Of a stretch of DNA of 64,000 nucleotides, positions 1-64,000 are shown piece by piece (position 1 is the stretch's first letter; each line of letters opens with the position of its first letter). Below the pieces are notes generated by a model. The model had not been told where the DNA came from. It was given only the letters and a program-made list of their open reading frames with translations, and ran no database searches. The DNA is from Kosakonia radicincitans DSM 16656. GTDB taxonomy: Bacteria > Pseudomonadota > Gammaproteobacteria > Enterobacterales > Enterobacteriaceae. Position numbers and translations under genes: made by a program. The stretch spans positions 5,208,001 to 5,272,000 of the forward strand of contig NZ_CP018016.1 in the NCBI RefSeq assembly GCF_000280495.2. The letters are read 5' to 3'.

Positions 1-336
1 ATGCGCCTCCTTTCATTCACCCAGAGTAGCCCCCAGCGGTCGGGAAGTTCATCAATGGTAATGACATCCTCCAGACACAGAAAATAACAAAAATCGCCCA
101 TCCCCCCACTGCCCTGTGGGGTTTCAGCCGGTCACGCAGAAAATCTGCCCGTGACACTTTCACCTACACCACCACGCTGGCCGCTTTGAATCCCCGCCGG
201 CAGCCCCATGCGTCTGCCTGTTCGTTTTCCCTTAACGCGCCGACTTCGATAAAGGCAACATTGCCCACTGACCGCCCCTGCTTTCGGTGCGCAGCGACCA
301 GCGACGGGCAATGTCTGCCAGTTCCATATGTATCAT
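1..336 (-). pseudogene. decayed MmcB-like (PD-(D/E)XK-type) gene, runs off the left edge
   Basis: Read on the minus strand from an ATG at 336 (or 327) behind a GGAGG sequence, the peptide begins MIHMELADIARRWSL, then continues after a frame change near 275 as GNVAFIEVGALRENEQADAW. It then reads VVV-stop-VKVSRADFLRDRLK, and after another frame change at a run of six G near 100 it reads ELPDRWGLLWVNE and leaves the window. The block E-x-K-x-S-R-A-D-F followed by a Leu-Pro-x-x-x-G-L-L segment is what I know from MmcB-like nuclease-fold proteins; here the expected Glu codon is a TAG stop (164-166). At least two frameshifts and one stop make it a pseudogene. Family assignment is moderate, decay is directly visible. 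Confidence 0.45.
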
Positions 337-402
337 ATGCCCTCCAAGCTGGTTCAGCTTGGAGGGCACGCGCCAGCGGTCAGCCGCACGCGGGCCGTCA
401 GG

Positions 403-780
403 CTACTCCTCCACCGTGTCCCGGGGGCGGAGAACACACCCAAAGTGGATCACCGCGTCCTGGTGCCACCTGAGTTCCGCCAGCGAGGGAAAGCGCCTGC
501 GCCACTGCCAGAACATCGATGCCAGTTCGTCCGACCAGCGCGAATACTATGCTCCCACCGTTTCCGGCGACTGAACACTCAGATCAGCCCGCGCGACCAG
601 GCTCTGATGCAGCATGGCCTCATGGCACCAGCGTTTATCTTCCTTCCGCTGTACCTTGTGCCAGCGCAGATTCACGCGTTTTTCCACACGGGGCTGGTTA
701 CGCCAGACCACATCCGGGAACAGACACTGCTGCACCACCTCCGACAGGGGCGAAAGGTGAATGATGATTTTCGTCCGCGA
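403..780 (-). pseudogene. unrecognised minus-strand coding remnant with an in-frame stop
   Basis: A single reading frame on the minus strand runs from about 780 to a TAG at 403-405, interrupted by one TAG at 547-549. The upstream part contains LSPLSEVVQQCLFPDVVWRN and ends SVQSPETVGA; after the stop it resumes YSRWSDELASMFWQWRRR and ends LRPRDTVEE. The composition (Trp, Arg rich) and unbroken frame on both sides of the stop suggest a formerly real gene, just upstream of the decayed MmcB-like gene in the same orientation. Its 5' end is lost where it meets the CoA-disulfide reductase fragment near 780. I do not recognise the family. Confidence 0.35.
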
Positions 781-782
781 AT

Positions 783-885
783 GGATAACTCATCAGGATA
801 TTCACCAATTTTTTTTCGTTCTGCGGGAGAGCGAATATCAAGTTAACAATACCTGCCTGTTTCCCGTTGTAACACATCGCTGATA
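783..885 (-). pseudogene. C-terminal fragment of a second CoA-disulfide reductase/rhodanese gene
   Basis: About 100 bases here match, with scattered substitutions and small indels, the part of the CoA-disulfide reductase gene at 14350-14455 that encodes the start of its rhodanese domain and the linker before it. Both contain the block tcaggatattcaccaa and the block cccgttgtaacacatcgctga in the same order and spacing. Nothing of the remaining gene is present. It is a leftover of a duplicated or recombined copy, and marks one edge of the decayed second module at the left of the window. Confidence 0.8.
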
Positions 886-941
886 TGGCATGCCGTAATA
901 AATATTGATTTCAGAGAAAGTCTCATTTAAGCTCAATCCAT

Positions 942-1004
942 AAGGTGATGGTGCTCCACCTTTCCCAACCGCCAGTACTTTCAAACTGGATGATGACGCC
1001 TGAT
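942..1004 (+). promoter_or_regulatory. fluoride riboswitch (crcB motif), copy 1
   Basis: The sequence reads GGTGATGGTGCTCCACC, then CCCAACCGCC, a hairpin CCAGT-ACTTTCAA-ACTGG, and GATGATGACGCCTGATAT. This is the layout of the crcB-motif fluoride aptamer: P1 (GGTG/CACC), a conserved AACCGCC joint, a variable P2, and a 3' GATGACGCC tail that can pseudoknot with the P1 loop. The ppaC copy at 12508-12566 has the same conserved blocks but a different P2 (CCCC/GGGG), so the stem covaries between copies. Downstream the sequence ATGTCAGG follows in both copies. Here no good ribosome site follows and the next coding sequence is decayed, so what it still controls (perhaps the small membrane protein and gpmA) is uncertain. 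Confidence 0.85.
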
Positions 1005-1277
1005 ATACAATATCGCTGTTTCCTTTTAAGCATGTATGTCAGGTGTTTCTATGCGAAATTCAGACAATTTCTTCTCATTCCACAAAACGCCCTTGTCAAA
1101 ATGTTCTCTTTTCATTCATGTTATTGGGCTGCGCTACACTGTCTGTAGTGTTCCAGCTTCGGCCGACCCGCTTAACCACATCGGCGGACCAGCCCCCCAT
1201 TATCGTCCAGGAAAATTCACCTGCTCGACAACGAAGAATCAAGAAACCATCACCACATTACGTGAAATTTCGGACCT

Positions 1278-1440
1278 GAATAATGACGCATTCGTTTGCG
1301 GACTTCGTTACAGTCGTCTAAAAACTGGTGCCCCCTGCGGCAGAGAGCGCATTGAAAAATACAATCAGTTGAGCGTATTGAAAACGCTATGGGTGAGGCG
1401 GCAGTCTTTATCGGTAAGCCAGCCTTTAAAAAAGCCAGTC
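1278..1440 (+). pseudogene. C-terminal enolase fragment
   Basis: The frame at 1318-1371 gives LKTGAPCGRERIEKYNQL, nearly identical to the C-terminal segment LKTGAPCRGERIEKYNQL of the intact enolase at 7328-8617. Just after this a one-base change shifts the frame; read in the next frame it continues RIENAMGEAAVFIGKP, a plausible enolase tail that differs from the intact gene. The upstream part (DAFVCGL) may correspond to the DTFIADM segment with a deletion. The rest of the gene is missing. It lies on the plus strand, so it is a separate decayed eno copy, following the first fluoride riboswitch. Confidence 0.75.
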
Positions 1441-1488
1441 CTGTACCTACCCCATACCTTCGATCTGGGGGCTATAAGGAGGTCCTCT

Positions 1489-1686
1489 GTGAATCCTAAA
1501 ATACTCTTACTATCAACGGTCATCGGAATACTGACAACTTGTCTGGTTTTCCTAATCTCAGATGTATTTTTTTCCGCACTTCCTGATGATTACGTGGCAA
1601 TCGCTATTGCCCTTTTCATCGGGAGTAGCAGCCATTTGCTGGTCCGCCATTTTCTCAGCAGAACATCGAAAAAAAAAGGTTATTAA
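1489..1686 (+). CDS. small two-helix membrane protein
   Basis: A 65-residue protein starting at GTG 1489, five bases after a strong AAGGAGG site. It has a hydrophobic segment at residues 4-24 (ILLLSTVIGILTTCLVFLIS) and a second around 31-49, ending in a basic tail SRTSKKKGY. No family is recognised. It lies between the enolase remnant and the phosphoglycerate mutase gene, 67 bases before the latter, and could be co-transcribed with it from the first fluoride riboswitch. The longer open frame extending upstream to 1036 runs through the enolase remnant, so I take the GTG with the good ribosome site as the start. Confidence 0.5.
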   Translation: MNPKILLLSTVIGILTTCLVFLISDVFFSALPDDYVAIAIALFIGSSSHLLVRHFLSRTSKKKGY

Positions 1687-1753
1687 ACGTGAATGCCAGG
1701 AAAACCCTGGCAATTTATTGATACGTACTATTAACAACAACGGGTTCTGGGTC

Positions 1754-2440
1754 ATGGGAAAAATAATTTTGCTCCGACATGGCGAAAGTGAATGGAATCA
1801 GCAAAATCGTTTTACAGGATGGACAGACGTTACGCTGACCAGGAGAGGAGAAGAAGAAGCCCGACATGCAGCCAGGCTCATAAAACAGGCTGGTATACAG
1901 ATAGATTCAGCCTGTACATCTGTTCTCAACCGGGCAATACATTCACTTTGGTTGATAATGGAGACACTGAACCTGTTATGGCTGCCAGTGAGTAAAACCT
2001 GGCGGTTGAATGAACGTCATTATGGCGCCCTGCAAGGGATGAGGAAAGATGAAGCGGCACAACAAATGGGCGAGGAACTGGTGTATCACTGGCGAAAAAG
2101 TTACCGAGGTATTCCGCCTTTGCTTGCGGCAGCCCCACAACTTCTCCATCGCGAAGCCCGCTATCACCATATTGCTCTGTCAGATCTCCCAAAAGGTGAA
2201 AGTCTTGAGATGGCACTACGAAGAGTTATACCTTACTGGCAGCATGTCATCGCTCCCCGCGTCGTCAGCGGAGAAACATTATTACTGATCGGCCATGCCA
2301 ATATGCTTCGGGCTCTGACAATGTACCTTGAGCAGACAGACGAAAATAATGTAATGGATCTGCATATCCCTACGGGTGTCCCAGTCCTTTATGAAATGAG
2401 CGAAGACAAAACCATCAGTGGTCGCTATATACTGGAGTAA
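1754..2440 (+). CDS. gpmA: 2,3-bisphosphoglycerate-dependent phosphoglycerate mutase
   Basis: A 228-residue histidine phosphatase-superfamily enzyme interconverting 3- and 2-phosphoglycerate, the step just before enolase. It begins MGKIILLRHGESEWN with the phospho-accepting His in RHG, followed by NRFTGWTDVTLTRRG, the RLNERHYGALQG motif, and a C-terminal LLIGHANMLRAL where housekeeping GpmA normally has AHGNSLRAL, so it is a diverged paralogue. Length is close to the family norm of about 250. The ribosome site is weak. It is likely cargo of the fluoride module: enolase inhibition by fluoride perturbs the phosphoglycerate pool and an extra mutase may help. Whether it is still under fluoride control depends on the decayed leader upstream. 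Confidence 0.85.
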   Translation: MGKIILLRHGESEWNQQNRFTGWTDVTLTRRGEEEARHAARLIKQAGIQIDSACTSVLNRAIHSLWLIMETLNLLWLPVSKTWRLNERHYGALQGMRKDEAAQQMGEELVYHWRKSYRGIPPLLAAAPQLLHREARYHHIALSDLPKGESLEMALRRVIPYWQHVIAPRVVSGETLLLIGHANMLRALTMYLEQTDENNVMDLHIPTGVPVLYEMSEDKTISGRYILE

Positions 2441-2764
2441 GTTACGATATTCTGTGGGTTTAAGTGTTTTATTTATAATTCATTATTAGCAATGATTATC
2501 TGCGTATCACTAGTATGTGTCCATATGTTGCCGGACCGTTCCACCGTGCCCCAGCGTGGAGTTTTTATGTTACCACTGGATTGTATGGTGGTATGACAAT
2601 GCTCTCCACTTTTCCTTCTGAAGACGAGGCATTTAGTCAGAACAGCAATTCTTTTATTAATAACACCATTCTATCGATTCACTACTGATGAAAGCGGCTG
2701 GCCATTTAATGATGGCAATGCTTTAAAAACACATCCCTGTTCTGTTTTTATCAGGAACAGAGGA
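2441..2764. other. intergenic, no gene seen
   Basis: This stretch separates the convergent ends of gpmA (plus) and the second MutS-like gene (minus). I see no convincing coding frame, no strong terminator hairpin followed by a T-run, and no match to the riboswitch pattern. Confidence 0.5.
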
Positions 2765-4273
2765 TCATGCAAGCTCATCAGATGTAAAAACCGCCTGATA
2801 TAAGTCTTCACCAAAGCTAGTATCCATCGGTGCTCCCTCCTCGATCCTGAACGTCCTTTCACCATCGTCTCGTCTTTCAGCACACAGATATTCGGTATCT
2901 GGATGGAATTCCTGATAAAACGCGCAGGCAAACTCTGAACAATGGGTAACAAAAAAAATTTTTACCCTGCTCTCTGCAAGCGCCATCACAATCCCCCTGA
3001 TAATATCAGCCCCTTCCCGGCTGTTGGTCGCTGAAAACGACTCATTGAACAGGACAAGATCGTCTTGTTCCAGAAGATCAACGATATCGCGCATACGCAG
3101 GAGCTCTTCATCCAGTTTTCCACTAACCATAGAGCTATCCTCTTCACACTTATAGTGAGTAAAGATTTGACCGCAAATATTGGTACAGAAATACTCAGCC
3201 ACGACAAACATTCCGCTTTGCATCATTATCTGTGCCAGTCCAATACTACGTAAAAAGGTAGACTTCCCGCCCTGATTTGCACCGGTAATAATGAATGTGT
3301 TTTTATTATCAGTCTTTAATGTATTGCCGACGATATTCTTGTCTGATGTAAGCCCCAGACAAACATCATACAACGATTCAAAAACCAGACGACGCTCTCG
3401 TTTATATACAGGAACAGGGAAACACTGGGGTAAATTGCGTTTATTTAATTCTTCAGCAAGGTTAATGCAGCACACATAAAATCCTAGCTCTGCACGCAGT
3501 GATTTGAAAAAATTCCGTAAATGCTCTGTAGACTGCGCCATTGCACTAGCAACCAGTACCAGTCCCTCATCCCGTAAATCGCTAAGTGCTCTGAAGCCAT
3601 TTTCATCACGAGGGGCTATTTGAACCGAGTAATGTTCAGGTCTCCTTGAGAAAATGCGCCTGAACCAGCACTTATCCGGCGAGTTGGGTTCTCTGAGAAT
3701 ATACTCGTCTCCACGACTTCCCGGACCAAGCTTGGCACTCATTAATACGCCTCTTTTGAAGTCCATCTGTTTAAGATGTTCTTCTATACCCCTCAGATAA
3801 TCCTCATTCAGTTCCTGGATAATCATCTTCAGGAGGCGTGTCATTCCGGATGAATCAAAAAAATAAATATTTTTTTCAGCAATAGCTCTGACTTTCTTTA
3901 AATTTTCAAGAAAAAAACGAGTGAAGGAAATTGACTGATGAAGCATTGCTGAGGGGGAATGACCAAATACAATGTAGTGAAGTTTTTCTTTCTCCATCGC
4001 CAGGCACTCAACAACCGCCTGATAAAATTCACTGATAATATTTGAGTTATAAAGACAGTCACGCAAAATAGCCTGTCTGTACTCAATACACGGAACGTCA
4101 GCAAGCGACTGAGAACAGGCTTTTTCGACCACTGAATATAAAAACTCATCCCCAGCAGAAAGACTCTGGAATAATACATCCAACCCCAGATCTCTCACCT
4201 GGATATTGAAATTATCCGGGAAGATATCATCCAAAACAAAATCAGCATCTTTATACATCAGATATACGTTCAT
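2765..4273 (-). CDS. stand-alone MutS-like ATPase (second of a pair)
   Basis: A 502-residue protein with a C-terminal MutS domain V-type ATPase. Walker A is FIITGANQGGKSTFLRSIGL (around residues 330-349); the region LVLFNESFSATNSREGAD corresponds to Walker B and the following motif of MutS, with Asn where MutS has the catalytic-site Asp; a switch-like FFVTHCSEF follows. The mismatch-recognition domain I of true MutS is absent. The start ATG overlaps the stop of the upstream MutS-like gene by four bases, so the two are translationally coupled and probably form a heterodimer. Placement downstream of crcB and usp suggests co-inheritance with fluoride tolerance; its function is unknown to me. Base composition is lower in GC than the conjugation genes. 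Confidence 0.75.
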   Translation of the reverse strand: MNVYLMYKDADFVLDDIFPDNFNIQVRDLGLDVLFQSLSAGDEFLYSVVEKACSQSLADVPCIEYRQAILRDCLYNSNIISEFYQAVVECLAMEKEKLHYIVFGHSPSAMLHQSISFTRFFLENLKKVRAIAEKNIYFFDSSGMTRLLKMIIQELNEDYLRGIEEHLKQMDFKRGVLMSAKLGPGSRGDEYILREPNSPDKCWFRRIFSRRPEHYSVQIAPRDENGFRALSDLRDEGLVLVASAMAQSTEHLRNFFKSLRAELGFYVCCINLAEELNKRNLPQCFPVPVYKRERRLVFESLYDVCLGLTSDKNIVGNTLKTDNKNTFIITGANQGGKSTFLRSIGLAQIMMQSGMFVVAEYFCTNICGQIFTHYKCEEDSSMVSGKLDEELLRMRDIVDLLEQDDLVLFNESFSATNSREGADIIRGIVMALAESRVKIFFVTHCSEFACAFYQEFHPDTEYLCAERRDDGERTFRIEEGAPMDTSFGEDLYQAVFTSDELA

Positions 4274-5808
4274 CCATTCAACTCCCCTTTTATTTTTTCA
4301 TATGTCAGACCATACTTCTGAACCAATGTCGCTGACCACGCCACGCCATCCGAAGGTTTTCTGGCAATCCTGTAGGTTCGTGAAGCCCTTTCATCATTTT
4401 CCACCGTACTCATCATACTGACGATAGCCCGATCCAGTCTGGTGAGTTCATCGATAAAAGTCACACATACACAAAGTGCATCCAGCATCACTATTTTTTT
4501 AATAATTTGGGTTCCAAGGTATAACGCGTCGTGTGAAGTTGTTGAGGTAAAAATCTCATTCATGATAATAAGGCTTTTTGATGTAGCCACATCAAGTATA
4601 GATTTGATCCGTACAAGGTCGTCATACAATTTACCCCTAAAATCATGAATATTTTCGCTTTTTTCAAAATGAGTAAAAATATTATCGACCAGAAACAAAT
4701 TCGCATCCTCTGCGGGAACGTATAGCCCCAGCAAAGCCAGATAGTGCAACTGTCCGATCATTCTGGCAAATGTGGTTTTCCCTCCCTGATTAGGGCCAGA
4801 AACAACTAAAATGCGTTCACGTTCCCGCAACTGAAAATCATTACATACTACATTCTCTTTTTTCTTCAGAAGTGAATAAGCAAGAGCCAGATCAAATCCG
4901 TTGGTGACTGTTATATTTTTATTATTAACATTTATCTCAGGAATACAAAATGATAATCCAGCGTTCTGAAAGTTGCGGAAATATTCGATGCTGGCAAGAT
5001 AAAACTGGATTTCACGTTCAAAAATGTTCAGTGTATGACTCTGATAATCGCTTCTGGTTTCAATAAACGTATCGAGTTCAGAAAAAACAGACGGAAAAAG
5101 TCTGGCAACGCACTCCAGAATCCTGGCTTCAACATTAGTCATGACAGTGTCATGACTCTTAAAATCAAGTTTAACCGTTACATCACGTTGTTTGAATTTT
5201 GAGAAAACACTAATAATCTTATCGCTATAGTTTATTTCATCTGCATGGTGTTCCACATTGATTGTGTCACCTTTAATTCTGAGATTATAGCGAATTCCCT
5301 CAAGATTATCTTTTATCCGGCTTGCCATTGCGGATAAACTTTTGAAATTCTCACTATCAATGTATCCGGAAAGATAATTTCTAAAATTTGTCATACCGGA
5401 CGACCGAAGTAACAACGAGCTTAAATGCTCCCGGAATTTTGTAACCGACTGACAATAAAGTAGTATACACTCAAGTTCCCAACGTTTTTGCTGATAATGA
5501 TAGTACCGGCACTCCTTTTTCCCAGAAATCTCTCTAATTTTCTGCATGTCAGATGAGAATTCCTTTATAGCACTATAGAGATTTTCATTTCCAACATCCT
5601 GAATTATGCCCTGCCGATAGTAGATATCGTCAAGATATTCTAATGGTGAATAAAAAAATGGTTTAATATTATACACTTCCCGATCATGAGTTATCGAAGT
5701 GATAACTTTATCAAGGTTCAAATCAGCAAAACATGCAGGTTCATTTTTTCTGAGTGTATGCTGACGGTTTCCGTCGAGTGTGGCATACAATATGCTTATA
5801 AATTCCAT
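4270..5808 (-). CDS. stand-alone MutS-like ATPase (first of a pair)
   Basis: A 512-residue protein from an ATG at 5808 preceded by GGAG at six bases; an upstream in-frame ATG at 5871 lacks such a site. Like its partner it has MutS domain V features: Walker A VVSGPNQGGKTTFARMIGQL, then SLIIMNEIFTSTTSHDALYL for the Walker B/signature region, again Asn instead of the expected Asp, and a long helical N-terminal half (lever/clamp-like) without a mismatch-binding domain. The gene is AT-rich relative to most of the window, suggesting a separate origin. It overlaps the next MutS-like gene by four bases. MutS-related families that carry N-E at Walker B exist in other bacteria, but a biochemical role is not established here. 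Confidence 0.75.
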   Translation of the reverse strand: MEFISILYATLDGNRQHTLRKNEPACFADLNLDKVITSITHDREVYNIKPFFYSPLEYLDDIYYRQGIIQDVGNENLYSAIKEFSSDMQKIREISGKKECRYYHYQQKRWELECILLYCQSVTKFREHLSSLLLRSSGMTNFRNYLSGYIDSENFKSLSAMASRIKDNLEGIRYNLRIKGDTINVEHHADEINYSDKIISVFSKFKQRDVTVKLDFKSHDTVMTNVEARILECVARLFPSVFSELDTFIETRSDYQSHTLNIFEREIQFYLASIEYFRNFQNAGLSFCIPEINVNNKNITVTNGFDLALAYSLLKKKENVVCNDFQLRERERILVVSGPNQGGKTTFARMIGQLHYLALLGLYVPAEDANLFLVDNIFTHFEKSENIHDFRGKLYDDLVRIKSILDVATSKSLIIMNEIFTSTTSHDALYLGTQIIKKIVMLDALCVCVTFIDELTRLDRAIVSMMSTVENDERASRTYRIARKPSDGVAWSATLVQKYGLTYEKIKGELNG

Positions 5809-5925
5809 CTTTTCTCCAGACTGACTTTGTTGCCATATTATCCATTGAATATAAAAATCATTTACATTCACATATTAAATTGCATGACATGCTAAAATGG
5901 TCACAGTATAAAAATGGAGGCTATC

Positions 5926-6039
5926 ATGGACTATTTAATAATGACGTTAATTCTCCTTTCACTGGGCCTGATTTGTGTTTTTGCTTTCTCGCTATGGTCA
6001 CTGAACCGAACTTCTCGTAAAAAAAACACAAGGAAATAA
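5926..6039 (+). CDS. 37-residue single-span membrane peptide
   Basis: A short frame from ATG 5926 with GGAGG five bases upstream encodes MDYLIMTLILLSLGLICVFA, a serine/tryptophan stretch and a basic tail RTSRKKNTRK. It is one predicted membrane helix with a positively charged C-terminus, similar in architecture to small stress-related or pump-accessory peptides. Its 3' end overlaps the 3' end of the convergent usp gene by about 40 bases. The basic tail resembles that of the 65-residue membrane protein at 1489-1686 (SRTSKKKGY), which may mean a shared family. No function can be assigned. Confidence 0.5.
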   Translation: MDYLIMTLILLSLGLICVFAFSLWSLNRTSRKKNTRK

Positions 6040-6486
6040 ATCTGTTGCGTACCATCCAATGAGAATATTCTCATGGGTAACTGTTACCGGGCAAGGGGCA
6101 TGGTCCACCACCTGTCGAGCAACTGAACCCAACAACCACTGAGAAAACTGTTTTTTTCCTCTGTGCCCGACCACAATATGATCGATACCATGACCATCGG
6201 CATAATGCAGAATCTGTTCTGCCGGATGCCCTGTGGCAATATGTAATCTGGTTTTTTTTTTCATTTCCGGATACTGTTTCCTCAGATTTCTCATCCTCTG
6301 ATAGAAGTAGGATTGTGTCCGACTCACAAAATCCTGCATCTCAACCTCACCGCCAAACTCAGTTAAGTGAAAAACAGCCATAACATACAATTCGCTGTTA
6401 AAATGATGAGCAAGTTCAAAGGCGAAATCCATGGCCTCTTTTGCAGACTCCGAACCATCATAGGCAATCAGAATTTTTGTAATCAC
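5998..6486 (-). CDS. universal stress protein (UspA family)
   Basis: A 162-residue Usp-fold protein starting MITKILIAYDGSESAKEAMD, the usual first strand and Asp-containing ATP-binding loop, and holding the nucleotide motif GHRGKKQFSQWLLGSVARQV followed by CPVTV (G-2x-G-9x-G-S type), so it probably binds ATP. The family forms dimers and is linked to stress survival. The last roughly 18 residues extend past the normal family end, across the opposite-strand small membrane gene. It is downstream of crcB in the same orientation with a 370-base gap, and upstream of the MutS-like pair. Confidence 0.85.
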   Translation of the reverse strand: MITKILIAYDGSESAKEAMDFAFELAHHFNSELYVMAVFHLTEFGGEVEMQDFVSRTQSYFYQRMRNLRKQYPEMKKKTRLHIATGHPAEQILHYADGHGIDHIVVGHRGKKQFSQWLLGSVARQVVDHAPCPVTVTHENILIGWYATDLFPCVFFTRSSVQ

Positions 6487-6614
6487 GATATTACCCTCTT
6501 CGGTTTCATCTCTGTTTACGGCGCCTACTGGAAAGCTTTTTCTTTCTTAGGCTTCATCATTTTTTCCAACTGACATGGTACAGAGCTAACTTTCCCGACA
6601 GGCTGAAGGAGGCC

Positions 6615-6836
6615 ATGAAAACATTTGAATCCTTTGCGAGGCGCTAAACATTTAACCCATTATCGTTTCTTGTTTCAGCGTTACTGGCGTCTGCCTTTCG
6701 CTCTAAAGGGGCATATTTTTATGTTCTGCCTGAACGGGTAATCATCGGTAAAGCCGACAGGAAGCTATTCTCCCTCAGCCCTGCCCGGCAGACCTGGTAT
6801 TCAGTGCAGAGCAAGCAGGTCAGATCTGTAACTTGA
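6615..6836 (+). pseudogene. short unrecognised plus-strand remnant with an in-frame stop
   Basis: An ATG at 6615 with AAGGAGG just upstream gives MKTFESFARR, then a TAA at 6645, after which the same frame stays open to a TGA at 6834 with text such as YFYVLPERVIIGKADRKLFS. The strong ribosome site and continuous frame suggest a small gene broken by one stop codon. It sits between the convergent-to-it crcB and usp genes, on the opposite strand. No family recognised. Otherwise the 6487-6856 gap shows nothing I can support. Confidence 0.3.
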
Positions 6837-6856
6837 CCAGAGCTGCATTGTAAGTT

Positions 6857-7246
6857 TTATGCAAGTAATGTTATCAGATAAAAACCCGCCGCGGTCATGA
6901 GCAGCGACCCTACCACATGCACCAGTACGGAAGTGAAGGCCCACAAGTAATTCCCCACCTGCAATAATGTGAAGACCTCTACAGAGAATGTAGAAAAGGT
7001 TGTCAGCCCGCCACACAGACCGGTAACAATCAGCAGTTTCCAGGCTGGATCCAACTGAGGGTGGCGCATAAAATAGGCCATTGCGGCACCGATGATAAAA
7101 GCCCCCAGCAGGTTAACCACCAGAGTTCCGGGCGGAAGCGATGGAAAGAAACTGTTGAGCTTAACTCCAAAAAACCAGCGGATGACACAACCCACAGCCC
7201 CGCCAATCATAATTGCTGACAACTGACCCAATGCCGCATTCCTCAT
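6857..7246 (-). CDS. crcB: fluoride ion channel/exporter CrcB (Fluc)
   Basis: A 129-residue four-helix membrane protein that lets fluoride leave the cell as a dual-topology homodimer. The Fluc signatures are all present: GGAVGCVIRWFFG near the N-terminus, GTLVVNLLGAFIIGA with the conserved Asn in helix 2, and TGLCGGLTTFSTFSVE in helix 3 carrying the TTFST phenylalanine-box sequence. Length matches the family. It lies 81 bases downstream of eno in the same direction and was the last clear member of the riboswitch-ppaC-usp-eno-crcB operon before the IS66 insertion. Export of fluoride is the direct resistance function; the neighbouring enzymes would bypass targets. Confidence 0.95.
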   Translation of the reverse strand: MRNAALGQLSAIMIGGAVGCVIRWFFGVKLNSFFPSLPPGTLVVNLLGAFIIGAAMAYFMRHPQLDPAWKLLIVTGLCGGLTTFSTFSVEVFTLLQVGNYLWAFTSVLVHVVGSLLMTAAGFYLITLLA

Positions 7247-7327
7247 CTAAGGTGAATATAAATTCTGAACCAGGATGTATGCCGGATTCAGCCGACATAC
7301 ATCCTTCAAATACCGTTATGATTTCAG

Positions 7328-8617
7328 TCAACCACGGCGAACAAATGCCTTAATACCCGCATAACGGGCTTCACTGCCCAGTTCCTGCTCGATGCGCATA
7401 AGCTGATTGTATTTTTCAATGCGTTCGCCGCGGCATGGCGCGCCGGTTTTCAGATGCCCCGCCCGCAATGCCACCGTCATGTCGGCGATAAACGTGTCCA
7501 TGGTTTCACCGCTGCGGTGCGAAATAAAAGCGCCCCATCCGTGTTCATGACACAGTGAAACCGCGTCGAACGTCTCGCTCAACGTACCAATCTGGTTGAG
7601 TTTGATGAGCGCCGCGCTGGCCAGGTTTTCTTCAATACCCCGGCGGATATACTTCACATTCGTTACGAAAAGGTCGTCACCGACCAGTTCAGCGCGTCCG
7701 CCAAGTTTCTCATGCAGATGTTTCCAGCCAGCCCAGTCATCCTCAGCGAGCCCGTCTTCAAGCAGGACAATAGGGAACTGGCTCATCAGTTCACCATAAT
7801 AATCCGTCATCTGTTCAGCGCTCAGGGCACTGTTTTCGGTGCGAAGGTGATATTTCCCGTCACGGTAAAATTCGCTGGATGCCGGGTCCATACAGATACT
7901 GATATCTTCCCCCGGTCGGTAACCGGCTTTCTCAATAGCCTGAACAATGAATTCCAGAGGCTCACGGTTCGAGGAGACGGCCGGGGCAAATCCCCCTTCA
8001 TCACCCACCGCAGCGGAGAGGTTCCGGGACAGAAGGATCTGGCGCAGGGCCTGATAGACTTCACTGCCCTGACGAACGGCCTCTGTCAGCGATGACGCAC
8101 CGTGCGGTGCTATCATGAATTCCTGAAAATCGGCTCCCTGACCACGGGCATGAACGCCACCGTTAATAATATTCATGCACGGAACCGGCAAAAGACTGGC
8201 GTTGAGTCCGCCGAGATAGCGGTAAAGTGGCTGACGGGTGACCTGAGCGGCCAGTCTGGCCACCGCCAGCGAAACACCCAGAATGGCATTGGCACCAAGT
8301 CGGCTTTTGTTCTCCGTACCGTCCAGTTCCCGCATCAGATTATCCAGTCGCCGCTGCTCCCGCACATCGGTTCCCCTGACGGCGTCGCAAATTTCTGTCT
8401 CCACGGCCTTAACGGCATCACGGACTCCTTTCCCGCCGAAACGCCCGGGATCACCATCGCGGCGTTCAGTTGCCTCTCTTGAGCCGGTACTGGCCCCGGA
8501 CGGTACCGATGCACGTGCCATCTGACCATCTGAAGTAAAAGCGTCCACCTCAACCGTGGGATTACCGCGAGAGTCGAGAATTTCGCGGGCCGTGACTTTT
8601 TCAAGTAGAAAATTCAT
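7328..8617 (-). CDS. eno: enolase (accessory paralogue)
   Basis: A 429-residue enolase, converting 2-phosphoglycerate to phosphoenolpyruvate. Key motifs are intact: VPSGASTGSREATERRDG (mobile loop 1 with Ser), VGDEGGFAP (catalytic Glu), SICMDPASSEF, VLLEDGLAEDDW and LVGDDLFVTN (the Mg-binding Asp/Glu/Asp), LIKLNQIGTLSET (catalytic Lys) and FISHRSGETMDTFIADM. It ends with an unusual LKTGAPCRGERIEKYNQL rather than the typical LKTGSLSRSDR. Enolase is a classic fluoride target (Mg-fluoride-phosphate complex), so a spare or less sensitive copy beside crcB makes sense; whether it is less sensitive cannot be read from sequence. It starts 17 bases after the usp fragment. Confidence 0.93.
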   Translation of the reverse strand: MNFLLEKVTAREILDSRGNPTVEVDAFTSDGQMARASVPSGASTGSREATERRDGDPGRFGGKGVRDAVKAVETEICDAVRGTDVREQRRLDNLMRELDGTENKSRLGANAILGVSLAVARLAAQVTRQPLYRYLGGLNASLLPVPCMNIINGGVHARGQGADFQEFMIAPHGASSLTEAVRQGSEVYQALRQILLSRNLSAAVGDEGGFAPAVSSNREPLEFIVQAIEKAGYRPGEDISICMDPASSEFYRDGKYHLRTENSALSAEQMTDYYGELMSQFPIVLLEDGLAEDDWAGWKHLHEKLGGRAELVGDDLFVTNVKYIRRGIEENLASAALIKLNQIGTLSETFDAVSLCHEHGWGAFISHRSGETMDTFIADMTVALRAGHLKTGAPCRGERIEKYNQLMRIEQELGSEARYAGIKAFVRRG

Positions 8618-8633
8618 ACAGTTCTCCTGTAGC

Positions 8634-8969
8634 TCAGTCGTGAATGTGTTTAATCAGAACGTCTACGTTCAGGTGGTTAACGTATTCAGCCGAACGGGAC
8701 GTCAGTGCTCCCATAAAACGGTTCCGGTGGCCTGCAATCACCAGGTCCACACCGGTGTCGGTAATGCATTTCTGTACATCTTCAAAACGCCGCATGGTGA
8801 CCAGCTCACGCGCGTCAACGTGCTCCGCCACAGAGGACGTCAGCTCACTGAACAACGCCTTCGCCTGAACAACGTCTTTTGATACGGCATCGTCCATCAG
8901 GCCGTCCGATATGTAGTTCATCTCCCGATAGTCATTACAGATATGAGCAAGTGTGATGTTCATTTGCAG
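8634..8969 (-). pseudogene. universal stress protein, 3' part, split by IS66 insertion
   Basis: This is the C-terminal about 111 residues of a UspA-type protein (MNITLAHICNDYREMNY to the stop, with the motif GHRNRFMGALTSRSAEYV). Its 5' part is at 11424-11521. Joining the two pieces at the 8-bp duplicated target restores a seamless 141-residue frame starting MKIYTHALVLVQGKEDG, which aligns with E. coli UspA length. A frame beginning inside the insertion element (ATG at 9011) could still yield a hybrid of 125 residues, but it lacks the first strand and loop of the Usp fold. The motif departs from the ATP-binding Usp consensus, as in UspA itself. Confidence 0.9.
8962..8969 (+). repeat. target site duplication of the IS66 element, left copy
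   Basis: ATTTGCAG immediately left of the element, identical to the bases right of it (11424-11431). An 8-bp duplication is normal for IS66-family transposition. Confidence 0.95.
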
Positions 8970-9061
8970 GTAAGCGTACAGCGTGAACCGTCTGGTCATA
9001 ATCTGATGCATCCGACAAAGTGGTGTCCACCAAATAAGTAGTGGGAACCAAAGTGTCAGAT

Positions 9062-9454
9062 ATGCAGAAAAATGTGACTCCCGGCAGGCGTAAGGGCTGC
9101 CCTAATTATTCTCCTGAGTTTAAACATCAGCTCGTTGCCGCCTCCTGCGAACCCGGGATATCCATCTCAAAACTGGCGCTTGAGAATGGCATTAACGCCA
9201 ATCTGTTGTTCAAATGGCGTCAGCAGTGGCGTGAAGGTAAACTCCTGCTGCCTTCGACAGACCTTCCCCAGCTACTTCCTGTAACACTCGACGCCCCTGC
9301 TGGACCACTGGCGGTGCAGTCAGAACTGCCAGCAGAAGAGCCGGAGACCCTCAATATCACCTGTGAGGTGGCATTCCGGCACGGAACGCTCCACCTCAAC
9401 GGAACTGTCAGCGAAAAACTCCTGACTCTTCTGATACAGGAGCTCAAACGGTGA
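9062..9454 (+). CDS. tnpA: IS66 family TnpA (OrfA), HTH protein
   Basis: A 130-residue protein (from ATG 9062; a GTG at 9041 is also in frame) with the IS3/IS66-type helix-turn-helix: PNYSPEFKHQLVAASCEPGI then SISKLALENGINANLLFKWR. The C-terminal half is acidic and less conserved. It is the first gene of the element; its stop codon overlaps the GTG start of tnpB, the coupled arrangement normal in IS66 elements. Confidence 0.92.
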   Translation: MQKNVTPGRRKGCPNYSPEFKHQLVAASCEPGISISKLALENGINANLLFKWRQQWREGKLLLPSTDLPQLLPVTLDAPAGPLAVQSELPAEEPETLNITCEVAFRHGTLHLNGTVSEKLLTLLIQELKR

Positions 9455-9798
9455 TCCCGTTACCAACAGGCACCAAAATCTGGCTGGTTGCCGGTATCAC
9501 CGACATGCGCAACGGCTTCAATGGTCTCGCCACAAAGGTGCAGACGATGCTGAAAGACGATCCGATGTCCGGCCATGTCTTCATCTTCCGGGGCCGCAGC
9601 GGCAGTCAGGTCAAACTGCTGTGGTCTACCGGTGACGGGCTGTGCTTGCTGACAAAACGGCTGGAGCGCGGCCGCTTCGCGTGGCCGTCAGCACGCGATG
9701 GCAAAGTGTTCCTGACGCCGGCGCAGCTGGCGATGCTGATGGAAGGTATCGACTGGAGACAGCCAAAGCGGTTGCTGACATCCCTGACCATGTTGTAG
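9451..9798 (+). CDS. tnpB: IS66 family accessory protein TnpB (OrfB)
   Basis: A 115-residue IS66 Orf2-like protein, with the family signature IWLVAGITDMRNGFNGLAT and the later HVFIFRGRSGSQVKLL and RFAWPS segments. Required with TnpA and TnpC for transposition of this family, by an unclear mechanism. The GTG start at 9451 overlaps the tnpA stop. Length is normal. Confidence 0.94.
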   Translation: MIPLPTGTKIWLVAGITDMRNGFNGLATKVQTMLKDDPMSGHVFIFRGRSGSQVKLLWSTGDGLCLLTKRLERGRFAWPSARDGKVFLTPAQLAMLMEGIDWRQPKRLLTSLTML

Positions 9799-9847
9799 GC
9801 CTCTTTATCCTGGTTGTTGCAGAATAAGCCTGGTAAAATATGGGCCT

Positions 9848-11386
9848 ATGAATGACACCTCTTCTGACGACATCCTTCTGCTGAAACAGCGCCTGGCCGA
9901 ACAGGAAGCGTTGATCCACGCCCTGCAGGAAAAGCTGAGTAACCGGGAGCGTGAAATAGACCATCTGCAGGCACAGCTGGATAAGCTCCGCCGAATGAAC
10001 TTCGGCAGTCGTTCCGAAAAGGTCTCCCGCCGTATCGCACAGATGGAAGCTGACCTGAACCGGCTTCAGAAAGAAAGCGATACGCTGACTGGTCGGGTAG
10101 ATGATCCGGCAGTGCAGCGTCCGCTGCGTCAGACCCGCACCCGCAGACCGTTCCCCGAATCACTCCCCCGTGATGAAAAACGGTTATTACCCGCAGAACC
10201 CTGCTGCCCGGAGTGTGGTGGCTTGCTGAGTTATCTGGGTGAGGATGCAGCCGAACAGCTGGAGCTGATGCGCAGCGCCTTCCAGGTTATCAGGACTGTA
10301 CGGGAAAAGCATGCCTGCACAAAATGCGATGCTATCGTACAGGCACCTGCGCCTTCGCGGCCCATCGAACGGGGCATCGCAGGGCCAGGACTGCTGGCCC
10401 GCGTGCTGACCTCAAAGTATGCAGAGCACACACCGCTGTATCGCCAGTCTGAAATATATAGCCGCCAGGGCATGGAACTGAGCCGCTCACTCCTGTCAGG
10501 CTGGGTGGATGCGTGCTGCCGGTTACTGTCACCGCTGGAAGAGGCGCTTCAGGACTATGTGCTGACTGACGGCAAGCTCCATGCTGATGACACGCCTGTC
10601 CCGGTGCTGTTGCCAGGTAATAAGAAAACGAAGACCGGGCGGTTGTGGACCTACGTTCGTGACGACCGTAACGCCGGGTCAGAGCTGGCGCCGGCGGTGT
10701 GGTTCGCTTACAGCCCGGACAGAAAAGGCATCCATCCGCAGACCCATCTTGCCGGCTTCAGCGGTGTGCTGCAGGCGGATGCGTACGCCGGGTTCAACGA
10801 GCTGTACCGCAATGGCCGGATAACGGAAGCCGCCTGCTGGGCTCACGCCCGCCGGAAGATCCACGATGTGCACGTCCGCACCCCGTCAGCCCTGACGGAA
10901 GAAGCCCTGAGGCAGATCGGTCAGTTGTACGCCATAGAGGCGAATATAAGGGGAATGCCGGCAGAGCAGCGGCTTGCTGAACGTCAGCAGAAAGCGAAAC
11001 CGCTGTTGAAATCCCTGGAAAGCTGGCTGCGTGAAAAGATGAAAATCCTGTCGCGACACTCGGAGCTGACAAAAGCGTTCGCGTACGCACTTAACCAGTG
11101 GCCGGCACTGACGTACTATGCGGAAGATGGTTGGGCCGAAGCAGACAACAACATCGCTGAAAATGCCCTGCGGACGGTCAGCCTGGGTCGTAAAAACTTC
11201 CTGTTCTTCGGTTCTGACCATGGTGGTGAGCGGGGAGCACTGCTGTACAGCCTGATCGGAACGTGCAAACTGAACAGCGTGGATCCAGAAGGCTACCTCC
11301 GCTATGTGCTTGACGTCATCGCCGACTGGCCGGTCAACCGGGTCAGCGAACTGCTACCCTGGCGCATCACACCGCCAACTGAATAA
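9848..11386 (+). CDS. tnpC: IS66 family transposase TnpC
   Basis: A 512-residue DDE transposase. The N-terminus is a coiled coil (LLKQRLAEQEALIHALQEKL) with the leucine-zipper-like character of the family; then a zinc-finger-like pair CCPECGG and CTKCDA; the catalytic core includes DDTPVPVL (first Asp near residue 245), LQADAYAGFNELY (second Asp) and ADNNIAENALRTVSLGRKNF (Glu and downstream signature). The C-terminus has NSVDPEGYLRYVL of the IS66 C-terminal domain. Apparently full length and intact. Confidence 0.96.
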   Translation: MNDTSSDDILLLKQRLAEQEALIHALQEKLSNREREIDHLQAQLDKLRRMNFGSRSEKVSRRIAQMEADLNRLQKESDTLTGRVDDPAVQRPLRQTRTRRPFPESLPRDEKRLLPAEPCCPECGGLLSYLGEDAAEQLELMRSAFQVIRTVREKHACTKCDAIVQAPAPSRPIERGIAGPGLLARVLTSKYAEHTPLYRQSEIYSRQGMELSRSLLSGWVDACCRLLSPLEEALQDYVLTDGKLHADDTPVPVLLPGNKKTKTGRLWTYVRDDRNAGSELAPAVWFAYSPDRKGIHPQTHLAGFSGVLQADAYAGFNELYRNGRITEAACWAHARRKIHDVHVRTPSALTEEALRQIGQLYAIEANIRGMPAEQRLAERQQKAKPLLKSLESWLREKMKILSRHSELTKAFAYALNQWPALTYYAEDGWAEADNNIAENALRTVSLGRKNFLFFGSDHGGERGALLYSLIGTCKLNSVDPEGYLRYVLDVIADWPVNRVSELLPWRITPPTE

Positions 11387-11423
11387 CACATCCCTGTCAA
11401 TACGGCCCTCGGTGTACGCTTAC

Positions 11424-11431
11424 ATTTGCAG
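11424..11431 (+). repeat. target site duplication of the IS66 element, right copy
   Basis: ATTTGCAG directly right of the terminal repeat, identical to 8962-8969. Confidence 0.95.
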
Positions 11432-11521
11432 CAGGCGGGACAGAGTTGCCGCCAGTGCGAGCAAGGGGACGCCATCCTCTTTCCCCTGAACAAGAACAAG
11501 TGCATGTGTGTAGATTTTCAT
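11424..11521 (-). pseudogene. universal stress protein, 5' part, split by IS66 insertion
   Basis: Minus-strand ATG at 11521 overlaps the TGA of ppaC (sequence ATGA), so this usp was translationally coupled to ppaC. It encodes MKIYTHALVLVQGKEDGV and about 14 more residues before the insertion. The frame continues without a break in the 3' piece at 8634-8969 once the element and one target copy are removed. Confidence 0.9.
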
Positions 11522-12426
11522 GGCTGTCTCCGGCTTTGATTGAGGAAGTGTTCCAGCCAGGGCAGAAGCTGTTTCTTCCGGCTGACCATGTCCGGCACGG
11601 AGCAGGGCGCCGCGTTGCCACTCTCCGGCCCGGCGAAATACAGTGTTGAAAAGTATTCACGGATATCAGTCACCATCAGCACGATAAGTCCGGCTCCGGT
11701 TGTCACCGCCATCTGCGCCATCGCATTTTGCAGTTCATCCAGTACGGGAGTGACCTGGCCTGGTGAACTCACCTCCAGTTGTGCGATACGCACATCCGTG
11801 CCGGCGAGCGAAAAGGTCTTAAGGTCTTTATGCAGAAGCTGTTCTGTGGACTGTCCGGTGATATCGGTTTTGGCTGCCAGTAGCCCGCGGGCAAACGCCT
11901 TACGTTTTACTCCCGACAGAACGCAGAGTTCAGTGGCTGTACGGATATCGTCTTCCGTCGTGGTGGGTGAGCGCAGATTAACGGTGTCGCTGAGCAGCGC
12001 GCCAAGAAGCAGGATGGCGTGAGTCGGGGGCATTGTGCGGCGCATTTCTGCATCCATCAGCAGCCAGAGTACTGTTGCGCTGCTGCCTGCCGGTTTTATC
12101 CAGACCTCCGGCGGCAGTTGCGTGACCAGACCGCCAAGCCGGTGATGGTCGATAATCCCGATGATATTGCTCTGGAGGAGATCAGCAGGCCCCTGTGCCG
12201 GTTCGGTAAAATCGACCAGCCATACCGGTTCACCTTTCAGTGGAATATCCAGCAGGGGCGGCAGGGAGAGCCCGGCAGCTTCAAAAATATAGCGTGTCTC
12301 AGGATTCGCTTCACCGGGCCGCCAGGCACGGGCAGGACGGTTACACCGGTTGAGCCAGCCCGCCGTCACGGCTGCGGTGCAGACAGCGTCGCTGTCAGGG
12401 TTAAGATGACCAAAAACATTAATCAA
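11518..12426 (-). CDS. ppaC: manganese-dependent (family II) inorganic pyrophosphatase
   Basis: A DHH-family enzyme hydrolysing pyrophosphate to phosphate. From the TTG at 12426 (after GGGGA at seven bases) it is 302 residues, begins MINVFGHLNPDSDAVCTA with the metal-binding H-x-N-P-D-x-D motif, and has VDFTEP, GIIDHHRLGG (the DHH triad) and PAGSSATVLW. A longer frame to TTG 12501 would overlap the riboswitch expression region and give an atypical N-terminus, so I prefer 12426. Family I pyrophosphatases bind Mg-fluoride and are strongly fluoride-inhibited; family II Mn enzymes could serve as a replacement (inference). First gene of the fluoride operon. Confidence 0.9.
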   Translation of the reverse strand: MINVFGHLNPDSDAVCTAAVTAGWLNRCNRPARAWRPGEANPETRYIFEAAGLSLPPLLDIPLKGEPVWLVDFTEPAQGPADLLQSNIIGIIDHHRLGGLVTQLPPEVWIKPAGSSATVLWLLMDAEMRRTMPPTHAILLLGALLSDTVNLRSPTTTEDDIRTATELCVLSGVKRKAFARGLLAAKTDITGQSTEQLLHKDLKTFSLAGTDVRIAQLEVSSPGQVTPVLDELQNAMAQMAVTTGAGLIVLMVTDIREYFSTLYFAGPESGNAAPCSVPDMVSRKKQLLPWLEHFLNQSRRQP

Positions 12427-12467
12427 AGATGTATCCCCGTTAAGGGAAGTACACAGGCCGGAAGGAT

Positions 12468-12492
12468 TTATCGACGGCCTGACATACCTCCT
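12468..12492 (-). promoter_or_regulatory. strong ribosome site with a five-codon leader frame
   Basis: On the minus strand AGGAGG (12492-12487) is followed at once by ATGTCAGGCCGTCGATAA, a five-codon frame MSGRR with its stop at 12470-12468, out of frame with ppaC and 41 bases ahead of the proposed ppaC start. The aptamer tail GCCTGA can pair with TCAGG of the ribosome site or with TCAGGC just after the ATG, so this is a likely expression platform. The same ATGTCAGG follows riboswitch copy 1 at 1036. Confidence 0.5.
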
Positions 12493-12507
12493 GAAAATCA
12501 AGAGTCA

Positions 12508-12566
12508 TATCAGGCGTCATCAGCCCCGGACGGGGCGGTTGGGAAAGGTGGAACGCCATCACCTTT
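12508..12566 (-). promoter_or_regulatory. fluoride riboswitch (crcB motif), copy 2, upstream of ppaC
   Basis: Minus strand: GGTGATGGCGTTCCACC, CCCAACCG, hairpin CCCC-gtcc-GGGG, then CTGATGACGCCTGATATG. Conserved blocks, order and spacing match the fluoride aptamer: P1 GGTG/CACC, loop GGCG able to pseudoknot with CGCC of the tail, and a variable P2. It lies directly before the ppaC operon, whose products (pyrophosphatase, usp, enolase, CrcB) are classic fluoride-riboswitch clients, so fluoride binding should turn the operon on. Confidence 0.93.
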
Positions 12567-12737
12567 AGAGACATCATAGCTCAACGCCTCTGGAAAGTCA
12601 GCAGACAAAGGCTTTTTCCTGTGCCCATGAAGGTGTATGGCTGAGAAAGGTAAGGTGTACAGCATTTACCGGAATTTACTCGCATTACAACGGTGCAGAT
12701 AAACGTTTGTGATAAAATTTTTTGCTTATCAATCATT

Positions 12738-12834
12738 TCAGGTGGGCGATGTCATGCAGGCAAGCCTGATAATGTCATCCACCAGGTGTTTTCACGGACA
12801 GATCCACGTTTTCCGCAGGAAAACAGCCTGGTCT
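12738..12834 (+). promoter_or_regulatory. structured nhaA 5' leader, candidate riboswitch
   Basis: Between the divergent fluoride operon and nhaA the plus strand has a stem GGTGG (12741-12745) with CCACC (12779-12783) enclosing a small hairpin CAGG-caag-CCTG. The 3' arm overlaps ACCAGG (12781-12786), which can instead pair with CCTGGT (12827-12832), enclosing a perfect hairpin GTTTTCC-gca-GGAAAAC (12808-12824). The two long-range pairings are mutually exclusive and end about 15 bases before the AAGGAGG of nhaA. Leader RNAs nhaA-I and nhaA-II, reported as lithium sensors, are known before nhaA genes; I cannot confirm a match to either consensus. Confidence 0.5.
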
Positions 12835-12856
12835 AAACATTCTGAAAGGAGGTTGT

Positions 12857-14026
<1,170 letters not shown>

Positions 14027-14120
14027 GATGTAACAAATGCTGAGTGTCGAGCTGTTATTAAAGCTTTCATTCTTCTTGAATATTTTCCATTCCACATAAT
14101 GTATATTCAATGAATACGGG

Positions 14121-14154
14121 GAGATGACGTGCCATGCAAATGGCACGTCATCTC
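14121..14154. terminator. bidirectional hairpin between nhaA and the CoA-disulfide reductase gene
   Basis: A perfect 15-bp stem, GAGATGACGTGCCAT and its complement, with a four-base loop gcaa. It lies between convergent genes and touches the stop codon of the minus-strand gene. T-runs are weak on both sides, so termination efficiency is uncertain, but position fits a shared terminator. Confidence 0.7.
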
Positions 14155-15813
14155 TTATTGACTCATTGACTCCGTAACCGCCTGCCAGGTTATAAATCCA
14201 CCGCTCAGATTATATGTCCGGAAGCCGTGAGCCTGCAGAATACGGTATGCCACATGCCCGCGCAGGCCACTCTGACAACCGATAAAAATATCTTTATCTT
14301 CAGGTAATTTTTCAAGATTCTCCCGCAGGGAATCAAGAGGGATGGATAGCGCGTCAGGATATTCACCAAATTGTTTCAGTTCTGCAGGAGACCGAATATC
14401 AACTAAACAATAACTGCCCGGTTCCCGTTGTAACACATCGCTGACATGACTGATGACCGTATCTCCCTTGATGACATTTGCCGCCACCATTCCAGCCTGG
14501 TTAACGACGTCCCTTGCACTGTTAAAAGGAGGAGCATAGGTCAGCTCCAGATGCTCGAGATCGTTGACGGTAAGCCCCGCGCGCTGTGCGACAGCCAGGA
14601 CATCGATGCGTTTATCAACCCCTTTTTTCCCTGACGCCTGGGCCCCGAGAATTTTACCGGTATCGGGGCTGAACAGCAGTTTCAGACTGATCATTGTTGC
14701 CCCCGGGTAGTAACTGGCATGATCAGCGGCATGGACGTAAACCTTCTCGTATCGGGTACCATGGGCTTTCAGCTGCTTTTCATTCGCCCCGACACTGCCA
14801 ATACTCAGCGAAAATACCTTACAAATGGATGTCCCCTGACTGCCATGGTAAAAGCTGTGACGATCGAGCATATTGTCAGCAGCAATGCGTCCCTGGCGGT
14901 TGGCTGGCCCTGCCAGAGGAACATTAGCGGGTTCCTGAAAGACAAGGTCAGGTGTTTCAACTGCATCCCCCACGGCGTAGATGTCAGGGATACTTGTCTG
15001 CATACAGGCATTGACACTTATGCCTCCCCGTTTACCCACGGCGAGCCCGGCTCCTGTGGCAAGGCTGCTCTCAGGTTTTACCCCGATGGCGAGAATAACC
15101 ATGTCGGTCTGCAGAAACCCACCGTCAGACAGTGCAACGCGGAATCCCGTCTCTGTCCGCAGTACCTCGGTGAGCGCCGTTCTGAGACGCAGATCAACGC
15201 CATGACTCCTGATTTCCTGATGCAGGGCCGATGCCATTTCAGGATCAACCGGAGCCATAACCTGTTCCCCCATCTCCAGCAGGGTCACACTGATCCCCCT
15301 TTCGCTCAGTGCCTCCATCACTTCGAGCCCGATAAATCCCCCCCCGACAAGCGTGGTGTGAGCGATTTTATGTTGCTCAATCCACGCCTGGATAGCATCC
15401 ATGTCAGTAAGATTTCGAAGCGTAAAGACACCCTCTTCCTGTAGTCCGGGCAAGGGGGGGACAACCGGAGCGGCACCGGTACTGAGGAGCAGACGATCCC
15501 ATTCTTCGGTATGGACCTCCCCGGAGGTCAGATTTTTAACCGTCACTGTCTTATTAACCGGGTCTACTGACGTCACTTCATGACGGATACGGACGTCTAT
15601 GTTAAAACGGGATTTAAAATCCTCCGGAGTTTTCAGAATCAGCGACTGCCTTAACGGAATTTTTCCGCCTATATGATAAGGCAATCCACAGTTGGCGAAA
15701 GAGACATCGCTTCCCCGCTCAAACACAACAATACTGACATCCTCTGATAACCGACGAGCCCTGGCTGCAGCGGATGCGCCCCCGGCAACACCACCAACAA
15801 TCACTATTTTCAT
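14155..15813 (-). CDS. CoA-disulfide reductase with C-terminal rhodanese domain
   Basis: A 552-residue FAD flavoprotein from ATG 15813 (MKIVIVGGVAGGASAAARAR, the Rossmann FAD loop). The active-site Cys is in VSFANCGLPYHIGG; NAD(P)H loop TTLVGGGFIGLEVMEAL; second FAD motif DIYAVGDAVETPD; then a dimerisation domain (LTYAPPFNSARDVVNQAG), and at about 455-550 a rhodanese domain with YCLVDIRSPAE and active loop FIGCQSGLRGHVAY (C-x-x-G-x-R). Such fusions reduce CoA disulfide or persulfide/polysulfide species and are linked to sulfide and persulfide handling. It is divergent from a two-cysteine ArsR-family regulator. A broken tail copy lies at 783-885. Confidence 0.88.
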   Translation of the reverse strand: MKIVIVGGVAGGASAAARARRLSEDVSIVVFERGSDVSFANCGLPYHIGGKIPLRQSLILKTPEDFKSRFNIDVRIRHEVTSVDPVNKTVTVKNLTSGEVHTEEWDRLLLSTGAAPVVPPLPGLQEEGVFTLRNLTDMDAIQAWIEQHKIAHTTLVGGGFIGLEVMEALSERGISVTLLEMGEQVMAPVDPEMASALHQEIRSHGVDLRLRTALTEVLRTETGFRVALSDGGFLQTDMVILAIGVKPESSLATGAGLAVGKRGGISVNACMQTSIPDIYAVGDAVETPDLVFQEPANVPLAGPANRQGRIAADNMLDRHSFYHGSQGTSICKVFSLSIGSVGANEKQLKAHGTRYEKVYVHAADHASYYPGATMISLKLLFSPDTGKILGAQASGKKGVDKRIDVLAVAQRAGLTVNDLEHLELTYAPPFNSARDVVNQAGMVAANVIKGDTVISHVSDVLQREPGSYCLVDIRSPAELKQFGEYPDALSIPLDSLRENLEKLPEDKDIFIGCQSGLRGHVAYRILQAHGFRTYNLSGGFITWQAVTESMSQ

Positions 15814-15904
15814 TACATCCTCTCTGTTCACTCGGGGCAAAATATCTGCCAGATATAATTAGTTACCCGGTCCAGCTGGACGCTGCAGACCTGAAGAACA
15901 CGGT

Positions 15905-15960
15905 GGCAAAATTATGCTACCATCATTATACTAAACTATATTATATAAAAATACATAATG
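15905..15960. promoter_or_regulatory. AT-rich divergent promoter/operator region
   Basis: The 160-base gap between the CoA-disulfide reductase and regulator genes contains a strongly AT-rich tract with TATACTAAACTATA (a TATA-N6-TATA inverted arrangement like BigR-type operators) and TATAAT-like boxes readable on both strands. Probably the shared promoter and the site for the adjacent regulator. Exact promoters not determinable by eye. Confidence 0.4.
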
Positions 15961-15973
15961 TGAGAAATCAGCA

Positions 15974-16324
15974 ATGCCCATGAATGAAGACACAAAACGT
16001 CAGACCGATATGAAAAATGCAGCCCTGGGGGCAGCAGATGTCTTACGGGGACTGGCCAACAGTGACCGGCTATTGTTGATGTGTCAGTTAAGCCAGGGGG
16101 AAGCAAACGTAGCCGAGCTGGAAGCGGCGGTCGGTATTTCTCAGCCAACCCTGTCTCAGCAGCTTGGTGTCATGCGTCGCTTAAAGCTGGTAGAGACCCG
16201 ACGGGCAGGGAAAATGGTATTTTACCGTATTGAGGATAAACGTATCATGACGTTGTTAAATACCTTATATGAGCTCTACTGTCCGCAGGCAGACACCGGT
16301 AACGGAAGCCATAACAACGAATAA
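15974..16324 (+). CDS. ArsR-family regulator of the YgaV/BigR persulfide-sensing type
   Basis: A 116-residue winged-helix repressor. The recognition region is AVGISQPTLSQQLGVMRRLK followed by the wing VETRRAGKMVFYRIED. It lacks the ELCVCEL arsenic site, and instead has one Cys in LLLMCQLSQGE and one in LYELYCPQ, matching the two-cysteine pattern of YgaV/BigR/SqrR regulators that form a disulfide or tetrasulfide with reactive sulfur. The divergent flavoprotein with a rhodanese domain supports that reading. Start could be ATG 15974 or 15980. Confidence 0.8.
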   Translation: MPMNEDTKRQTDMKNAALGAADVLRGLANSDRLLLMCQLSQGEANVAELEAAVGISQPTLSQQLGVMRRLKLVETRRAGKMVFYRIEDKRIMTLLNTLYELYCPQADTGNGSHNNE

Positions 16325-16626
16325 TGTGATTCTGCTTTCCCCGCAAACCGTTTTATCAGTGGTTCATTAACCCTGTTCAGGCTGTGAAGTGCCTGGCCGG
16401 AGTCTGCAATACTGTAACGGGAAAGCGACAGTGGTCCGGATATACCCGCCGGTAATGCCTGTCCGGACTGTATTTATCGCTCACGCGTTCACTGATTAAC
16501 CCACTGATTCATTGGTGTTTAATACTGTTACGGTCAGAAAAAACAGCCACAGGAGCACGGATGGTACTGCACTGTCAGCAATGGCCAGTGGCTGACAAAC
16601 CTTTTTTCGGCTGCCACCGGGTGACA
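16325..16626. other. intergenic, no gene seen
   Basis: Between the regulator (plus) and dps (minus, convergent). It holds an inverted repeat CAGTGGTCCGGA ... TCCGGACTG near 16428-16472 that could fold as a hairpin, but no convincing coding frame and no T-run terminator. Confidence 0.4.
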
Positions 16627-17103
16627 TTATTCAAGCAGGCTACGCAACATCCAGGCAGTTTTCTCATGCAACTGGATACGTTGCGTAAGCAGATCTGCTG
16701 TGGCTTCATCATTCGCATTATTAACGACCGGGAAAAGGGAACGTGCAGTTTTAACCACGGTCTCCTGGCCCTGGACAAGATTCTCAATCATGTTTTTTGC
16801 TGCCGGAATATCCTTGTCTTCATTAACCGCTGTTAAACGTGAAAATTCATGATATGTGCCGGGCGCAAAGCATCCGAGCGAGCGTATACGTTCAGCGATA
16901 TCATCAACGGCAGTGGCCAGCTCATTGTATTGATCTTCAAACATTAAATGTAAGCTGTTAAACATGGGGCCAGTTACATTCCAGTGATAGTAATGTGTTT
17001 TTATATACAGGGTATAGGTGTCAGCAAGAAGCCGTGCCAGGCCGTCTGCAATTTCCACACGGGATGATTCAGCAATACCAATATCAATGATTTGTTTACT
17101 CAT
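16627..17103 (-). CDS. dps: Dps-like DNA-protection ferritin
   Basis: A 158-residue member of the Dps/miniferritin family forming 12-mers that oxidise Fe(II) with peroxide and store iron. The ferroxidase residues lie in [20 protein letters not shown] and [20 protein letters not shown] (His and Asp/Glu pattern), and the C-terminus [14 protein letters not shown] is typical. It is nearer to the non-E. coli Dps subgroup; the N-terminus lacks a lysine-rich DNA-binding tail. Transcribed alone, away from the downstream thioesterase by about 110 bases. Fits the redox/stress role of this part of the island. Confidence 0.92.
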
Positions 17104-17217
17104 AACTACCTCTTACATTGTTTCAGTGGGATATATGATGTGCCATTATTCTTTCCGGTCTGGGCAAAACACGCCTCAAATTTTTATAATAACCAGGTAC
17201 ACCTGTCGTCTGTCACA

Positions 17218-17655
17218 CTAGCGATGTGCCAGAGCAATATCCTGCGACGGGACAATGAATTTCGCCGTGGCACGTGCCACTTTCTGCTGTCCCTTTGTCA
17301 GCCATGCTTCGAGCTGGTAAATCCCCCTGCGTTGCCCAAGCAGTCTGGCACATACCATCAGTTTTTCCCCGGTACAAACGGGTGAAATGAATCTGACCGT
17401 CAGTTCAGCCGTCAGGGCCTGCACACCCTGCATGAACAAACAATGAGTCATTGCTGCATCCAGCAGGGTACTCGTCATTCCGCCATGTAAAAGACCCGTA
17501 TAGCCCTGATGCCTGTGATCGGCCGTGTAGTTCGCACATACAGAGCCATCCGGGTGTTCTGAAAACATTAAGCTCACCGAATCAGGGTTGTTGTCGCGGG
17601 AACCACAGGCCATACAACAGGTATGGGTTTTTCTGGCATTAAGATAACAATTCAT
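17218..17655 (-). CDS. hotdog-fold thioesterase (PaaI/YbgC-like)
   Basis: A 145-residue protein of the PaaI-type acyl-CoA thioesterase superfamily. The hotdog signature is HRHQGYTGLLHGGMTSTLLD (with H-G-G-M at the turn into the central helix), followed by strand LTAELTVRFISPVCTGEKL. An N-terminal CCMACGS Cys cluster is unusual for plain thioesterases and occurs in some fusions or metal-linked variants. Substrate unknown. It may hydrolyse CoA thioesters in the same setting as the CoA-disulfide reductase. It is downstream of the NifX-like gene in the same direction, 163 bases away. Confidence 0.8.
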   Translation of the reverse strand: MNCYLNARKTHTCCMACGSRDNNPDSVSLMFSEHPDGSVCANYTADHRHQGYTGLLHGGMTSTLLDAAMTHCLFMQGVQALTAELTVRFISPVCTGEKLMVCARLLGQRRGIYQLEAWLTKGQQKVARATAKFIVPSQDIALAHR

Positions 17656-17818
17656 CTGTTTCTGTTCAGTGTCCGGTTGTACTGACGGGAGGCATCCGGA
17701 ATTCAGTCAGATGGGGTTCTCATACCCGGCAGTCATTACTGCCTCCTCCACACATTCCGGCTCCTGGTTTATACACAATACGGGTCGGATAAAAATCACC
17801 ACCCGTGATGAAATAAAC

Positions 17819-18280
17819 TCAGGAATGGCAACAGCGCCCGTTTCCGTGATGATGCTGATGACCCCGCAGGCACGCATTTTCTGCTGTGTTCCCGTCAGAG
17901 TGACAGCATTTTTTCCCCTTCGCCTCATGGTTAAAGGACTGGCGTCCCTGCTCCGGTTTGTTCAGTTCAGTCAGTACACGGGTATCCGGATCACACAGTT
18001 CAGTGAACAAACGACGGCCACAGTCAGTCTGGTACACCGCGATCTGATGCCCCAGCAATTTACCCAGCATCCGTTCCCCAATGTTACGGACCACAACGCG
18101 GCTGACCTGTTGTTGAACCAGAAGGTCAACCAGCTTCCGTTTACCTGAACAATCTGCGCCCAGCGCGGGATTTTCTGTCCGGCTGAGCTCCACACCGCGC
18201 TCATCCACCAGGACAAGGTGACTCGCTTTGGTAAAATGATTTGCTACCCGGTCGTCATTCACTGGAATGGCTGTGATCAT
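17819..18280 (-). CDS. NifX/NifB-type dinitrogenase cofactor domain protein with Cys/His-rich tail
   Basis: A 153-residue protein whose first about 105 residues match the dinitrogenase iron-molybdenum cofactor family: MITAIPVNDDRVANHFTKAS, ALGADCSGKRKLVDLLVQQ, VVVRNIGERMLGKLLGHQIA. The tail is rich in Cys and His (KKCCHSDG, CLRGHQHHHGNGRCCHS), probably metal-binding. It overlaps the upstream DUF134 gene by 26 bases. There are no nitrogenase genes, so this is not nitrogen fixation; DUF134 plus NifX-like pairs are common and may bind iron-sulfur or molybdenum species. Exact role unknown. Confidence 0.8.
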   Translation of the reverse strand: MITAIPVNDDRVANHFTKASHLVLVDERGVELSRTENPALGADCSGKRKLVDLLVQQQVSRVVVRNIGERMLGKLLGHQIAVYQTDCGRRLFTELCDPDTRVLTELNKPEQGRQSFNHEAKGKKCCHSDGNTAENACLRGHQHHHGNGRCCHS

Positions 18281-18575
18281 CTTGTGTAACTCCTTCCCTT
18301 TCAGAGTGCATTATTAAGGCCTTACCCTGAGTGAGACAGTCCACAACCTTAAAACGGGCTGCTTTCAGGACATTGGCCAGTGTCTGCCTAGAAACCCCCA
18401 TTGCAACAGCCGCTTCCTGCTGTTGCATACCCAGTAAATCGACCAGTCGTAACGCTTCAAACTCATCTTCTTTTAAATGAACATGTTCAAGCTGGCTCAT
18501 CGGTCGCGCATTGGGCTTAAAACAGGTATCCGCAGGGCGGCCACAGATGTTACGGGGAATTCTGGGTCTTGGCAT
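18255..18575 (-). CDS. DUF134 family helix-turn-helix regulator
   Basis: A 106-residue protein starting MPRPRIPRNICGRPADTCFK, the conserved DUF134 N-terminus with two Cys, then LKEDEFEALRLVDLLGMQQQ and EAAVAMGVSRQTLANVLKAA, a sigma-70 region 4-like helix-turn-helix. Overlaps the downstream NifX-like gene (stop at 18255 is within it). Two GCATATGC palindromes sit just upstream and probably bind this regulator. It likely controls its own operon; the signal is unknown, perhaps iron-sulfur or redox via the cysteines. Confidence 0.85.
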   Translation of the reverse strand: MPRPRIPRNICGRPADTCFKPNARPMSQLEHVHLKEDEFEALRLVDLLGMQQQEAAVAMGVSRQTLANVLKAARFKVVDCLTQGKALIMHSEREGVTQDDHSHSSE

Positions 18576-18589
18576 GGAGGCTCCTTATT

Positions 18590-18634
18590 GGCATATGCCA
18601 TATATACACTCGTAAAGTAGCATATGCAATATAC
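18590..18634. promoter_or_regulatory. paired palindromic operator-like repeats
   Basis: GGCATATGCCATATATAC (18590-18607) and GCATATGCAATATAC (18620-18634) are two copies of the same element, a GCATATGC palindrome followed by ATATA, 30 bases apart (about three helical turns), just upstream of the DUF134 gene. Typical arrangement for cooperative binding of a dimeric repressor. Nothing else notable lies between here and 18861. Confidence 0.6.
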
Positions 18635-18861
18635 TCTGCTCACCGGCGGAGGATTTTTTTGCTTTGCCCTTGAATCTGTAAGTGTGTAGCAGATCAGGGG
18701 AAGATGAAGGGTAGGAACGCAGATACTATCTGTGACTCAATTTAAAGTACTGCCATCAGAGTTCAACGCTTGCAGTCTGAGACATCCGGAGTTTTCGGAT
18801 ATCTTAACGAAAATTCATCGTATCCGTAGCTGTAAATCCCCTGATACGATAAAGGTTCAGT

Positions 18862-19089
18862 TCACAGCAGAGTATTCGCAGCAGTTATAATTTCGTCATG
18901 CTTCAGGTCTCTGTCTGATGCTATGAAAATCTCACATTTCTTTCGTCCAACGGAGTGCATGCCGGAAAGCATGATTTTGAGATGAGCTTCTTCCCCGTTC
19001 GGGTATACGCGCCTGATGATATTGACTTCCCTCAGGGTTTTTACTAATTCAGCGGGTTGAGAGTTAAAGAAAACAAGTACATTTTTCAT
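18862..19089 (-). CDS. hypothetical protein, 75 residues
   Basis: Encodes MKNVLVFFNSQPAELVKTLR, then EEAHLKIMLSGMHSVGRKKC and IFIASDRDLKHDEIITAANT. It looks like a small alpha/beta protein with a first beta strand and no membrane segment or signal peptide. An ATG start is preceded by a modest GGATAATCGC region. No family recognised. It is isolated, with more than 280 bases free on both sides. Confidence 0.45.
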   Translation of the reverse strand: MKNVLVFFNSQPAELVKTLREVNIIRRVYPNGEEAHLKIMLSGMHSVGRKKCEIFIASDRDLKHDEIITAANTLL

Positions 19090-19841
19090 GCGATTATCCT
19101 GAGAAGACCACGGAAAGGATATCTGTTAAAAACACATTAGATTCACATCACAGAAAAGTAACGTCCTCCTGAAAAATCAGGGGGTAATATTCAGGTTAGC
19201 ACCACTCGTAGCTCGAAAAGCGTCAAAATGATTTCCCTCTTCACTCGCTGTGTCTCTCTGTCACATTGTAAGTTCTGACAGCATCGCGACAGGTTTAATT
19301 AATAGCAAAAGTCCGCGATATCCCCTGTAACTGGCCATCTGAGGGAGATTTTTCAACCCTGCGGGAAAAGGTCGATGTTACAGGGGGCAGTTTAGATATA
19401 GAAAATTATTGTACGGTAAGACCGCTTTTTAATCAGCATAGGGTATGTTCTGGAAACGTAATCGTTCTGATATCAAGACATGCATGCGGTTACCTTGATC
19501 ACCGACAGTCATATTCTGGTGCCTGAACTGCCCATACGGTGCCTGTGCATTGATCGTGTTGTATTTTCGTTTATAGTAGAGAGACACTGCATCCTGCAGA
19601 GCATGTGGCCAGCAGTAAAGTACATTACGCTGGCTTATTCTGTTCACTAAGAGCTAAATATCTGTTTTCGAGGATTTACCTGCTGATCATGCGCATTACG
19701 CCACCCTGAGTTTTTCCTTCCTCCGCCGTACTGAGCAAGCCTCAGAACGCACGCAATAACATCCCGTCTGCGGATGTGTTTTATCGTATTTGAAACTTAT
19801 GTCCTCCGGGGCTAACTCCATCTAAAAATTGAGAAATTACT
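19090..19841. other. 750-base intergenic stretch, mostly unexplained
   Basis: Contains an inverted repeat CCCCTGTAAC (19322-19331) and GTTACAGGGG (19377-19386), and a minus-strand frame of 72 codons (19429-19647, GTG start, no ribosome site, ending RLRFQNIPYAD) that I cannot confirm as a gene. The region just before 19842 should hold the promoter for sulP; no clear riboswitch or terminator was seen. Confidence 0.35.
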
Positions 19842-21320
19842 ATGTTGCTGTCCTCGACGCGTAGGGACTGGCTGGGTAACGTCCGTGGTGACGTGCTGGC
19901 TGGTATTGTTGTCGCGCTCGCACTCATTCCTGAAGCGATCGCCTTTTCCATTATTGCCGGTGTTGATCCTCAGGTGGGACTTTACTCCGCCTTCTGTATC
20001 CCGCTGGTTATGGCCTTCTTTGGTGGTCGCCCGGCGATGATATCTTCATCCACGGGGGCAATGGCGCTCCTGATGGTGACCCTGGTGAAAGATCATGGTC
20101 TGCAGTACTTACTGGCGGCTTCCATACTGACCGGCGTATTCCAGCTGATAGCTGGCTATCTGAAGCTCGGCGGGCTTATGCGCTTCGTCTCACGCTCCGT
20201 GGTGACCGGATTCGTTAATGCACTCGCGATCCTGATTTTCATGGCGCAGCTACCTGAACTCACCAATGTGACCTGGCATGTTTATGCCATGACAGCAGGT
20301 GGTCTCGCCATCATCTACCTTTTCCCGTATCTGAATAAAACAATCCCCTCACCCCTTGTCTGTATCGTGGTGCTGACGGCGATTGCCATGTGGTTACATC
20401 TGGACGTTCGTACTGTCGGGGATATGGGCAAACTGCCTGACAGTCTGCCGGTCTTCCTGTTGCCAGATATCCCGCTGAATCTCGATACCCTCCTGATTAT
20501 TCTCCCGTACTCCGCAGGCCTCGCCGTTGTAGGGTTACTGGAATCAATGATGACGGCCACTATTGTGGACGATATGACGGATACACCCAGTGACAAAAAC
20601 AGGGAATGCAAGGCACAGGGCATCGCCAATATCTGCACACCCTTTATCGGGGGAATGGCGGGCTGTGCAATGATTGGACAATCCGTTATTAACGTAAAAT
20701 CTGGCGGGCGAGGCCGCCTTTCCACCCTTACTGCCGGTGTGGTCCTGCTGTGCATGGTGGTATTCCTCAGGGACCTGGTCTCACAAATCCCTATGGCCGC
20801 ACTGGTCGCCGTGATGATCATGGTTTCGATTGGTACCTTTTCATGGCGTTCAGTTGCCGATCTTAAAAGCCATCCAATTTCTACCAGCGTGGTGATGCTG
20901 GCAACGGTCGTGGTGGTGGTGGCCACTCATAATCTGGCATTCGGGGTACTGACTGGTGTCCTGATCGCTTCCCTGAATTTTGCCACTAAAGTGGCGCGTT
21001 TTCTGGTTGTCTCTTCAGAACTGAAGAAGGATACCCGGTTCTATAAGGTCACCGGACAGGTGTTTTTTGCCTCCGCCGACCGCTTTATGGCGTATTTTGA
21101 TTTTCGCGAAGCGGTAGAGAAAGTTGTCATTGATGTTGCGCAAGCCCATTTCTGGGATATCACGTCTGTCAGCGCACTGGATAAGGTGGTGATTAAATTC
21201 CGCAGAGAAGGAACTGAAGTTGATATCCGCGGGATGAACGAAGCAACCCGTACTATCGTTGATCGCTTTGGTGTTCACGATAAACCCGAAGAAGTCGAAA
21301 AACTGATGGGAGGTCATTAA
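19842..21320 (+). CDS. SulP family inorganic anion transporter with STAS domain
   Basis: A 492-residue membrane protein of the SLC26/SulP family. The family start GDVLAGIVVALALIPEAIAF, then PQVGLYSAFCIPLVMAFFGG and SSSTGAMALLMVTLV (the half-helix anion site), ten or more membrane spans, and from about residue 390 a STAS domain (VTGQVFFASADRFMAYFDF, VVIDVAQAHFWDITSVSALD). Substrate may be bicarbonate, sulfate or dicarboxylate. The stop codon overlaps the ATG of the following tandem Usp gene (TAATG), so the Usp is likely its regulatory partner. Confidence 0.9.
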   Translation: MLLSSTRRDWLGNVRGDVLAGIVVALALIPEAIAFSIIAGVDPQVGLYSAFCIPLVMAFFGGRPAMISSSTGAMALLMVTLVKDHGLQYLLAASILTGVFQLIAGYLKLGGLMRFVSRSVVTGFVNALAILIFMAQLPELTNVTWHVYAMTAGGLAIIYLFPYLNKTIPSPLVCIVVLTAIAMWLHLDVRTVGDMGKLPDSLPVFLLPDIPLNLDTLLIILPYSAGLAVVGLLESMMTATIVDDMTDTPSDKNRECKAQGIANICTPFIGGMAGCAMIGQSVINVKSGGRGRLSTLTAGVVLLCMVVFLRDLVSQIPMAALVAVMIMVSIGTFSWRSVADLKSHPISTSVVMLATVVVVVATHNLAFGVLTGVLIASLNFATKVARFLVVSSELKKDTRFYKVTGQVFFASADRFMAYFDFREAVEKVVIDVAQAHFWDITSVSALDKVVIKFRREGTEVDIRGMNEATRTIVDRFGVHDKPEEVEKLMGGH

Positions 21321-22165
21321 TGTCAGGAATTAATGATATGAACAACACCATTATTGCCTGCGTGGATGGATCGTCATCTACACGCGCTGTGTGTGAATAT
21401 GCGGCCTGGGTTGCAGGAAAGCTTGACGTTCCTCTTGCCCTGCTGCATGTGCTGGAAAAAAACGAACAACCGGCTGTTTCGGACCTGACAGGGGCTATCG
21501 GTATTGACAGCCGGGAGCAACTGACGCAGGAGCTTGTCCGGATAGAAGGGGAGCGCAACCGCCTGTTGATGACTCAGGGACGAGCCATTCTTGCCGGATG
21601 CGCGGAACTGCTCAGCCAGATCGGTATCCCGGATGTTCAGCAACTTCAGAAACATGGAGCACTGGATATCATCCTGGCTGATCTGAAGGATATTCGCCTG
21701 ATGATACTCGGGCGCCGGGGGACACAGAACCCGGTTGGCAGTAATCTGGAGAGTATTATCCGCCTGCAGAAAAAGCCGGTATTGATTGTACCGGAAACTT
21801 TTACTCCCCCTTCAAAAGCCATGTTTGCGTTTGATGGCAGCGAGGAAAGCCGGAGAAACCTGCGTCGTCTTACGCTCAGTCCCCTGCTGTTAGGAATGGA
21901 GTGCCATGTCGTTATGGTTAACGGAGATGCTCATACTCTCGAAGAGGCGCGGCGTAGTCTGCAGACCTCAGGTATCAGTGCGATATCCCGGTTAGCTGAA
22001 GGGCGTTCGGTACCGGAGGCGCTCTGCCGTTACGCCTCAGACAACAATGTGGATCTGATTGTCATGGGTGCATATGGCCACTCTTCCCTGCGACGTTTTT
22101 TCATCGGCAGTAACACCACTGCGATGATCGAACAGACCCGTGTCCCCCTGTTAATGCTCAGATAA
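21320..22165 (+). CDS. tandem universal stress protein
   Basis: A 281-residue protein with two Usp domains. Domain 1 starts NTIIACVDGSSSTRAVCEYA and carries ILGRRGTQNPVGSNLESIIR (G-2x-G-type ATP site); domain 2 starts AMFAFDGSEESRRNLRRLTL and ends VMGAYGHSSLRRFFIGSNTT, the full nucleotide-binding motif, then VPLLMLR. Coupled to the SulP transporter by start/stop overlap. Probably an ATP-dependent modulator of transport, by analogy to other SulP-Usp pairs. Confidence 0.9.
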   Translation: MSGINDMNNTIIACVDGSSSTRAVCEYAAWVAGKLDVPLALLHVLEKNEQPAVSDLTGAIGIDSREQLTQELVRIEGERNRLLMTQGRAILAGCAELLSQIGIPDVQQLQKHGALDIILADLKDIRLMILGRRGTQNPVGSNLESIIRLQKKPVLIVPETFTPPSKAMFAFDGSEESRRNLRRLTLSPLLLGMECHVVMVNGDAHTLEEARRSLQTSGISAISRLAEGRSVPEALCRYASDNNVDLIVMGAYGHSSLRRFFIGSNTTAMIEQTRVPLLMLR

Positions 22166-22246
22166 GCCGACACCCGGAGGAAACTCCGGGAACGCTTAAT
22201 TCCAGACGGTTATTAGAACCCTGAATCGGGAAGGAAAGGCGACAAT

Positions 22247-22450
22247 ATGCAGAAAGCCCTTATGACTGATGAACTTCTGGCGCTTGCCCGGCTTAGCATC
22301 ATGGCATTTAAGAAGCCCTTAAAATATATGGATGACACTGACGCTGAAGTCATCGCTCGTTTTAAAAAAACGTTTACTCCTGAGCTTATTGAGCAGATGT
22401 GCCTCCGGATCCTTGAGCTTGAAGCGGAGCGTCAGAGTTTCAACGAATAG
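22247..22450 (+). CDS. small hypothetical protein, phage Ea22-like N-terminal type
   Basis: A 67-residue protein MQKALMTDELLALARLSIMA with acidic second half DDTDAEVIARFKKTFTPELI and a Leu/Glu-rich helix to the end. The LALARLS start and FTPELIEQMCLRILELEAE resemble the N-terminal module common in lambdoid phage Ea22-like accessory proteins, from memory. Start could be at the second Met (22262). Preceded by GGAAAGG. The 22451-22721 gap after it shows no further gene. Confidence 0.45.
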   Translation: MQKALMTDELLALARLSIMAFKKPLKYMDDTDAEVIARFKKTFTPELIEQMCLRILELEAERQSFNE

Positions 22451-22721
22451 GTGTTTAAATATTCTGAATAAAGTCTGGACAAAGGCGGCAGAAAGACTAT
22501 CCGCATTTAGAGAGACAAAAGCTAACTTTAACTGCCCCTGATAAGTGAAGCATCAGAGTCTGAATTTTATCTGCTGCGTTAGAGCGACCCGGAGGTGAAG
22601 ACATAATCTCCGGGCCTGATCTTTACATCCTAAAAACGATTACTCTCTGATGTCCTCTGCAAAGTTCACAGCCTGATATTTCAGGTAACGAACAGGCAGG
22701 AATCACCCCACTGTCTGCAGA

Positions 22722-22955
22722 TCAGAGCCAGCTTTCGATCATGTCTTTTGACGGTATTCCTCCGGTGTGTACAACGATGTCATCAATGACGACTGCCGGT
22801 GTCGACATCACTTTGTATTTCATTATTTCAGGTAGTGACTCCACTTTTTCAAGCTGAATAGCGACGCCTCGCTCATCAGCTACTTGCTGGATAAGCCGGA
22901 TGGTTGTTTTACAACTGGAACACCCTGTACCCAGTACTTTTACATGCTTCATTTT
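22722..22955 (-). CDS. redox-active mini-thioredoxin (CxxC)
   Basis: A 77-residue thioredoxin-fold protein MKHVKVLGTGCSSCKTTIRL with active site C-S-S-C, and MSTPAVVIDDIVVHTGGIPS containing the cis-Pro. It belongs to the small archaeal/bacterial thioredoxin-2-like group typically found beside DUF318 permeases. The start ATG 22955 follows AGGAGG; an upstream in-frame Met is not supported. It begins 10 bases after the permease stop, so the two are co-transcribed. Probably maintains thiols or metalloid at the permease (inference). Confidence 0.88.
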   Translation of the reverse strand, partial: KMKHVKVLGTGCSSCKTTIRLIQQVADERGVAIQLEKVESLPEIMKYKVMSTPAVVIDDIVVHTGGIPSKDMIESWL

Positions 22956-22965
22956 ATAATCCTCC

Positions 22966-23967
22966 TCAGGAAACCAGCGGGAATACAACGTTAAAAACCC
23001 AGCCAACCAGTGTGAACGAGGTCAACAACAGCAACAGCAGGATGCACAGTAATTGCCACTTCATCACTTGTTTGAGCAGAACGAACTCAGGAAAGCTGAC
23101 TGCCACAGTGCTCATGCAAAAAGCCAGTGCTGTACCCACTGGCAGTCCGTTAGTAATCAGGCTTTCCATCACGGGGATCACACCAGTAGCATTGGAATAG
23201 AGTGGTATGCCAACCAGAACGGCGACAGGAACTGTCCACCACTGACCAGTGCCGAGATGCGATGCGATCCATCCGTCCGGCACAAATCCATGCAGTGCAG
23301 CGCCAAGCCCGACACCGAGAATGACCCAGAACCAGACTCGTTTAAAAATGGTGAGCGTTTCACCTTTAGCAAAGGCATGTCGCTTTGAGAGAGACATGTG
23401 CTGCGTCCTGGTGGATTGTCGGGTCACAGCAGTCCGATGTTGCCGCCCGTCCCTGAGGGCGTCAGCAGCAAAGTCGGCTAACCATCGTTCGCCTTTGATA
23501 CGATCAAGAAAAGCCCCGCCAGCTATACCAACAGCCATTCCGACAACAATATAAACAAGTGTGAACTTCCATCCGAGCAGACTGACCAGAAGCAGGACGG
23601 CGACTTCATTGATCAGCGGGGATGTGATGAGAAAGGCCATGGTAATACCGAGTGGTATACCAGCCGAAGTAAACCCCAGAAATACCGGGATACTTGAGCA
23701 GGAGCAGAACGGGGTAATGGCACCAAAGCAGGAGCCCAGTAAATACCCCGTCCCCCGGTGCTTACCGGCAAGATAATCCCTTACCCGCCCGACATCCAGC
23801 GAAGCCCGTAACATAGCCACGAAGTAGATCAAGACCAGCAACAGAACGAAAATCTTGCTCACGTCTTCGACAAAAAAATGGAGAGCATCCCCCAGTTTGG
23901 TTACTGGACTGAGACTAAGTCTTTCATAGACCAGCCAGGTGGCAAAATCAGTGAAAATCTGGAACAT
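22966..23967 (-). CDS. DUF318/ArsP-like permease
   Basis: A 333-residue membrane protein with eight to ten predicted spans. The hallmark is GSCFGAITPFCSCSSIPVFL followed by GFTSAGIPLGITMAFLITSP, matching the DUF318 (two-domain permease) family that includes organoarsenical exporter ArsP. A second repeat has GIPLYSNATGVIPVMESLIT. A cytosolic His/Arg-rich loop (about 175-205) separates the halves. The partner mini-thioredoxin and the ars operon 1.2 kb away suggest metalloid or trivalent organoarsenical export, but substrate is unproven. Confidence 0.85.
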   Translation of the reverse strand: MFQIFTDFATWLVYERLSLSPVTKLGDALHFFVEDVSKIFVLLLVLIYFVAMLRASLDVGRVRDYLAGKHRGTGYLLGSCFGAITPFCSCSSIPVFLGFTSAGIPLGITMAFLITSPLINEVAVLLLVSLLGWKFTLVYIVVGMAVGIAGGAFLDRIKGERWLADFAADALRDGRQHRTAVTRQSTRTQHMSLSKRHAFAKGETLTIFKRVWFWVILGVGLGAALHGFVPDGWIASHLGTGQWWTVPVAVLVGIPLYSNATGVIPVMESLITNGLPVGTALAFCMSTVAVSFPEFVLLKQVMKWQLLCILLLLLLTSFTLVGWVFNVVFPLVS

Positions 23968-24174
23968 AACGGACAGGCCTCACGATGATTGTTTCCACGG
24001 AAGACGCTGTTTGACAGAAAAGGATGCTGGTATTCGCGATTTTAATTTCTTTGCCGGAAAAGGTTAACCTGAGCAGAAGCTTGCCATATTCTCTGCTCTG
24101 ATAACGTAATCACAACCTCCGCAATCCAGGGATGCAATGCAGCAGAAACAGGTTCTATGTATGTCCTGAGGCCT

Positions 24175-24717
24175 TCAGCGGGGAGTGAAACAACATACCC
24201 GACCGGACTCGTCCAGTCTGACCTGGCAATCACTGGAGAGTTTCTGATGCAATCTCGCTCTCGCCCGTAATAATCGAGATTTGGTTGCAGCAAGCGTTAG
24301 ACCGTTTCGGTCTGCAAAATCAGCCTGTTTCATCCCTTCCAGATCGCAGAGTGTAAGGATAGTCCGATCCGATTCTGTCATTTCATCCAGTATACGGGAC
24401 AGACATTCAGCGAGTGAATCGACAGTTTCAGGGGCATTATCCTGTATGCATACACCATCGCGGAGAGGCTGATATGGGCGCTGTCGCCGGCTTTTATCAA
24501 TAACCAGATGCCGGGCAACCTCAAACAGCCAGGCTCTTGTATTTACAATGGAACAGAATTTTCTCTGCTGACGTATTGCCCGGAGGAAGGTTTCCTGTAT
24601 CAGATCATCAGTATCAGCCTGATTACCCGTTTGTCTGAGTAACCAGCAATAAAGTTCGTGTTCATGCATCTTCCATGCCTTCATCAGGCAAGGTAGTGAG
24701 CCTGTCGGTTGCACCAT
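24175..24717 (-). CDS. ECF-like RNA polymerase sigma factor (SigZ-like)
   Basis: From ATG 24717 it is 180 residues (an upstream GTG at 24771 would give 198). Region 2 is ELYCWLLRQTGNQADTDDLI followed by QETFLRAIRQQ and TRAWLFEVARHLVIDKSRRQ; region 4 is MTESDRTILTLCDLEGMKQA then DFADRNGLTLAATKSRLLRA. C-terminal CQVRLDESGRVCCFTPR has three Cys, as in SigZ-type factors that regulate nearby metal or redox genes. Upstream of the permease and thioredoxin genes in the same orientation, so it probably controls them. No separate anti-sigma gene was found. Confidence 0.83.
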   Translation of the reverse strand: MVQPTGSLPCLMKAWKMHEHELYCWLLRQTGNQADTDDLIQETFLRAIRQQRKFCSIVNTRAWLFEVARHLVIDKSRRQRPYQPLRDGVCIQDNAPETVDSLAECLSRILDEMTESDRTILTLCDLEGMKQADFADRNGLTLAATKSRLLRARARLHQKLSSDCQVRLDESGRVCCFTPR

Positions 24718-24840
24718 TAAAGCGTTCTCTTGATATGTCCGTAATTGCCGGAGAGATGCTGTCGGATTCACCTGAGGGCCTCACGGCAGACTGAGGTCAA
24801 TTCAGGGGGCCCGACGATGTGACGGGCTGACAGCATCCGG

Positions 24841-25023
24841 TCAGTTATTTCTTTTTCGCCGCTCTTGCCCTGCTGCAGGGAGTGTGGCCTTCCGCTCAGT
24901 CTGTTCCGGCAGACGGTCACGCGCAATACCATCCATTTTCGCGCATACGATCCCGGATAACGCGTCAAAAACGCGTTCCGGGATCAGCCTGAATAACCAG
25001 CCAGTGACTTTTTCGATACGCAT
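24841..25023 (-). CDS. small hypothetical protein, 60 residues
   Basis: A frame from ATG 25023 preceded by AAGGGAAG encodes MRIEKVTGWLFRLIPERVFD, then DGIARDRLPEQTERKATLPA, ending in basic ERRKRNN. No family recognised. It is just upstream of the sigma factor in the same orientation (about 120 bases), which would fit a small accessory gene in the same operon, but coding status is uncertain. Confidence 0.35.
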   Translation of the reverse strand: MRIEKVTGWLFRLIPERVFDALSGIVCAKMDGIARDRLPEQTERKATLPAAGQERRKRNN

Positions 25024-25142
25024 TGTGACTTCCCTTGCTCAGTCTTATTGATTATAGTCATTCATATTCATTAAATCGAATATGTTATTGACATCAATAC
25101 AGCGAAGACTAAGATGAAGTTTAACAAAACCCCGGAGTATTT

Positions 25143-25496
25143 ATGGCCCCGATTACTGCGCTTCAGCTTTTCAAGAATCTCTCGGATGAAACTCGCCTGA
25201 AAATCGTTCTGTTACTCAGGGCGTCAGGAGAACTCTGTGTTTGTGAGCTTTGCGGAACGCTTGAAGAATCTCAGCCCAAAATATCCCGCCATCTCTCCAT
25301 GCTACGGGAAAGTGGACTGCTTATTGACCGCCGCGAAGGCAAATGGATCCACTACCGGCTTTCAGCGAATATGCCCGCCTGGGCGGCAGCTGTCATTGAA
25401 CAGGCTTATCTCAGTCAGAAAGAGGATATTTCGCTTCTGGCCGGGCGGATTGCCCGCAACAGCGCCACAACCGGCGGCAGAGCGGTTTGTCTTTAA
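25143..25496 (+). CDS. arsR: arsenite-responsive repressor ArsR
   Basis: A 117-residue winged-helix repressor, same length as E. coli and R773 ArsR. The As(III) site ELCVCELCG is intact (Cys-x-Cys plus a third Cys), followed by the recognition helix ESQPKISRHLSMLRESGLL and the wing RREGKWIHYRL. As(III) binding releases DNA and turns on the downstream ars genes. The AT-rich region before it (25070-25100) with TGACATCAATACAGCG is the likely operator zone. Confidence 0.95.
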   Translation: MAPITALQLFKNLSDETRLKIVLLLRASGELCVCELCGTLEESQPKISRHLSMLRESGLLIDRREGKWIHYRLSANMPAWAAAVIEQAYLSQKEDISLLAGRIARNSATTGGRAVCL

Positions 25497-25552
25497 CAAA
25501 TTAAAAAATTTATCCATACATATATGTTTTAACGAATTTATATGGTGATGTT

Positions 25553-26032
25553 ATGAATATTCTTTTTCTGTGTACCGGTAATTCCTGTCGTTCCATTCTG
25601 GCCGAAGCGACGTTTAATGCGCTTTCACCGGAAGCGCACCACGCCTTCAGCGCAGGCAGTCAGCCTAAAGGTGAAGTCCATCCCCGCGCTCTTGCTCTTC
25701 TCAGGAAAGAAGGGATACCCACGGATGGGTATTACAGCAAATCGTGGGACAACCTCCCTGTGACCCCGGATGTGGTGATCACGGTGTGCGGGAATGCGGC
25801 GGGTGAAACCTGTCCTGCGTATCTGGCTCCGGCGGTGAGGGCACACTGGGGAGTCGAGGATCCTGATAAGGCTACCGGAAGTGATGAGGAGATCGATGCC
25901 GCTTTCGAACAGGCCTGGCATATTCTCCGTCGCCGGATTGAAGCCTTTCTGTTGCTTGCGCCATCAGTCCTGTCGGGCCCTGAGGAGCGTCTTCAGGCTG
26001 AACTGAACCGGATCGGTGAAACCATTTTTTAA
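25553..26032 (+). CDS. LMW-phosphatase-type arsenate reductase
   Basis: A 159-residue protein of the low-molecular-weight tyrosine phosphatase fold that reduces arsenate, thioredoxin-family type. The P-loop is LFLCTGNSCRSILAEA (C-x5-R-S), then VITVCGNAAGETCPAY with the paired Cys used for the relay (as in B. subtilis or S. aureus ArsC), and HWGVEDPDKATGSDEEID with the general-acid Asp. It sits between arsR and arsD, so arsenate reduction here does not rely only on the glutaredoxin-type arsC downstream. Confidence 0.88.
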   Translation: MNILFLCTGNSCRSILAEATFNALSPEAHHAFSAGSQPKGEVHPRALALLRKEGIPTDGYYSKSWDNLPVTPDVVITVCGNAAGETCPAYLAPAVRAHWGVEDPDKATGSDEEIDAAFEQAWHILRRRIEAFLLLAPSVLSGPEERLQAELNRIGETIF

Positions 26033-26054
26033 CTGAAACCTGAAGGAATAGAGA

Positions 26055-26420
26055 ATGAAAACACTGTCAGTGTATGACCCGGCACTTTGCTGCAGTTCGG
26101 GCGTGTGCGGGACGGAAGTGGACCAGGCTCTGGTGTCATTTTCCGCAGACATCACGTGGCTGAAACAGCAGGGTGTGTCGGTGGAACGTTTTAACCTGTC
26201 CCAGCAACCTCTGGCATTTGCTGAGAATCCGTCAGTTAAAGCCTTTCTTGAGCGCTCCGGTGCTGAAAGCCTGCCATTAATTCTGCTGGATGGCGAGTTC
26301 GCCCTGTCCGGTCGCTATCCGACACGGCAGGATCTGACTCGCTGGTTTGGGCTTAATCAGGAAAAAATTGGTATGGCTCCGGGGAAAAACTGCTGTGGCG
26401 GCAACACGTCATGTTGCTGA
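26055..26420 (+). CDS. arsD: arsenite metallochaperone ArsD
   Basis: A 121-residue protein (R773 ArsD is 120) that hands As(III) to ArsA. The cysteine pairs are intact: CCSSGVC near residues 12-18, and the C-terminal NCCGGNTSCC. The first set (Cys12, Cys13, Cys18) is the one needed for chaperone function. Start ATG 26055 follows GGAATAGAG. Its last codons overlap a short upstream extension of arsA, but the arsA start used here (26441) leaves a 20-base gap. Confidence 0.95.
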   Translation: MKTLSVYDPALCCSSGVCGTEVDQALVSFSADITWLKQQGVSVERFNLSQQPLAFAENPSVKAFLERSGAESLPLILLDGEFALSGRYPTRQDLTRWFGLNQEKIGMAPGKNCCGGNTSCC

Positions 26421-26440
26421 ACCCAACCGGACAGGAGCCC

Positions 26441-28210
26441 ATGATGAACTATCTGAACAGTATCCCGAAGTTTCTCTTTTTTACGGGGAAAGGGGGAGTC
26501 GGAAAAACCTCGCTTTCCTGCGCAACGGCTATTCGTCTGGCTGATGATGGCAAACGTATCCTGCTGGTCAGTACCGACCCGGCATCAAATGTGGGCCAGG
26601 TCTTCGGGCAGCAGATTGGTAACACCCTGACGGTCATCTCTGCCGTACCCGGACTCACTGCGCTGGAAATCGATCCGCAGGCGGCGGCGCAACAGTATCG
26701 TGCCCGCATCGTTGATCCGGTTAAAGGGATTTTGCCCGAAGATGTCGTCCGCAGCATTGAAGAACAGTTGTCCGGTGCCTGCACAACAGAAATTGCCGCC
26801 TTTGATGAGTTCACCGGGCTGCTGACCGACGACGCGTTACTGAATGATTTTGACCATGTGATTTTTGATACCGCCCCTACAGGGCATACCATTCGTCTGC
26901 TACAACTGCCAGGTGCCTGGAGCAGTTTTATCGAGACGAATCCTGACGGTGCATCCTGCCTTGGGCCGCTGGCCGGACTGGAAAAACAGCGGGAACGTTA
27001 CTCGCATGCATTATCGGTGCTGGCAGACGGGGAAAAGACACGGTTAATCCTGGTCGCCCGCGCTCAGCAGTCAACGCTGGCTGAAGTTGCCCGCACGCAT
27101 GATGAACTGTTGCATGTCGGTCTGAAGCACCAGTACCTGGTCATAAACGGGATCATGCCTGCCGGAGAAGCCTCAGAGGACAGTCTTGCCAGCGCACTGT
27201 ATCAGCGTGAACAACGTATTCTTTCTCACATGCCGCAGGTGCTTGCATCGCTTCCGACGGACAGGTTAAGCCTTCAGCAGGAAAACCTGGTTGGCGTGAC
27301 GGCGCTTCGCCGCTTGCTGACGGGAGAAAATAAGCCATGCTCACTGCCCGCAGCGAAACCCGTGTCAGAGCCTCTCTCCGCACCGTCCCTGGAAATGCTG
27401 ATTGATGATATTGCCCGTGACGGACATGGTCTGGTGATGCTGATGGGCAAAGGCGGCGTGGGAAAAACAACGCTTGCCGCCGCTGTGGCCGTGGCCCTCG
27501 CTGATAAAGGGTTTGATGTCCATCTCACCACATCGGATCCCGCAGCACACCTTGAAAGCACGCTTAACGGACAACTGCCTCATCTCCAGGTCAGTCGTAT
27601 CGATCCGCATGCCGAGACTGCGCGCTACCGGGAACATGTTCTTGCCACCAAAGGAAAGGAGCTGGACCCACAGGGACGGGCGTTACTGGAAGAAGATTTA
27701 CGTTCCCCCTGCACGGAGGAAATCGCCGTATTCCAGGCATTTTCCCGTGTGATCAGGGAAGCCGGGAAACGTTTTGTGGTCATGGATACCGCTCCGACAG
27801 GCCACACCCTGTTACTGCTGGATGCCACGGGAGCCTACCATCGTGAAGTGGTAAAACGAATGGGCGAAAAAGGGCATTATCTGACGCCAATGATGCAGTT
27901 GCAGGATCCTGAGCGAACCAAAATCATGCTCGTAACCCTGCCTGAAACCACTCCTGTTCTCGAAGCTGCCGGTTTACAGGAGGATTTACGTCGGGCCGGT
28001 ATTGAACCCTGGGCATGGCTCATCAATAACAGTCTGGTCGCAACAGAAACAACGTCACCGCTGTTATTAACAAGGGCTGCACACGAAGCTGCTCAGATCA
28101 ATAAGGTCAGGACGGAGCTGGCCTCACGCATGGCGCTGATCCCTCTGCAGCAGGAAGAGCCGACAGGTATTGAACAACTCAAACGTCTTACCCGTCAGGC
28201 AGGAAAATAA
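26441..28210 (+). CDS. arsA: arsenite-translocating ATPase ArsA
   Basis: A 589-residue soluble ATPase with two homologous halves (R773 ArsA is 583). It powers ArsB. Two P-loops, [20 protein letters not shown] near residue 15 and [20 protein letters not shown] near residue 330; each half has the signature DTAPTGHT. Metalloid-site Cys occur in GACTTE, and in SPCTEE of the second half. Start ATG 26441 (or 26444) follows CAGGAG. Confidence 0.95.
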
Positions 28211-28216
28211 TAAATA

Positions 28217-28238
28217 CGGGCAGGAAGAGTCCTGCCCG
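28217..28238 (+). other. intercistronic hairpin between arsA and arsB
   Basis: CGGGCAGGA-agag-TCCTGCCCG, a 9-bp perfect stem, just before the AGGAGG of arsB. No T-run, so it is more likely an RNA-stability or translation element balancing arsA and arsB than a terminator. Confidence 0.55.
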
Positions 28239-28250
28239 ACAGGAGGCTTT

Positions 28251-29540
28251 ATGTGGCTGGCTGCAGCTATTTTTATTCTGACCATTGTACTGGTCATCTG
28301 GCAACCCCGGGGGCTGGGAATAGGCTGGAGCGCGATGCTCGGGGCCTCACTCGCACTGATTACTGGTGTGGTTCACCCCGGTGATATTCCGGCCGTCTGG
28401 CATATTGTCTGGAATGCGACGGCTGCGTTCATTGCGGTCATTATTATCAGTCTGTTACTCGACGAATCAGGTTTCTTTGAATGGGCAGCTCTGCACGTCG
28501 CACGCTGGGGTAACGGCCGCGGACGATGGCTGTTTTCCTGGATTGTTTTACTGGGTGCTGCGGTAGCGGCGCTGTTTGCCAACGACGGTGCGGCGCTCAT
28601 CCTGACACCTATCGTTATCGCCATGTTGCTCGCACTGGGATTCAGTAAAGGCACCACGCTGGCGTTCGTCATGGCGGCAGGATTTATCGCAGACTCCGCC
28701 AGCCTGCCACTCATCGTTTCGAACCTGGTGAACATCGTCTCGGCGGATTTCTTTAAGCTCGGGTTCAATGAATATGCGTCCGTTATGGTGCCGGTTGATA
28801 TCGCGGCCATTATTGCCACACTGGTGATGCTGCATCTGTATTTCCGGAAGGATATTCCCGCGACCTATGAAATTTCGCGCCTTAAAGCGCCGGAAGAGGT
28901 TATCCGCGATCGGAATACCTTCCGGACAGGCTGGGGAGTTCTGGCTCTTTTACTGCTCGGATTCTTTGGGCTTGAACCCCTGGGGATCCCCGTCAGTGCA
29001 GTTGCCGCCGTCGGCGCATTCATCCTGTTTCTGGTCGCCAAAAAAGGACATGCGATTAATACCGGAAAGGTGCTTCGCGGAGCCCCCTGGCAGATTGTGA
29101 TTTTCTCCCTGGGCATGTATCTGGTGGTCTACGGACTGCGTAATGCCGGACTGACTGACTACCTGTCTGCTGTGCTTAATCAGTTCGCCAGCCAGGGCCT
29201 GTGGGCGGCCACGCTGGGCACGGGCTTCCTGACCGCCTTCCTCTCCTCGATCATGAATAACATGCCAACCGTCCTGGTAGGAGCACTGTCTATCGATGGC
29301 AGTACGGCGACCGGAGTGATTAAAGAGGCCATGATTTACGCCAATGTCATTGGCAGCGACCTGGGGCCCAAAATCACCCCTATCGGCAGTCTGGCCACCC
29401 TGCTGTGGTTACATGTGCTGGCGCAGAAAGATATCCGGATCACCTGGGGATATTACTTCCGGGTCGGCATCGTAATGACCCTGCCCGTGCTGTTTGTGAC
29501 GCTGGTTGCTCTGGCATTACGTTTATCCGTTTCGTTCTGA
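28251..29540 (+). CDS. arsB: arsenite efflux pump ArsB
   Basis: A 429-residue membrane protein, the exact size of E. coli/R773 ArsB, with twelve spans. It begins [20 protein letters not shown], and contains [20 protein letters not shown] and [20 protein letters not shown], typical conserved segments. It exports As(III)/Sb(III) by itself with the proton gradient, or driven by ArsA. ATG 28251 follows AGGAGG at six bases. Confidence 0.96.
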
Positions 29541-29597
29541 TTAACCCGGCACTGGTCGTCACTGACCTGCGCCCGTCAAACCCTAAGAGAGTGATTT

Positions 29598-30026
29598 ATG
29601 AGCGCAATTACGATTTATCATAACCCGGCCTGCGGGACGTCCCGCAATACCCTCGAATTGATCCGCAACAGTGGTGTGGAACCCACGGTCATTTTATACC
29701 TTGAGACGCCGCCGGCCCGCGCTGAGCTGGTCACACTTATCGCTGATATGGGGATCTGCGTGCGTGACCTGCTGCGTAAAAATGTGGAGCCTTATGAGCA
29801 ACTGGGCCTGGCAGAGGACAAATGGAGTGACGATGAGCTGATTGATTTTATGCTGCAGCATCCCATCCTGATCAATCGTCCTGTTGTGGTTACGCCTCTG
29901 GGTACCCGGCTGTGCCGTCCGTCTGAGGTGGTGCTGGATATTCTGCCGGATGCACAAAAGGGAGCGTTCAGCAAAGAGGACGGCGAACAGGTGATTGATG
30001 CCCAGGGGCAGCGTGTCGTGAAGTAA
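29598..30026 (+). CDS. arsC: arsenate reductase ArsC, glutaredoxin-dependent
   Basis: A 142-residue ArsC of the R773 type. The active motif is IYHNPACGTSRNTLELIRNS with the single catalytic Cys12, and conserved arginines in INRPVVVTPLGTRLCRPSE. It uses glutathione and glutaredoxin to reduce As(V). This is the second arsenate reductase of the operon; its mechanism differs from that of the LMW-phosphatase type at 25553. Confidence 0.95.
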   Translation: MSAITIYHNPACGTSRNTLELIRNSGVEPTVILYLETPPARAELVTLIADMGICVRDLLRKNVEPYEQLGLAEDKWSDDELIDFMLQHPILINRPVVVTPLGTRLCRPSEVVLDILPDAQKGAFSKEDGEQVIDAQGQRVVK

Positions 30027-30098
30027 TCCCAGTGGTCGGGCTGTCAGCACCTGAGCGGCCCGATCATACCTTTCCGGCCTGACAGAAGGTAAGCCGCG

Positions 30099-30608
30099 AT
30101 GATGAGTAAAACATACAATGTCCTGTTCCTGTGTTCAGGGAATTCGGCACGGAGCCTGTTTGCGGAAGTGCTGATGAACCAGCTTGGCGGGGGAAAATTC
30201 CGGGCATTCAGCGCCGGCACTCAACCGGCCAGTTCACCTCACCCGCTGACGCTCAGGGTACTTAACGATCAGGGATTCAGCACTGAATCCCTGAAAAGCA
30301 AACACCTGCAAAACTTTCGGCATCCTGATGCCCCGCAAATGGATTTCATTTTTACGCTGTGTGACCGGATGGCGGGAGAAGGATGTCCGGTGTTCCCGGG
30401 CAGCCCCATAACGGCCCACTGGGGTTTCCGGGATCCGGCTTTAGCAGCGGGAACCGATACGGAGAAATACCATGCCTTTGTGGAGGTTGAAAAACAGATT
30501 GCCACGCGCATCCGGCTGTTTCTGAGCCTTCCCCTGGATAAAATCGATCGGCTTTCATTACAGAAGCAGCTGCAGGCAATGGGTAATACCGGATCTGACG
30601 AACATTAA
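30099..30608 (+). CDS. second LMW-phosphatase-like arsenate reductase
   Basis: A 169-residue protein with P-loop VLFLCSGNSARSLFAEVLMN (C-x5-R) and FIFTLCDRMAGEGCPVFPGS with two Cys, then HWGFRDPALAAGTDTEKYHA including the D-P acid loop. It is a paralogue of the gene at 25553 with a different phosphate-loop sequence, a C-terminal extension, and an ATG at 30099 or 30102. Distinct substrates or partner thiols are possible. Confidence 0.82.
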   Translation: MMSKTYNVLFLCSGNSARSLFAEVLMNQLGGGKFRAFSAGTQPASSPHPLTLRVLNDQGFSTESLKSKHLQNFRHPDAPQMDFIFTLCDRMAGEGCPVFPGSPITAHWGFRDPALAAGTDTEKYHAFVEVEKQIATRIRLFLSLPLDKIDRLSLQKQLQAMGNTGSDEH

Positions 30609-30747
30609 TCCGGTACCGCTCGGCCACCCTTTCTTACAAACCCTGACGATGTCCTGAGGGCGTTATCCCTGTTGATACAGCCAGCATGGATGAGGTAAAG
30701 GCATAACGTTAACCAGATTAATAACAATAAGTATGGAGTCTTTATTG

Positions 30748-31245
30748 ATGTTTCATCCGTTTGATATTCTCACCCTGGACAATGGTGCCAGGCTGATATT
30801 TACCCCCTGCCCGGGAACCAGAGGGGTCTCCCTTGCTGATTCATTAAAATCCTTAAAAGAAACCGGTGCGCAGGCTGTTATCACGATGATGACGCTGGCT
30901 GAACTCAGTGAAAATCAGGCTGATGCACTTCCGTCACTGTGCGCTGACCTTCATATGGACTGGTTTCACCTCCCCGTACAAGACAGCTGTGCACCTGAAG
31001 AACCATTTGAACAGGCATTTGCCCGAGAGAAAAAGAGCCTGCTGGCTTTAGTCCGGTCTGGCGGGACGCTGGTTATCCATTGTCATGGTGGTTCTGGCCG
31101 GACAGGCATGATGGCCGCTGTTCTGATGCTCGAGTCAGGTTATCAGCCTGCTCAGGTGAAAAAACAGGTCCAGCTAATCAGGCCAAAATCTCTGACTTCG
31201 CCGGTACAGGTCAATTATCTTGGTAAGCGATACGGCTACCAGTAA
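30748..31245 (+). CDS. cyclin-dependent-kinase-inhibitor-3-like (CX5R) phosphatase
   Basis: A 165-residue protein (ATG 30748 after GGAG) starting MFHPFDILTLDNGARLIFTP. The catalytic loop is LVIHCHGGSGRTGMMAAVLM (C-H-G-G-S-G-R), a dual-specificity phosphatase-type site. The gene lies between the arsenate reductase-like gene and arsH, and phosphatases of this type recur in enteric and other ars islands. It may act on phosphate or arsenate esters; no direct evidence. A 10-bp hairpin, CCATCAGGGG with CCCCTGATGG (31289-31318), follows it. Confidence 0.8.
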   Translation: MFHPFDILTLDNGARLIFTPCPGTRGVSLADSLKSLKETGAQAVITMMTLAELSENQADALPSLCADLHMDWFHLPVQDSCAPEEPFEQAFAREKKSLLALVRSGGTLVIHCHGGSGRTGMMAAVLMLESGYQPAQVKKQVQLIRPKSLTSPVQVNYLGKRYGYQ

Positions 31246-31288
31246 CAACGCCGTAATGTGCTGGCAGACCTGCCCGTCGAAAAATTAT

Positions 31289-31318
31289 CCATCAGGGGGC
31301 AAACCTGTCCCCTGATGG
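31289..31318 (+). terminator. possible terminator after the CX5R phosphatase gene
   Basis: A 10-bp perfect inverted repeat with a 10-base loop, 44 bases past the stop codon. No T-run follows, so it may attenuate rather than end transcription. The rest of 31246-31543 shows no gene. Confidence 0.4.
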
Positions 31319-31543
31319 CCCCTGAACTGTATTTTTCAAACGCCCGGCAACAGCAGATTCTTCACTCTGCACTTTCAGGGAGTCAGTGAGGCTCATACGT
31401 CAGGAAAGGCAGGGCCGTCCCCCTGTACTGCCAGCCGCAGTATAAACAACTGACCCAGATTGTCGGATTTTTGCTGGATGAGTGTTGCATGGGCAGCGCA
31501 GCCAGTGTTTTAACAATACATCAACCCGTGAGTAAAACCTGCA

Positions 31544-32266
31544 ATGAACGAATTAAATGACAGCCTGCCAAATATCATCCCTGACATTTTCGATGCTCCG
31601 GACTTCACTGGCAAACCTTTATCTGAAACGCCCGGGCATGCACCACGTATTTTGATGCTTTATGGGTCTGTACGTGAACGTTCATACAGCCGCCTGGCTA
31701 CGGAGGAAGGAGCACGCCTGCTCACCGCCATGGGCGCTGAAGTCCGTATTTTTAATCCTTCCGGGCTTCCCCTGCCAGATGATGCTCCGGATACCCACCC
31801 AAAAGTTGCCGAGCTACGTGAACTGGTGCGATGGTCAGAAGGAATGGTGTGGTGCTCCCCTGAACGTCATGGGGCGATGACCGGGATTATGAAAGCACAG
31901 ATAGACTGGATCCCACTGAGCGAAGGGGCTATACGCCCATCGCAGGGGAAAACGCTGGCGGTGATGCAGGTCAGCGGTGGCTCCCAGTCCTTTAACGCGG
32001 TTAACCAGATGCGTATTTTAGGACGCTGGATGCGTATGATCACCATTCCCAATCAGTCGTCAGTCGCCAAAGCCTGGCAGGAATTTGATGAAGAAGGCAG
32101 GATGAAACCCTCAGCCTATTACGACAGGATCGTGGATGTGATGGAAGAGCTGATGAAGTTTACGTTGCTTACCCGGGGGAGAGCTGCCTACCTGGTTGAC
32201 CGCTACAGTGAACGTAAGGAAAGTGCCTCTGCACTTTCCGGGAGGGTAAACCAGCGCAGCATATAG
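31544..32266 (+). CDS. arsH: NADPH-dependent FMN reductase ArsH
   Basis: A 240-residue flavodoxin-like flavoprotein that oxidises trivalent organoarsenicals or moves electrons from NADPH. Landmarks: [20 protein letters not shown] (FMN phosphate loop), [20 protein letters not shown] and [20 protein letters not shown], then [20 protein letters not shown]. Length equals known ArsH. Last plus-strand gene of the ars cluster; its presence with a DUF318 permease suggests capacity for methylated arsenicals. Confidence 0.94.
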
Positions 32267-32348
32267 TGCATAAGATTTACGGGAGATATCTGATTTCTTT
32301 CGGGGAAGGCACGCCCCGTAATAGCCCTCCCGGATGTAGAGAAGAGCC

Positions 32349-32879
32349 TCAGCCAGATGGTATGTCCGGAAGTGTAACATCACCGGCACCAAGAGTGCGT
32401 TGCAGTATTACTGTATCAAGCCAGCGACCATGCTTAAACCCAACGGATTTTAGTGTCCCCGTATGGCTGAAACCTGCTGAACGGTGCAGTGAAAGAGAGG
32501 CGATATTTTCACTGTTACCCACTACGGCGATAAGCTGGCGAAAACCATGTTCCTCTGCCCATGCCACTACACGTGACAATAACAACGTTCCGATCCCTCG
32601 CCCCTGAAATGCAGGGGCTATGTATACGGAATCTTCCAGAGTGAACCGGTATGCGCATCTTTCACGGTAAAGTGAAAGGTAACAATAACCCAGAACCTCT
32701 CCATTCTCTGTCGCGACAAACCACGGGAGTCCGGCAGCATGTATCTTTTTTTGCCGGGCGGTCATTTCTGCCACATCGGGTGGCTCTGTTTCAAAAGTGG
32801 CTGTGCCATGCAATACATGCCAGGCGTATATCTGCTGAATCGCGGAGATATGTCTTTCATCTGCTTCCGTTATTTCCAT
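32349..32879 (-). CDS. GNAT N-acetyltransferase, ArsN/phosphinothricin acetyltransferase-like
   Basis: A 176-residue acetyltransferase from ATG 32879 (MEITEADERHISAIQQIYAW) behind GGGAG. GNAT motif A is EDSVYIAPAFQGRGIGTLLL (Q-G-R-G-I-G acetyl-CoA loop), and NSENIASLSLHRSAGFSHTG and VGFKHGRWLDTVILQRTLG match the phosphinothricin acetyltransferase family. Homologues called arsN in ars operons detoxify the organoarsenical antibiotic arsinothricin. Convergent with arsH. The assignment to ArsN is by context and family; other amine substrates are possible. Confidence 0.8.
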   Translation of the reverse strand: MEITEADERHISAIQQIYAWHVLHGTATFETEPPDVAEMTARQKKIHAAGLPWFVATENGEVLGYCYLSLYRERCAYRFTLEDSVYIAPAFQGRGIGTLLLSRVVAWAEEHGFRQLIAVVGNSENIASLSLHRSAGFSHTGTLKSVGFKHGRWLDTVILQRTLGAGDVTLPDIPSG

Positions 32880-32979
32880 CTGTGTAACTCCCTGCTGAAT
32901 AAGAGCACAAGCGTACTTCATGGAAAACACCTCAGACATAGCGAAATGCTTATACCCCCTATAAGTAAATATTTTATTC

Positions 32980-33148
32980 GGATACAGCCACGCGCGAACA
33001 GCGATGAACTGATGAAAGTGCTGGACGGGATCAACCATTCCGGGTTAGGGAAGTGTGAATAGCGCTTGAACGGCAGATGAAACGTGAAATGCTCTCACCT
33101 TCTTAGACAACGAAATGGCTAGATATTCCTCGCGCTTTTATTAGCTAA
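32980..33148 (+). pseudogene. decayed umuC (DNA polymerase V) C-terminus
   Basis: Frame at 32980-33062 gives PRANSDELMKVLDGINHSG then LGKCE and a stop; after a frame change near 33075, it continues RQMKREMLSP, a TAG, then TTKWLDIPRAFIS and stop. These blocks are the UmuC C-terminal region: SDELM...INxSGLGK, then QMKREMLSPxYTTRW. The part between them (WFAGRGI) is lost. It is a fragment only, plus strand, with frameshift and stop, probably left by an earlier mobile umuDC operon. Confidence 0.65.
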
Positions 33149-33209
33149 ACAGTGTGACGTAATGCCAGCACGGCCGACCAGTCGATGGTCACCTCAGGAT
33201 GAGGAAGTT

Positions 33210-33578
33210 TTACATCAGTGGGACAGAAAATGCCGGCAAAGCTGCCACACAGTCATTTATCCGGGACTGACCGGGCAGATACTGCGCCAGCAGATGATCC
33301 AAGGCGACTCGTGCATAACTTTCACTAGCGTTTACCCGGATTTTACTCTGTCGTTCCATTTCATCTCCCACCGCGACCAACTGGCTGTGCATGGGGAGCA
33401 GATAATTGAGCATTTTCGTATACATACACGCCTCTACAATTCGCTCCGAAAACGTTTCATGGTCGCTGGCAAACACGCTCGGCGCGTGGCACCCCACCCC
33501 GTCTTTTTCAGACTGAAGCGTCTGACAGAGAGTCAGGAGCGCTGCCAGTTCAACAGCGGTTTCTCTGGCCGATTTCAT
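33210..33578 (-). CDS. hypothetical protein, 122 residues
   Basis: A minus-strand frame with ATG 33578 preceded by GAGGA. It begins MKSARETAVELAALLTLCQT and includes SVFASDHETFSERIVEACMY, mainly helical by eye, no membrane span or signal. It contains four Cys. No family recognised. It is isolated on this strand between the umuC remnant and the TrlF-like gene, and may be a lone cargo gene. Confidence 0.45.
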   Translation of the reverse strand: MKSARETAVELAALLTLCQTLQSEKDGVGCHAPSVFASDHETFSERIVEACMYTKMLNYLLPMHSQLVAVGDEMERQSKIRVNASESYARVALDHLLAQYLPGQSRINDCVAALPAFSVPLM

Positions 33579-33721
33579 CCCATTTATTCCTCTGTCTCTG
33601 TAAGTGTGTATGACTTCTCCGACACCCTGATGCTAATAATTGCTCAAAAACATGGCAAGCTCAAAACGCTCTCATTATTATCTCAATGAGATTAATCCCG
33701 AATAGAGGGGAACTGCAGCGA

Positions 33722-36388
33722 ATGAAAGGCTCTGAATGGAATAAATGGGACCTGCACATTCACAGTCCGATGACTTGGCTTGCTAATGTATACGCCGATA
33801 ACTGTGATATAGAGACCTACGTCAGAAAGCTGGGAGAGCAACAACTGTCCCTGATAGGCCTGACCAACTATTTTTATTTCCAGGAAAATGAACTGGAGAT
33901 TATCCGGAGTGAAATTGGCCGGCAGGGTCTTAATATTACAGTGCTTGGCAACGTCGAGTTTCGTCTCGATCAACAGAATAAAGACGAAGCGTTTATCAAT
34001 GTGCACGTTTTGTTCTCCGACAAGCTCAGTACCTCAAAAATAAACGAGATACTTTCCAGACTTCCTCTGAAGCTGACCGATGATAGTGGGAAAAAAGTAT
34101 ACGCTTGTGAAAGCAGCGTACGTGATAGCGGGCATAACGTGGATACCATCGTGGTTAACCTCAGTGATCTGCTCGAACATCTTTCGTCAGTGCTGAGACC
34201 TTTTATCGATTATATCGTAGCCGTCTGCCCGAATGGTTACGGCGGCTACCGTCCGGGTGCAACCGGGCGTTCAGCAGCGATTGCTACTGAAATTGATCGT
34301 CAGGGACATATTATTTTTGGGGCCCCCAACGATAGAGATTACTTCTTAACGACAACGCGCTATCCGGGAGCCTCGCTTAAACCAGTTTTTCACTGCTCGG
34401 ACGCTCATCGGGCAGAACACATTGGCCGCGCTTACACATGGGTTAAGGCGAAGCCAACATTTGAGGGTCTCCGTCAGGCATTGCTGGAACCAGAAGCTCG
34501 CCTGCAGTTGGGCGCGGACTGGCTGGCGCAAAGGCCCCCAAAAGTACATTTCAGCCATATTGCTGTTGAAGGCACAATTTTCGACGGGCAAGCAATCCGG
34601 TTTAAAAAACAGGGTATTCCTCTGAATCAAGACATGGTGGCCATAATCGGCGGGAGGGGTACAGGTAAGAGCCTTCTTCTTGACGCGCTGCGCTCCCGCT
34701 TTGCCGGCGCCACAGCGTACGGCATTGAAGAACGTGAGGTCAACGTTGAACATCTGTCAATAGAGCTGGATAAGACAAACAGTGAAAAGACGCTTTTTGA
34801 TACTCGCACTGACAGCTATGACTATCTGCACGTTTCGCAGGGGGAAATCAAAACCCTATGCCAGCAACCCGGCCTTATCAGCGATGAGATCAAAAAAATG
34901 CTTCGGCTGGCCGACTGCGAGGTTGCAGACGAACAGCGTAGAGGGCTGGGTGAAAACCTGAACGCCTTCCAAACCTTCCGCGAATACTATGTGGCCCAGG
35001 ATGAGCGCCAGCACTATATCAATACGCCCGGGTATCAGGACGAAGTTATCAAGGTCGCCCAGGAAAAGATAAACACACTCACCAGTGAAAAGAACAAAGC
35101 ACTGATTGAACGATTTCGGGCAAACAGTCTACGAGCCACCGCACTAACGCGAGGCATCAATGCAGGAAATGCTTTTCTGCGGGAGGCTACAGCCGCAGAA
35201 ACATCACTGAATAGCCGCCTGACCGAGATGAATACAGTTTCCGCCGGCGTGGTTCCCGTGCCACCGCTGGATCTGTCAGAGCTGATGGCTAGAGTCAAAA
35301 CCTATGTGGAAGCGCTGCAGACTCAACTGACGGAGACCGGCGAGGACAATCTGCGAATAATTGCTGAATTCCGGGAGCAGGGTATTGAACAGGACATCGC
35401 TGGCGTGCTCGACAAAATTCAAGGCTATCAGCGGGAAATTCAGCAAGCGCAGCTCAGACTGGGAGAAATTCAGCAGCGTATTACACAGTACAACAATGAC
35501 GTCCGGCAGAGGGGAAACTTGGTGGAGGCTTATGTCCGTCAGCTTCTGGAGCAGAAAACGACTATCGACTCCTGCTTTGCCGCACTAGCGGAAAAACCAC
35601 ATCTTAAGCCTGACCAGCAGGAACTGATAAAAGAGATCCTGACCGATATACGTATTTACGGACAGCCTCACTTTGACACCACTAGGTTCTATAATGGAAT
35701 ACTTGAGCGACTTAACCGCGGACGGTTCCGGACTGCAGGCGAGCAGTCTGGCACAGAAAAGCTAACTCAGGTTCTCGGCGTAAGGAGCATTGATGATTTT
35801 GTGGCACTTGTCCGGGGTGATGCCATCATCGAGCTTCCCGAGGAGCCCGGAAAAAAGATTACGCTTGAGGCCTTTCTTTGGAGGTCCGAGTATTTCAACA
35901 ATCAGGGACCCTACGCCCTGCAGCGCTTCCTCTGCAGCCCCGAACACATCAGCAGCTATCTGACGGTTAGGGCCGAGTTTGAATACAAAGGAAAAACGGT
36001 TGAAAAGCTGTCGGCTGGACAGCGCGGAACGTTCTACGTTTGCCTGAAGTTGGCGACCGATGCGTTTGGCTCTCCTTTTGTTTTCGATCAGCCAGAGGAC
36101 GACCTTGATAATGACTTTATCATGCGCCAGCTTGTTCCGCTTTTCCGCAAAATCAAACTTTACCGGCAAGTCATCATCGTGACACATAATGCCAATCTGG
36201 TGGTGAACTGTGACGCCGAACAGGTAATTGTGGCCAGCAATGAGGATGAAGTTATCAGCTACCGCAGCGGCGCACTTGAGCACGGCGACCATGGGCAGAA
36301 AAACAGCATGCGTAAGGCCATCTGCGACATATTAGAAGGTGGACGTCAGGCCTTTGAAGCTCGCGAACAGAAGTACGGAATGCTGTGA
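33722..36388 (+). CDS. TrlF-like PHP-domain/SMC-type AAA ATPase
   Basis: An 888-residue protein from ATG 33722 (MKGSEWNKWDLHIHSPMTWL) after GAGGGG; an upstream Met at 33686 is possible. The N-terminal about 290 residues form a PHP-type phosphoesterase domain (DLHIHSP, HCSDAHRAEHIGRAY). Then an ABC/SMC-type ATPase: Walker A VAIIGGRGTGKSLLLDALRS (near 315), a long coiled coil (about 440-650), signature KLSAGQRGTFYVCLKLATDA, Walker B SPFVFDQPEDDLDNDFIMRQ, and switch VIIVTHNANLVVNCDAEQVI. This architecture is found in defence islands; nuclease-type function is likely but unproven. Confidence 0.8.
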   Translation: MKGSEWNKWDLHIHSPMTWLANVYADNCDIETYVRKLGEQQLSLIGLTNYFYFQENELEIIRSEIGRQGLNITVLGNVEFRLDQQNKDEAFINVHVLFSDKLSTSKINEILSRLPLKLTDDSGKKVYACESSVRDSGHNVDTIVVNLSDLLEHLSSVLRPFIDYIVAVCPNGYGGYRPGATGRSAAIATEIDRQGHIIFGAPNDRDYFLTTTRYPGASLKPVFHCSDAHRAEHIGRAYTWVKAKPTFEGLRQALLEPEARLQLGADWLAQRPPKVHFSHIAVEGTIFDGQAIRFKKQGIPLNQDMVAIIGGRGTGKSLLLDALRSRFAGATAYGIEEREVNVEHLSIELDKTNSEKTLFDTRTDSYDYLHVSQGEIKTLCQQPGLISDEIKKMLRLADCEVADEQRRGLGENLNAFQTFREYYVAQDERQHYINTPGYQDEVIKVAQEKINTLTSEKNKALIERFRANSLRATALTRGINAGNAFLREATAAETSLNSRLTEMNTVSAGVVPVPPLDLSELMARVKTYVEALQTQLTETGEDNLRIIAEFREQGIEQDIAGVLDKIQGYQREIQQAQLRLGEIQQRITQYNNDVRQRGNLVEAYVRQLLEQKTTIDSCFAALAEKPHLKPDQQELIKEILTDIRIYGQPHFDTTRFYNGILERLNRGRFRTAGEQSGTEKLTQVLGVRSIDDFVALVRGDAIIELPEEPGKKITLEAFLWRSEYFNNQGPYALQRFLCSPEHISSYLTVRAEFEYKGKTVEKLSAGQRGTFYVCLKLATDAFGSPFVFDQPEDDLDNDFIMRQLVPLFRKIKLYRQVIIVTHNANLVVNCDAEQVIVASNEDEVISYRSGALEHGDHGQKNSMRKAICDILEGGRQAFEAREQKYGML

Positions 36389-36582
36389 TAGTTTTTCCCA
36401 CTGCTAATCGGTCAGCGCTGGAAATCTCGGTTGTGAGGGCGGAAAAAATCGCCGTCCCTCACCGCTTCGCCCATGCTAGCTGAAATTCTCACTTACCGCT
36501 TTATTAATGAATTACCTGGTGTAGAATCAATCAGGGTTCGTTTAAATAATGATAACCAATGGCTAAATAGGTGGAGGTAAAT

Positions 36583-36873
36583 ATGAGCAAAGATGGATTC
36601 AGTGCTGATGATATCGCCAGCACATTTGCACGGTTCGCCAATAAACGCCCTAATATTGTTTGTGATGAGTCAAAGTTGCAGAGGAAGAAACCAGAACCGC
36701 TTGAATTCTCCAGTGCAACCAATGCATGTGGTACTGCTGTGCTGGCTGGTATAGCAGATCTTATGATTACTACTCCAGAACGTAAAAAACAGAATGAAGA
36801 GTGGAGTGAAAGCTGGGATGCAGAAAGAGAAGATTGGGAAAATCAAGATAGGCAATGGAATGATAACAGATGA
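36583..36873 (+). CDS. hypothetical protein, 96 residues
   Basis: From ATG 36583 behind GGAGG at six bases. Text: MSKDGFSADDIASTFARFAN, RKKPEPLEFSSATNACGTAV, then an acidic/tryptophan-rich tail (SWDAEREDWENQDRQWNDNR). A short hydrophobic stretch NACGTAVLAGIADLMI lies mid-protein. No family recognised. It follows the TrlF-like gene by about 195 bases. Confidence 0.5.
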   Translation: MSKDGFSADDIASTFARFANKRPNIVCDESKLQRKKPEPLEFSSATNACGTAVLAGIADLMITTPERKKQNEEWSESWDAEREDWENQDRQWNDNR

Positions 36874-36905
36874 ACTGCGCGTTCTAAGCAACATGCAGTT
36901 CATCT
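36868..36905. terminator. hairpin between the 96-residue gene and traG
   Basis: AGATGAACTGC (36868-36878) and GCAGTTCATCT (36895-36905), an 11-bp perfect stem around a 16-base loop, overlapping the stop codon of the 96-residue gene, located between convergent genes. Likely a shared terminator, weak T-run. Confidence 0.55.
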
Positions 36906-36916
36906 TATAAATGCTT

Positions 36917-38461
36917 CTATTTAAGCTTAAGCCCCCCTTTTAAAGCACCTCCGGCTTTATCTGTAACAACCTTCTGGGCATCTCTACCCGCCTCTGCACC
37001 AGCCTTCTGTGGCAAAGAACCACCTTTTTCCAAACCTGTCGATATTGCAGTTCCCAAATTAACGCCAATCCAACTAAGCATGCCAATCCAGAACGCAGGG
37101 AAAACCACATACATCATTCCCAGCACCAGATTCATGATCCAGCCGTCGTTGGTTGAGCTGATAAAATTCGCAAAAGGTACAGAACTGGCCAGTCCCTGCT
37201 GGGCCATATTATCGTAGAGGATGGTGATCAGACGGTCATCGAGCCACCCGGCCAGTTCCCACCAAAAGGTGATGAACTGCAACGCAAATAGCGCAAATGA
37301 TATCGTCACCACCGTTTTCGGTTCATAGGCACTGAACATCATCAGCACCGGGATCACCGTGATAATCATCATCTCCAGTAATGCCTGAATCATCGGCAGT
37401 GCCTGTTTTAGCGCATCAAAGCCCGGCAGCGCTTCCGCCTGCTTGAGGCCAAGCCCGATGGTGGAGGTCAGTCGGGTCACATTACCGACCACGCCGCTCA
37501 CGTTATCAGAACTTCCCACGGCATACGTCGTTCCATCTCCGGAGAGGCCGGTATTACGCGGGCTGACAAGCCATCGCAGGGCCACCTCTTCCCACTGAGC
37601 ACCCGGAAAGGATCGTTGCATCTCCTTTCGGGTGTTGTCACCAAAGCTGGCCAGCACCCGTTTGCGCAGCCCGGATGAACCATCTGACCACCACGTTTTA
37701 CAGGTGGGATAGCCCCCCTGCCCGGTATCCGGATAACCACTGTCGCGCGTGCTGTCATACGGCCACTGACTCCTCGGTGTGGAGGCGGTGTAATAATCGT
37801 AATAGCCGGACGTATTCAGAAAATAGTCGCTGCCAATCCAGCCCACCGAGTTAATGGTGGCATCGCTGAGCTGGCTGTTGCTGTTCTTGAGACGAAAGTA
37901 CGCCCGGGAGTAGCACTGGTTCGCAAAATCCTGCACCTCCTGCAGCAGTACCGGGTCACGCAGCTTCGTGTTCTGCACGTCAAACCGCATCTGGCGCAGC
38001 TCCGTACCGCACGGGATGGACGCAATCATCGCCTGTGTGGTGCCTTTCGACATCATATGCAGCAGATACCACCAGATGGGCACCTCGGCCGTGCGACCGT
38101 CAAAGTCGTTCACCAGTCCGCTGTAACCGGAGTTCTGTGGCGCGGGTACACTGACACCACACTGTTTTGCCCGGGAACTGTCGAATTTAATGGTACTGAT
38201 ATCCACCGGCAGCAGCGGAATGCAGCAGAACAACATCACCACAAACGACACGTAAAGCGCATGCTCGATGCGGGGCAGTGCCAGCAACCCTTTGTTGCCT
38301 TCGTCCGCCCCTTCCTCCCGGACCTTCAGCCACACACCCATCACCTTAAAGACCAGCGGCAGGGCGAACAGCCCCGTGCTGCCGAGGATGGTCCACATGG
38401 CGTTGTTCATCACCCAGCCGAACAGGATGAGAAAATACTCCAGAAAACTGTTCGCAGTCAT
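36917..38461 (-). CDS. traG: TraG-like conjugal transfer membrane protein (TraG N-terminal family)
   Basis: A 514-residue protein from ATG 38461 (MTANSFLEYFLILFGWVMNN); the longer frame to 38515 has no ribosome site. Several membrane spans: residues 15-35, 55-85, and a cluster near 355-480 (MIQALLEMMIITVIPVLMMF, TISFALFALQFITFWWELAG). A large periplasmic loop lies between. The hydrophilic C-terminus ends EAGRDAQKVVTDKAGGALKG. It belongs to the TraG_N class, in GI-type T4SS involved in mating-pair stabilisation. Last gene of the minus-strand transfer operon. Confidence 0.82.
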   Translation of the reverse strand: MTANSFLEYFLILFGWVMNNAMWTILGSTGLFALPLVFKVMGVWLKVREEGADEGNKGLLALPRIEHALYVSFVVMLFCCIPLLPVDISTIKFDSSRAKQCGVSVPAPQNSGYSGLVNDFDGRTAEVPIWWYLLHMMSKGTTQAMIASIPCGTELRQMRFDVQNTKLRDPVLLQEVQDFANQCYSRAYFRLKNSNSQLSDATINSVGWIGSDYFLNTSGYYDYYTASTPRSQWPYDSTRDSGYPDTGQGGYPTCKTWWSDGSSGLRKRVLASFGDNTRKEMQRSFPGAQWEEVALRWLVSPRNTGLSGDGTTYAVGSSDNVSGVVGNVTRLTSTIGLGLKQAEALPGFDALKQALPMIQALLEMMIITVIPVLMMFSAYEPKTVVTISFALFALQFITFWWELAGWLDDRLITILYDNMAQQGLASSVPFANFISSTNDGWIMNLVLGMMYVVFPAFWIGMLSWIGVNLGTAISTGLEKGGSLPQKAGAEAGRDAQKVVTDKAGGALKGGLKLK

Positions 38462-38474
38462 TGTCCCCTCCTCC

Positions 38475-38813
38475 TCACGCCACACCTGCCCAGGCCACGC
38501 ACTCCGTGGCCGCAATAAACAGTACGCCGAGCAGTTCCGTGCGCGGCAGGCGAGCCCGGACCTCCGGCCAGCGCGCCAGCATCTGCGGCCGGACCTTCAT
38601 CCGCCAGGCTACCGCGATGCCGGCATACATGAGCAGCCGCCAGGTAAACAGTGCCCAGCGGCTGTCATACAGCCAGCGACGGGTCAGGTGGCCATCCGGG
38701 TCATACGCCATAAACACAGAGGCCAGTGCGAACATGGCCACGGTTATAAGCAGTAAGGCGGCAATCATCAGGACAATGCGGCCCGTACGACCGCGAAGAA
38801 AAGAGCGCTTCAT
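38475..38813 (-). CDS. conjugation-cluster small membrane protein
   Basis: A 112-residue protein with one strong span, RIVLMIAALLLITVAMFALA (residues 12-31), and a second hydrophobic stretch near 55-70 (WALFTWRLLMYAGIAVAW), ending VAWAGVA. Between PFL_4711 and traG genes, with only 2 bases separating it from the upstream gene and 13 from the next, so co-transcribed. Small hydrophobic proteins occur at this position in GI-type transfer regions. No specific function. Confidence 0.7.
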   Translation of the reverse strand: MKRSFLRGRTGRIVLMIAALLLITVAMFALASVFMAYDPDGHLTRRWLYDSRWALFTWRLLMYAGIAVAWRMKVRPQMLARWPEVRARLPRTELLGVLFIAATECVAWAGVA

Positions 38814-38814
38814 A

Positions 38815-40254
38815 TCACTTTGCTCCTGAGGATTGCGTCTGGTTCATCTGGCTGAAGCCCTGGTCCTGGTTGCCGGCTTTCTGCTGCAGCTGGTTATCCT
38901 GGTTACGGGCACCCTGACGTTCCAGCGTGGTGAGCAGGCTGTTGTTACTGATGGCCTTACGCAGCTCCATCTCGTTACGCAGGGCGCTGATCTCACGGTC
39001 CAGGGCATCGATGCGGCGGTCTCCCTCGGCAATCGCTTCAGGCTGCTCGGCGGCATTTGGTTCAGACTCACCGGTGGTCAGCATGCGGCGCATGGTGAGC
39101 GCGGTCTCGACGGTGTCGGACATCGCCAACTCACCGGCCAGACGCTGTACCAGAGCGGCTTTATCGGGGTCATCGCGCAGCGACTGAATGACGCCGCGTG
39201 TCACCACCAGACTGCCGGTTTTGAGCGCCGCCAGATTATCCGCGGTGGGCTGGATCTGACCGCCGACCAGTTTATCAAGTTGTTCCAGGTTGGTTTTAGT
39301 AGCATCTTCCAGCACCGGCGAGAAACCGGTTCCGGCAACGGTGCTGCCGGGCTGATTGTCCGTACCACCACTGGTACATTCACTGGTCTCACGGCAGGTG
39401 CGGATGGAGCGGTCACCCAGCACTTTCACCACCGCAGCGGCCGCATCATCGGACGACAGCCAGCGCTGACAGACGGTGCCGTTGCAGCTGGCGGAACCCA
39501 CGCTGCTGTTGCTGGTCACCGGCAGGCTGTTCATCATGTTATAACCGGCTTTCGCCAGGTCACGGGTCGGCTGAATGGCCTGCTGGCCTTTGCCTCCGCG
39601 CTTCTGGCCGCCGACCCAGGTAACACCTTCTTCACCGGTGGCCTTCTGCAGTTGCTGGTCGCTGGAGACGGCATCCCCGCCGCTCGAAGCCACGACATCT
39701 TTATACTCTTCGGCTACAGCAGCCTGCTGCCACTTACTGCCCAGCGTGTAATCGGCGAGTTTTTTCGACATATTCTGGCAGTTCAGCAGGGCTTTATCGT
39801 AACTGAGCCCCGCCTGCAGCACGCCGTTGGTCAGCATTTCATACAGCCCCGGATTGGCACGCTGGATAGCCATGGCCGGCATGCTCATGACAGCACCTGT
39901 GGCCCCCTGAATCACATTGCCCATCAGGTCCTTAAACCCACTGGTGATACCATTAAGCTGATTTCCCACGGTCGTTTTCAGGTCGAAGTTGCCGCACATC
40001 AGATCGCTGCTCCAACCGCCGTTCAGCCCGAGTCGCGACATATTGCTGCGGCTCGGCGGCGGAGAAATCACTGAGCCACCACCGATGGAATAAAAAAGGC
40101 CGTCATTGATGGCACCGCTGACCGAGGCACCGTCGGACGAAAGCGCGGTATTCACGGCCAGTGCCGGCAGGGAAAGCGCGGCAAAAAGCGCCAGTGTCGC
40201 CAGTGGGCGGCGCAGCCGCTGCGGATATTGCTGTTTCATCTGCATAATCCTCAT
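38815..40254 (-). CDS. integrating conjugative element protein, PFL_4711 type (TraH-like)
   Basis: A 479-residue protein from ATG 40254, overlapping the upstream stop as ATGA. Signal peptide around PLATLALFAALSLPALAV. Contains FYSIGGGSVISPPPSRSNMS, then GWSSDLMCGNFDLKTTVGNQ and Cys in MCGNF, LNCQNM and TCRETSECTSG; ends in a coiled coil (IDALDREISALRNEMELRKA). This is the TIGR03755 family by pattern, a periplasmic part of the mating apparatus. Position downstream of PFL_4710 is standard. Confidence 0.8.
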   Translation of the reverse strand: MRIMQMKQQYPQRLRRPLATLALFAALSLPALAVNTALSSDGASVSGAINDGLFYSIGGGSVISPPPSRSNMSRLGLNGGWSSDLMCGNFDLKTTVGNQLNGITSGFKDLMGNVIQGATGAVMSMPAMAIQRANPGLYEMLTNGVLQAGLSYDKALLNCQNMSKKLADYTLGSKWQQAAVAEEYKDVVASSGGDAVSSDQQLQKATGEEGVTWVGGQKRGGKGQQAIQPTRDLAKAGYNMMNSLPVTSNSSVGSASCNGTVCQRWLSSDDAAAAVVKVLGDRSIRTCRETSECTSGGTDNQPGSTVAGTGFSPVLEDATKTNLEQLDKLVGGQIQPTADNLAALKTGSLVVTRGVIQSLRDDPDKAALVQRLAGELAMSDTVETALTMRRMLTTGESEPNAAEQPEAIAEGDRRIDALDREISALRNEMELRKAISNNSLLTTLERQGARNQDNQLQQKAGNQDQGFSQMNQTQSSGAK

Positions 40255-41216
40255 GAGAAATCGGTGCTGTAAAGGAAGGTCTGGCCACGTCGTTTGCAGC
40301 AACTGTAGGGCTGCCACAGTGCCCAGGCATAGTTGCCGTCTTCAGCCGTCAGTCCGCCGGTGTCGGGGAACACCGCGCAGCTCTGCGACAACTGCGGAGA
40401 GAGGCGCTGCCACTTGTGATTTTTCGTGCCGGTATTCTCCTGCACCGGCTCAGGTGGCCAGTACCCCGGTGATCGCTGGCCGGTAAGCGGGCTGTAAACA
40501 TGCAGCTGTCCCTGGCGGGTGATGATATCGGCCACGCGCTGCACCACAACGGCCGCCGATTTGTAGCTGTCGGTCTGGGTGACAAAGCCACTGCGGGGGT
40601 AGACATTGCCCCACATATTGCCGCTGGTCGTGCTGCCGATTTCACGCTGCCCCGGGATTAACGCCTCCGGGTAGAGCGATTCCGGCACGCCTGTGCGCCA
40701 GGCCAGCGCATCGAGGCTGCTCGTGAAGTACGGCATAAACGGCGTGGCGGCACTGTCACAGGAATAACCCGGGACCATCCCGCCGATGAGCCTGGTGGCC
40801 GGATGGCCATACGCATCGCCATAGTAAAAGTGCAGGTTCTGCTTGCGCTCACCCGGGGCTTTCATCTCCTGACGGCCACCGCCGGTGGCCACACCTGCAG
40901 CACTACCGAGCAGCGTGCTTTCGGTGCTGTCGGCCAGGCTGCTGACAGCCGATATTTCGGTCCACGGATTGGCACCCGGGCTGAGGTAGGCCGAAACCAC
41001 GGCTTCAGGAATAAAATGCGTGACCTTCACGGAGGTTTTCACCGAGCAGCCGAACGGCGTGCAGAACAGCCAGTAACAGATGCCGCTGATGCGCCAGCTG
41101 ATACAGTCCGGACTGGTGGCACTGGAGAGCAGGCTGGCGGTATTGACGCTGGCCATCGTGCCCGTGCAGACCATTAACGTAGCCAGCGCCAGCCGGCGCG
41201 GGCGGGAGAAAGACAT
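40251..41216 (-). CDS. integrating conjugative element protein, PFL_4710 type (TraU-like)
   Basis: From ATG 41216 (MSFSRPRRLALATLMVCTGT), about 321 residues with a signal peptide ending near MASVNTA. Cys-rich: SPDCISWRISGICYWLFCTP, YSCDSAATP and PYSCCKRRGQTFLY. The TraU-type signature CISWRISGICYWL is diagnostic. Overlaps PFL_4711 start by four bases. Periplasmic; disulfide-dependent. Works with the upstream PFL_4709 and downstream TraG-like gene in pilus assembly/mating. Confidence 0.85.
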   Translation of the reverse strand: MSFSRPRRLALATLMVCTGTMASVNTASLLSSATSPDCISWRISGICYWLFCTPFGCSVKTSVKVTHFIPEAVVSAYLSPGANPWTEISAVSSLADSTESTLLGSAAGVATGGGRQEMKAPGERKQNLHFYYGDAYGHPATRLIGGMVPGYSCDSAATPFMPYFTSSLDALAWRTGVPESLYPEALIPGQREIGSTTSGNMWGNVYPRSGFVTQTDSYKSAAVVVQRVADIITRQGQLHVYSPLTGQRSPGYWPPEPVQENTGTKNHKWQRLSPQLSQSCAVFPDTGGLTAEDGNYAWALWQPYSCCKRRGQTFLYSTDFS

Positions 41217-41218
41217 TT

Positions 41219-41626
41219 TCACTGTGCCTTCTCCTTCCATACGTTCAGCTTCTGTGTGGCAACGCCGACGTCAGAGGTGCCGTAAACCACCCACTTATCG
41301 TCAAACACCACCGCGGGGTATTTCTCAAGACCCAGCGACCAGGCACGCGTGAGGCCGGCATAAGCCCCGGCAAGGTCCTGCTGGCGTCGCTGAAAATCCG
41401 GTGAACCGATAACCGTCCGCGCCTGCTGCTCAGCCTGCGCCGGGTCTGCCGACAGCGGCCCGAACAGCTGCGCCTGCAGCCGGTCAGGGGCATCGAGCAG
41501 AACGACGGTCACTTCAGGACCGGGGTTGCCCGTGACCGGGTGGGTACTGTCGGTATAAATGACGGTGCCGGCACGGACGCCGGCGGTAAGGAAAAGTGCT
41601 GCGAGGCAGCAGACAGGTAATTTCAT
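41219..41626 (-). CDS. integrating conjugative element protein, PFL_4709 type (TrbC/TraW-like)
   Basis: A 135-residue secreted protein from ATG 41626 (MKLPVCCLAALFLTAGVRAG, signal peptide). Mature part has YPAVVFDDKWVVYGTSDVGV, the conserved C-terminal motif of this family (TIGR03757; DUF1525 type). The stop is two bases from the ATG of the next gene. First gene of the 41.6-36.9 kb sub-operon. Function: periplasmic assembly step. Confidence 0.82.
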   Translation of the reverse strand: MKLPVCCLAALFLTAGVRAGTVIYTDSTHPVTGNPGPEVTVVLLDAPDRLQAQLFGPLSADPAQAEQQARTVIGSPDFQRRQQDLAGAYAGLTRAWSLGLEKYPAVVFDDKWVVYGTSDVGVATQKLNVWKEKAQ

Positions 41627-41635
41627 GGAGAACAC

Positions 41636-41793
41636 TCCCTGAGTGAGTAACCCGCTCAGGGTGCGGTCAATGATACAGCTGGTCAGTAATTAACTCTGAG
41701 CCCGGTGCCGATAATTTATTATCCGTATGACTGGTTGACAGAAAGCAAAATCCACACCACCCGGTCGGCTGACAAACCCTGTATTATGCACAG
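41636..41793. other. intergenic with small inverted repeat upstream of PFL_4709 gene
   Basis: Has CCCTGAG (41637-41643) with CTCAGGG (41655-41661) just before the PFL_4709 gene and probably holds a promoter for the minus-strand sub-operon, since the GHKL gene ends at 41794. No gene seen. Confidence 0.4.
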
Positions 41794-44220
41794 TCAGGGA
41801 ATGTCATCGATGGCGCTGTCGCGACGCCACTCCAGATAATCCATTTCCCGGATAAACCCGGCCGCTGCCGCGTTACGCTCAATGCTCCATCGGGTTTCGC
41901 CCTCCTGCATAAACGGAAGCCAGTCTGCCGGGACATTTTCCCCAAGTGGCTGATCAAAATCCTGCTCATACAGGAAATCAGCCTCACTGCACGACAGGGT
42001 ATTTCTGGCATACCACTGGTCACTGTTTTCCCAGGCCCGCATGGCCCAGGCGGCAAGTTCCTCCTCTTCTGAATCGGTCATATAAGCAAGAAATGCCACA
42101 GCCCTGTCATGCAGATTTTCCTCAGTCGCCCCGGGTAAAATGGACAGGTAATGCAATTTACGGGACTCCAGCCACATCTGCTCTTCGGCTTCATCTGCCT
42201 GTGGCTCATCCGTCAGGATATCGGTCTCATCTTTATCTGAAGCGTACCATTCCTCCAGTAGTTTCTTTTGTTGGCCACGTATGTCCTGATTTACCCGGGT
42301 CTGCTCAATACCCGCGGCCACCACACTATTCCAGTCGGTCTCCGCCGGTGCTACCGTGCCCGCACCGTTCAACTGCAGGTTGAGAAAGCTGAGCCGGGCT
42401 ACATCTTCCGGCTCAGACGGTGCGTTCACAGCGTCCTCAATGCCTTCATGGCTGATGACACCGGGAAGCCCCTTTTTCTCCCGGCCGGTACTGGCTCGCT
42501 CGGTCAGGTAACGTTCCCGCCATGCTGTGCCTTTGGCACGCTTGCTCTCCGCTTCCAGACTGGTGGTGTATTTCATCAGCCAGACGTGCATATAACGCTG
42601 CCTGTCGGGGGCGCACAGGGTACTGATGTCATGAAACCGCTGGTAAAAGGCCTCATCATGGCCACAGTCCAGACTGTCACCCTCATGCGCCACCTCATGT
42701 TCCGTCAGGCTGAACAGCAGGCTGGCGGTACGCAGCGCATCAGGCTTCAGCCGGCGCACGATATCAATGTTGTAGGCAATATAGGTTTCACCGTCCGTCC
42801 AGGCATCGGACGACGTGGACTCACCCAGCAGGATCTGGAAGCATTTGCCGCCGTAAGAACGTGACTGATAACCCGCCTCACCCCCCGAACAGACGGCAGC
42901 ATACCGGGCCAGACACCATCGCAGCGCCGTCCACGCCCGCCGTGTCTCCTTATCCAGTTGTTTCTCACTGACCATCTGCGTGCTGTCGATAAAGTTTGTG
43001 CTGAGCGTCTCAAAATCAACGAGCGCCAGTTCTGACAGCCAGCCGGAACCCCATCGCTGCTCCCGGGGCAGGGGTTCCCTGTACGCCATGAGGTTTTCCC
43101 GGACACGGCTCAGGCACTCCATAAACTCTTCCGGCTCATAACAGCCAAAGCGGGAAAGCGTGACCGGATGCACCACGGGTGCGATCCCCGCACGGGCAAT
43201 GAGTTCTCCCCGGGGCACATCACCGGCATAACGGATGAGAGTGAAACAGTTTTTATCCACCGCAGAGGGGTAATGGCAGCATTTGCGGATGAAGTGCTCC
43301 AGCGTAACATGCTGCTTTCCGGGCAGCAGGGTGATGACCTCCTCACCATTGAAAAGACTCTGCATGTCTCCCTCGCCTGACAGCAGCGATCGCGCCGTTT
43401 TCTCCCGCCGGGCTTCCGTTTTACGGTGCTTACCCTGATTGTCAGAAAAAGTGGCAGCAAGCCGGCCAAACCGGGCCGCAATCGATGCCCACACAGGGCA
43501 GGTCTTGCGCAGGATTTCGGTGCGTGAGACGTTCAGCGCGAGCGGCTTTTTACTGACGACAAGGCCACCCACGCCCCAGATATGAGCCGGGTCATGTCGT
43601 ACCAGGACGCCCTGATTGTAAATGGATACGGCACCGTCTTCGCGCAGGCGATACCAGGCCTCATCGTCCTCCATATCCCACTTTTCCAGCGCCGGATTCC
43701 GGGTAATGATGGTGCCGTTGAGATGTACCGTGACGGGCGTATAGCGTACCAGGTCGCGGATTTCCTGGAGGCAGGACATACGCTCCTGGCTGGTGAGCGG
43801 CTCATACCATTCACCGCTGATGATGCATCCCTGAATCGGCTGAGTCAGTTCTTCCAGATCATAGTGATACCCCATTTCACGCGTATCAACGGACATCTGC
43901 CATCGCTGTGAACGCCACAGCGTCCGGGCATGTGCCATAATCTGCCCCCGCCCGAGCCGGAAACGGCCGTAAGTGGCATCGCCCTCCTGGTGCGGGGTGC
44001 CGAACCGGCCAAAGTAGCGCTTAACATCATCGTATGACGCAAAACCCCGGCCATCATCCCGGCAGGAGAAGCCTTCCGGGGTAATATCGATAATCACCGC
44101 GCCGGCGCCGGCATCGACGCTGTTCATGATGAGTTCTATCACGGCCTTGCCGATGGAACCGGCCTGGCTGTAAATAATGTGATGGATAATCTGTGGATCG
44201 AGTTCAAAGGGATAGCGCAT
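41794..44220 (-). CDS. GHKL-type ATPase of the conjugation cluster with an HExxH motif
   Basis: An 808-residue protein from ATG 44220 (MRYPFELDPQIIHHIIYSQA) with GGAG seven bases before. The N-terminal GHKL fold has AVIELIMNSVDAGAGAVIID (N box), CRDDGRGFASYDDV (G1), and FGTPHQEGDATYGRFRLGRG (lid/G2), as in Hsp90/MutL/histidine kinases. Near residue 500 is SLTEHEVAHEGDSLDCGHDE, containing H-E-x-A-H followed by a further His and Asp/Glu, which looks like a zinc site. The C-terminus is acidic with no membrane span. Not a histidine kinase: no H-box or receiver. Function unknown. Confidence 0.7.
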   Translation of the reverse strand: MRYPFELDPQIIHHIIYSQAGSIGKAVIELIMNSVDAGAGAVIIDITPEGFSCRDDGRGFASYDDVKRYFGRFGTPHQEGDATYGRFRLGRGQIMAHARTLWRSQRWQMSVDTREMGYHYDLEELTQPIQGCIISGEWYEPLTSQERMSCLQEIRDLVRYTPVTVHLNGTIITRNPALEKWDMEDDEAWYRLREDGAVSIYNQGVLVRHDPAHIWGVGGLVVSKKPLALNVSRTEILRKTCPVWASIAARFGRLAATFSDNQGKHRKTEARREKTARSLLSGEGDMQSLFNGEEVITLLPGKQHVTLEHFIRKCCHYPSAVDKNCFTLIRYAGDVPRGELIARAGIAPVVHPVTLSRFGCYEPEEFMECLSRVRENLMAYREPLPREQRWGSGWLSELALVDFETLSTNFIDSTQMVSEKQLDKETRRAWTALRWCLARYAAVCSGGEAGYQSRSYGGKCFQILLGESTSSDAWTDGETYIAYNIDIVRRLKPDALRTASLLFSLTEHEVAHEGDSLDCGHDEAFYQRFHDISTLCAPDRQRYMHVWLMKYTTSLEAESKRAKGTAWRERYLTERASTGREKKGLPGVISHEGIEDAVNAPSEPEDVARLSFLNLQLNGAGTVAPAETDWNSVVAAGIEQTRVNQDIRGQQKKLLEEWYASDKDETDILTDEPQADEAEEQMWLESRKLHYLSILPGATEENLHDRAVAFLAYMTDSEEEELAAWAMRAWENSDQWYARNTLSCSEADFLYEQDFDQPLGENVPADWLPFMQEGETRWSIERNAAAAGFIREMDYLEWRRDSAIDDIP

Positions 44221-44347
44221 CAGAAGTCTCCGATATGGGGGTTCAGATGCCATTTTCCGGAAGCGCGCTGAGGGTTAAATAAAGAACTGTGATTGCGTCT
44301 GTGGAAGAATAGCCGGCAATGTCATGACTGCCTGGCGATGGAGATAT

Positions 44348-44581
44348 ATGGAACTGAAAGACAGTATTGCTGAAAGTCTGGAACACCGGGGGCAGTGGCG
44401 CCGTGCCGCCCGCCGGTGGCTGGCTGTGATGGACCTGTCGGACGACGATGCCGTACGGGAAGCCATTGACCGTCGCAGGGAACACTGCATCAGTATGGGC
44501 GCAAACATAGCACCGGACGGACGACGAAATGAAACACGACGCCTGTATAAAATGCAGAGTCGCTACAACAATGGCTACTGA
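44348..44581 (+). CDS. PerC family transcriptional regulator
   Basis: A 77-residue protein (ATG 44348, GGAG just upstream) with MELKDSIAESLEHRGQWRRA, ARRWLAVMDLSDDDAVREAI and a C-terminal basic tail RRNETRRLYKMQSRYNNGY. The pattern A-x-x-L-E-x-x-G-x-W-R-R-A-A-R-R-W is typical of PerC/Caf-like small DNA-binding activators. Divergent from the GHKL gene and pointing toward the convergent hypothetical; likely regulates the transfer operons. Confidence 0.75.
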   Translation: MELKDSIAESLEHRGQWRRAARRWLAVMDLSDDDAVREAIDRRREHCISMGANIAPDGRRNETRRLYKMQSRYNNGY

Positions 44582-44688
44582 CAACTCGGGACTGGCATCG
44601 AAGAGGCAGACTGTAATGTTTCAGACACGATATTCCCGAAGGACTGAAAGGCAAATCAACGCGGGCTCTTTGCCGCCCGCACCCGCAG

Positions 44689-44737
44689 CCTGCGTATTTG
44701 TCAGACAGCAGACTGCGCTGTCCGACAAACACGCAGG
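44689..44737. terminator. long imperfect hairpin, likely bidirectional terminator
   Basis: Arms 44689-44709 and 44717-44737, each 21 bases, pair along 19 of 21 positions with two A:C mismatches, around a seven-base loop. Located between the convergent perC-type gene and the hypothetical at 44743. The mismatches interrupt helical pieces CCTGCGT, TTTGTC and GACAGC. No T-run; another role (processing or protein binding) is possible. Confidence 0.5.
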
Positions 44738-44742
44738 TCCTG

Positions 44743-45147
44743 TTAACTGCAGATTTCCCCGCCCGTAACTCTGTCAATCTCCTTCAGTACCCACAGCAGG
44801 TCGGTGGCGTCGGGTACGCAGACATTCCAACGCAGGCCATTTCTGAACTCCGCTTCACCGGGCCACAGCGTATTACCGGTCACAGTGATCAGGATATCCA
44901 GTTTTTTTTCATTCTCATCCGTCAGGTGTACCGCCACGCAACTGCGACGGCCAACACGGTGCGGGTAAACCGACAGCAAAAACGGTGTTTTCAGACGTTT
45001 CAGTATTTCCCGCAGCAGCGTATCAAGCGACACGCTGTCAGACTGCCCTATCGAGGCCATACCCTGCGGCGGTACGGTAAAAATGACAGACGCAATCAGC
45101 GCTTTGTCCGCAACGACCATCGGCGGTGCCATAGTCAGTTTCTTCAT
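44743..45147 (-). CDS. conjugation-cluster hypothetical, 134 residues
   Basis: A cytosolic-looking protein MKKLTMAPPMVVADKALIAS with a SVSLDTLLREILKRL segment and LTDENEKKLDILITVTGNTL. It starts 11 bases after the TraC-like ATPase stop, so it is in the same operon. No family recognised; a similar small gene often follows the ATPase in GI-type clusters. Confidence 0.6.
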   Translation of the reverse strand: MKKLTMAPPMVVADKALIASVIFTVPPQGMASIGQSDSVSLDTLLREILKRLKTPFLLSVYPHRVGRRSCVAVHLTDENEKKLDILITVTGNTLWPGEAEFRNGLRWNVCVPDATDLLWVLKEIDRVTGGEICS

Positions 45148-45158
45148 GAATTCCCCTG

Positions 45159-47957
45159 TCAGATACTCAGTCCGCGATTTTCATCAAGCCGGCGCGCAAC
45201 ATGAAACGCAGCCTCAAGTTCACTGCACTGTAATTCATTCATAATGAGGCGTCTTTCAGCTTTCTCTTCTTTTTCTGTCATACCCAGAGCAAGGTAGAGG
45301 CTCGGGGGCACGGCACGGAACAGGGCCTGTACCTTACGTGACAAAATAACGCCTTCCGTATATTTTTTAGGAAGTTTGGTGGCAGACAACAGCATCGCCT
45401 TCTGTTCACTGTTCAGCGTTTTAAAACGCGCTATCTGCTCCACTTCATCAGGGGGCATCACCAGACAAATCCACCACTCCGCCATATTGAGCATCTTTTT
45501 GGCCGTATCCGGAAAGTCGGCCAGGTTCTGCGTGAACAGCCAGAGCCAGGCACCCAGCTTACGCCACATTTTCACAATCTTGGTGGCATAAGGCCCCATC
45601 AGGGGATTTGCGGTCACGATATGCGCCTCATCGATCGACACGATAATATCCCGGTCACTGTACTGCTCGCGCTCAGCAATGTTGTTGATGGTGTTGAGCA
45701 GGGAAATCACCGCAACGGCCATCTGCGCCTCATAGCCTTCGCGCGCCAGCGTGCCGAGATCAACGATGGTCACATCAGCCTCCGGCCACGGCGTACCCGG
45801 ACGGTTAAACAGCTCACCTTCAAAGCCTTCGGTAAACATCCGTAACGCTTCCGACATTTCCTCAGCGCGGGCCCGGCGCGCGGCCGTACGTTTTTCGCGC
45901 CCGTCCTCACCCATTCCGGCATCCCGGGCGATGCCCTGCAGCGCAAACATCAGATCTTCAGGCAACATCTGCCGTCCGGCCTCAAACGTACTCCGCGCGG
46001 CGATCATGATGGCCTCACGGATCATCCCGCGATCGGCGCGCGTCATTCTCTGCTCCTCCGCTGGCTCGCCGCCGGTAATCATCAGACGTGCTGCAATCTC
46101 CATCTCACCCAGCACATCACGTTTTTCATCCTTGTCCTCATCGTCATCAATATCCGGCAGGGCGTCTTCACTGATAATGAGTTCATCCGGTTTTTCCTGC
46201 ATCAGCAGATGCGAATCGCCGAACGGCGCCAGCGAGATGGCCTTACCGGGCTTGATGCTGACACGATGAACGGTGAGCCCCAGGGACTCAAAGTAATCTC
46301 CGGCCAGCCCGAAGCTGTTACCGGCTTCCAGTAAAAAGATACGTGAACGGTAAATGGCTATCATTTGTGCCAGCTTATCAAGTGCGGTAGCCGATTTACC
46401 TGCACCGGTCGGCCCAAACAGCAGGAGGTGGGCGTTCTGCGTACGGTCATTTTTGTTGAGGGGATCGACGGACAGCGGACCACCGCCCCGGTTAAAAAAG
46501 GTAAAGCCCGGGTTGCCGGTGCCGGTATCACGCCCGTACACCGGCGCCAGGCAGGCAAAATGCTGCACGAACATCAGACGGGTATACCAGTTGTGCCGGT
46601 CCTGCTCCGGATTAAAGCACATGGGTAATGCACGCATGTAGGTGCTGAGCGGTCCGATATCATGCTCCGGGTTTACCGGCTCCAGCCCGCAGTTCAGTAG
46701 CTTACTGCTGAGGTCGAGATAGCGACTGTCCAGTGAAGGCAGGTCGCGGGCTTTAATCAGCAGGGTAATTGCCGCGCGATACAGTTTATGCTTATTACCC
46801 AGGTAAGTGCGGGCGGTGGCCGCATCCTCCCGGGCACGCAGCGAATCCACGTTCTCCCCCATCGAGTCACGACTCAGCCGGGCAAAGTTTTCCTCCAGCT
46901 TGTCCTGCGGATGGATAACCAGCGTCATGACGAGCACCGTACCTTCCGGCAGCAGGTCCATAATGGCGTTGATATTATCGCCACGGCGGACCTCGCCGGT
47001 CAGGTGCCCCGTGGTGGGTGCGCTGCGCAGACGAGCCACCGGCACCGCCCTGTGCGCCACGTCATCAAACCACCATACGCCTTTCTCCGCATCACTGCGG
47101 GGGCGGGTGAACCACAGGCTTTCACTGAAATCATTCAGCAACGGCAGTTCGCCAGGAGCGTCGTCAGTATGTCTGGCACAGCGATACAACGTGGCCTTAT
47201 CCACCCACGTTGGTTCAGGGTTGAACCAGCGCAGCAGCCAGCTGTGGATCTGCTCGCCGTTCTGGCGCTGGCATTGAATACCGGCACCGCTCATGGCGGC
47301 CGTCAGGCGATCGCAGACCTGCTTCAGCAGCACCTCGGGGGCCATCGGGTCACGATACGGTGACTCCACCCAGCGGTAGATGACCATACGCGTACGACGT
47401 ATCTGACCGCGCCACGGCGCACCGGTGACGGCCTCATCGACAAACAGGCCTTTTTCAGTGGCCACATTCTGCAGGTGACGGGCCTGTTCCCTCAGCCAGG
47501 CGTCGGTGAAGTCAGTGCCCTGCGCCCGGGGCTTAACATACCCCCGGATCTTATCCATATACACCATCAGGTCAGACTCGTCCTGACAGTAGAACTGCAC
47601 CACCCACTGATGTGTATCCAGCTCCGGCAGACTGTCCTGCAGGGCGTTTTCGACCACGTCGCGAATTTCCTCCAGGCGGGAATCCGGACGCCCCTCGGTG
47701 CCCACCGGGATGATTTCGTAAACTGCCCCGACCGACACGCCGTCATCAAGCAGGATGCACTGATGTTCAGGGAGATATTCCCCCCAGGGAATGTGATCGA
47801 TGATGGACGGAGCCGTCTCATACAACTTCGCTTCCTCGCTGCGGGTCAGACGTCCCTCGCGCGTCAGGGGCTCATGGCCGTTAACAGAAAACGGCCCGTC
47901 ACCGTACTGGTGTGCTTCCTGCGCTTCAGCCCTGCGACGGAAAAGTGAAAAGGCCAT
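45159..47957 (-). CDS. traC: TraC/VirB4-like conjugative ATPase, PFL_4706 type
   Basis: A 932-residue ATPase energising pilus biogenesis and substrate transfer. Starts MAFSLFRRRAEAQEAHQYGD. The ATPase domain carries Walker A LLLFGPTGAGKSATALDKLA (about residue 525) and Walker B DIIVSIDEAHIVTANPLMGP, with TQNLADFPDTAKKMLNMAEW downstream. N-terminal half is the TraC_F_IV-type region, EHQCILLDDGVSVGAVYEII. Length matches TIGR03744 (about 930). Overlaps the upstream lipoprotein gene by one base. Confidence 0.92.
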   Translation of the reverse strand: MAFSLFRRRAEAQEAHQYGDGPFSVNGHEPLTREGRLTRSEEAKLYETAPSIIDHIPWGEYLPEHQCILLDDGVSVGAVYEIIPVGTEGRPDSRLEEIRDVVENALQDSLPELDTHQWVVQFYCQDESDLMVYMDKIRGYVKPRAQGTDFTDAWLREQARHLQNVATEKGLFVDEAVTGAPWRGQIRRTRMVIYRWVESPYRDPMAPEVLLKQVCDRLTAAMSGAGIQCQRQNGEQIHSWLLRWFNPEPTWVDKATLYRCARHTDDAPGELPLLNDFSESLWFTRPRSDAEKGVWWFDDVAHRAVPVARLRSAPTTGHLTGEVRRGDNINAIMDLLPEGTVLVMTLVIHPQDKLEENFARLSRDSMGENVDSLRAREDAATARTYLGNKHKLYRAAITLLIKARDLPSLDSRYLDLSSKLLNCGLEPVNPEHDIGPLSTYMRALPMCFNPEQDRHNWYTRLMFVQHFACLAPVYGRDTGTGNPGFTFFNRGGGPLSVDPLNKNDRTQNAHLLLFGPTGAGKSATALDKLAQMIAIYRSRIFLLEAGNSFGLAGDYFESLGLTVHRVSIKPGKAISLAPFGDSHLLMQEKPDELIISEDALPDIDDDEDKDEKRDVLGEMEIAARLMITGGEPAEEQRMTRADRGMIREAIMIAARSTFEAGRQMLPEDLMFALQGIARDAGMGEDGREKRTAARRARAEEMSEALRMFTEGFEGELFNRPGTPWPEADVTIVDLGTLAREGYEAQMAVAVISLLNTINNIAEREQYSDRDIIVSIDEAHIVTANPLMGPYATKIVKMWRKLGAWLWLFTQNLADFPDTAKKMLNMAEWWICLVMPPDEVEQIARFKTLNSEQKAMLLSATKLPKKYTEGVILSRKVQALFRAVPPSLYLALGMTEKEEKAERRLIMNELQCSELEAAFHVARRLDENRGLSI

Positions 47958-48406
47958 TACAAATCCTCCGTGCGCTCGCCGGGCAGCGCGTACTGTACCT
48001 GGCTGTAGAAGGGAAATACGGTGCTGTAACCGGGCACCGGCGTGTTGCCGTCGGCCAGATGCGGGAAGACGTACATCACCAGGTCGGGGTTGGGCAGGCG
48101 CGGAAACGTCTGCTGGATTTCATTCTCCTGGGTGCGGCTGTAGCTGTCCCGGGTCTGCCGCGAAATAACCCGCTCACTGTCCGTAACCGGACGGCGCAGG
48201 GTGGTCCGGCTCTCACCGGTTGCATGGGTGGCTGAAGCACCATCATTCCATAGTTCCAGCATGGTGCTGTCACCCGGCGGGAGCATCTCATCTTTTGATG
48301 TGCTGCAGCCGGCAAGCAGCAGTGCCACGGCTCCGGTCAGGAAAAGCGTGACGGGACGCAAACTGCGCCACCTCATCACAGCGGTATCAGGGATATCGTT
48401 TTGCAT
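47957..48406 (-). CDS. conjugative transfer region lipoprotein (TIGR03751 type)
   Basis: A 149-residue lipoprotein. N-terminal LFLTGAVALLLAGCSTSKDE has a lipobox LLAGC; the mature part begins with STSKDEMLPPGDSTMLELWN and carries RLPNPDLVMYVFPHLADGNT and VPGYSTVFPFYSQVQYALPG, the family core. It is the outer-membrane/periplasmic VirB7-like part of the core complex. One base overlap with the ATPase gene. Confidence 0.85.
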   Translation of the reverse strand: MQNDIPDTAVMRWRSLRPVTLFLTGAVALLLAGCSTSKDEMLPPGDSTMLELWNDGASATHATGESRTTLRRPVTDSERVISRQTRDSYSRTQENEIQQTFPRLPNPDLVMYVFPHLADGNTPVPGYSTVFPFYSQVQYALPGERTEDL

Positions 48407-48417
48407 CAGTCTCTCCG

Positions 48418-49929
48418 TCAGTCCATGCCCGTGCCGCTGCCGGCCAGGCTGAAATCGTATTTAACCCTGCGGCCTTTTTCCTCGTAATCGATGGCCAGCT
48501 GGCGCGTGATATGCAAAGCCACTGTCTGACCCGGCGGCACGTAGATGGCATCAAACGTCTGGCCATAGCGGGCCTTCACCCAGTCAACGGTCTCACGCAT
48601 GCCGCCGGAGAGCGCTTTACCCAGCACGGCCTGACCGGCATTACCGGTGAGCGTTGAGGTCACGCCACCGTAAGCGTTGGTCTGGCCGGTACTCTGGTTT
48701 TCCGCCACGGCATCCCCCGCCGCACTGGCGGCCGCAAGTGCGGTGATGGTCGGCAGGTATGTCGAAGCATTGCTCTTGCGCGTCCCGGAGATGCAGGGAA
48801 TACCGTTATCATCGGACAACCAGCCAATACTGCTGTTATTACCGCCCTGACTGTTCTGATTACTGCTGTTTCCGTTCTGCCCCTGTCCGTCAGGCGAAGG
48901 CAGCGTCCTAACCGTGCCGTCGCTGAAGACAAAGGTGATGCTGGTAATGGAGCCCCGCACGCATGACAGCGTCCAGTCGCCCGTCGCCGTGCCGGAAACA
49001 ATGGCCCCCTGCACGTCGGGCAGCTCAATGCCGTTTGCCGTCAGGTTGTCTTTGCCAATCATCACCTTGAAGGGATAGGGGTCGGTCACTTTGCCATCCA
49101 CGGGGATACGCCCCAGCAGTGCGGTCATCGCGCGACTGCCAACGAGGGTGGAATTCTCCGGCAGCGTGTACACCGGGTCGGTGGCCTTCTGTGCATCCGT
49201 AAGCTGCGTCTGTACCGCCGCTGCGGTGTTGCCGACGGCCTGTTTACCGGCGTCAGCGGCATCAGCAAACGAGAAGCCGGTAGCGTTATTCCTGTTGCTG
49301 TCAGTCACCGGCCGACCGCTGGCATCCACGGAGACACCGTCTCTGGGTTCAACCCACTGCAGACCATCGGAGGAAGATGAGACACCGGAAGCGCCGCTGT
49401 TCAGCCCACTGTCATAGCCCAGCCCGATCGGAATATCACTGCCGGAGCCGCTGTTTTTTCCGGATTCCGTGCCGGCACCGCCATTCCGCAACTGGTCCAT
49501 CAGCTGTTTGACCTGGGTACTGAGATCGGTGACCTCTGCACTGAGCTGCTGGCGTTTCTGCGCCTCCTCGGCACGGGCATTGCTTACTGCCTGATTAATC
49601 TGCGTGTCCACATTGCTGTTGGTGGTTTTCAGGGCTTTATTTTCGTCGCTGAGCTTTTTGTTATCGTCCGCGAGCGTATCGAGACGGTCCTGCACTTTGC
49701 GGAAATTTCCCACCACCGTGCGCAGTGTGTCCTGCGGCGTGTCACCTTCAATACCCAGCGCCTTGAGGTCTTCCGGCGACAGGTCCTTCAGCGCAACATT
49801 GCTGGCGGTATGTGGCGCAGCCGTCTGATGTTCCCCCCCCGAGCAGGATTTCACGCCCACCACCACCGCGCTGGCCAGTACCACCGGAACGGCGACTTTC
49901 ACGAGAAGATTTGAGGAGGGTGCCTTCAT
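48418..49929 (-). CDS. traB: integrating conjugative element protein, PFL_4705 type (TraB/VirB10-like)
   Basis: A 503-residue membrane protein of the T4SS core. An N-terminal membrane anchor (VKVAVPVVLASAVVVGVKSC), a coiled coil 65-140 (LDTLADDNKKLSDENKALKT), and a C-terminal VirB10-like domain (YTLPENSTLVGSRAMTALLG, GKDNLTANGIELPDVQGAIV, SGGMRETVDWVKARYGQTFD, then AIYVPPGQTVALHITRQLAI). A stretch of Gln/Asn/Ser (DGQGQNGNSSNQNSQGGNNS) is inserted at about 340-360. Overlaps the upstream PFL_4704 gene by four bases. Confidence 0.88.
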   Translation of the reverse strand: MKAPSSNLLVKVAVPVVLASAVVVGVKSCSGGEHQTAAPHTASNVALKDLSPEDLKALGIEGDTPQDTLRTVVGNFRKVQDRLDTLADDNKKLSDENKALKTTNSNVDTQINQAVSNARAEEAQKRQQLSAEVTDLSTQVKQLMDQLRNGGAGTESGKNSGSGSDIPIGLGYDSGLNSGASGVSSSSDGLQWVEPRDGVSVDASGRPVTDSNRNNATGFSFADAADAGKQAVGNTAAAVQTQLTDAQKATDPVYTLPENSTLVGSRAMTALLGRIPVDGKVTDPYPFKVMIGKDNLTANGIELPDVQGAIVSGTATGDWTLSCVRGSITSITFVFSDGTVRTLPSPDGQGQNGNSSNQNSQGGNNSSIGWLSDDNGIPCISGTRKSNASTYLPTITALAAASAAGDAVAENQSTGQTNAYGGVTSTLTGNAGQAVLGKALSGGMRETVDWVKARYGQTFDAIYVPPGQTVALHITRQLAIDYEEKGRRVKYDFSLAGSGTGMD

Positions 49930-50837
49930 TTTTTCGCTCTCCGTTTATGTCCGTCAGCGGGCTGCAGCGAGGGTGGCTCAGCAATGAAGGCACCCTCCGG
50001 GCGTCCGGCCGTCACCAGATAGAGGACCGTTGTATCCTCCGGTGTGCCTGCGCGCCCCAGCCAGCGGTGCTGGAAGGTGGCCGTGGTAAACTGACCTTCC
50101 AGCGCGCGGGGATCAAGAATAACCTTGCCGGCAGAACGGTTACGGACCTGCAGCGCGACGACGCTGCTGCCCTGCAGACTCCAGGCGGCCATCGGCGTGA
50201 CGGTGACCGGTTCAGCAGGCATCAGTGTGGTAATGACGGAAGGCAGCTTCAGTGACACCGGGCTGATACCCGGCACCGGTTCAACCGTACGCAGCGGGCC
50301 GTACATGTTCTGGGCCGCATAGCGGGTCAGGACCACCGGCAGCGGTGCATTCAGTTTCGCGGGCTTACGGTCCGGCTTTGTGGTTTCCGTATCAGCCTGT
50401 TGAGCACTGCGGCCGGTGCTGTCACCCTCGCTGCTGACGGACTGCCTGTCACTGGCGGTTGCGGTGGCCACTTCGCCGTCATAGACAATTTTCACGGGTT
50501 CACGCGTGGTTTTTCCCGGTGCGGCTGATACATCGAGCAGAATAATTTCCCCGTTTTCCTTATTCTGCAGCTCAAGCCGCGTCACCGGAAACGCCTCACT
50601 CGCATCGAGATACACCACGCCGCCGGTGCTCTGAATACGCAGCTTATTGTTAAGCGCGGGTGGAAAGCCGACACGCACGTTTTTATTCACAAAAACGATA
50701 CGCTCCTGACCCACCGTCAGGGGAACCTGCAGCGGGATACGTTCCCACTTCATCAGCTCCACAGCGTCTGCCGCCCCCGACAGGATCAGTCCGGCGAGCA
50801 GGAGCAGACGGCATTTTTTTAACGGGTTCTTCATCAC
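49926..50837 (-). CDS. integrating conjugative element protein, PFL_4704 type (TraK/VirB9-like)
   Basis: A 303-residue periplasmic protein with signal peptide (KCRLLLLAGLILSGAADAVE) and family segments MKWERIPLQVPLTVGQERIV, FVNKNVRVGFPPALNNKLRI, GGVVYLDASEAFPVTRLELQ. The TraK/VirB9-like role is in the outer-membrane core. It overlaps the upstream PFL_4703 stop by four bases. Basic C-terminus DGHKRRAKK. Confidence 0.85.
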   Translation of the reverse strand: MMKNPLKKCRLLLLAGLILSGAADAVELMKWERIPLQVPLTVGQERIVFVNKNVRVGFPPALNNKLRIQSTGGVVYLDASEAFPVTRLELQNKENGEIILLDVSAAPGKTTREPVKIVYDGEVATATASDRQSVSSEGDSTGRSAQQADTETTKPDRKPAKLNAPLPVVLTRYAAQNMYGPLRTVEPVPGISPVSLKLPSVITTLMPAEPVTVTPMAAWSLQGSSVVALQVRNRSAGKVILDPRALEGQFTTATFQHRWLGRAGTPEDTTVLYLVTAGRPEGAFIAEPPSLQPADGHKRRAKK

Positions 50838-51478
50838 TTTTTCTCCGGCTCAGGCAGCGTGACGGCCTCCAGCCGCTGCGGGGTGGCCGCATAACAATCC
50901 AGAGCAAGTCCGAAGGGATTGCGTTCCGGATCACCCTCCCAGCGCACCACTTTCAGCGGATAGCGGACCAGCGCACGTTTTACCGGCTCAGTGTGGTAAT
51001 ACTCATCCGCAACCAGATCGATCTGTGCTATCCAGTGGTCCTGATCGAGAATGGTGACGCTGCGGCTGCTGTAGCCACGGCGCGGGATCTCATACACCAC
51101 GCGCACGCGGTCCCGGAGCTCGTCGCTGTTTTTACGCATCTCTGCGTCTTTATTGAGAAAATCCTGGCAGGACGGCGTCAGGTAAGGACTCATCTGGGCA
51201 ATTTTTGCCGGATAATCCACCTCGCCGTTCTTTGGCCAGGAATTGAGCTGCTGAAAGATATAGAAGGCAAAGCTGTACACGGTGGAAGGCGGCACTTCCC
51301 ACCATTTACGGGTGCTCCCTGAACGCAGATCCGGCGGATTGTGGATGGTAAGTTCTGACGGTGCACGCATCCAGCCGATACCGGCCATCAGCATGCCGGC
51401 GAACAGCAGCGCACAGGCGATGCGCAGGGAGAAAATGTGATTATCCCGCGCGGTCATGCCATTGCGGAAACGACTCAT
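50834..51478 (-). CDS. integrating conjugative element protein, PFL_4703 type (TraE/VirB5/8-like)
   Basis: From ATG 51478, overlapping the TIGR03750 stop; 214 residues. One N-terminal span (FSLRIACALLFAGMLMAGIG), then PSELTIHNPPDLRSGSTRKW and VYSFAFYIFQQLNSWPKNGE, the family core, ending TLPEPEKK. Structure is TraE/VirB8-like: an inner-membrane anchor with a periplasmic NTF2-type domain. The next gene starts at its last bases. Confidence 0.86.
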   Translation of the reverse strand: MSRFRNGMTARDNHIFSLRIACALLFAGMLMAGIGWMRAPSELTIHNPPDLRSGSTRKWWEVPPSTVYSFAFYIFQQLNSWPKNGEVDYPAKIAQMSPYLTPSCQDFLNKDAEMRKNSDELRDRVRVVYEIPRRGYSSRSVTILDQDHWIAQIDLVADEYYHTEPVKRALVRYPLKVVRWEGDPERNPFGLALDCYAATPQRLEAVTLPEPEKK

Positions 51479-51849
51479 GACAGACCTCCGCGTTTTATCG
51501 CTGTGGTACGTTTCATCTCCCATGCCCGGCTGTTGAGGATCAGGGCACGGGACAGACCGGTACGACAGCGGATTTCCTCCAGGCGTTGCCAGATATAATT
51601 CTCCGGCTTACCGCGCTTGTAACCCGCAATCCAGCCCCCGCCGAAGAAGATGACGAACATCGGCATCAGCAGCATACAGGTGGGAAAGGCCAGCCAGCCG
51701 ATAAAAGGCACCAGAGCCAGCGGCACCGCCAGCGGAATACCGGCAATGACGCCGGTGATGGCCGCCAGAAGAAATTCACCGGACGTGAAACCTTTCCACA
51801 CCACAGGCGGGTTGTTCAGACGGTCAGGAAGGAAATCGATGACGGCCAT
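51475..51849 (-). CDS. TIGR03750 family conjugative transfer membrane protein
   Basis: A 124-residue protein MAVIDFLPDRLNNPPVVWKG with two membrane spans (FLLAAITGVIAGIPLAVPLA and VPFIGWLAFPTCMLLMPMFV). The segment GYKRGKPENYIWQRLEEIRC is the conserved family motif. It is TraL/VirB3-like in position. Stop overlaps start of the PFL_4703 gene. Confidence 0.87.
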   Translation of the reverse strand: MAVIDFLPDRLNNPPVVWKGFTSGEFLLAAITGVIAGIPLAVPLALVPFIGWLAFPTCMLLMPMFVIFFGGGWIAGYKRGKPENYIWQRLEEIRCRTGLSRALILNSRAWEMKRTTAIKRGGLS

Positions 51850-51858
51850 AGAGTCTCC

Positions 51859-52224
51859 TTACAGAATGTCTGACGCTTTGGTCGCCAGAAAAATAACTAC
51901 AAGGATAAGAATGATGCCCACCACACCGTAAAGCAGAAATTCCGTCCAGGAGCCTTTGCCCTTGCGGATATCATGGAAAGACGTGATGACAGCATGCGCC
52001 ACGGCCAGAAATGCCCCCACACTGACAAGCAGTCCGAGTGCGAGACCGCCCATTTTTGCGTAACCCATCATGATGTTGTACGTCCCGCCACCGCCGCCAG
52101 TCGTGGGTTGTTCAATGGGAGGAAGGTCAGCCAGGGCATTACCGGTAAAGAACAGCCCTGTCAGCAATATGTGTTTTGCACGGGCCCGGATAGCCCGGTA
52201 ACGCCTGAGTAATGTGGATATCAT
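51859..52224 (-). CDS. TIGR03745 (PFL_4702) family membrane protein, pilin-like
   Basis: A 121-residue protein; start MISTLLRRYRAIRARAKHIL then a signal-like span. Then LPPIEQPTTGGGGGTYNIMM with a glycine run, and two spans (LALGLLVSVGAFLAVAHAVI and EFLLYGVVGIILILVVIFLA). Size and hydropathy are those of a VirB2/TraA-like major pilin; whether it is the conjugative pilin is an inference. Followed by TIGR03750 within 10 bases. Confidence 0.85.
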   Translation of the reverse strand: MISTLLRRYRAIRARAKHILLTGLFFTGNALADLPPIEQPTTGGGGGTYNIMMGYAKMGGLALGLLVSVGAFLAVAHAVITSFHDIRKGKGSWTEFLLYGVVGIILILVVIFLATKASDIL

Positions 52225-52237
52225 TGATATGGTCCTT

Positions 52238-52483
52238 TCAGTGGAAAAACAGAAACAGCATTGCCAGGTAAAGCACGATCAGTCGCACGGCAAGCTCATT
52301 GAACTGACGAAATGTCACGGATTTCGAGGCAACCCCGCGATAGGCCTGAACCAGCGCCCAGGCGCTGAACAGGAGGATGACGACCGCGAGCGTACCGAGG
52401 ATGAGCGTGTTCAGTTGCGAAGGCGTGAGGCTGCTGCCGGTGCCGGCGCTCCAGCCATTAAGCTGTGCACCGTTCATCGCCAT
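52238..52483 (-). CDS. TIGR03758 (PFL_4701) family small membrane protein
   Basis: An 81-residue protein with two spans: LGTLAVVILLFSAWALVQAY and LIVLYLAMLFLFFH at the very end. The first residues are MAMNGAQLNGWSAGTGSSLT and the core QAYRGVASKSVTFRQFNELA is conserved. Second Met (52477) is an alternative start. Overlaps the RAQPRD gene stop. Confidence 0.84.
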   Translation of the reverse strand: MAMNGAQLNGWSAGTGSSLTPSQLNTLILGTLAVVILLFSAWALVQAYRGVASKSVTFRQFNELAVRLIVLYLAMLFLFFH

Positions 52484-52791
52484 GCCGGTGCCTGTGCGCG
52501 GTACTGTCCGGTGACAGAAGACGACGGTGACGCAGGCTGCGCGCGGGAGGGTTCCAGATAGGTTGAGATCCCCTGCTTCATGGTGGTGATATCGCGCGTC
52601 GCCTGCTGGTAATCGAAGTAAAAGCGGGCATCCTGGGTCTGGTTCGCCACCACGCGGGCGCGGTCCAGCCCGGCCTGCACCTGGTCGAGCTGGCGCATGA
52701 CCAGCGCGAGTTCATCTTTCTCTGAAGCGTGGCACTGCAGCGCGGGCAGGACGGCCATCAGCAGGGCTGTGAGGATTCGGGTATGAGGCAT
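52474..52791 (-). CDS. RAQPRD family ICE protein
   Basis: A 105-residue secreted protein: signal MPHTRILTALLMAVLPALQC, then EKDELALVMRQLDQVQAGLD and RFYFDYQQATRDITTMKQGI, STYLEPSRAQPASPS. The family is named for an RAQPRD motif; here it is S-R-A-Q-P-A. A small periplasmic component of the apparatus. In the undisturbed order the PFL_4697 gene (now after the toxin pair) would be upstream. Confidence 0.85.
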   Translation of the reverse strand: MPHTRILTALLMAVLPALQCHASEKDELALVMRQLDQVQAGLDRARVVANQTQDARFYFDYQQATRDITTMKQGISTYLEPSRAQPASPSSSVTGQYRAQAPAWR

Positions 52792-53044
52792 TCTGCGGCT
52801 CTCCGGTTAACGGGTCGTCGGCAGAGTGACGCAAAGCGGCGTGTCTTACAGCAGGAAATTCTTTATGTGTCAGCGAAAATTAATAACGGAAGCCTCTGGC
52901 ATACAATCAGAATAAAACAGAACGGCCCAACGCTTGTCGCTTCGTTCCCTTTTTGCGGTGTAACCACGGGGCATTACCCAGATTTTGCCTTTTTTCACGT
53001 ATACGTAATAATCAGACGTGTAACAACAAACTAAAGGGATGTTT

Positions 53045-54109
53045 ATGCTTCATAACTGTGTGGCAAAGTCACTGGACGACATCTGGTTTGAGGATATTCC
53101 CTACATTATCCATCCGGATACGGCGGTGCGAGACCTCGGTGATACCGCCCGGGAAAACCGAATCTTTCAGGAGTGGAATTTGCCGCAGGGATACAACCGG
53201 TTTGTCAGCCGATATCACCAGTTCCACTGGCAGCGCCCCTGGATGGCGTATCGGGACACTCTGGACGATATCAGGTCCGGAAAGGTCGTTCTGCTGAGAA
53301 AAAATATGCCCGGCCATGCCATCACTGGCGTGTTAACTTCGTCCGGGAACCTCCGCAGTGATCTGCCCCTGTTCCTTAATTCGCGGCTCAGCTACCTCAT
53401 CTCACATCAACTGAAACGACCGGTTTGGTACGTTCGCCCGTCAGCGCCAGCGCAGCATGCTCAGACAGCAAAAACTATCAACAGTAAAGCCGCCGGTCGG
53501 CTTCTGGCCGCTGGGGGTATCTATAACGGAAACGTTGAGGGTTTCCGACAAACGGCGGAACAGCTCGGTGGCGATGCCATAAAGGGATATGACCAGGTAT
53601 TAAACGAAACAACCTCAGGGATGATGGTTGCTGCGGCATCACTTCTGGTAGTCAGAAACCCGATGTCGGCTGAGGAACTCACCAGTTATCTGGGAAAATA
53701 CAAGAAAGCCCATGTATTGCTGGATGACATGAACGTCACCCAGCTTAACTACCTTCGCCGTGACCGCACCGAGTACAATGCGCTACGCGGGCAATTCAAC
53801 AACACTGTACGGCCCGCTTTCCTTAAGTCCCTTTCCGATCACCCTGACGCACTGTCAACGTTTGATTCGAACGATATCCTCCGCCTTGCCAACGGGAATG
53901 TACCGTCAGGATGGCAGGTTCACCACAAAATCCCGTTGGATGACGGTGGCACTAATAATTTTGATAACCTGATATTGATCCAGAACTCGCCTTATCATTC
54001 CGCTCTATCAAAGACACAGGCGATCATAACCAAAGACCTCCCTTACAATGCCAGCACTGAGGTTTTGTGGCCTTCGCCGAATGGGGTAATTTACCCGGTA
54101 AGGAAGTAA
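53045..54109 (+). CDS. HNH-nuclease toxin (polymorphic toxin-like)
   Basis: From ATG 53045 (MLHNCVAKSLDDIWFEDIPY) after AAAGGG; an ATG two codons earlier is possible. About 354 residues. N-terminal part (about 1-130) has SRYHQFHWQRPWMAYRDTLD; middle part is alanine/glycine rich (NSKAAGRLLAAGGIYNGNVE). C-terminal HNH nuclease: SGWQVHHKIPLDDGGTNNFD then NLILIQNSPYHSALSKTQAI, with H-H, D-G-G, N-F-D-N and Y-H-S-A. This is a toxin tip of the T6SS/contact-type polymorphic class. The next gene three bases later is a candidate immunity gene. Opposite strand to the T4SS genes. Confidence 0.85.
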   Translation: MLHNCVAKSLDDIWFEDIPYIIHPDTAVRDLGDTARENRIFQEWNLPQGYNRFVSRYHQFHWQRPWMAYRDTLDDIRSGKVVLLRKNMPGHAITGVLTSSGNLRSDLPLFLNSRLSYLISHQLKRPVWYVRPSAPAQHAQTAKTINSKAAGRLLAAGGIYNGNVEGFRQTAEQLGGDAIKGYDQVLNETTSGMMVAAASLLVVRNPMSAEELTSYLGKYKKAHVLLDDMNVTQLNYLRRDRTEYNALRGQFNNTVRPAFLKSLSDHPDALSTFDSNDILRLANGNVPSGWQVHHKIPLDDGGTNNFDNLILIQNSPYHSALSKTQAIITKDLPYNASTEVLWPSPNGVIYPVRK

Positions 54110-54112
54110 AAT

Positions 54113-54625
54113 ATGTCTATGAAAGATACAAAACAGCTGATCGGTGACTTCAATACTCTGATGGTTGCCAATAACTATCCGGTTGTCAGCCCGGTAGAAC
54201 AGAACGTAATGTCCGACCTGATGCGTAAAGCGCCCCCTGAAGAATGGGATGCGCAGAAAACTTCCGTTTACGAAGATATTCAGAGCCTCCTGATTAACCG
54301 GAAAGACTACTCTGATATGTTCAAAATCATGGACGGACTGGAGTTCAACGGCCTGACGCTATACAACTTAGTACAGGCAGAAAACGGCGAACCTCTGTGG
54401 TCCAATATCTACGTCCGCAACTTTGAGACAAGAGACAATGAAATTTATGTTGACCCGAATCTCACAGATAAAGTGCTGATTGGTGAAGATGGTATGTCCA
54501 TATTCGTTTACAGCCTCAAAGGAGACTGTTTTCAGATCCGTGATAAAGCATCGACAGAATATGTGATTGAGTCTCATGAAAAATTCAGTGATTTTTTAAC
54601 TGCACTGTTCCAGACAGTTAACTGA
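54113..54625 (+). CDS. probable immunity protein to the HNH toxin
   Basis: A 170-residue acidic protein MSMKDTKQLIGDFNTLMVAN, SPVEQNVMSDLMRKAPPEEW, FKIMDGLEFNGLTLYNLVQA and NEIYVDPNLTDKVLIGEDGM. It resembles the YrhA/SMI1-like fold of immunity proteins (DGLEFNGLTLY and the later IFVYSL strand), from memory. Starts three bases after the toxin stop with AAGGAAG upstream. Probably binds and neutralises the HNH domain. Confidence 0.7.
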   Translation: MSMKDTKQLIGDFNTLMVANNYPVVSPVEQNVMSDLMRKAPPEEWDAQKTSVYEDIQSLLINRKDYSDMFKIMDGLEFNGLTLYNLVQAENGEPLWSNIYVRNFETRDNEIYVDPNLTDKVLIGEDGMSIFVYSLKGDCFQIRDKASTEYVIESHEKFSDFLTALFQTVN

Positions 54626-54724
54626 TTTCCTGCAGCATCCGATACACGACAGTAACCAGCCCGCAGCGGCCAGGGAGAATGTCTGTAGCGATCATGATTC
54701 GGAAGGGATCGCATTGAACAAAAA

Positions 54725-54747
54725 AAGCCCGCACCAACTGCGGGCTT
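54725..54747 (-). terminator. rho-independent terminator of the traD-side operon
   Basis: On the minus strand AAGCCCGC-agttggt-GCGGGCTT is followed by a T-run. It ends transcription of the genes from 62160 down to 54786, isolating them from the RAQPRD-to-traG genes, with the toxin pair (plus strand) in between. Confidence 0.85.
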
Positions 54748-54785
54748 CCGGGCATCTTCCCGAAAACTGTACTGCGGGTGACTTT

Positions 54786-55547
54786 CTAGAGGTATTTTTT
54801 GAACGAGCCGGTCACCACGGCCAGCACACCACCGACCAGCAAGGCTGATGGCAGCAACAGCAGATTCGGCCACACCGCAGTTGGCCATGCCAGATAGAGC
54901 ATGCAGGGGCCATACAGGGCGGGTTTGATAAAGCGTTTGGCATGGTGATACACAAAGCTCGATTCATACCCCGCGCCGTAGCGACGCAGGTCACGTCTGA
55001 CCAGCCCGTCCACCACGCCCGTGATGACAACCAGCGCGAACAGCGGCAGGCTGAGGAACAGGATCATTACCCGGATGAAGAATATCAGCGTGACCCAGAC
55101 CGTGGCCTGAAGGTAAACACCCAGCCAGCTCACAAGCGTGGCTCCGATTCCGTTCAGCGCCGGAATAAGCCCGCTACCTTTTTCGCTCAGGGATTTAAAT
55201 GACTGCAGCCAGCCACTGAACCCGCTATCCACAAACAGCCACTGCCAGGCAACGTGCACCCACCGGCTGACTGTCTCAACCGGGGCGGCCATCAGCAGAC
55301 TGCGCGTATACCCTTCCGAGAGCCAGTGGCTTTCTGCCACCATCACCTGATAGCTGTGGGCCGCGCCTTCTTCCGGCCACAACAGCGCTATACAGACATA
55401 CTCGATAAGCAGGCTGACCAGGAGTGAACCGAGCAACACACCGATAAGGCCCATCGGGAAATCCCAGAGCAGCAGGCCAATCGGACCGGACTGTCGCTGT
55501 CGGGGCGTCGCGCTGCGCTGCCCGTTCTCACTGTCCTGCTGTGGCAT
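54786..55547 (-). CDS. TIGR03747 (PFL_4697) family membrane protein
   Basis: From ATG 55547 (after AGGAGG), 253 residues with several spans: GLLLWDFPMGLIGVLLGSLL, VSLLIEYVCIALLWPEEGAA, a central VSWLGVYLQATVWVTLIFFI, MILFLSLPLFALVVITGVVD, and C-terminal LLLPSALLVGGVLAVVTGSF. VDGLVRRDLRRYGAGYESSF is the conserved family motif. Overlaps traD by 20 bases and is its membrane partner by position. Confidence 0.86.
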   Translation of the reverse strand: MPQQDSENGQRSATPRQRQSGPIGLLLWDFPMGLIGVLLGSLLVSLLIEYVCIALLWPEEGAAHSYQVMVAESHWLSEGYTRSLLMAAPVETVSRWVHVAWQWLFVDSGFSGWLQSFKSLSEKGSGLIPALNGIGATLVSWLGVYLQATVWVTLIFFIRVMILFLSLPLFALVVITGVVDGLVRRDLRRYGAGYESSFVYHHAKRFIKPALYGPCMLYLAWPTAVWPNLLLLPSALLVGGVLAVVTGSFKKYL

Positions 55548-57645
55548 CCGGCCCTCCTGCATACGTTATGTCACCACCGGTCCACCAGGTTTCCCCGGTG
55601 TGGTAGTTTTTCTCCATACTGTCGGCCAGGTGTTTCAGGCTGGCTGGCATATGTGGATCGTTGTTATCCGCCGGCAGCGGCATGCGGATTTTCCACAGTC
55701 TTCCCCCTTCCAGCAGCGCAAAGGCCTGGCCTTTCGGCAGATTGATGATGTCTGCGGGTCTGATCATCGGTACTTTTACCAGACTCACCTGGTCGTTGAC
55801 GTTGCTGTTAAAGTCCGTGCCTTCCCCGGGACGTGAGACGTCAGTGACACCCGATGTCAGCGTTTTCTGGTAGACATCCACTTCCGGGAGCTGATCGGTG
55901 AGCAGCATGGCGGTGTTTTTCTCGCGCACGCGCAGCATCACCAGAGTGTTGAAGTTACCCACCACCTGGTTCGCTTTGGCCGTACTGCCGATGCGGGCCT
56001 CGATGTCAGAAAGCGTCTGGGTGTAAGCCGTCACCTGAAAACCGGCACCACCGCCTTTGTTAATAAGCGGGATAAATTCATCCCCCATCAGCTCGTTAAA
56101 CTCATCGCAGTGAAGGTTGATGGCCACCTTTGCGGATTTCCCCTCTTCCTCATCACCGAGACCGAACTTATAGATGTGGCCTCCCTCAGACACGAGGTCT
56201 GCGAACATGCTGTTTCCAACGGCGGCGGCCACCACCGGGTCGGAGAGTGCATCGAGGCCCACGTACACCACGCCTCGGGACTTGATGATATTGTGCCAGT
56301 CGAGAATTGGACGCGGATCGTCCAGGTCGGTGTAGTCGGGGGCGAGAAGCGCGGCCGTTTTGCCGGTAGTGAGTTTCTCCAGTAGTGGCAACAGGGATGC
56401 CACAATTTTATCGAAGTAGGTGCGATCGTACTGCACCGCGCTGCGCAGGCCGTCCAGCACCGGGTCCCAGAGTTTTTTCCCCTCCGGGCTGCCGAGCACC
56501 TGCTCTGACACCCAGATTTTCACGCCGTTAGGCCGTCCCTGGAGATGACGCGGCAGGTCCTTATCGCTGATCCCGCTCTGCATCATGGCTTCCGTTGTAT
56601 TCATCAGCTGCGGCGCCTTTTCGCTCAGCAGGTTATCCACGTAAGTCTCATACAGCTCACCGATATTGGTGACATACCGCAGAATGAGGCCGTAGTCCGG
56701 GCGTTGTCCGAGGGCGACCAGCGCGCGGGTGATGATATTGACGAACCGCCAGGCAAATTCACGGAATGCCGCGGAGTTACCTTCCCCCGAGAGCTGACCG
56801 GCCACGCGGGAGGCCACCTCGGAGATACGGCTGAACCGTCCGACGGCGTTATACCGGGCGCTGATATCGGGCCAGCCGAGGTGGAACACCCAGAAGTTAT
56901 CCTGACGCCCCGCGCGGTGCGACTCTGCGTACATCCGCCGGAGCAGGTCCGCGTCCCCTTTGGGGTCAAACACAATGACCACCTCGTGTTCACCGGCGGC
57001 GTTTGTGCGGCGGATATCCTGGGTGATAAGCAGCTCCGCCAGTCGGGTCTTGCCCACGCGGGTCGTGCCGATAACGAGCATATGCCCGACGCGTTCGCCG
57101 AGATCGTAGGTCACCGTAGTCTCATCAGGCTCGACACCGTGATACACCGGGCTGCCCCCGACCGGGGGTAAAGGGCGAAAAGGGTTGAGCGCCGAATCCG
57201 TGCGGGTCAGCCGGCACAGCCAGGGGAGGCTGTACTCCATCTTCTTTTCCATCTCACGCGCCATGCGGTACAGCACGGAGGGCTGCACATAGATTTCGCA
57301 CTCCGGCCGACGCGCCTCAATCAGCCGCTGGGTATGACGCACAGACCACTGAAAACCTTTCCCCAGAAACAGATGGCGCCGGCTGACCGGTATCTGTTCG
57401 CTGGTCAGTACATAACGGGGAAGACGGCGGATATTCTGCCGGTAGCGCAGAATTTTCATGCCCTCGCGGGTGCGCTTCAGGGCCAGAACGCCGAAACCGG
57501 CGGCCGTCACCCAACTGACAGAAGGCGAGAGTGCCACCGCCCACGGGGCGGTCAGGCAGATACAGGTCGCACTGGCCGCAACCGTTGCGGAATACAGTTC
57601 CACAGCCGGGCGCAGCAGGGATTCCATCACATAGCGATCGCTCAT
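55528..57645 (-). CDS. traD: conjugative coupling factor TraD (SXT/TOL type)
   Basis: A 705-residue coupling ATPase bringing the relaxosome to the T4SS. Two N-terminal spans; Walker A VIGTTRVGKTRLAELLITQD (residue about 190); Walker B-like HEVVIVFDPKGDADLLRRMY; KVAINLHCDEFNELMGDEFI and QVTAYTQTLSDIEARIGSTA, motif III-type. Length is that of SXT/PAPI TraD. Overlaps the 258-residue gene upstream by four bases. Confidence 0.92.
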   Translation of the reverse strand: MSDRYVMESLLRPAVELYSATVAASATCICLTAPWAVALSPSVSWVTAAGFGVLALKRTREGMKILRYRQNIRRLPRYVLTSEQIPVSRRHLFLGKGFQWSVRHTQRLIEARRPECEIYVQPSVLYRMAREMEKKMEYSLPWLCRLTRTDSALNPFRPLPPVGGSPVYHGVEPDETTVTYDLGERVGHMLVIGTTRVGKTRLAELLITQDIRRTNAAGEHEVVIVFDPKGDADLLRRMYAESHRAGRQDNFWVFHLGWPDISARYNAVGRFSRISEVASRVAGQLSGEGNSAAFREFAWRFVNIITRALVALGQRPDYGLILRYVTNIGELYETYVDNLLSEKAPQLMNTTEAMMQSGISDKDLPRHLQGRPNGVKIWVSEQVLGSPEGKKLWDPVLDGLRSAVQYDRTYFDKIVASLLPLLEKLTTGKTAALLAPDYTDLDDPRPILDWHNIIKSRGVVYVGLDALSDPVVAAAVGNSMFADLVSEGGHIYKFGLGDEEEGKSAKVAINLHCDEFNELMGDEFIPLINKGGGAGFQVTAYTQTLSDIEARIGSTAKANQVVGNFNTLVMLRVREKNTAMLLTDQLPEVDVYQKTLTSGVTDVSRPGEGTDFNSNVNDQVSLVKVPMIRPADIINLPKGQAFALLEGGRLWKIRMPLPADNNDPHMPASLKHLADSMEKNYHTGETWWTGGDITYAGGPDATAGQ

Positions 57646-58418
57646 GTACGCCCCCTGCTGGTCAGCCGGCTGAAAAATCCGGGACGTTTTGTTGCAGTAC
57701 GCTTATCCCGCCATGCCATCAGAGACACAAGCAATTGCCATCCCTCATCCGGACACGAAAAATCACGCGGTGCAGCCAGTGCGCTGATGTCCAGGTTGTC
57801 AGCGTGTTCCCTGCACCATGACCCCACACTGAAATACAGCGACGTGGAATAGATATCGGTTTTCCAGCCTGCGGTATCCTCCCGGGCGCGATGAACGCGG
57901 TTGACATTCAGGTCCATGTGAAAGCCCTGTGCCGCATGCTGGCTCAGTTCCTCACGAAGGGCCAGATACACGGCCAGCAGGGGTTCATCGAACTCATAAT
58001 GGTTCAGATGCACGCCATGCAGATACGCCATTTCCCGCTCATGAAACAGAAACCGTGCCAGACCGCTGCGGTGATTGCCGTCAGCACCGATATACCAGTC
58101 AATACCGTCATAGCTGTTGTAATACATGGAAGGTTTTTTACGGTCAGTCTCCAGATAGTAACCCGGATTACGCTCCAGCATCGGTATGTTCCGGTCCATG
58201 CGTTTACCCCGGTGCAGAAACTCATGCCAGGTCAGCCCCTGATAGTCAGGATGGTCGGTGCCTTTTATGCAGAACACATTAATACTGCCCTGATCGGTCC
58301 AGTAATGCCGGCGGAGAAAACCACCGTACAGGCGCAACTTATGGTCATCCCATTTGCCGATAACCTCCCCCGCCCAGTGTGGCGGGTTAGCATCCGTTCT
58401 CGCCAGAAAATCACTCAT
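57642..58418 (-). CDS. conjugation-cluster hypothetical with DGNHR motif
   Basis: A 258-residue soluble protein. Starts MSDFLARTDANPPHWAGEVI, and holds DWYIGADGNHRSGLARFLFH, a D-G-N-H-R-x-x-x-A segment like that of ParB/sulfiredoxin-type ATP-using domains. Other text: TWHEFLHRGKRMDRNIPMLE. No membrane span. It is a common companion between traD and the 124-residue membrane gene in SPI-7-like elements, but function is unknown. Confidence 0.62.
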   Translation of the reverse strand: MSDFLARTDANPPHWAGEVIGKWDDHKLRLYGGFLRRHYWTDQGSINVFCIKGTDHPDYQGLTWHEFLHRGKRMDRNIPMLERNPGYYLETDRKKPSMYYNSYDGIDWYIGADGNHRSGLARFLFHEREMAYLHGVHLNHYEFDEPLLAVYLALREELSQHAAQGFHMDLNVNRVHRAREDTAGWKTDIYSTSLYFSVGSWCREHADNLDISALAAPRDFSCPDEGWQLLVSLMAWRDKRTATKRPGFFSRLTSRGRT

Positions 58419-58421
58419 CGC

Positions 58422-58796
58422 TTATCTCCCTTTTCGCTGAGCCGCATTATCCGGCCAGAAATCAGGGAGAACCGTAAAACGGCGAATCAGGTAAACCAGT
58501 TCAGACAGTGCACCGGCTACGCACAGCGGGGTATACGCCCCGGGGAGCAGGTGAATCACCCGTAAGAGGCCCTGAGCCAGCACATCCGGGGTGAACGACG
58601 GACTGATAAAAACCGCAACAGGCACGGCGATCAGTACCGCGAGTACCATGCAGCAAAAGATAATGAGGGGACGCAGAATACATATTCTGAGCACACACTG
58701 CACGAGGACGAAAATGACCATCGAGGCCGTTTTTGCCGCCTGAGAGGTAACCAGGTCGACGATGCGGTCTGTCAGGGAATACAGCATTCTGGGCAT
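58422..58796 (-). CDS. conjugation-cluster small membrane protein
   Basis: A 124-residue protein with spans at about 21-37 (ASMVIFVLVQCVLRICIL), 40-62 (PLIIFCCMVLAVLIAVPVAV) and 85-105. It ends DFWPDNAAQRKGR. Tightly packed, three bases before the next gene. No family function. Confidence 0.65.
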   Translation of the reverse strand: MPRMLYSLTDRIVDLVTSQAAKTASMVIFVLVQCVLRICILRPLIIFCCMVLAVLIAVPVAVFISPSFTPDVLAQGLLRVIHLLPGAYTPLCVAGALSELVYLIRRFTVLPDFWPDNAAQRKGR

Positions 58797-58810
58797 AGCA
58801 ATGTTCCTTC

Positions 58811-59458
58811 TTAATCGCGGATGACGGGGGATGGTGCCGGTTCTTTACGTTGACTTTGTGGGGTGAGGGAGCGGTGTGGCGGTCTGGTCAGTGTGTCCAT
58901 CCAGCGCCGGTCACCGGACAGCAGCCAGAGCAGGCGCTGCCCGCTGATAAGGATGATGCCGTCATAGCGGCGAAAGGCTTCCCGGCTGACCTCGCCGGTC
59001 CGGCCGGTGTGAACGAACAGCCCCGGACACCCCTCGCGCTCTGTCAGTAACCCGAATACCGAAACATGCGCGGCACTGATGGTGGCGCTGTAACGTTTGG
59101 CCTGAATCAGCCAGCGACGACCGTTGATCCAGACCTGACCGTCTGCGCCGTTATCACCGCTGTAACGGGCGTTACGCTGTATGCGCAGGCCCTGCCGGGA
59201 AAGTGCCGTCAGCAGCATTTCCTCGAACACATACGGGTTCATCTTACGCAACCAGGCCATCCTTGCCGCCTCGTCGCGCAGCTGTGGCAGGCGAAGCAGC
59301 GCCCGTGCGGCCTGTTTCTGATAGCGACGATGGCGGCGCTGACTGACAGTGCGCGGTTTTAATACCAGGAATGCCAGCACTACCGCCCCCGTCATTGCCA
59401 GGACAGACAGTCCCCTGTGCGGGTTCAGCAACTCAGCGATAAGGGAGGCCGGCATCAC
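58811..59458 (-). CDS. Mrr-type restriction endonuclease-like protein, membrane-anchored
   Basis: A 215-residue protein: an N-terminal span GLSVLAMTGAVVLAFLVLKP (residues 14-33), then a basic linker, then a PD-(D/E)XK Mrr_cat domain at 65-185 with NPYVFEEMLLTALSRQGLRI, ARYSGDNGADGQVWINGRRW and LIQAKRYSATISAAHVSVFG (D ... Q-x-K core). Known as a restriction_endonuclease-type gene in GI transfer regions. Overlaps the upstream stop by four bases. It may process DNA at the channel. Confidence 0.75.
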   Translation of the reverse strand: MMPASLIAELLNPHRGLSVLAMTGAVVLAFLVLKPRTVSQRRHRRYQKQAARALLRLPQLRDEAARMAWLRKMNPYVFEEMLLTALSRQGLRIQRNARYSGDNGADGQVWINGRRWLIQAKRYSATISAAHVSVFGLLTEREGCPGLFVHTGRTGEVSREAFRRYDGIILISGQRLLWLLSGDRRWMDTLTRPPHRSLTPQSQRKEPAPSPVIRD

Positions 59459-59985
59459 TGTGATATCCCCGTTGCGGTGATGAGGGCAGGATAATGCGTC
59501 AGTGCCAGGCGACGGGCCAGGTCACCGCCGCTGACAGGCACCATTGCCACCCCCGGCGCCAGCTGACGCAGTGCGTTTAATCCCTGCTCATCCCTGACAC
59601 TGATAACCATGCCGGTTGCCTGCATGCGGCTGAGCGTGGTGGCGTGCTGCGTGAGCCACTGACGGGAAGACGCATCGTCACCCAGTACAAACACCGGCGG
59701 CATGCCGGGAAGATTCAGCGGCCGGGCGGCGACAGCGCCTGGTGACATTTCAGGCGTGCTGACCGGCAGCATGTCGGACAGGGAAAGCGATGCCGGCGGT
59801 GGCGGGAGAACGGGCGACTCCGTTGCAGACTGACCCGGACCGGCATTGATGGCGTCAAACAGCGGTCCTGTGGATTCACCGCCGAGGTCGCCCACCACGG
59901 TCAGCGTGGCAGAGGCACTAAAGGCACTGGTCAGCAGCCCTGAAAAAAGCGTGAAAACAAGGGTATAACGAAGCATATTTTTCAT
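59455..59985 (-). CDS. integrating conjugative element protein, PFL_4695 type
   Basis: A 176-residue secreted protein with signal (MKNMLRYTLVFTLFSGLLTS) and conserved LSLSDMLPVSTPEMSPGAVA, PVFVLGDDASSRQWLTQHAT and the end LALTHYPALITATGISQ. This matches TIGR03765. Overlaps both neighbours by four bases. Confidence 0.85.
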   Translation of the reverse strand: MKNMLRYTLVFTLFSGLLTSAFSASATLTVVGDLGGESTGPLFDAINAGPGQSATESPVLPPPPASLSLSDMLPVSTPEMSPGAVAARPLNLPGMPPVFVLGDDASSRQWLTQHATTLSRMQATGMVISVRDEQGLNALRQLAPGVAMVPVSGGDLARRLALTHYPALITATGISQ

Positions 59986-60593
59986 TGCGGTTCAATCCAG
60001 GAAAGAGAATTTCGGGCCAGTAACCCGGGCTGACCGACGGCCGCCGGTGTACCGGTCATGGCTATCTGACTGAGCTTGCGTCGCACAATGGCCATATAGG
60101 TTGCCGCGTGTGCACCGCCTGACGGATGGTGGTAGCAGCCCGCCGCACGAAGCCAGCTGCCGGGGCGGGCGTCATAGCAGGCCCGCAGGATACGGGCCGC
60201 TGCGCGAAGATTGGTGTACGGATCAAACGCATCACGGTACGTCGGGAAAAAATGCCCGTTCCAGCCCAGGTTCACCTGGGCCACACCGACATCAATATTT
60301 TTCAGCGGCCAGCGCTGCATAAACCCGAGCAGCGCCGTAAAGGCCTCTTCACGCGTGCTGTAATGGTAACCCCTGCCTGCCACGTTAATGGTCCAGGGCC
60401 ACGGCTTCGCACCCCAGGCAGTTTTGCGGGTGCTTTCGGCCATTGCCAGCGAATACAGTGACTCCGCCGGCACCCGCTCAGCGGCGGCTATCTGCCGGTA
60501 CGCATCAGGAATAACCTGCAGGTCTGTGGCGCCGGACGCCGCTGTTGCAAACAGAATCCCGGCACCCAGCATCAGAATGCGGCGAGCTGCCAT
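59982..60593 (-). CDS. conjugation lytic transglycosylase (SLT domain)
   Basis: A 203-residue periplasmic enzyme from ATG 60593 (MAARRILMLGAGILFATAAS, signal peptide); the frame to 60650 would overlap the upstream gene more. SLT features: ESLYSLAMAESTRKTAWGAK with catalytic Glu, DVGVAQVNLGWNGHFFPTYR, AFDPYTNLRAAARILRACYD. Cleaves peptidoglycan to let the T4SS span the cell wall. VirB1-like. Confidence 0.88.
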   Translation of the reverse strand: MAARRILMLGAGILFATAASGATDLQVIPDAYRQIAAAERVPAESLYSLAMAESTRKTAWGAKPWPWTINVAGRGYHYSTREEAFTALLGFMQRWPLKNIDVGVAQVNLGWNGHFFPTYRDAFDPYTNLRAAARILRACYDARPGSWLRAAGCYHHPSGGAHAATYMAIVRRKLSQIAMTGTPAAVGQPGLLARNSLSWIEPQ

Positions 60594-61288
60594 CCGTTTT
60601 CCCCCTGCTGCAGAATCACCGGCATCTGGCCCTGCCCGTAGCGCAGCCACAGGCCACCGTCGTGGTTGAGCGTTATCTGGCGGCTGCGGACTTTTTCCAC
60701 CGGGATGTTGTGACGGATGGCCCAGGTACGGATGGCCTCATCGCTGTTTCCGCCGACCAGATAAATATCGACGGGACGGTCGTCGGCGAGCACGGCCGCC
60801 AGACGCGCATCGCAACGCGAGCAGTTCTCTTTCACAAACAGGGCGAGACGCCCCTGTGTGTCGTGCGCGATACCCGCCGCATTGCTGCCCATGTTGACGG
60901 CCAGCGTCTCCGGATACAGTCGCAGCCAGGCAGCATTGATTTCGCGCTGAAAGGCCAGCTCCTTTTCGCTTCGCTGGTATTCGTGCCTCACCCAGAGTTC
61001 AGCCAGGCGACGGCGTTCAGCACTGTTATCGGTTTCCACACCCAGCGCCGTCAGCGGGTCAAGGCCCGGTGACATAATGCCGCGATCCCCCTTCATCAGG
61101 GTCTGATAACGGCTCCAGTCGCTGTCAGACAGTCCCCACTGCTGCGCCTGCTGCTGCGCACTCAGCACTCCGGTGGAGGACTCCTGCGATGTGGATATGC
61201 TGCTCTGCGCGGAGGAAGTCCTGACCGTGGCAGCGGAGGTCATGAGCGGCACCAGAAACAGTGAGGCCATCAGTGTTTTTTTCATCAA
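60572..61288 (-). CDS. integrating conjugative element protein, PFL_4693 type
   Basis: A 238-residue secreted protein: signal KKTLMASLFLVPLMTSAATV; middle QWGLSDSDWSRYQTLMKGDR and GIMSPGLDPLTALGVETDNS (family hallmark); C-terminal thioredoxin-like segment ALFVKENCSRCDARLAAVLA with C-S-R-C. Matches TIGR03759. It could handle disulfides in the periplasm. Overlaps the transglycosylase start by 22 bases. Confidence 0.86.
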   Translation of the reverse strand: MMKKTLMASLFLVPLMTSAATVRTSSAQSSISTSQESSTGVLSAQQQAQQWGLSDSDWSRYQTLMKGDRGIMSPGLDPLTALGVETDNSAERRRLAELWVRHEYQRSEKELAFQREINAAWLRLYPETLAVNMGSNAAGIAHDTQGRLALFVKENCSRCDARLAAVLADDRPVDIYLVGGNSDEAIRTWAIRHNIPVEKVRSRQITLNHDGGLWLRYGQGQMPVILQQGENGWQLAAF

Positions 61289-61302
61289 AGCGTTATCTCC
61301 GT

Positions 61303-62160
61303 TTATTCAACCTGAATCCGGTGTTCGCGGCCGTTTACCAGAAAGACAGCAGCACCGCTGCCCTCCGTTGAGCGCAGCGTCCAGCCCAGCATGGCATCCC
61401 CCGGTGAGAGCAGGCGCATGGCCGATATCTGCGAGACACCGCGGGGAATGACGACGGCGAAGGTCTGACCACCACGGCGTTCAATGCCGGTCAGCACAAA
61501 CGGTGCAGCCGGCGTCACCGTACGCCTGGCTGACCGGTCAGTCTTTTTTACAGCGGCGCCCACCCGGGGGGGCACTGCACCAGTGCTGGTCCGGGGCTTT
61601 TCAGGCGCCGGCGTTTTCTGCGTGAGTTCCGCCTTACGGTTAATCTCATCAAGCTCGGCCCGGGACTGCTGTACATCGTGTTCAAGAGAGCCCACGCGTG
61701 ACTGCAGCTGAGTCACCGCCCGGGTGTTGTCGTTGCCGGCCTCCTGAAGCTGACTGACGGATGTTCTCAGGGCGCTCTGCTGCTCACCGGCCGACTGCAC
61801 AGCAGCAGGAAGTGAGGCAAGCGTGGCCGCCTGCTGTTCGAGCGTCTTCAGGCGCGCTTCCATCGCTGAAATATTTGAGGTGAGCTGGCCTATCTGGCCG
61901 CTGCGGAATGCCGCATCGAGTGTGTTAACACGTATGGTCAGGTCTGAAACCTGACGCCCCATGACAACCAGCGCGATCAGGGAACCCGTCAGACTGACAG
62001 TCAGCAAAATGATGCTGCCAGTCTGAAGAATTTTTCGGGGGCTGAACGGAAGCCGGATACGTGGCTTAACCGCAGCAGCGGACTGCACCTCCGGCGCACT
62101 GACCTGATGCTCAGGAGCTTCAGGGAGCAGTTCCTCGGGCGAGGCATGACTGAGTGACAT
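61303..62160 (-). CDS. coiled-coil inner-membrane protein of the conjugation operon
   Basis: A 285-residue protein with a span at about 48-67 (TGSIILLTVSLTGSLIALVV), a long coiled coil 70-175 (TLDAAFRSGQIGQLTSNISA and QLQSRVGSLEHDVQQSRAEL), a Pro/Thr-rich linker, and a C-terminal small beta domain FVLTGIERRGGQTFAVVIPR. Looks like a TraP-like or pilus-linked scaffold. First gene of the minus-strand operon, 14 bases before the PFL_4693 gene. Family not recognised. Confidence 0.65.
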   Translation of the reverse strand: MSLSHASPEELLPEAPEHQVSAPEVQSAAAVKPRIRLPFSPRKILQTGSIILLTVSLTGSLIALVVMGRQVSDLTIRVNTLDAAFRSGQIGQLTSNISAMEARLKTLEQQAATLASLPAAVQSAGEQQSALRTSVSQLQEAGNDNTRAVTQLQSRVGSLEHDVQQSRAELDEINRKAELTQKTPAPEKPRTSTGAVPPRVGAAVKKTDRSARRTVTPAAPFVLTGIERRGGQTFAVVIPRGVSQISAMRLLSPGDAMLGWTLRSTEGSGAAVFLVNGREHRIQVE

Positions 62161-62169
62161 ACAGGGATT

Positions 62170-62201
62170 CCTTATGGCTGCACAGCAGAACGGCCATAAG
62201 G
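62170..62201. promoter_or_regulatory. inverted repeat upstream of the transfer operon
   Basis: CCTTATGGC and GCCATAAGG (9 bp, 14-base spacer) just before the first conjugation gene of the minus-strand operon and after rci. It could be an operator or a terminator for rci (minus), without T-run. Position between 62161 and 62278. Confidence 0.4.
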
Positions 62202-62278
62202 TGCTAAAACACGCCGTGAATGGCGATGATTAACTCATCAGCCATTTTTTAAAATTATTCCGGGGAGGGGATCACCGA

Positions 62279-63442
62279 TTAAGTTCCGTTATCAGTGCCT
62301 GCTGCCTCTCCCCCTTTATGGAAGGGATTAATCAGTACGCGATGAGCTTCCCGGACGCCAATTTCACCTGGTGGCGGAAGCCTTTTACCGGCTCGCGCTG
62401 CCAGAGCCTGAATTCGCAGAAGATGTGAAGCTGCATTTGCCAGGGCTTCATCACGATTTACTGCGGTAATAGCCGTGTGCTCCAGGTCACTGAACTGCAC
62501 CCGGAACAGGCCGCCGGATTCTGAAACCTCTGCCGGATAGGGAACAAATAACGTTGCCAGCTTCTGTGCCTGACGGCGTCGGGCATCCAGTTTGCTGACC
62601 AGCTGAGAGGCCCGAAGGTGTGTATACCGTTTCAGCATATTCATACTCTTATGGCCTGAGATCGCCGCCACCTCCATGACATTCAGCGTCCCGAGCTCGA
62701 ACAAGCGGCTGACCGCTTCATGACGCAGATCGTGAAAATGGAGATCATGTATCTCCAGTTCAGCCAGAAGAACCCGCCATGCGCTTTTAAAACCATTTGA
62801 GGTGTAATCAAAAACCGGCCCCGTCACCGGCCCCGCAAACTCTTTCAGGACCTGTCGTGCTTTCCATGACAAAGGCACATCACGGGCGGTGCCATTTTTC
62901 GTGAGCGGCAGGTGAGCAATGCCCAGATGAAGATCCACATATTCCCAGCGCAGGGACAGAATTTCTCCCTGACGCATGGCTGTTTCCAGCGCCAGATGAA
63001 AAATGGCGAGAAGCTGCGGATTTTTCTGGCGGAGGGCGCGCGCAATCCGACGCTCTTCGGTGGAGGTCAGCCGGCGCGTACGCCCGGGGGACGCCGCAGG
63101 TTTACGAACGTGTTCGACGGGATTGTGTGAGCAGGTTCCCCATTCGATACGCGCAAGATTATACAGCGCCGAAAGTAAGGCCAGTTCAAGCCTGACCGTA
63201 TTGGGACTCACAGTACGTCCTGTACGGTCGCTCACCGTATTCAGCCTCATATCACGGTAATCAGCGATATCCACGGAGGTAATCTCATCCATGCACTTCA
63301 GTGACAGCGCTGAACGTTTGATAACGTTGATGCGGTAAAACTCCTGAAGATGACCACGTTTGTGGACAGAGACCGCACTGAAATATTTATCCAGTGCTTT
63401 TGCCAGTGGCATTTTTTTTATCCGATTCCTGACCGCCATGGT
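62279..63442 (-). CDS. rci: shufflon-specific tyrosine recombinase Rci
   Basis: A 387-residue tyrosine recombinase from ATG 63442 ([20 protein letters not shown]). Catalytic region: [20 protein letters not shown] (first Arg), [20 protein letters not shown] (His-x-x-Arg), [20 protein letters not shown] (His and nucleophile Tyr). The C-terminal about 80 residues extension ([20 protein letters not shown]) is the Rci-specific arm for sfx binding. Size matches R64 Rci (384). It inverts DNA at the 19-bp sites to the right. Confidence 0.9.
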
Positions 63443-63489
63443 ATTCCCCTGAAAAATCAGGAAAGATATCACACTGCTGTCAGACATCA

Positions 63490-63508
63490 CTGTCAATCCG
63501 GTGTGTGG
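63490..63508 (+). repeat. sfx-like recombination site 1
   Basis: CTGTCAATCCGGTGTGTGG, nearly the R64 sfx consensus GTGCCAATCCGGTNNGTGG. In frame it encodes CQSGVW, the joint of PilV to its variable tail. First of three direct copies. Confidence 0.88.
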
Positions 63509-63766
63509 CAAAGCACCAGTCTTGGGGGATTCCAAATGGTACAGGGGAATAGCGCATGCGGAGCAAATACATTATCAACTGCTGTTTGCCCTAATGGGAT
63601 GCGAGTCATTTCTGGCGGTTGGACTTTAACCGGATGGTCTGGAAATGACGGTCATAACTCTCCCGACCAAAGTATCCCTGGTAGCGCCAATACATGGCGG
63701 ATAGTCACTGGAGGGGGGAATAATAATGGTCAATGTCTTGCAGCAGTAGCTTATTGCTCAAGGTAA
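63509..63766 (+). CDS. PilV variable C-terminal cassette A (partial gene)
   Basis: Frame from the sfx site reads [60 protein letters not shown] and ends [12 protein letters not shown] with stop at 63764. This is a typical PilV shufflon tail (CPNGxRVISGG, then Cys-x-AVAYC). It has no start codon and is read by fusion to the pilV constant part, which is not in the window. It is a tip adhesin determinant for recipient choice. Confidence 0.82.
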
Positions 63767-63775
63767 ATTATCTTC

Positions 63776-63794
63776 CTGTCAATCCGGTGTGTGG
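63776..63794 (+). repeat. sfx-like recombination site 2
   Basis: Identical 19-bp site, direct orientation, 286 bases from site 1. Confidence 0.88.
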
Positions 63795-63974
63795 CAATCC
63801 AGTGGAGGATCAGGCCTCAGGGTCTGTGCAAACTACTGTGGAGGGAAATGGCCGCTGGAAGTTGGAAAAGTTAACCATGATGGAGACTGGTCATCCTGGA
63901 ACACCCTGGGAGAGGGGTGTGGCGGTGGATATTCCATGAATTGGTTAACCCCTGTTTTCTGCAGCATTAACTGA
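63795..63974 (+). CDS. PilV variable C-terminal cassette B (partial gene)
   Basis: Reads QSSGGSGLRVCANYCGGKWP then LEVGKVNHDGDWSSWNTLGE and GCGGGYSMNWLTPVFCSIN with TGA at 63972 directly before site 3. Shorter tail with six Cys, different from cassette A. As with A, it is silent unless joined to pilV. Confidence 0.8.
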   Translation, partial: QSSGGSGLRVCANYCGGKWPLEVGKVNHDGDWSSWNTLGEGCGGGYSMNWLTPVFCSIN

Positions 63975-63993
63975 CTGTCAATCCGGTGTGTGG
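63975..63993 (+). repeat. sfx-like recombination site 3
   Basis: Identical 19-bp site, direct orientation, 199 bases from site 2. The array probably continues to the right, towards pilV outside the window. Confidence 0.88.
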
Positions 63994-64000
63994 CGAAAAA

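Follow-up and report, generated by a model that had tools for sequence, protein, structure and literature searches.

Fluoride riboswitch in the ppaC leader of Kosakonia radicincitans DSM 16656 and its predicted three-strand expression platform

The ppaC leader of K. radicincitans DSM 16656 carries a fluoride riboswitch aptamer, followed by three strands (A, B, and C) that are predicted to form a two-way switch with mutually exclusive helices, and the same switch is predicted before ppaC, usp, and crcB genes of related leaders. Strand A contains the 3′ strand of the aptamer pseudoknot; because B can pair with A or with C and both helices are conserved, A and C compete for B. We estimate a probability of about 0.55 for the relay as a whole, in which the A:B pairing would be exchanged for B:C in the presence of fluoride and C would release the ppaC ribosome site (strand D). 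Both the sensor and the operon are already known, which makes the find an ordinary one. Aligning expression platforms is more difficult than aligning aptamers, and here dozens of close leaders share one. The window is the whole analyzed stretch of 64,000 nucleotides; its features are listed in Table 1.

Table 1. Positions of the features discussed in this study (window numbering)
Feature	Position	Strand	Details	Basis
Second fluoride riboswitch aptamer, RF01734	935..1009	+		44.4 bits (gathering 34)
Strand B of second leader	1033..1046	+	SD-like CAGG 1040-1043, 7 nt before ATG 1051	
Remains of FRM-type operon	1234..2440	+	eno 3′ remnant (from ~1234), gpmA-like gene (~1754-2440)	
crcB	6857..7246	-	fluoride exporter (Fluc)	Pfam, NCBIfam
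eno	7328..8617	-	enolase	Pfam
3′ piece of interrupted usp	8634..8969	-		comparison with second copy
IS66-family element	8970..11423	+	TnpB 9451-9798, transposase 9848-11386	profile matches, copy comparison
5′ piece of interrupted usp	11424..11521	-	ATG at 11521	comparison with second copy
ppaC	11518..12426	-	family II (DHH/DHHA2) inorganic pyrophosphatase, 302 aa from TTG 12426	Pfam, leader comparison
Strand D	12430..12438	-	GGGGAUACA, contains likely ppaC ribosome site GGGGA; able to pair with UGUACUUCCC	C:D support weak
Strand C	12446..12460	-	CGGCCUGUGUACUUC, second pairing option for B, in which one U of B is bulged	
Strand B	12473..12494	-	UCAGGAGGUAUGUCAGGCCGUC, 3′ arm of A:B hairpin; alternative partner C	
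Strand A	12498..12518	-	pseudoknot 3′ strand and tail, 5′ arm of A:B hairpin	
Pseudoknot 3′ strand	12513..12517	-	ACGCC	sequence, CM alignment
Fluoride riboswitch aptamer, RF01734	12504..12572	-		51.7 bits (gathering 34)
Sigma-70-like promoter	12573..12601	-	CTGACT-17-TATGAT	consensus match only

Fluoride aptamer upstream of ppaC

A search of the whole window against all Rfam families with cmscan gave only two matches at or above the gathering score, both to RF01734, the fluoride riboswitch, for which this score is 34 bits. The match at 12572–12504 on the minus strand had an E value of 2e-11 (5.3e-12 with a search space of 16.5 kb only) and was aligned to model positions 1–64, the full model, with every pair kept. 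The pseudoknot, read from the sequence and the covariance-model alignment, joins the loop GGCGT with ACGCC. By these features, the element is judged to be a true member of the known class. A preliminary description, made from the sequence without database searches, had proposed a fluoride riboswitch at 12508–12566, to be checked by a covariance search; that search has now been run and identified the same element.

The aptamer forms the 5′ leader of the fluoride-related gene ppaC, and the promoter-like sequence adjoins its 5′ side, ending at 12573 (one found, compared with a mean of 0.3 in shuffled sequences). Position, promoter-like sequence, and orientation support riboswitch control of ppaC, as had been proposed. 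Enolase and pyrophosphatase are named as fluoride targets in a review (PMC11139923).

Five RF01734 matches were found in the genome of this strain. The four over the cut-off are the two in the window, one before a second copy of ppaC, and one before another crcB. The riboswitch is common in the family, with matches over the cut-off in 127 of the 392 genomes searched. Genome searches yielded 25 ppaC relatives. A scan of 14 of them located the aptamer just upstream of ppaC in all 12 enterobacterial loci and in neither of the two archaeal loci.

Operon genes and the IS66 insertion

Pfam confirmed ppaC (DHH/DHHA2), eno, and crcB, and CrcB was also confirmed by NCBIfam. PpaC scored 261.8 bits against the NCBIfam Mn-pyrophosphatase model, below its cut-off of 283, and is thus a divergent member. 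The region 8634–9011 had no Pfam match by itself and proved to be the 3′ part of a usp gene that the second genome copy has in unbroken form. The gene content given in the preliminary description therefore held, usp by comparison with this intact copy. The genes ppaC-usp-eno-crcB are co-directional behind one fluoride riboswitch, and plasmids have the same order.

When aligned to the second copy (L219) and to a Klebsiella plasmid (L065), usp in the window proved to be interrupted by an insertion at 8970–11423, which the preliminary description had not noticed. From an overlap of 9 bases between the two alignments and the element ends GTAAGCG and CGCTTAC, the target duplication was read as 8 bp, ATTTGCAG, at 8962–8969 and 11424–11431. 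With the element inside usp, the ppaC promoter of the window copy is separated from eno and crcB, and ppaC-usp-eno-crcB is not an unbroken transcription unit there. Control of the whole gene set, which had also been proposed, is thus unsupported in this copy, where the transposase genes lie on the opposite strand; the reach of the switch would comprise ppaC and the truncated usp only. A horizontally spread resistance gene set is seen here rearranged by an insertion element.

The second copy contains intact ppaC-usp-eno, and its homology to the window ends at 7250, indicating that crcB is not adjacent to it. The two ppaC copies are 99.65% identical up to the 5′ edge of the aptamer (12565), and their upstream sequences are unrelated. 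Since the homology (11423–12565) ends at the aptamer, the promoter differs, and this, together with IS66 inside usp, would fit a relic, that is, an element left in a broken operon with a promoter region unlike that of its relatives. We consider this highly improbable, as neither ppaC nor its leader is damaged, both being nearly identical to the second copy, and a promoter-like sequence is present at the right place.

Start codon of ppaC

The longest ppaC open reading frame opens at TTG 12501. In homologous leaders, the position equivalent to TTG 12426 is occupied by ATG, GTG, or TTG, preceded by a purine-rich site, and public annotation of relatives agrees, placing the ppaC start about 140 nt past the aptamer edge. 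The likely start is TTG 12426–12424 behind GGGGA 12438–12434. The AGGAGG/ATG located about 60 nt upstream of TTG 12426 was rejected as the ppaC start, because the homologues start at the place of 12426.

Conservation of the A:B and B:C helices

The leader search gave 202 matches, 186 of them distinct, while 24 loci had no match to the pattern. Six named rows were excluded because the match was wrong or the start doubtful, leaving 180, and some crcB starts were reset by a short motif. The 140 leaders with a start formed 91 clusters, which with both window leaders make 93 rows; the cluster holding the window ppaC leader thus counts twice. B:C and C:D were tested on 89 rows, since the ribosome site lies inside B in the other four. 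Separately, 46 of the 186 leaders were hand-picked by eye for a common tail and B motif, and 43 of these (26 ppaC, 5 usp, and 12 crcB) were aligned by sequence only (alignment A1). The other three, with TAATGA for TGATGA in the aptamer, are in a trial alignment in which TGATGA was typed in front of them. Shuffles on A1 leave the relatedness of the leaders in place.

In the window, the A:B hairpin (12518–12473, approximately 20 bp) had a predicted energy of −25.7 kcal/mol. It contests the 3′ strand of the aptamer pseudoknot and thus constitutes a competing expression platform. Across the 43 leaders, A:B, in which the tail pairs with the AGG-ATGTCAGGC strand, was paired in 98.1% of cells, against 33–52% in slid versions, and its covariation score exceeded those of all 500 shuffles. 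Its stricter counts were unremarkable, with 63 and 209 of 500 shuffles as high for both-sided changes and pair types, respectively. B:C was paired in 99.3% of cells (slid versions, 24–55%); both-sided changes occurred at five of its seven pairs, a count reached by none of the 500 shuffles, and its 13 further pair types were equaled by one. On the ppaC rows alone, examined with our own script on the trial alignment, B:C was weaker by these stricter counts (29 and 236 of 500 shuffles).

Tests of single leaders against dinucleotide shuffles gave p ≤ 0.05 for A:B in 64 of 93, B:C in 40 of 89, and C:D in 17 of 89, where about four to five would be expected by chance. The best C:D partner overlapped the B:C partner in 81 of 89 leaders (expected, 61.9). 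Counting of C:D on the alignment was dropped owing to register shifts between leaders, and duplex tests were used instead, with weak results.

Two pairings of the tail had been suggested at the outset, and both exist in the sequence. That with ATGTCAGGC is the conserved A:B helix. The alternative, with TCAGG of the AGGAGG, was paired in only 71.5% of cells with no both-sided change and was rejected as a conserved switch. The proposed translation switch acting through AGGAGG and the leader ATG stood in part: AGGAGG-ATG belongs to the conserved strand B, but it is not the start of ppaC, and a role for the leader ATG is disfavored by its spacing of 1 nt from AGGAGG and by the 6 of 43 relatives that have no start codon there. 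At this place, relatives have ATG (34/43), GTG (3/43), GCG (5/43), or ACG (1/43), and GAGG directly precedes the triplet in 37 of 43. The prevalence of ATG or GTG and of GAGG would suit a ribosome site of a short leader open reading frame (MSGRR in the window), covered by A:B and freed by fluoride, whose translation would alter access to ppaC. We regard this as improbable, given the close spacing and the GCG or ACG triplets; the peptides vary from 4 to more than 20 aa and differ in sequence after MSG, and pairing with A and C explains both AGG and ATG.

Predicted mode of action and output

In the relay that we favor, the pseudoknot 3′ strand and tail (A) would pair with B in the absence of fluoride, forming the approximately 20-bp hairpin. 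With fluoride, the pseudoknot would hold the base of A and leave B free for C, and C, once taken by B, would no longer hide the ppaC ribosome site. Fluoride binding, the ON direction, and the opening of D by B:C formation are the inferred steps. The fluoride induction of mRNA reported for a related operon behind a riboswitch of this kind (PMC5533749) speaks in favor of this reading.

Hiding A in the folding model made the gene's ribosome site easier to open, with a mean gain of 1.26 kcal/mol in 93 rows, compared with 0.01 kcal/mol in shuffles. The change was above +1 in 42 of 93 rows and below −1 in nine (lowest, −4.3 kcal/mol). For the window ppaC leader, the modeled change was 0.0 kcal/mol (shuffles, 0.47 ± 1.75), and for the eight nearest ppaC rows (L007, L017, L036, L065, L073, L113, L135, and L143), it ranged from −1.8 to +1.4. 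The zero change reflects a modeled fold that keeps the distal half of A:B and leaves the site within C:D: with the pseudoknot locked, distal A:B (−14.0 kcal/mol) plus C:D still beats full B:C. Conservation of the helices thus favors the predicted relay, which the energy model fails to reproduce in the window leader. In a crcB leader of the same genome (L003), the opening change was 4.8 kcal/mol, and the A:B hairpin runs into UUUUUCUUUU.

A transcriptional output was also considered. Without fluoride, the free, C-rich and G-poor strand C would promote a Rho-dependent stop, and with fluoride, B would cover C; relatives may instead use an intrinsic terminator at A:B. The C-rich leader stretch and an mRNA rise reported for the FRM operon of Enterobacter cloacae (121- to 177-fold for ppaC, uspA, and eno with fluoride; PMC5533749) make Rho-dependent control possible. 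The segment from B to the ribosome site was richer in C than in G in 87 of 89 leaders; coding windows past the start showed such an excess in 23 of 89. Ten of the 93 rows, six of crcB and four of ppaC, had a U-tract (at least 6 T in 8) after A:B; within the alignment, one was present in 9 of 12 crcB, 1 of 26 ppaC, and 0 of 5 usp leaders. We nevertheless consider this output rather unlikely in the window leader, which has no U-tract after A:B (2 T in the 8 bases behind the B motif) and so falls outside the terminator type; the terminator scan listed no intrinsic terminator in 12300–12860. Moreover, an anti-ribosome-site strand needs a C-rich stretch too, and, judging from gene lengths, FRM seems to have another leader type (PpaC of 320 aa, cf. 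L063 and L221). The simple terminator scan did not list A:B of L003 either, and its U-tract was read from the sequence; the hairpin was probably missed through its interrupted stem and long loop.

B paired with the anti-SD letters at a mean of −7.06 kcal/mol, compared with −4.95 kcal/mol in shuffles (p ≤ 0.05 in 26 of 89; median p, 0.20), which gives weak ground for regarding B as a possible ribosome-site decoy outside the A1 group.

Returning to the three-strand platform, we tentatively suggest that it may be common to enterobacterial ppaC, usp, and crcB fluoride riboswitches, with B as a decoy swapping between A and C. The same core would act as a terminator in most crcB and a few ppaC leaders or as an anti-anti-ribosome-site relay in usp and most ppaC leaders, and the outputs would interconvert within one RNA lineage. 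The shared platform has compensatory changes, occurs on chromosomes and plasmids, and differs in output type, and a change from terminator to ribosome-site control is testable with a handful of natural variants.

Comparison with known systems

The E. cloacae FRM operon is described as ppaC-uspA-eno-gpmA-crcB-orf5249 with a riboswitch and gene lengths of 963 bp (ppaC), 429 bp (uspA), and 1287 bp (eno) (PMC5533749). As described there, it has the same enzymes, order, and riboswitch position as the window. Unlike FRM, the window has no gpmA between eno and crcB, its PpaC has 302 aa instead of 320 aa, and its usp is broken by IS66. By the gene lengths, the FRM leader would be of the type of the second aptamer in the window (935–1009), not of the ppaC leader. 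A gene set of the ppaC-usp-eno-crcB type is also reported on Pantoea plasmids (PMC5971314).

As described for the Bacillus cereus fluoride switch (PMC11077080), the pseudoknot strand is reused by a downstream hairpin; unlike that type, the hairpin in the window has no U-tract behind it, and B is contested by an additional strand, C. Covariation models of terminator-type fluoride switches are given in a 2026 study, which names the riboswitches of Pseudomonas syringae and Burkholderia pseudomallei as translational controls (PMC13273304). By description, the ppaC leader would resemble the latter two in its putative ribosome-site output without an intrinsic terminator and differs in its alternative B:C helix. 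Overlapping terminators were noted by Weinberg et al. in 2010, who list mutS, as a DNA repair gene, among the controlled genes (PMC2864571). In the open literature searched, mostly at listing level, no description of the A/B/C arrangement was found; it may be published.

Second aptamer and neighboring genes

In the second leader, B pairs with 996–1009 over 14 positions, two of them G-U, as read from the sequence. B itself is the ribosome site, and the modeled opening change of 10.0 kcal/mol was the clearest case. This leader is of the type found before a 320-aa PpaC (as in L063), with modeled direct hiding of the ribosome site, and would fit the translational type of P. syringae and B. pseudomallei directly. 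The region 935–2440 on the plus strand is a decayed second fluoride operon facing the ppaC operon.

Two tandem MutS-domain-V ATPases of 502 and 533 aa (2765–5871, minus strand), annotated elsewhere as MutS, are on the same strand as crcB and a second usp and downstream of both. The best NCBIfam match of the 502-aa protein was KamC (lysine 5,6-aminomutase reactivase; 78 bits, cut-off 300), and that of the 533-aa protein was MutS (96.6 bits, cut-off 480); KamC also matched most of the latter protein, at 65.8 bits. The family is large (E ≤ 1e-10 in 7926 of 8000 scored candidates); at the phylum level, two of 398 genomes, including that of this strain, had the gene at E ≤ 1e-40, too few for a distribution count. 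Twelve plasmid loci were chosen by hand from the hits to cover diverse taxa; in seven (Enterobacteriaceae, Burkholderiaceae, Alicyclobacillus, and Mycobacterium), the pair lay behind a fluoride riboswitch, either next after it at 33 to about 330 nt (L222, L223, L227, L228, and L231) or behind riboswitch-antiporter-usp (L221 and L233). A riboswitch was near the pair in two Rhodococcus loci and in Rubrobacter; none was found in the Tsukamurella and Streptomyces loci. One idea is that the pair might reactivate fluoride-inhibited enzymes; nothing relevant on KamB/KamC was found in the open literature.

A sub-threshold Rfam match to V_AS7 at 15626–15794 on the plus strand (50.4 bits, gathering 90) is antisense to a gene for a FAD-dependent oxidoreductase and probably reflects coding-sequence similarity. 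Divergent from the riboswitch, an nhaA-type Na+/H+ antiporter gene occupies 12857–14026 on the plus strand. Na+/H+ antiporters are named as riboswitch-associated in a review (PMC11139923), and nhaA also lies beside fluoride genes in L058 and L062.
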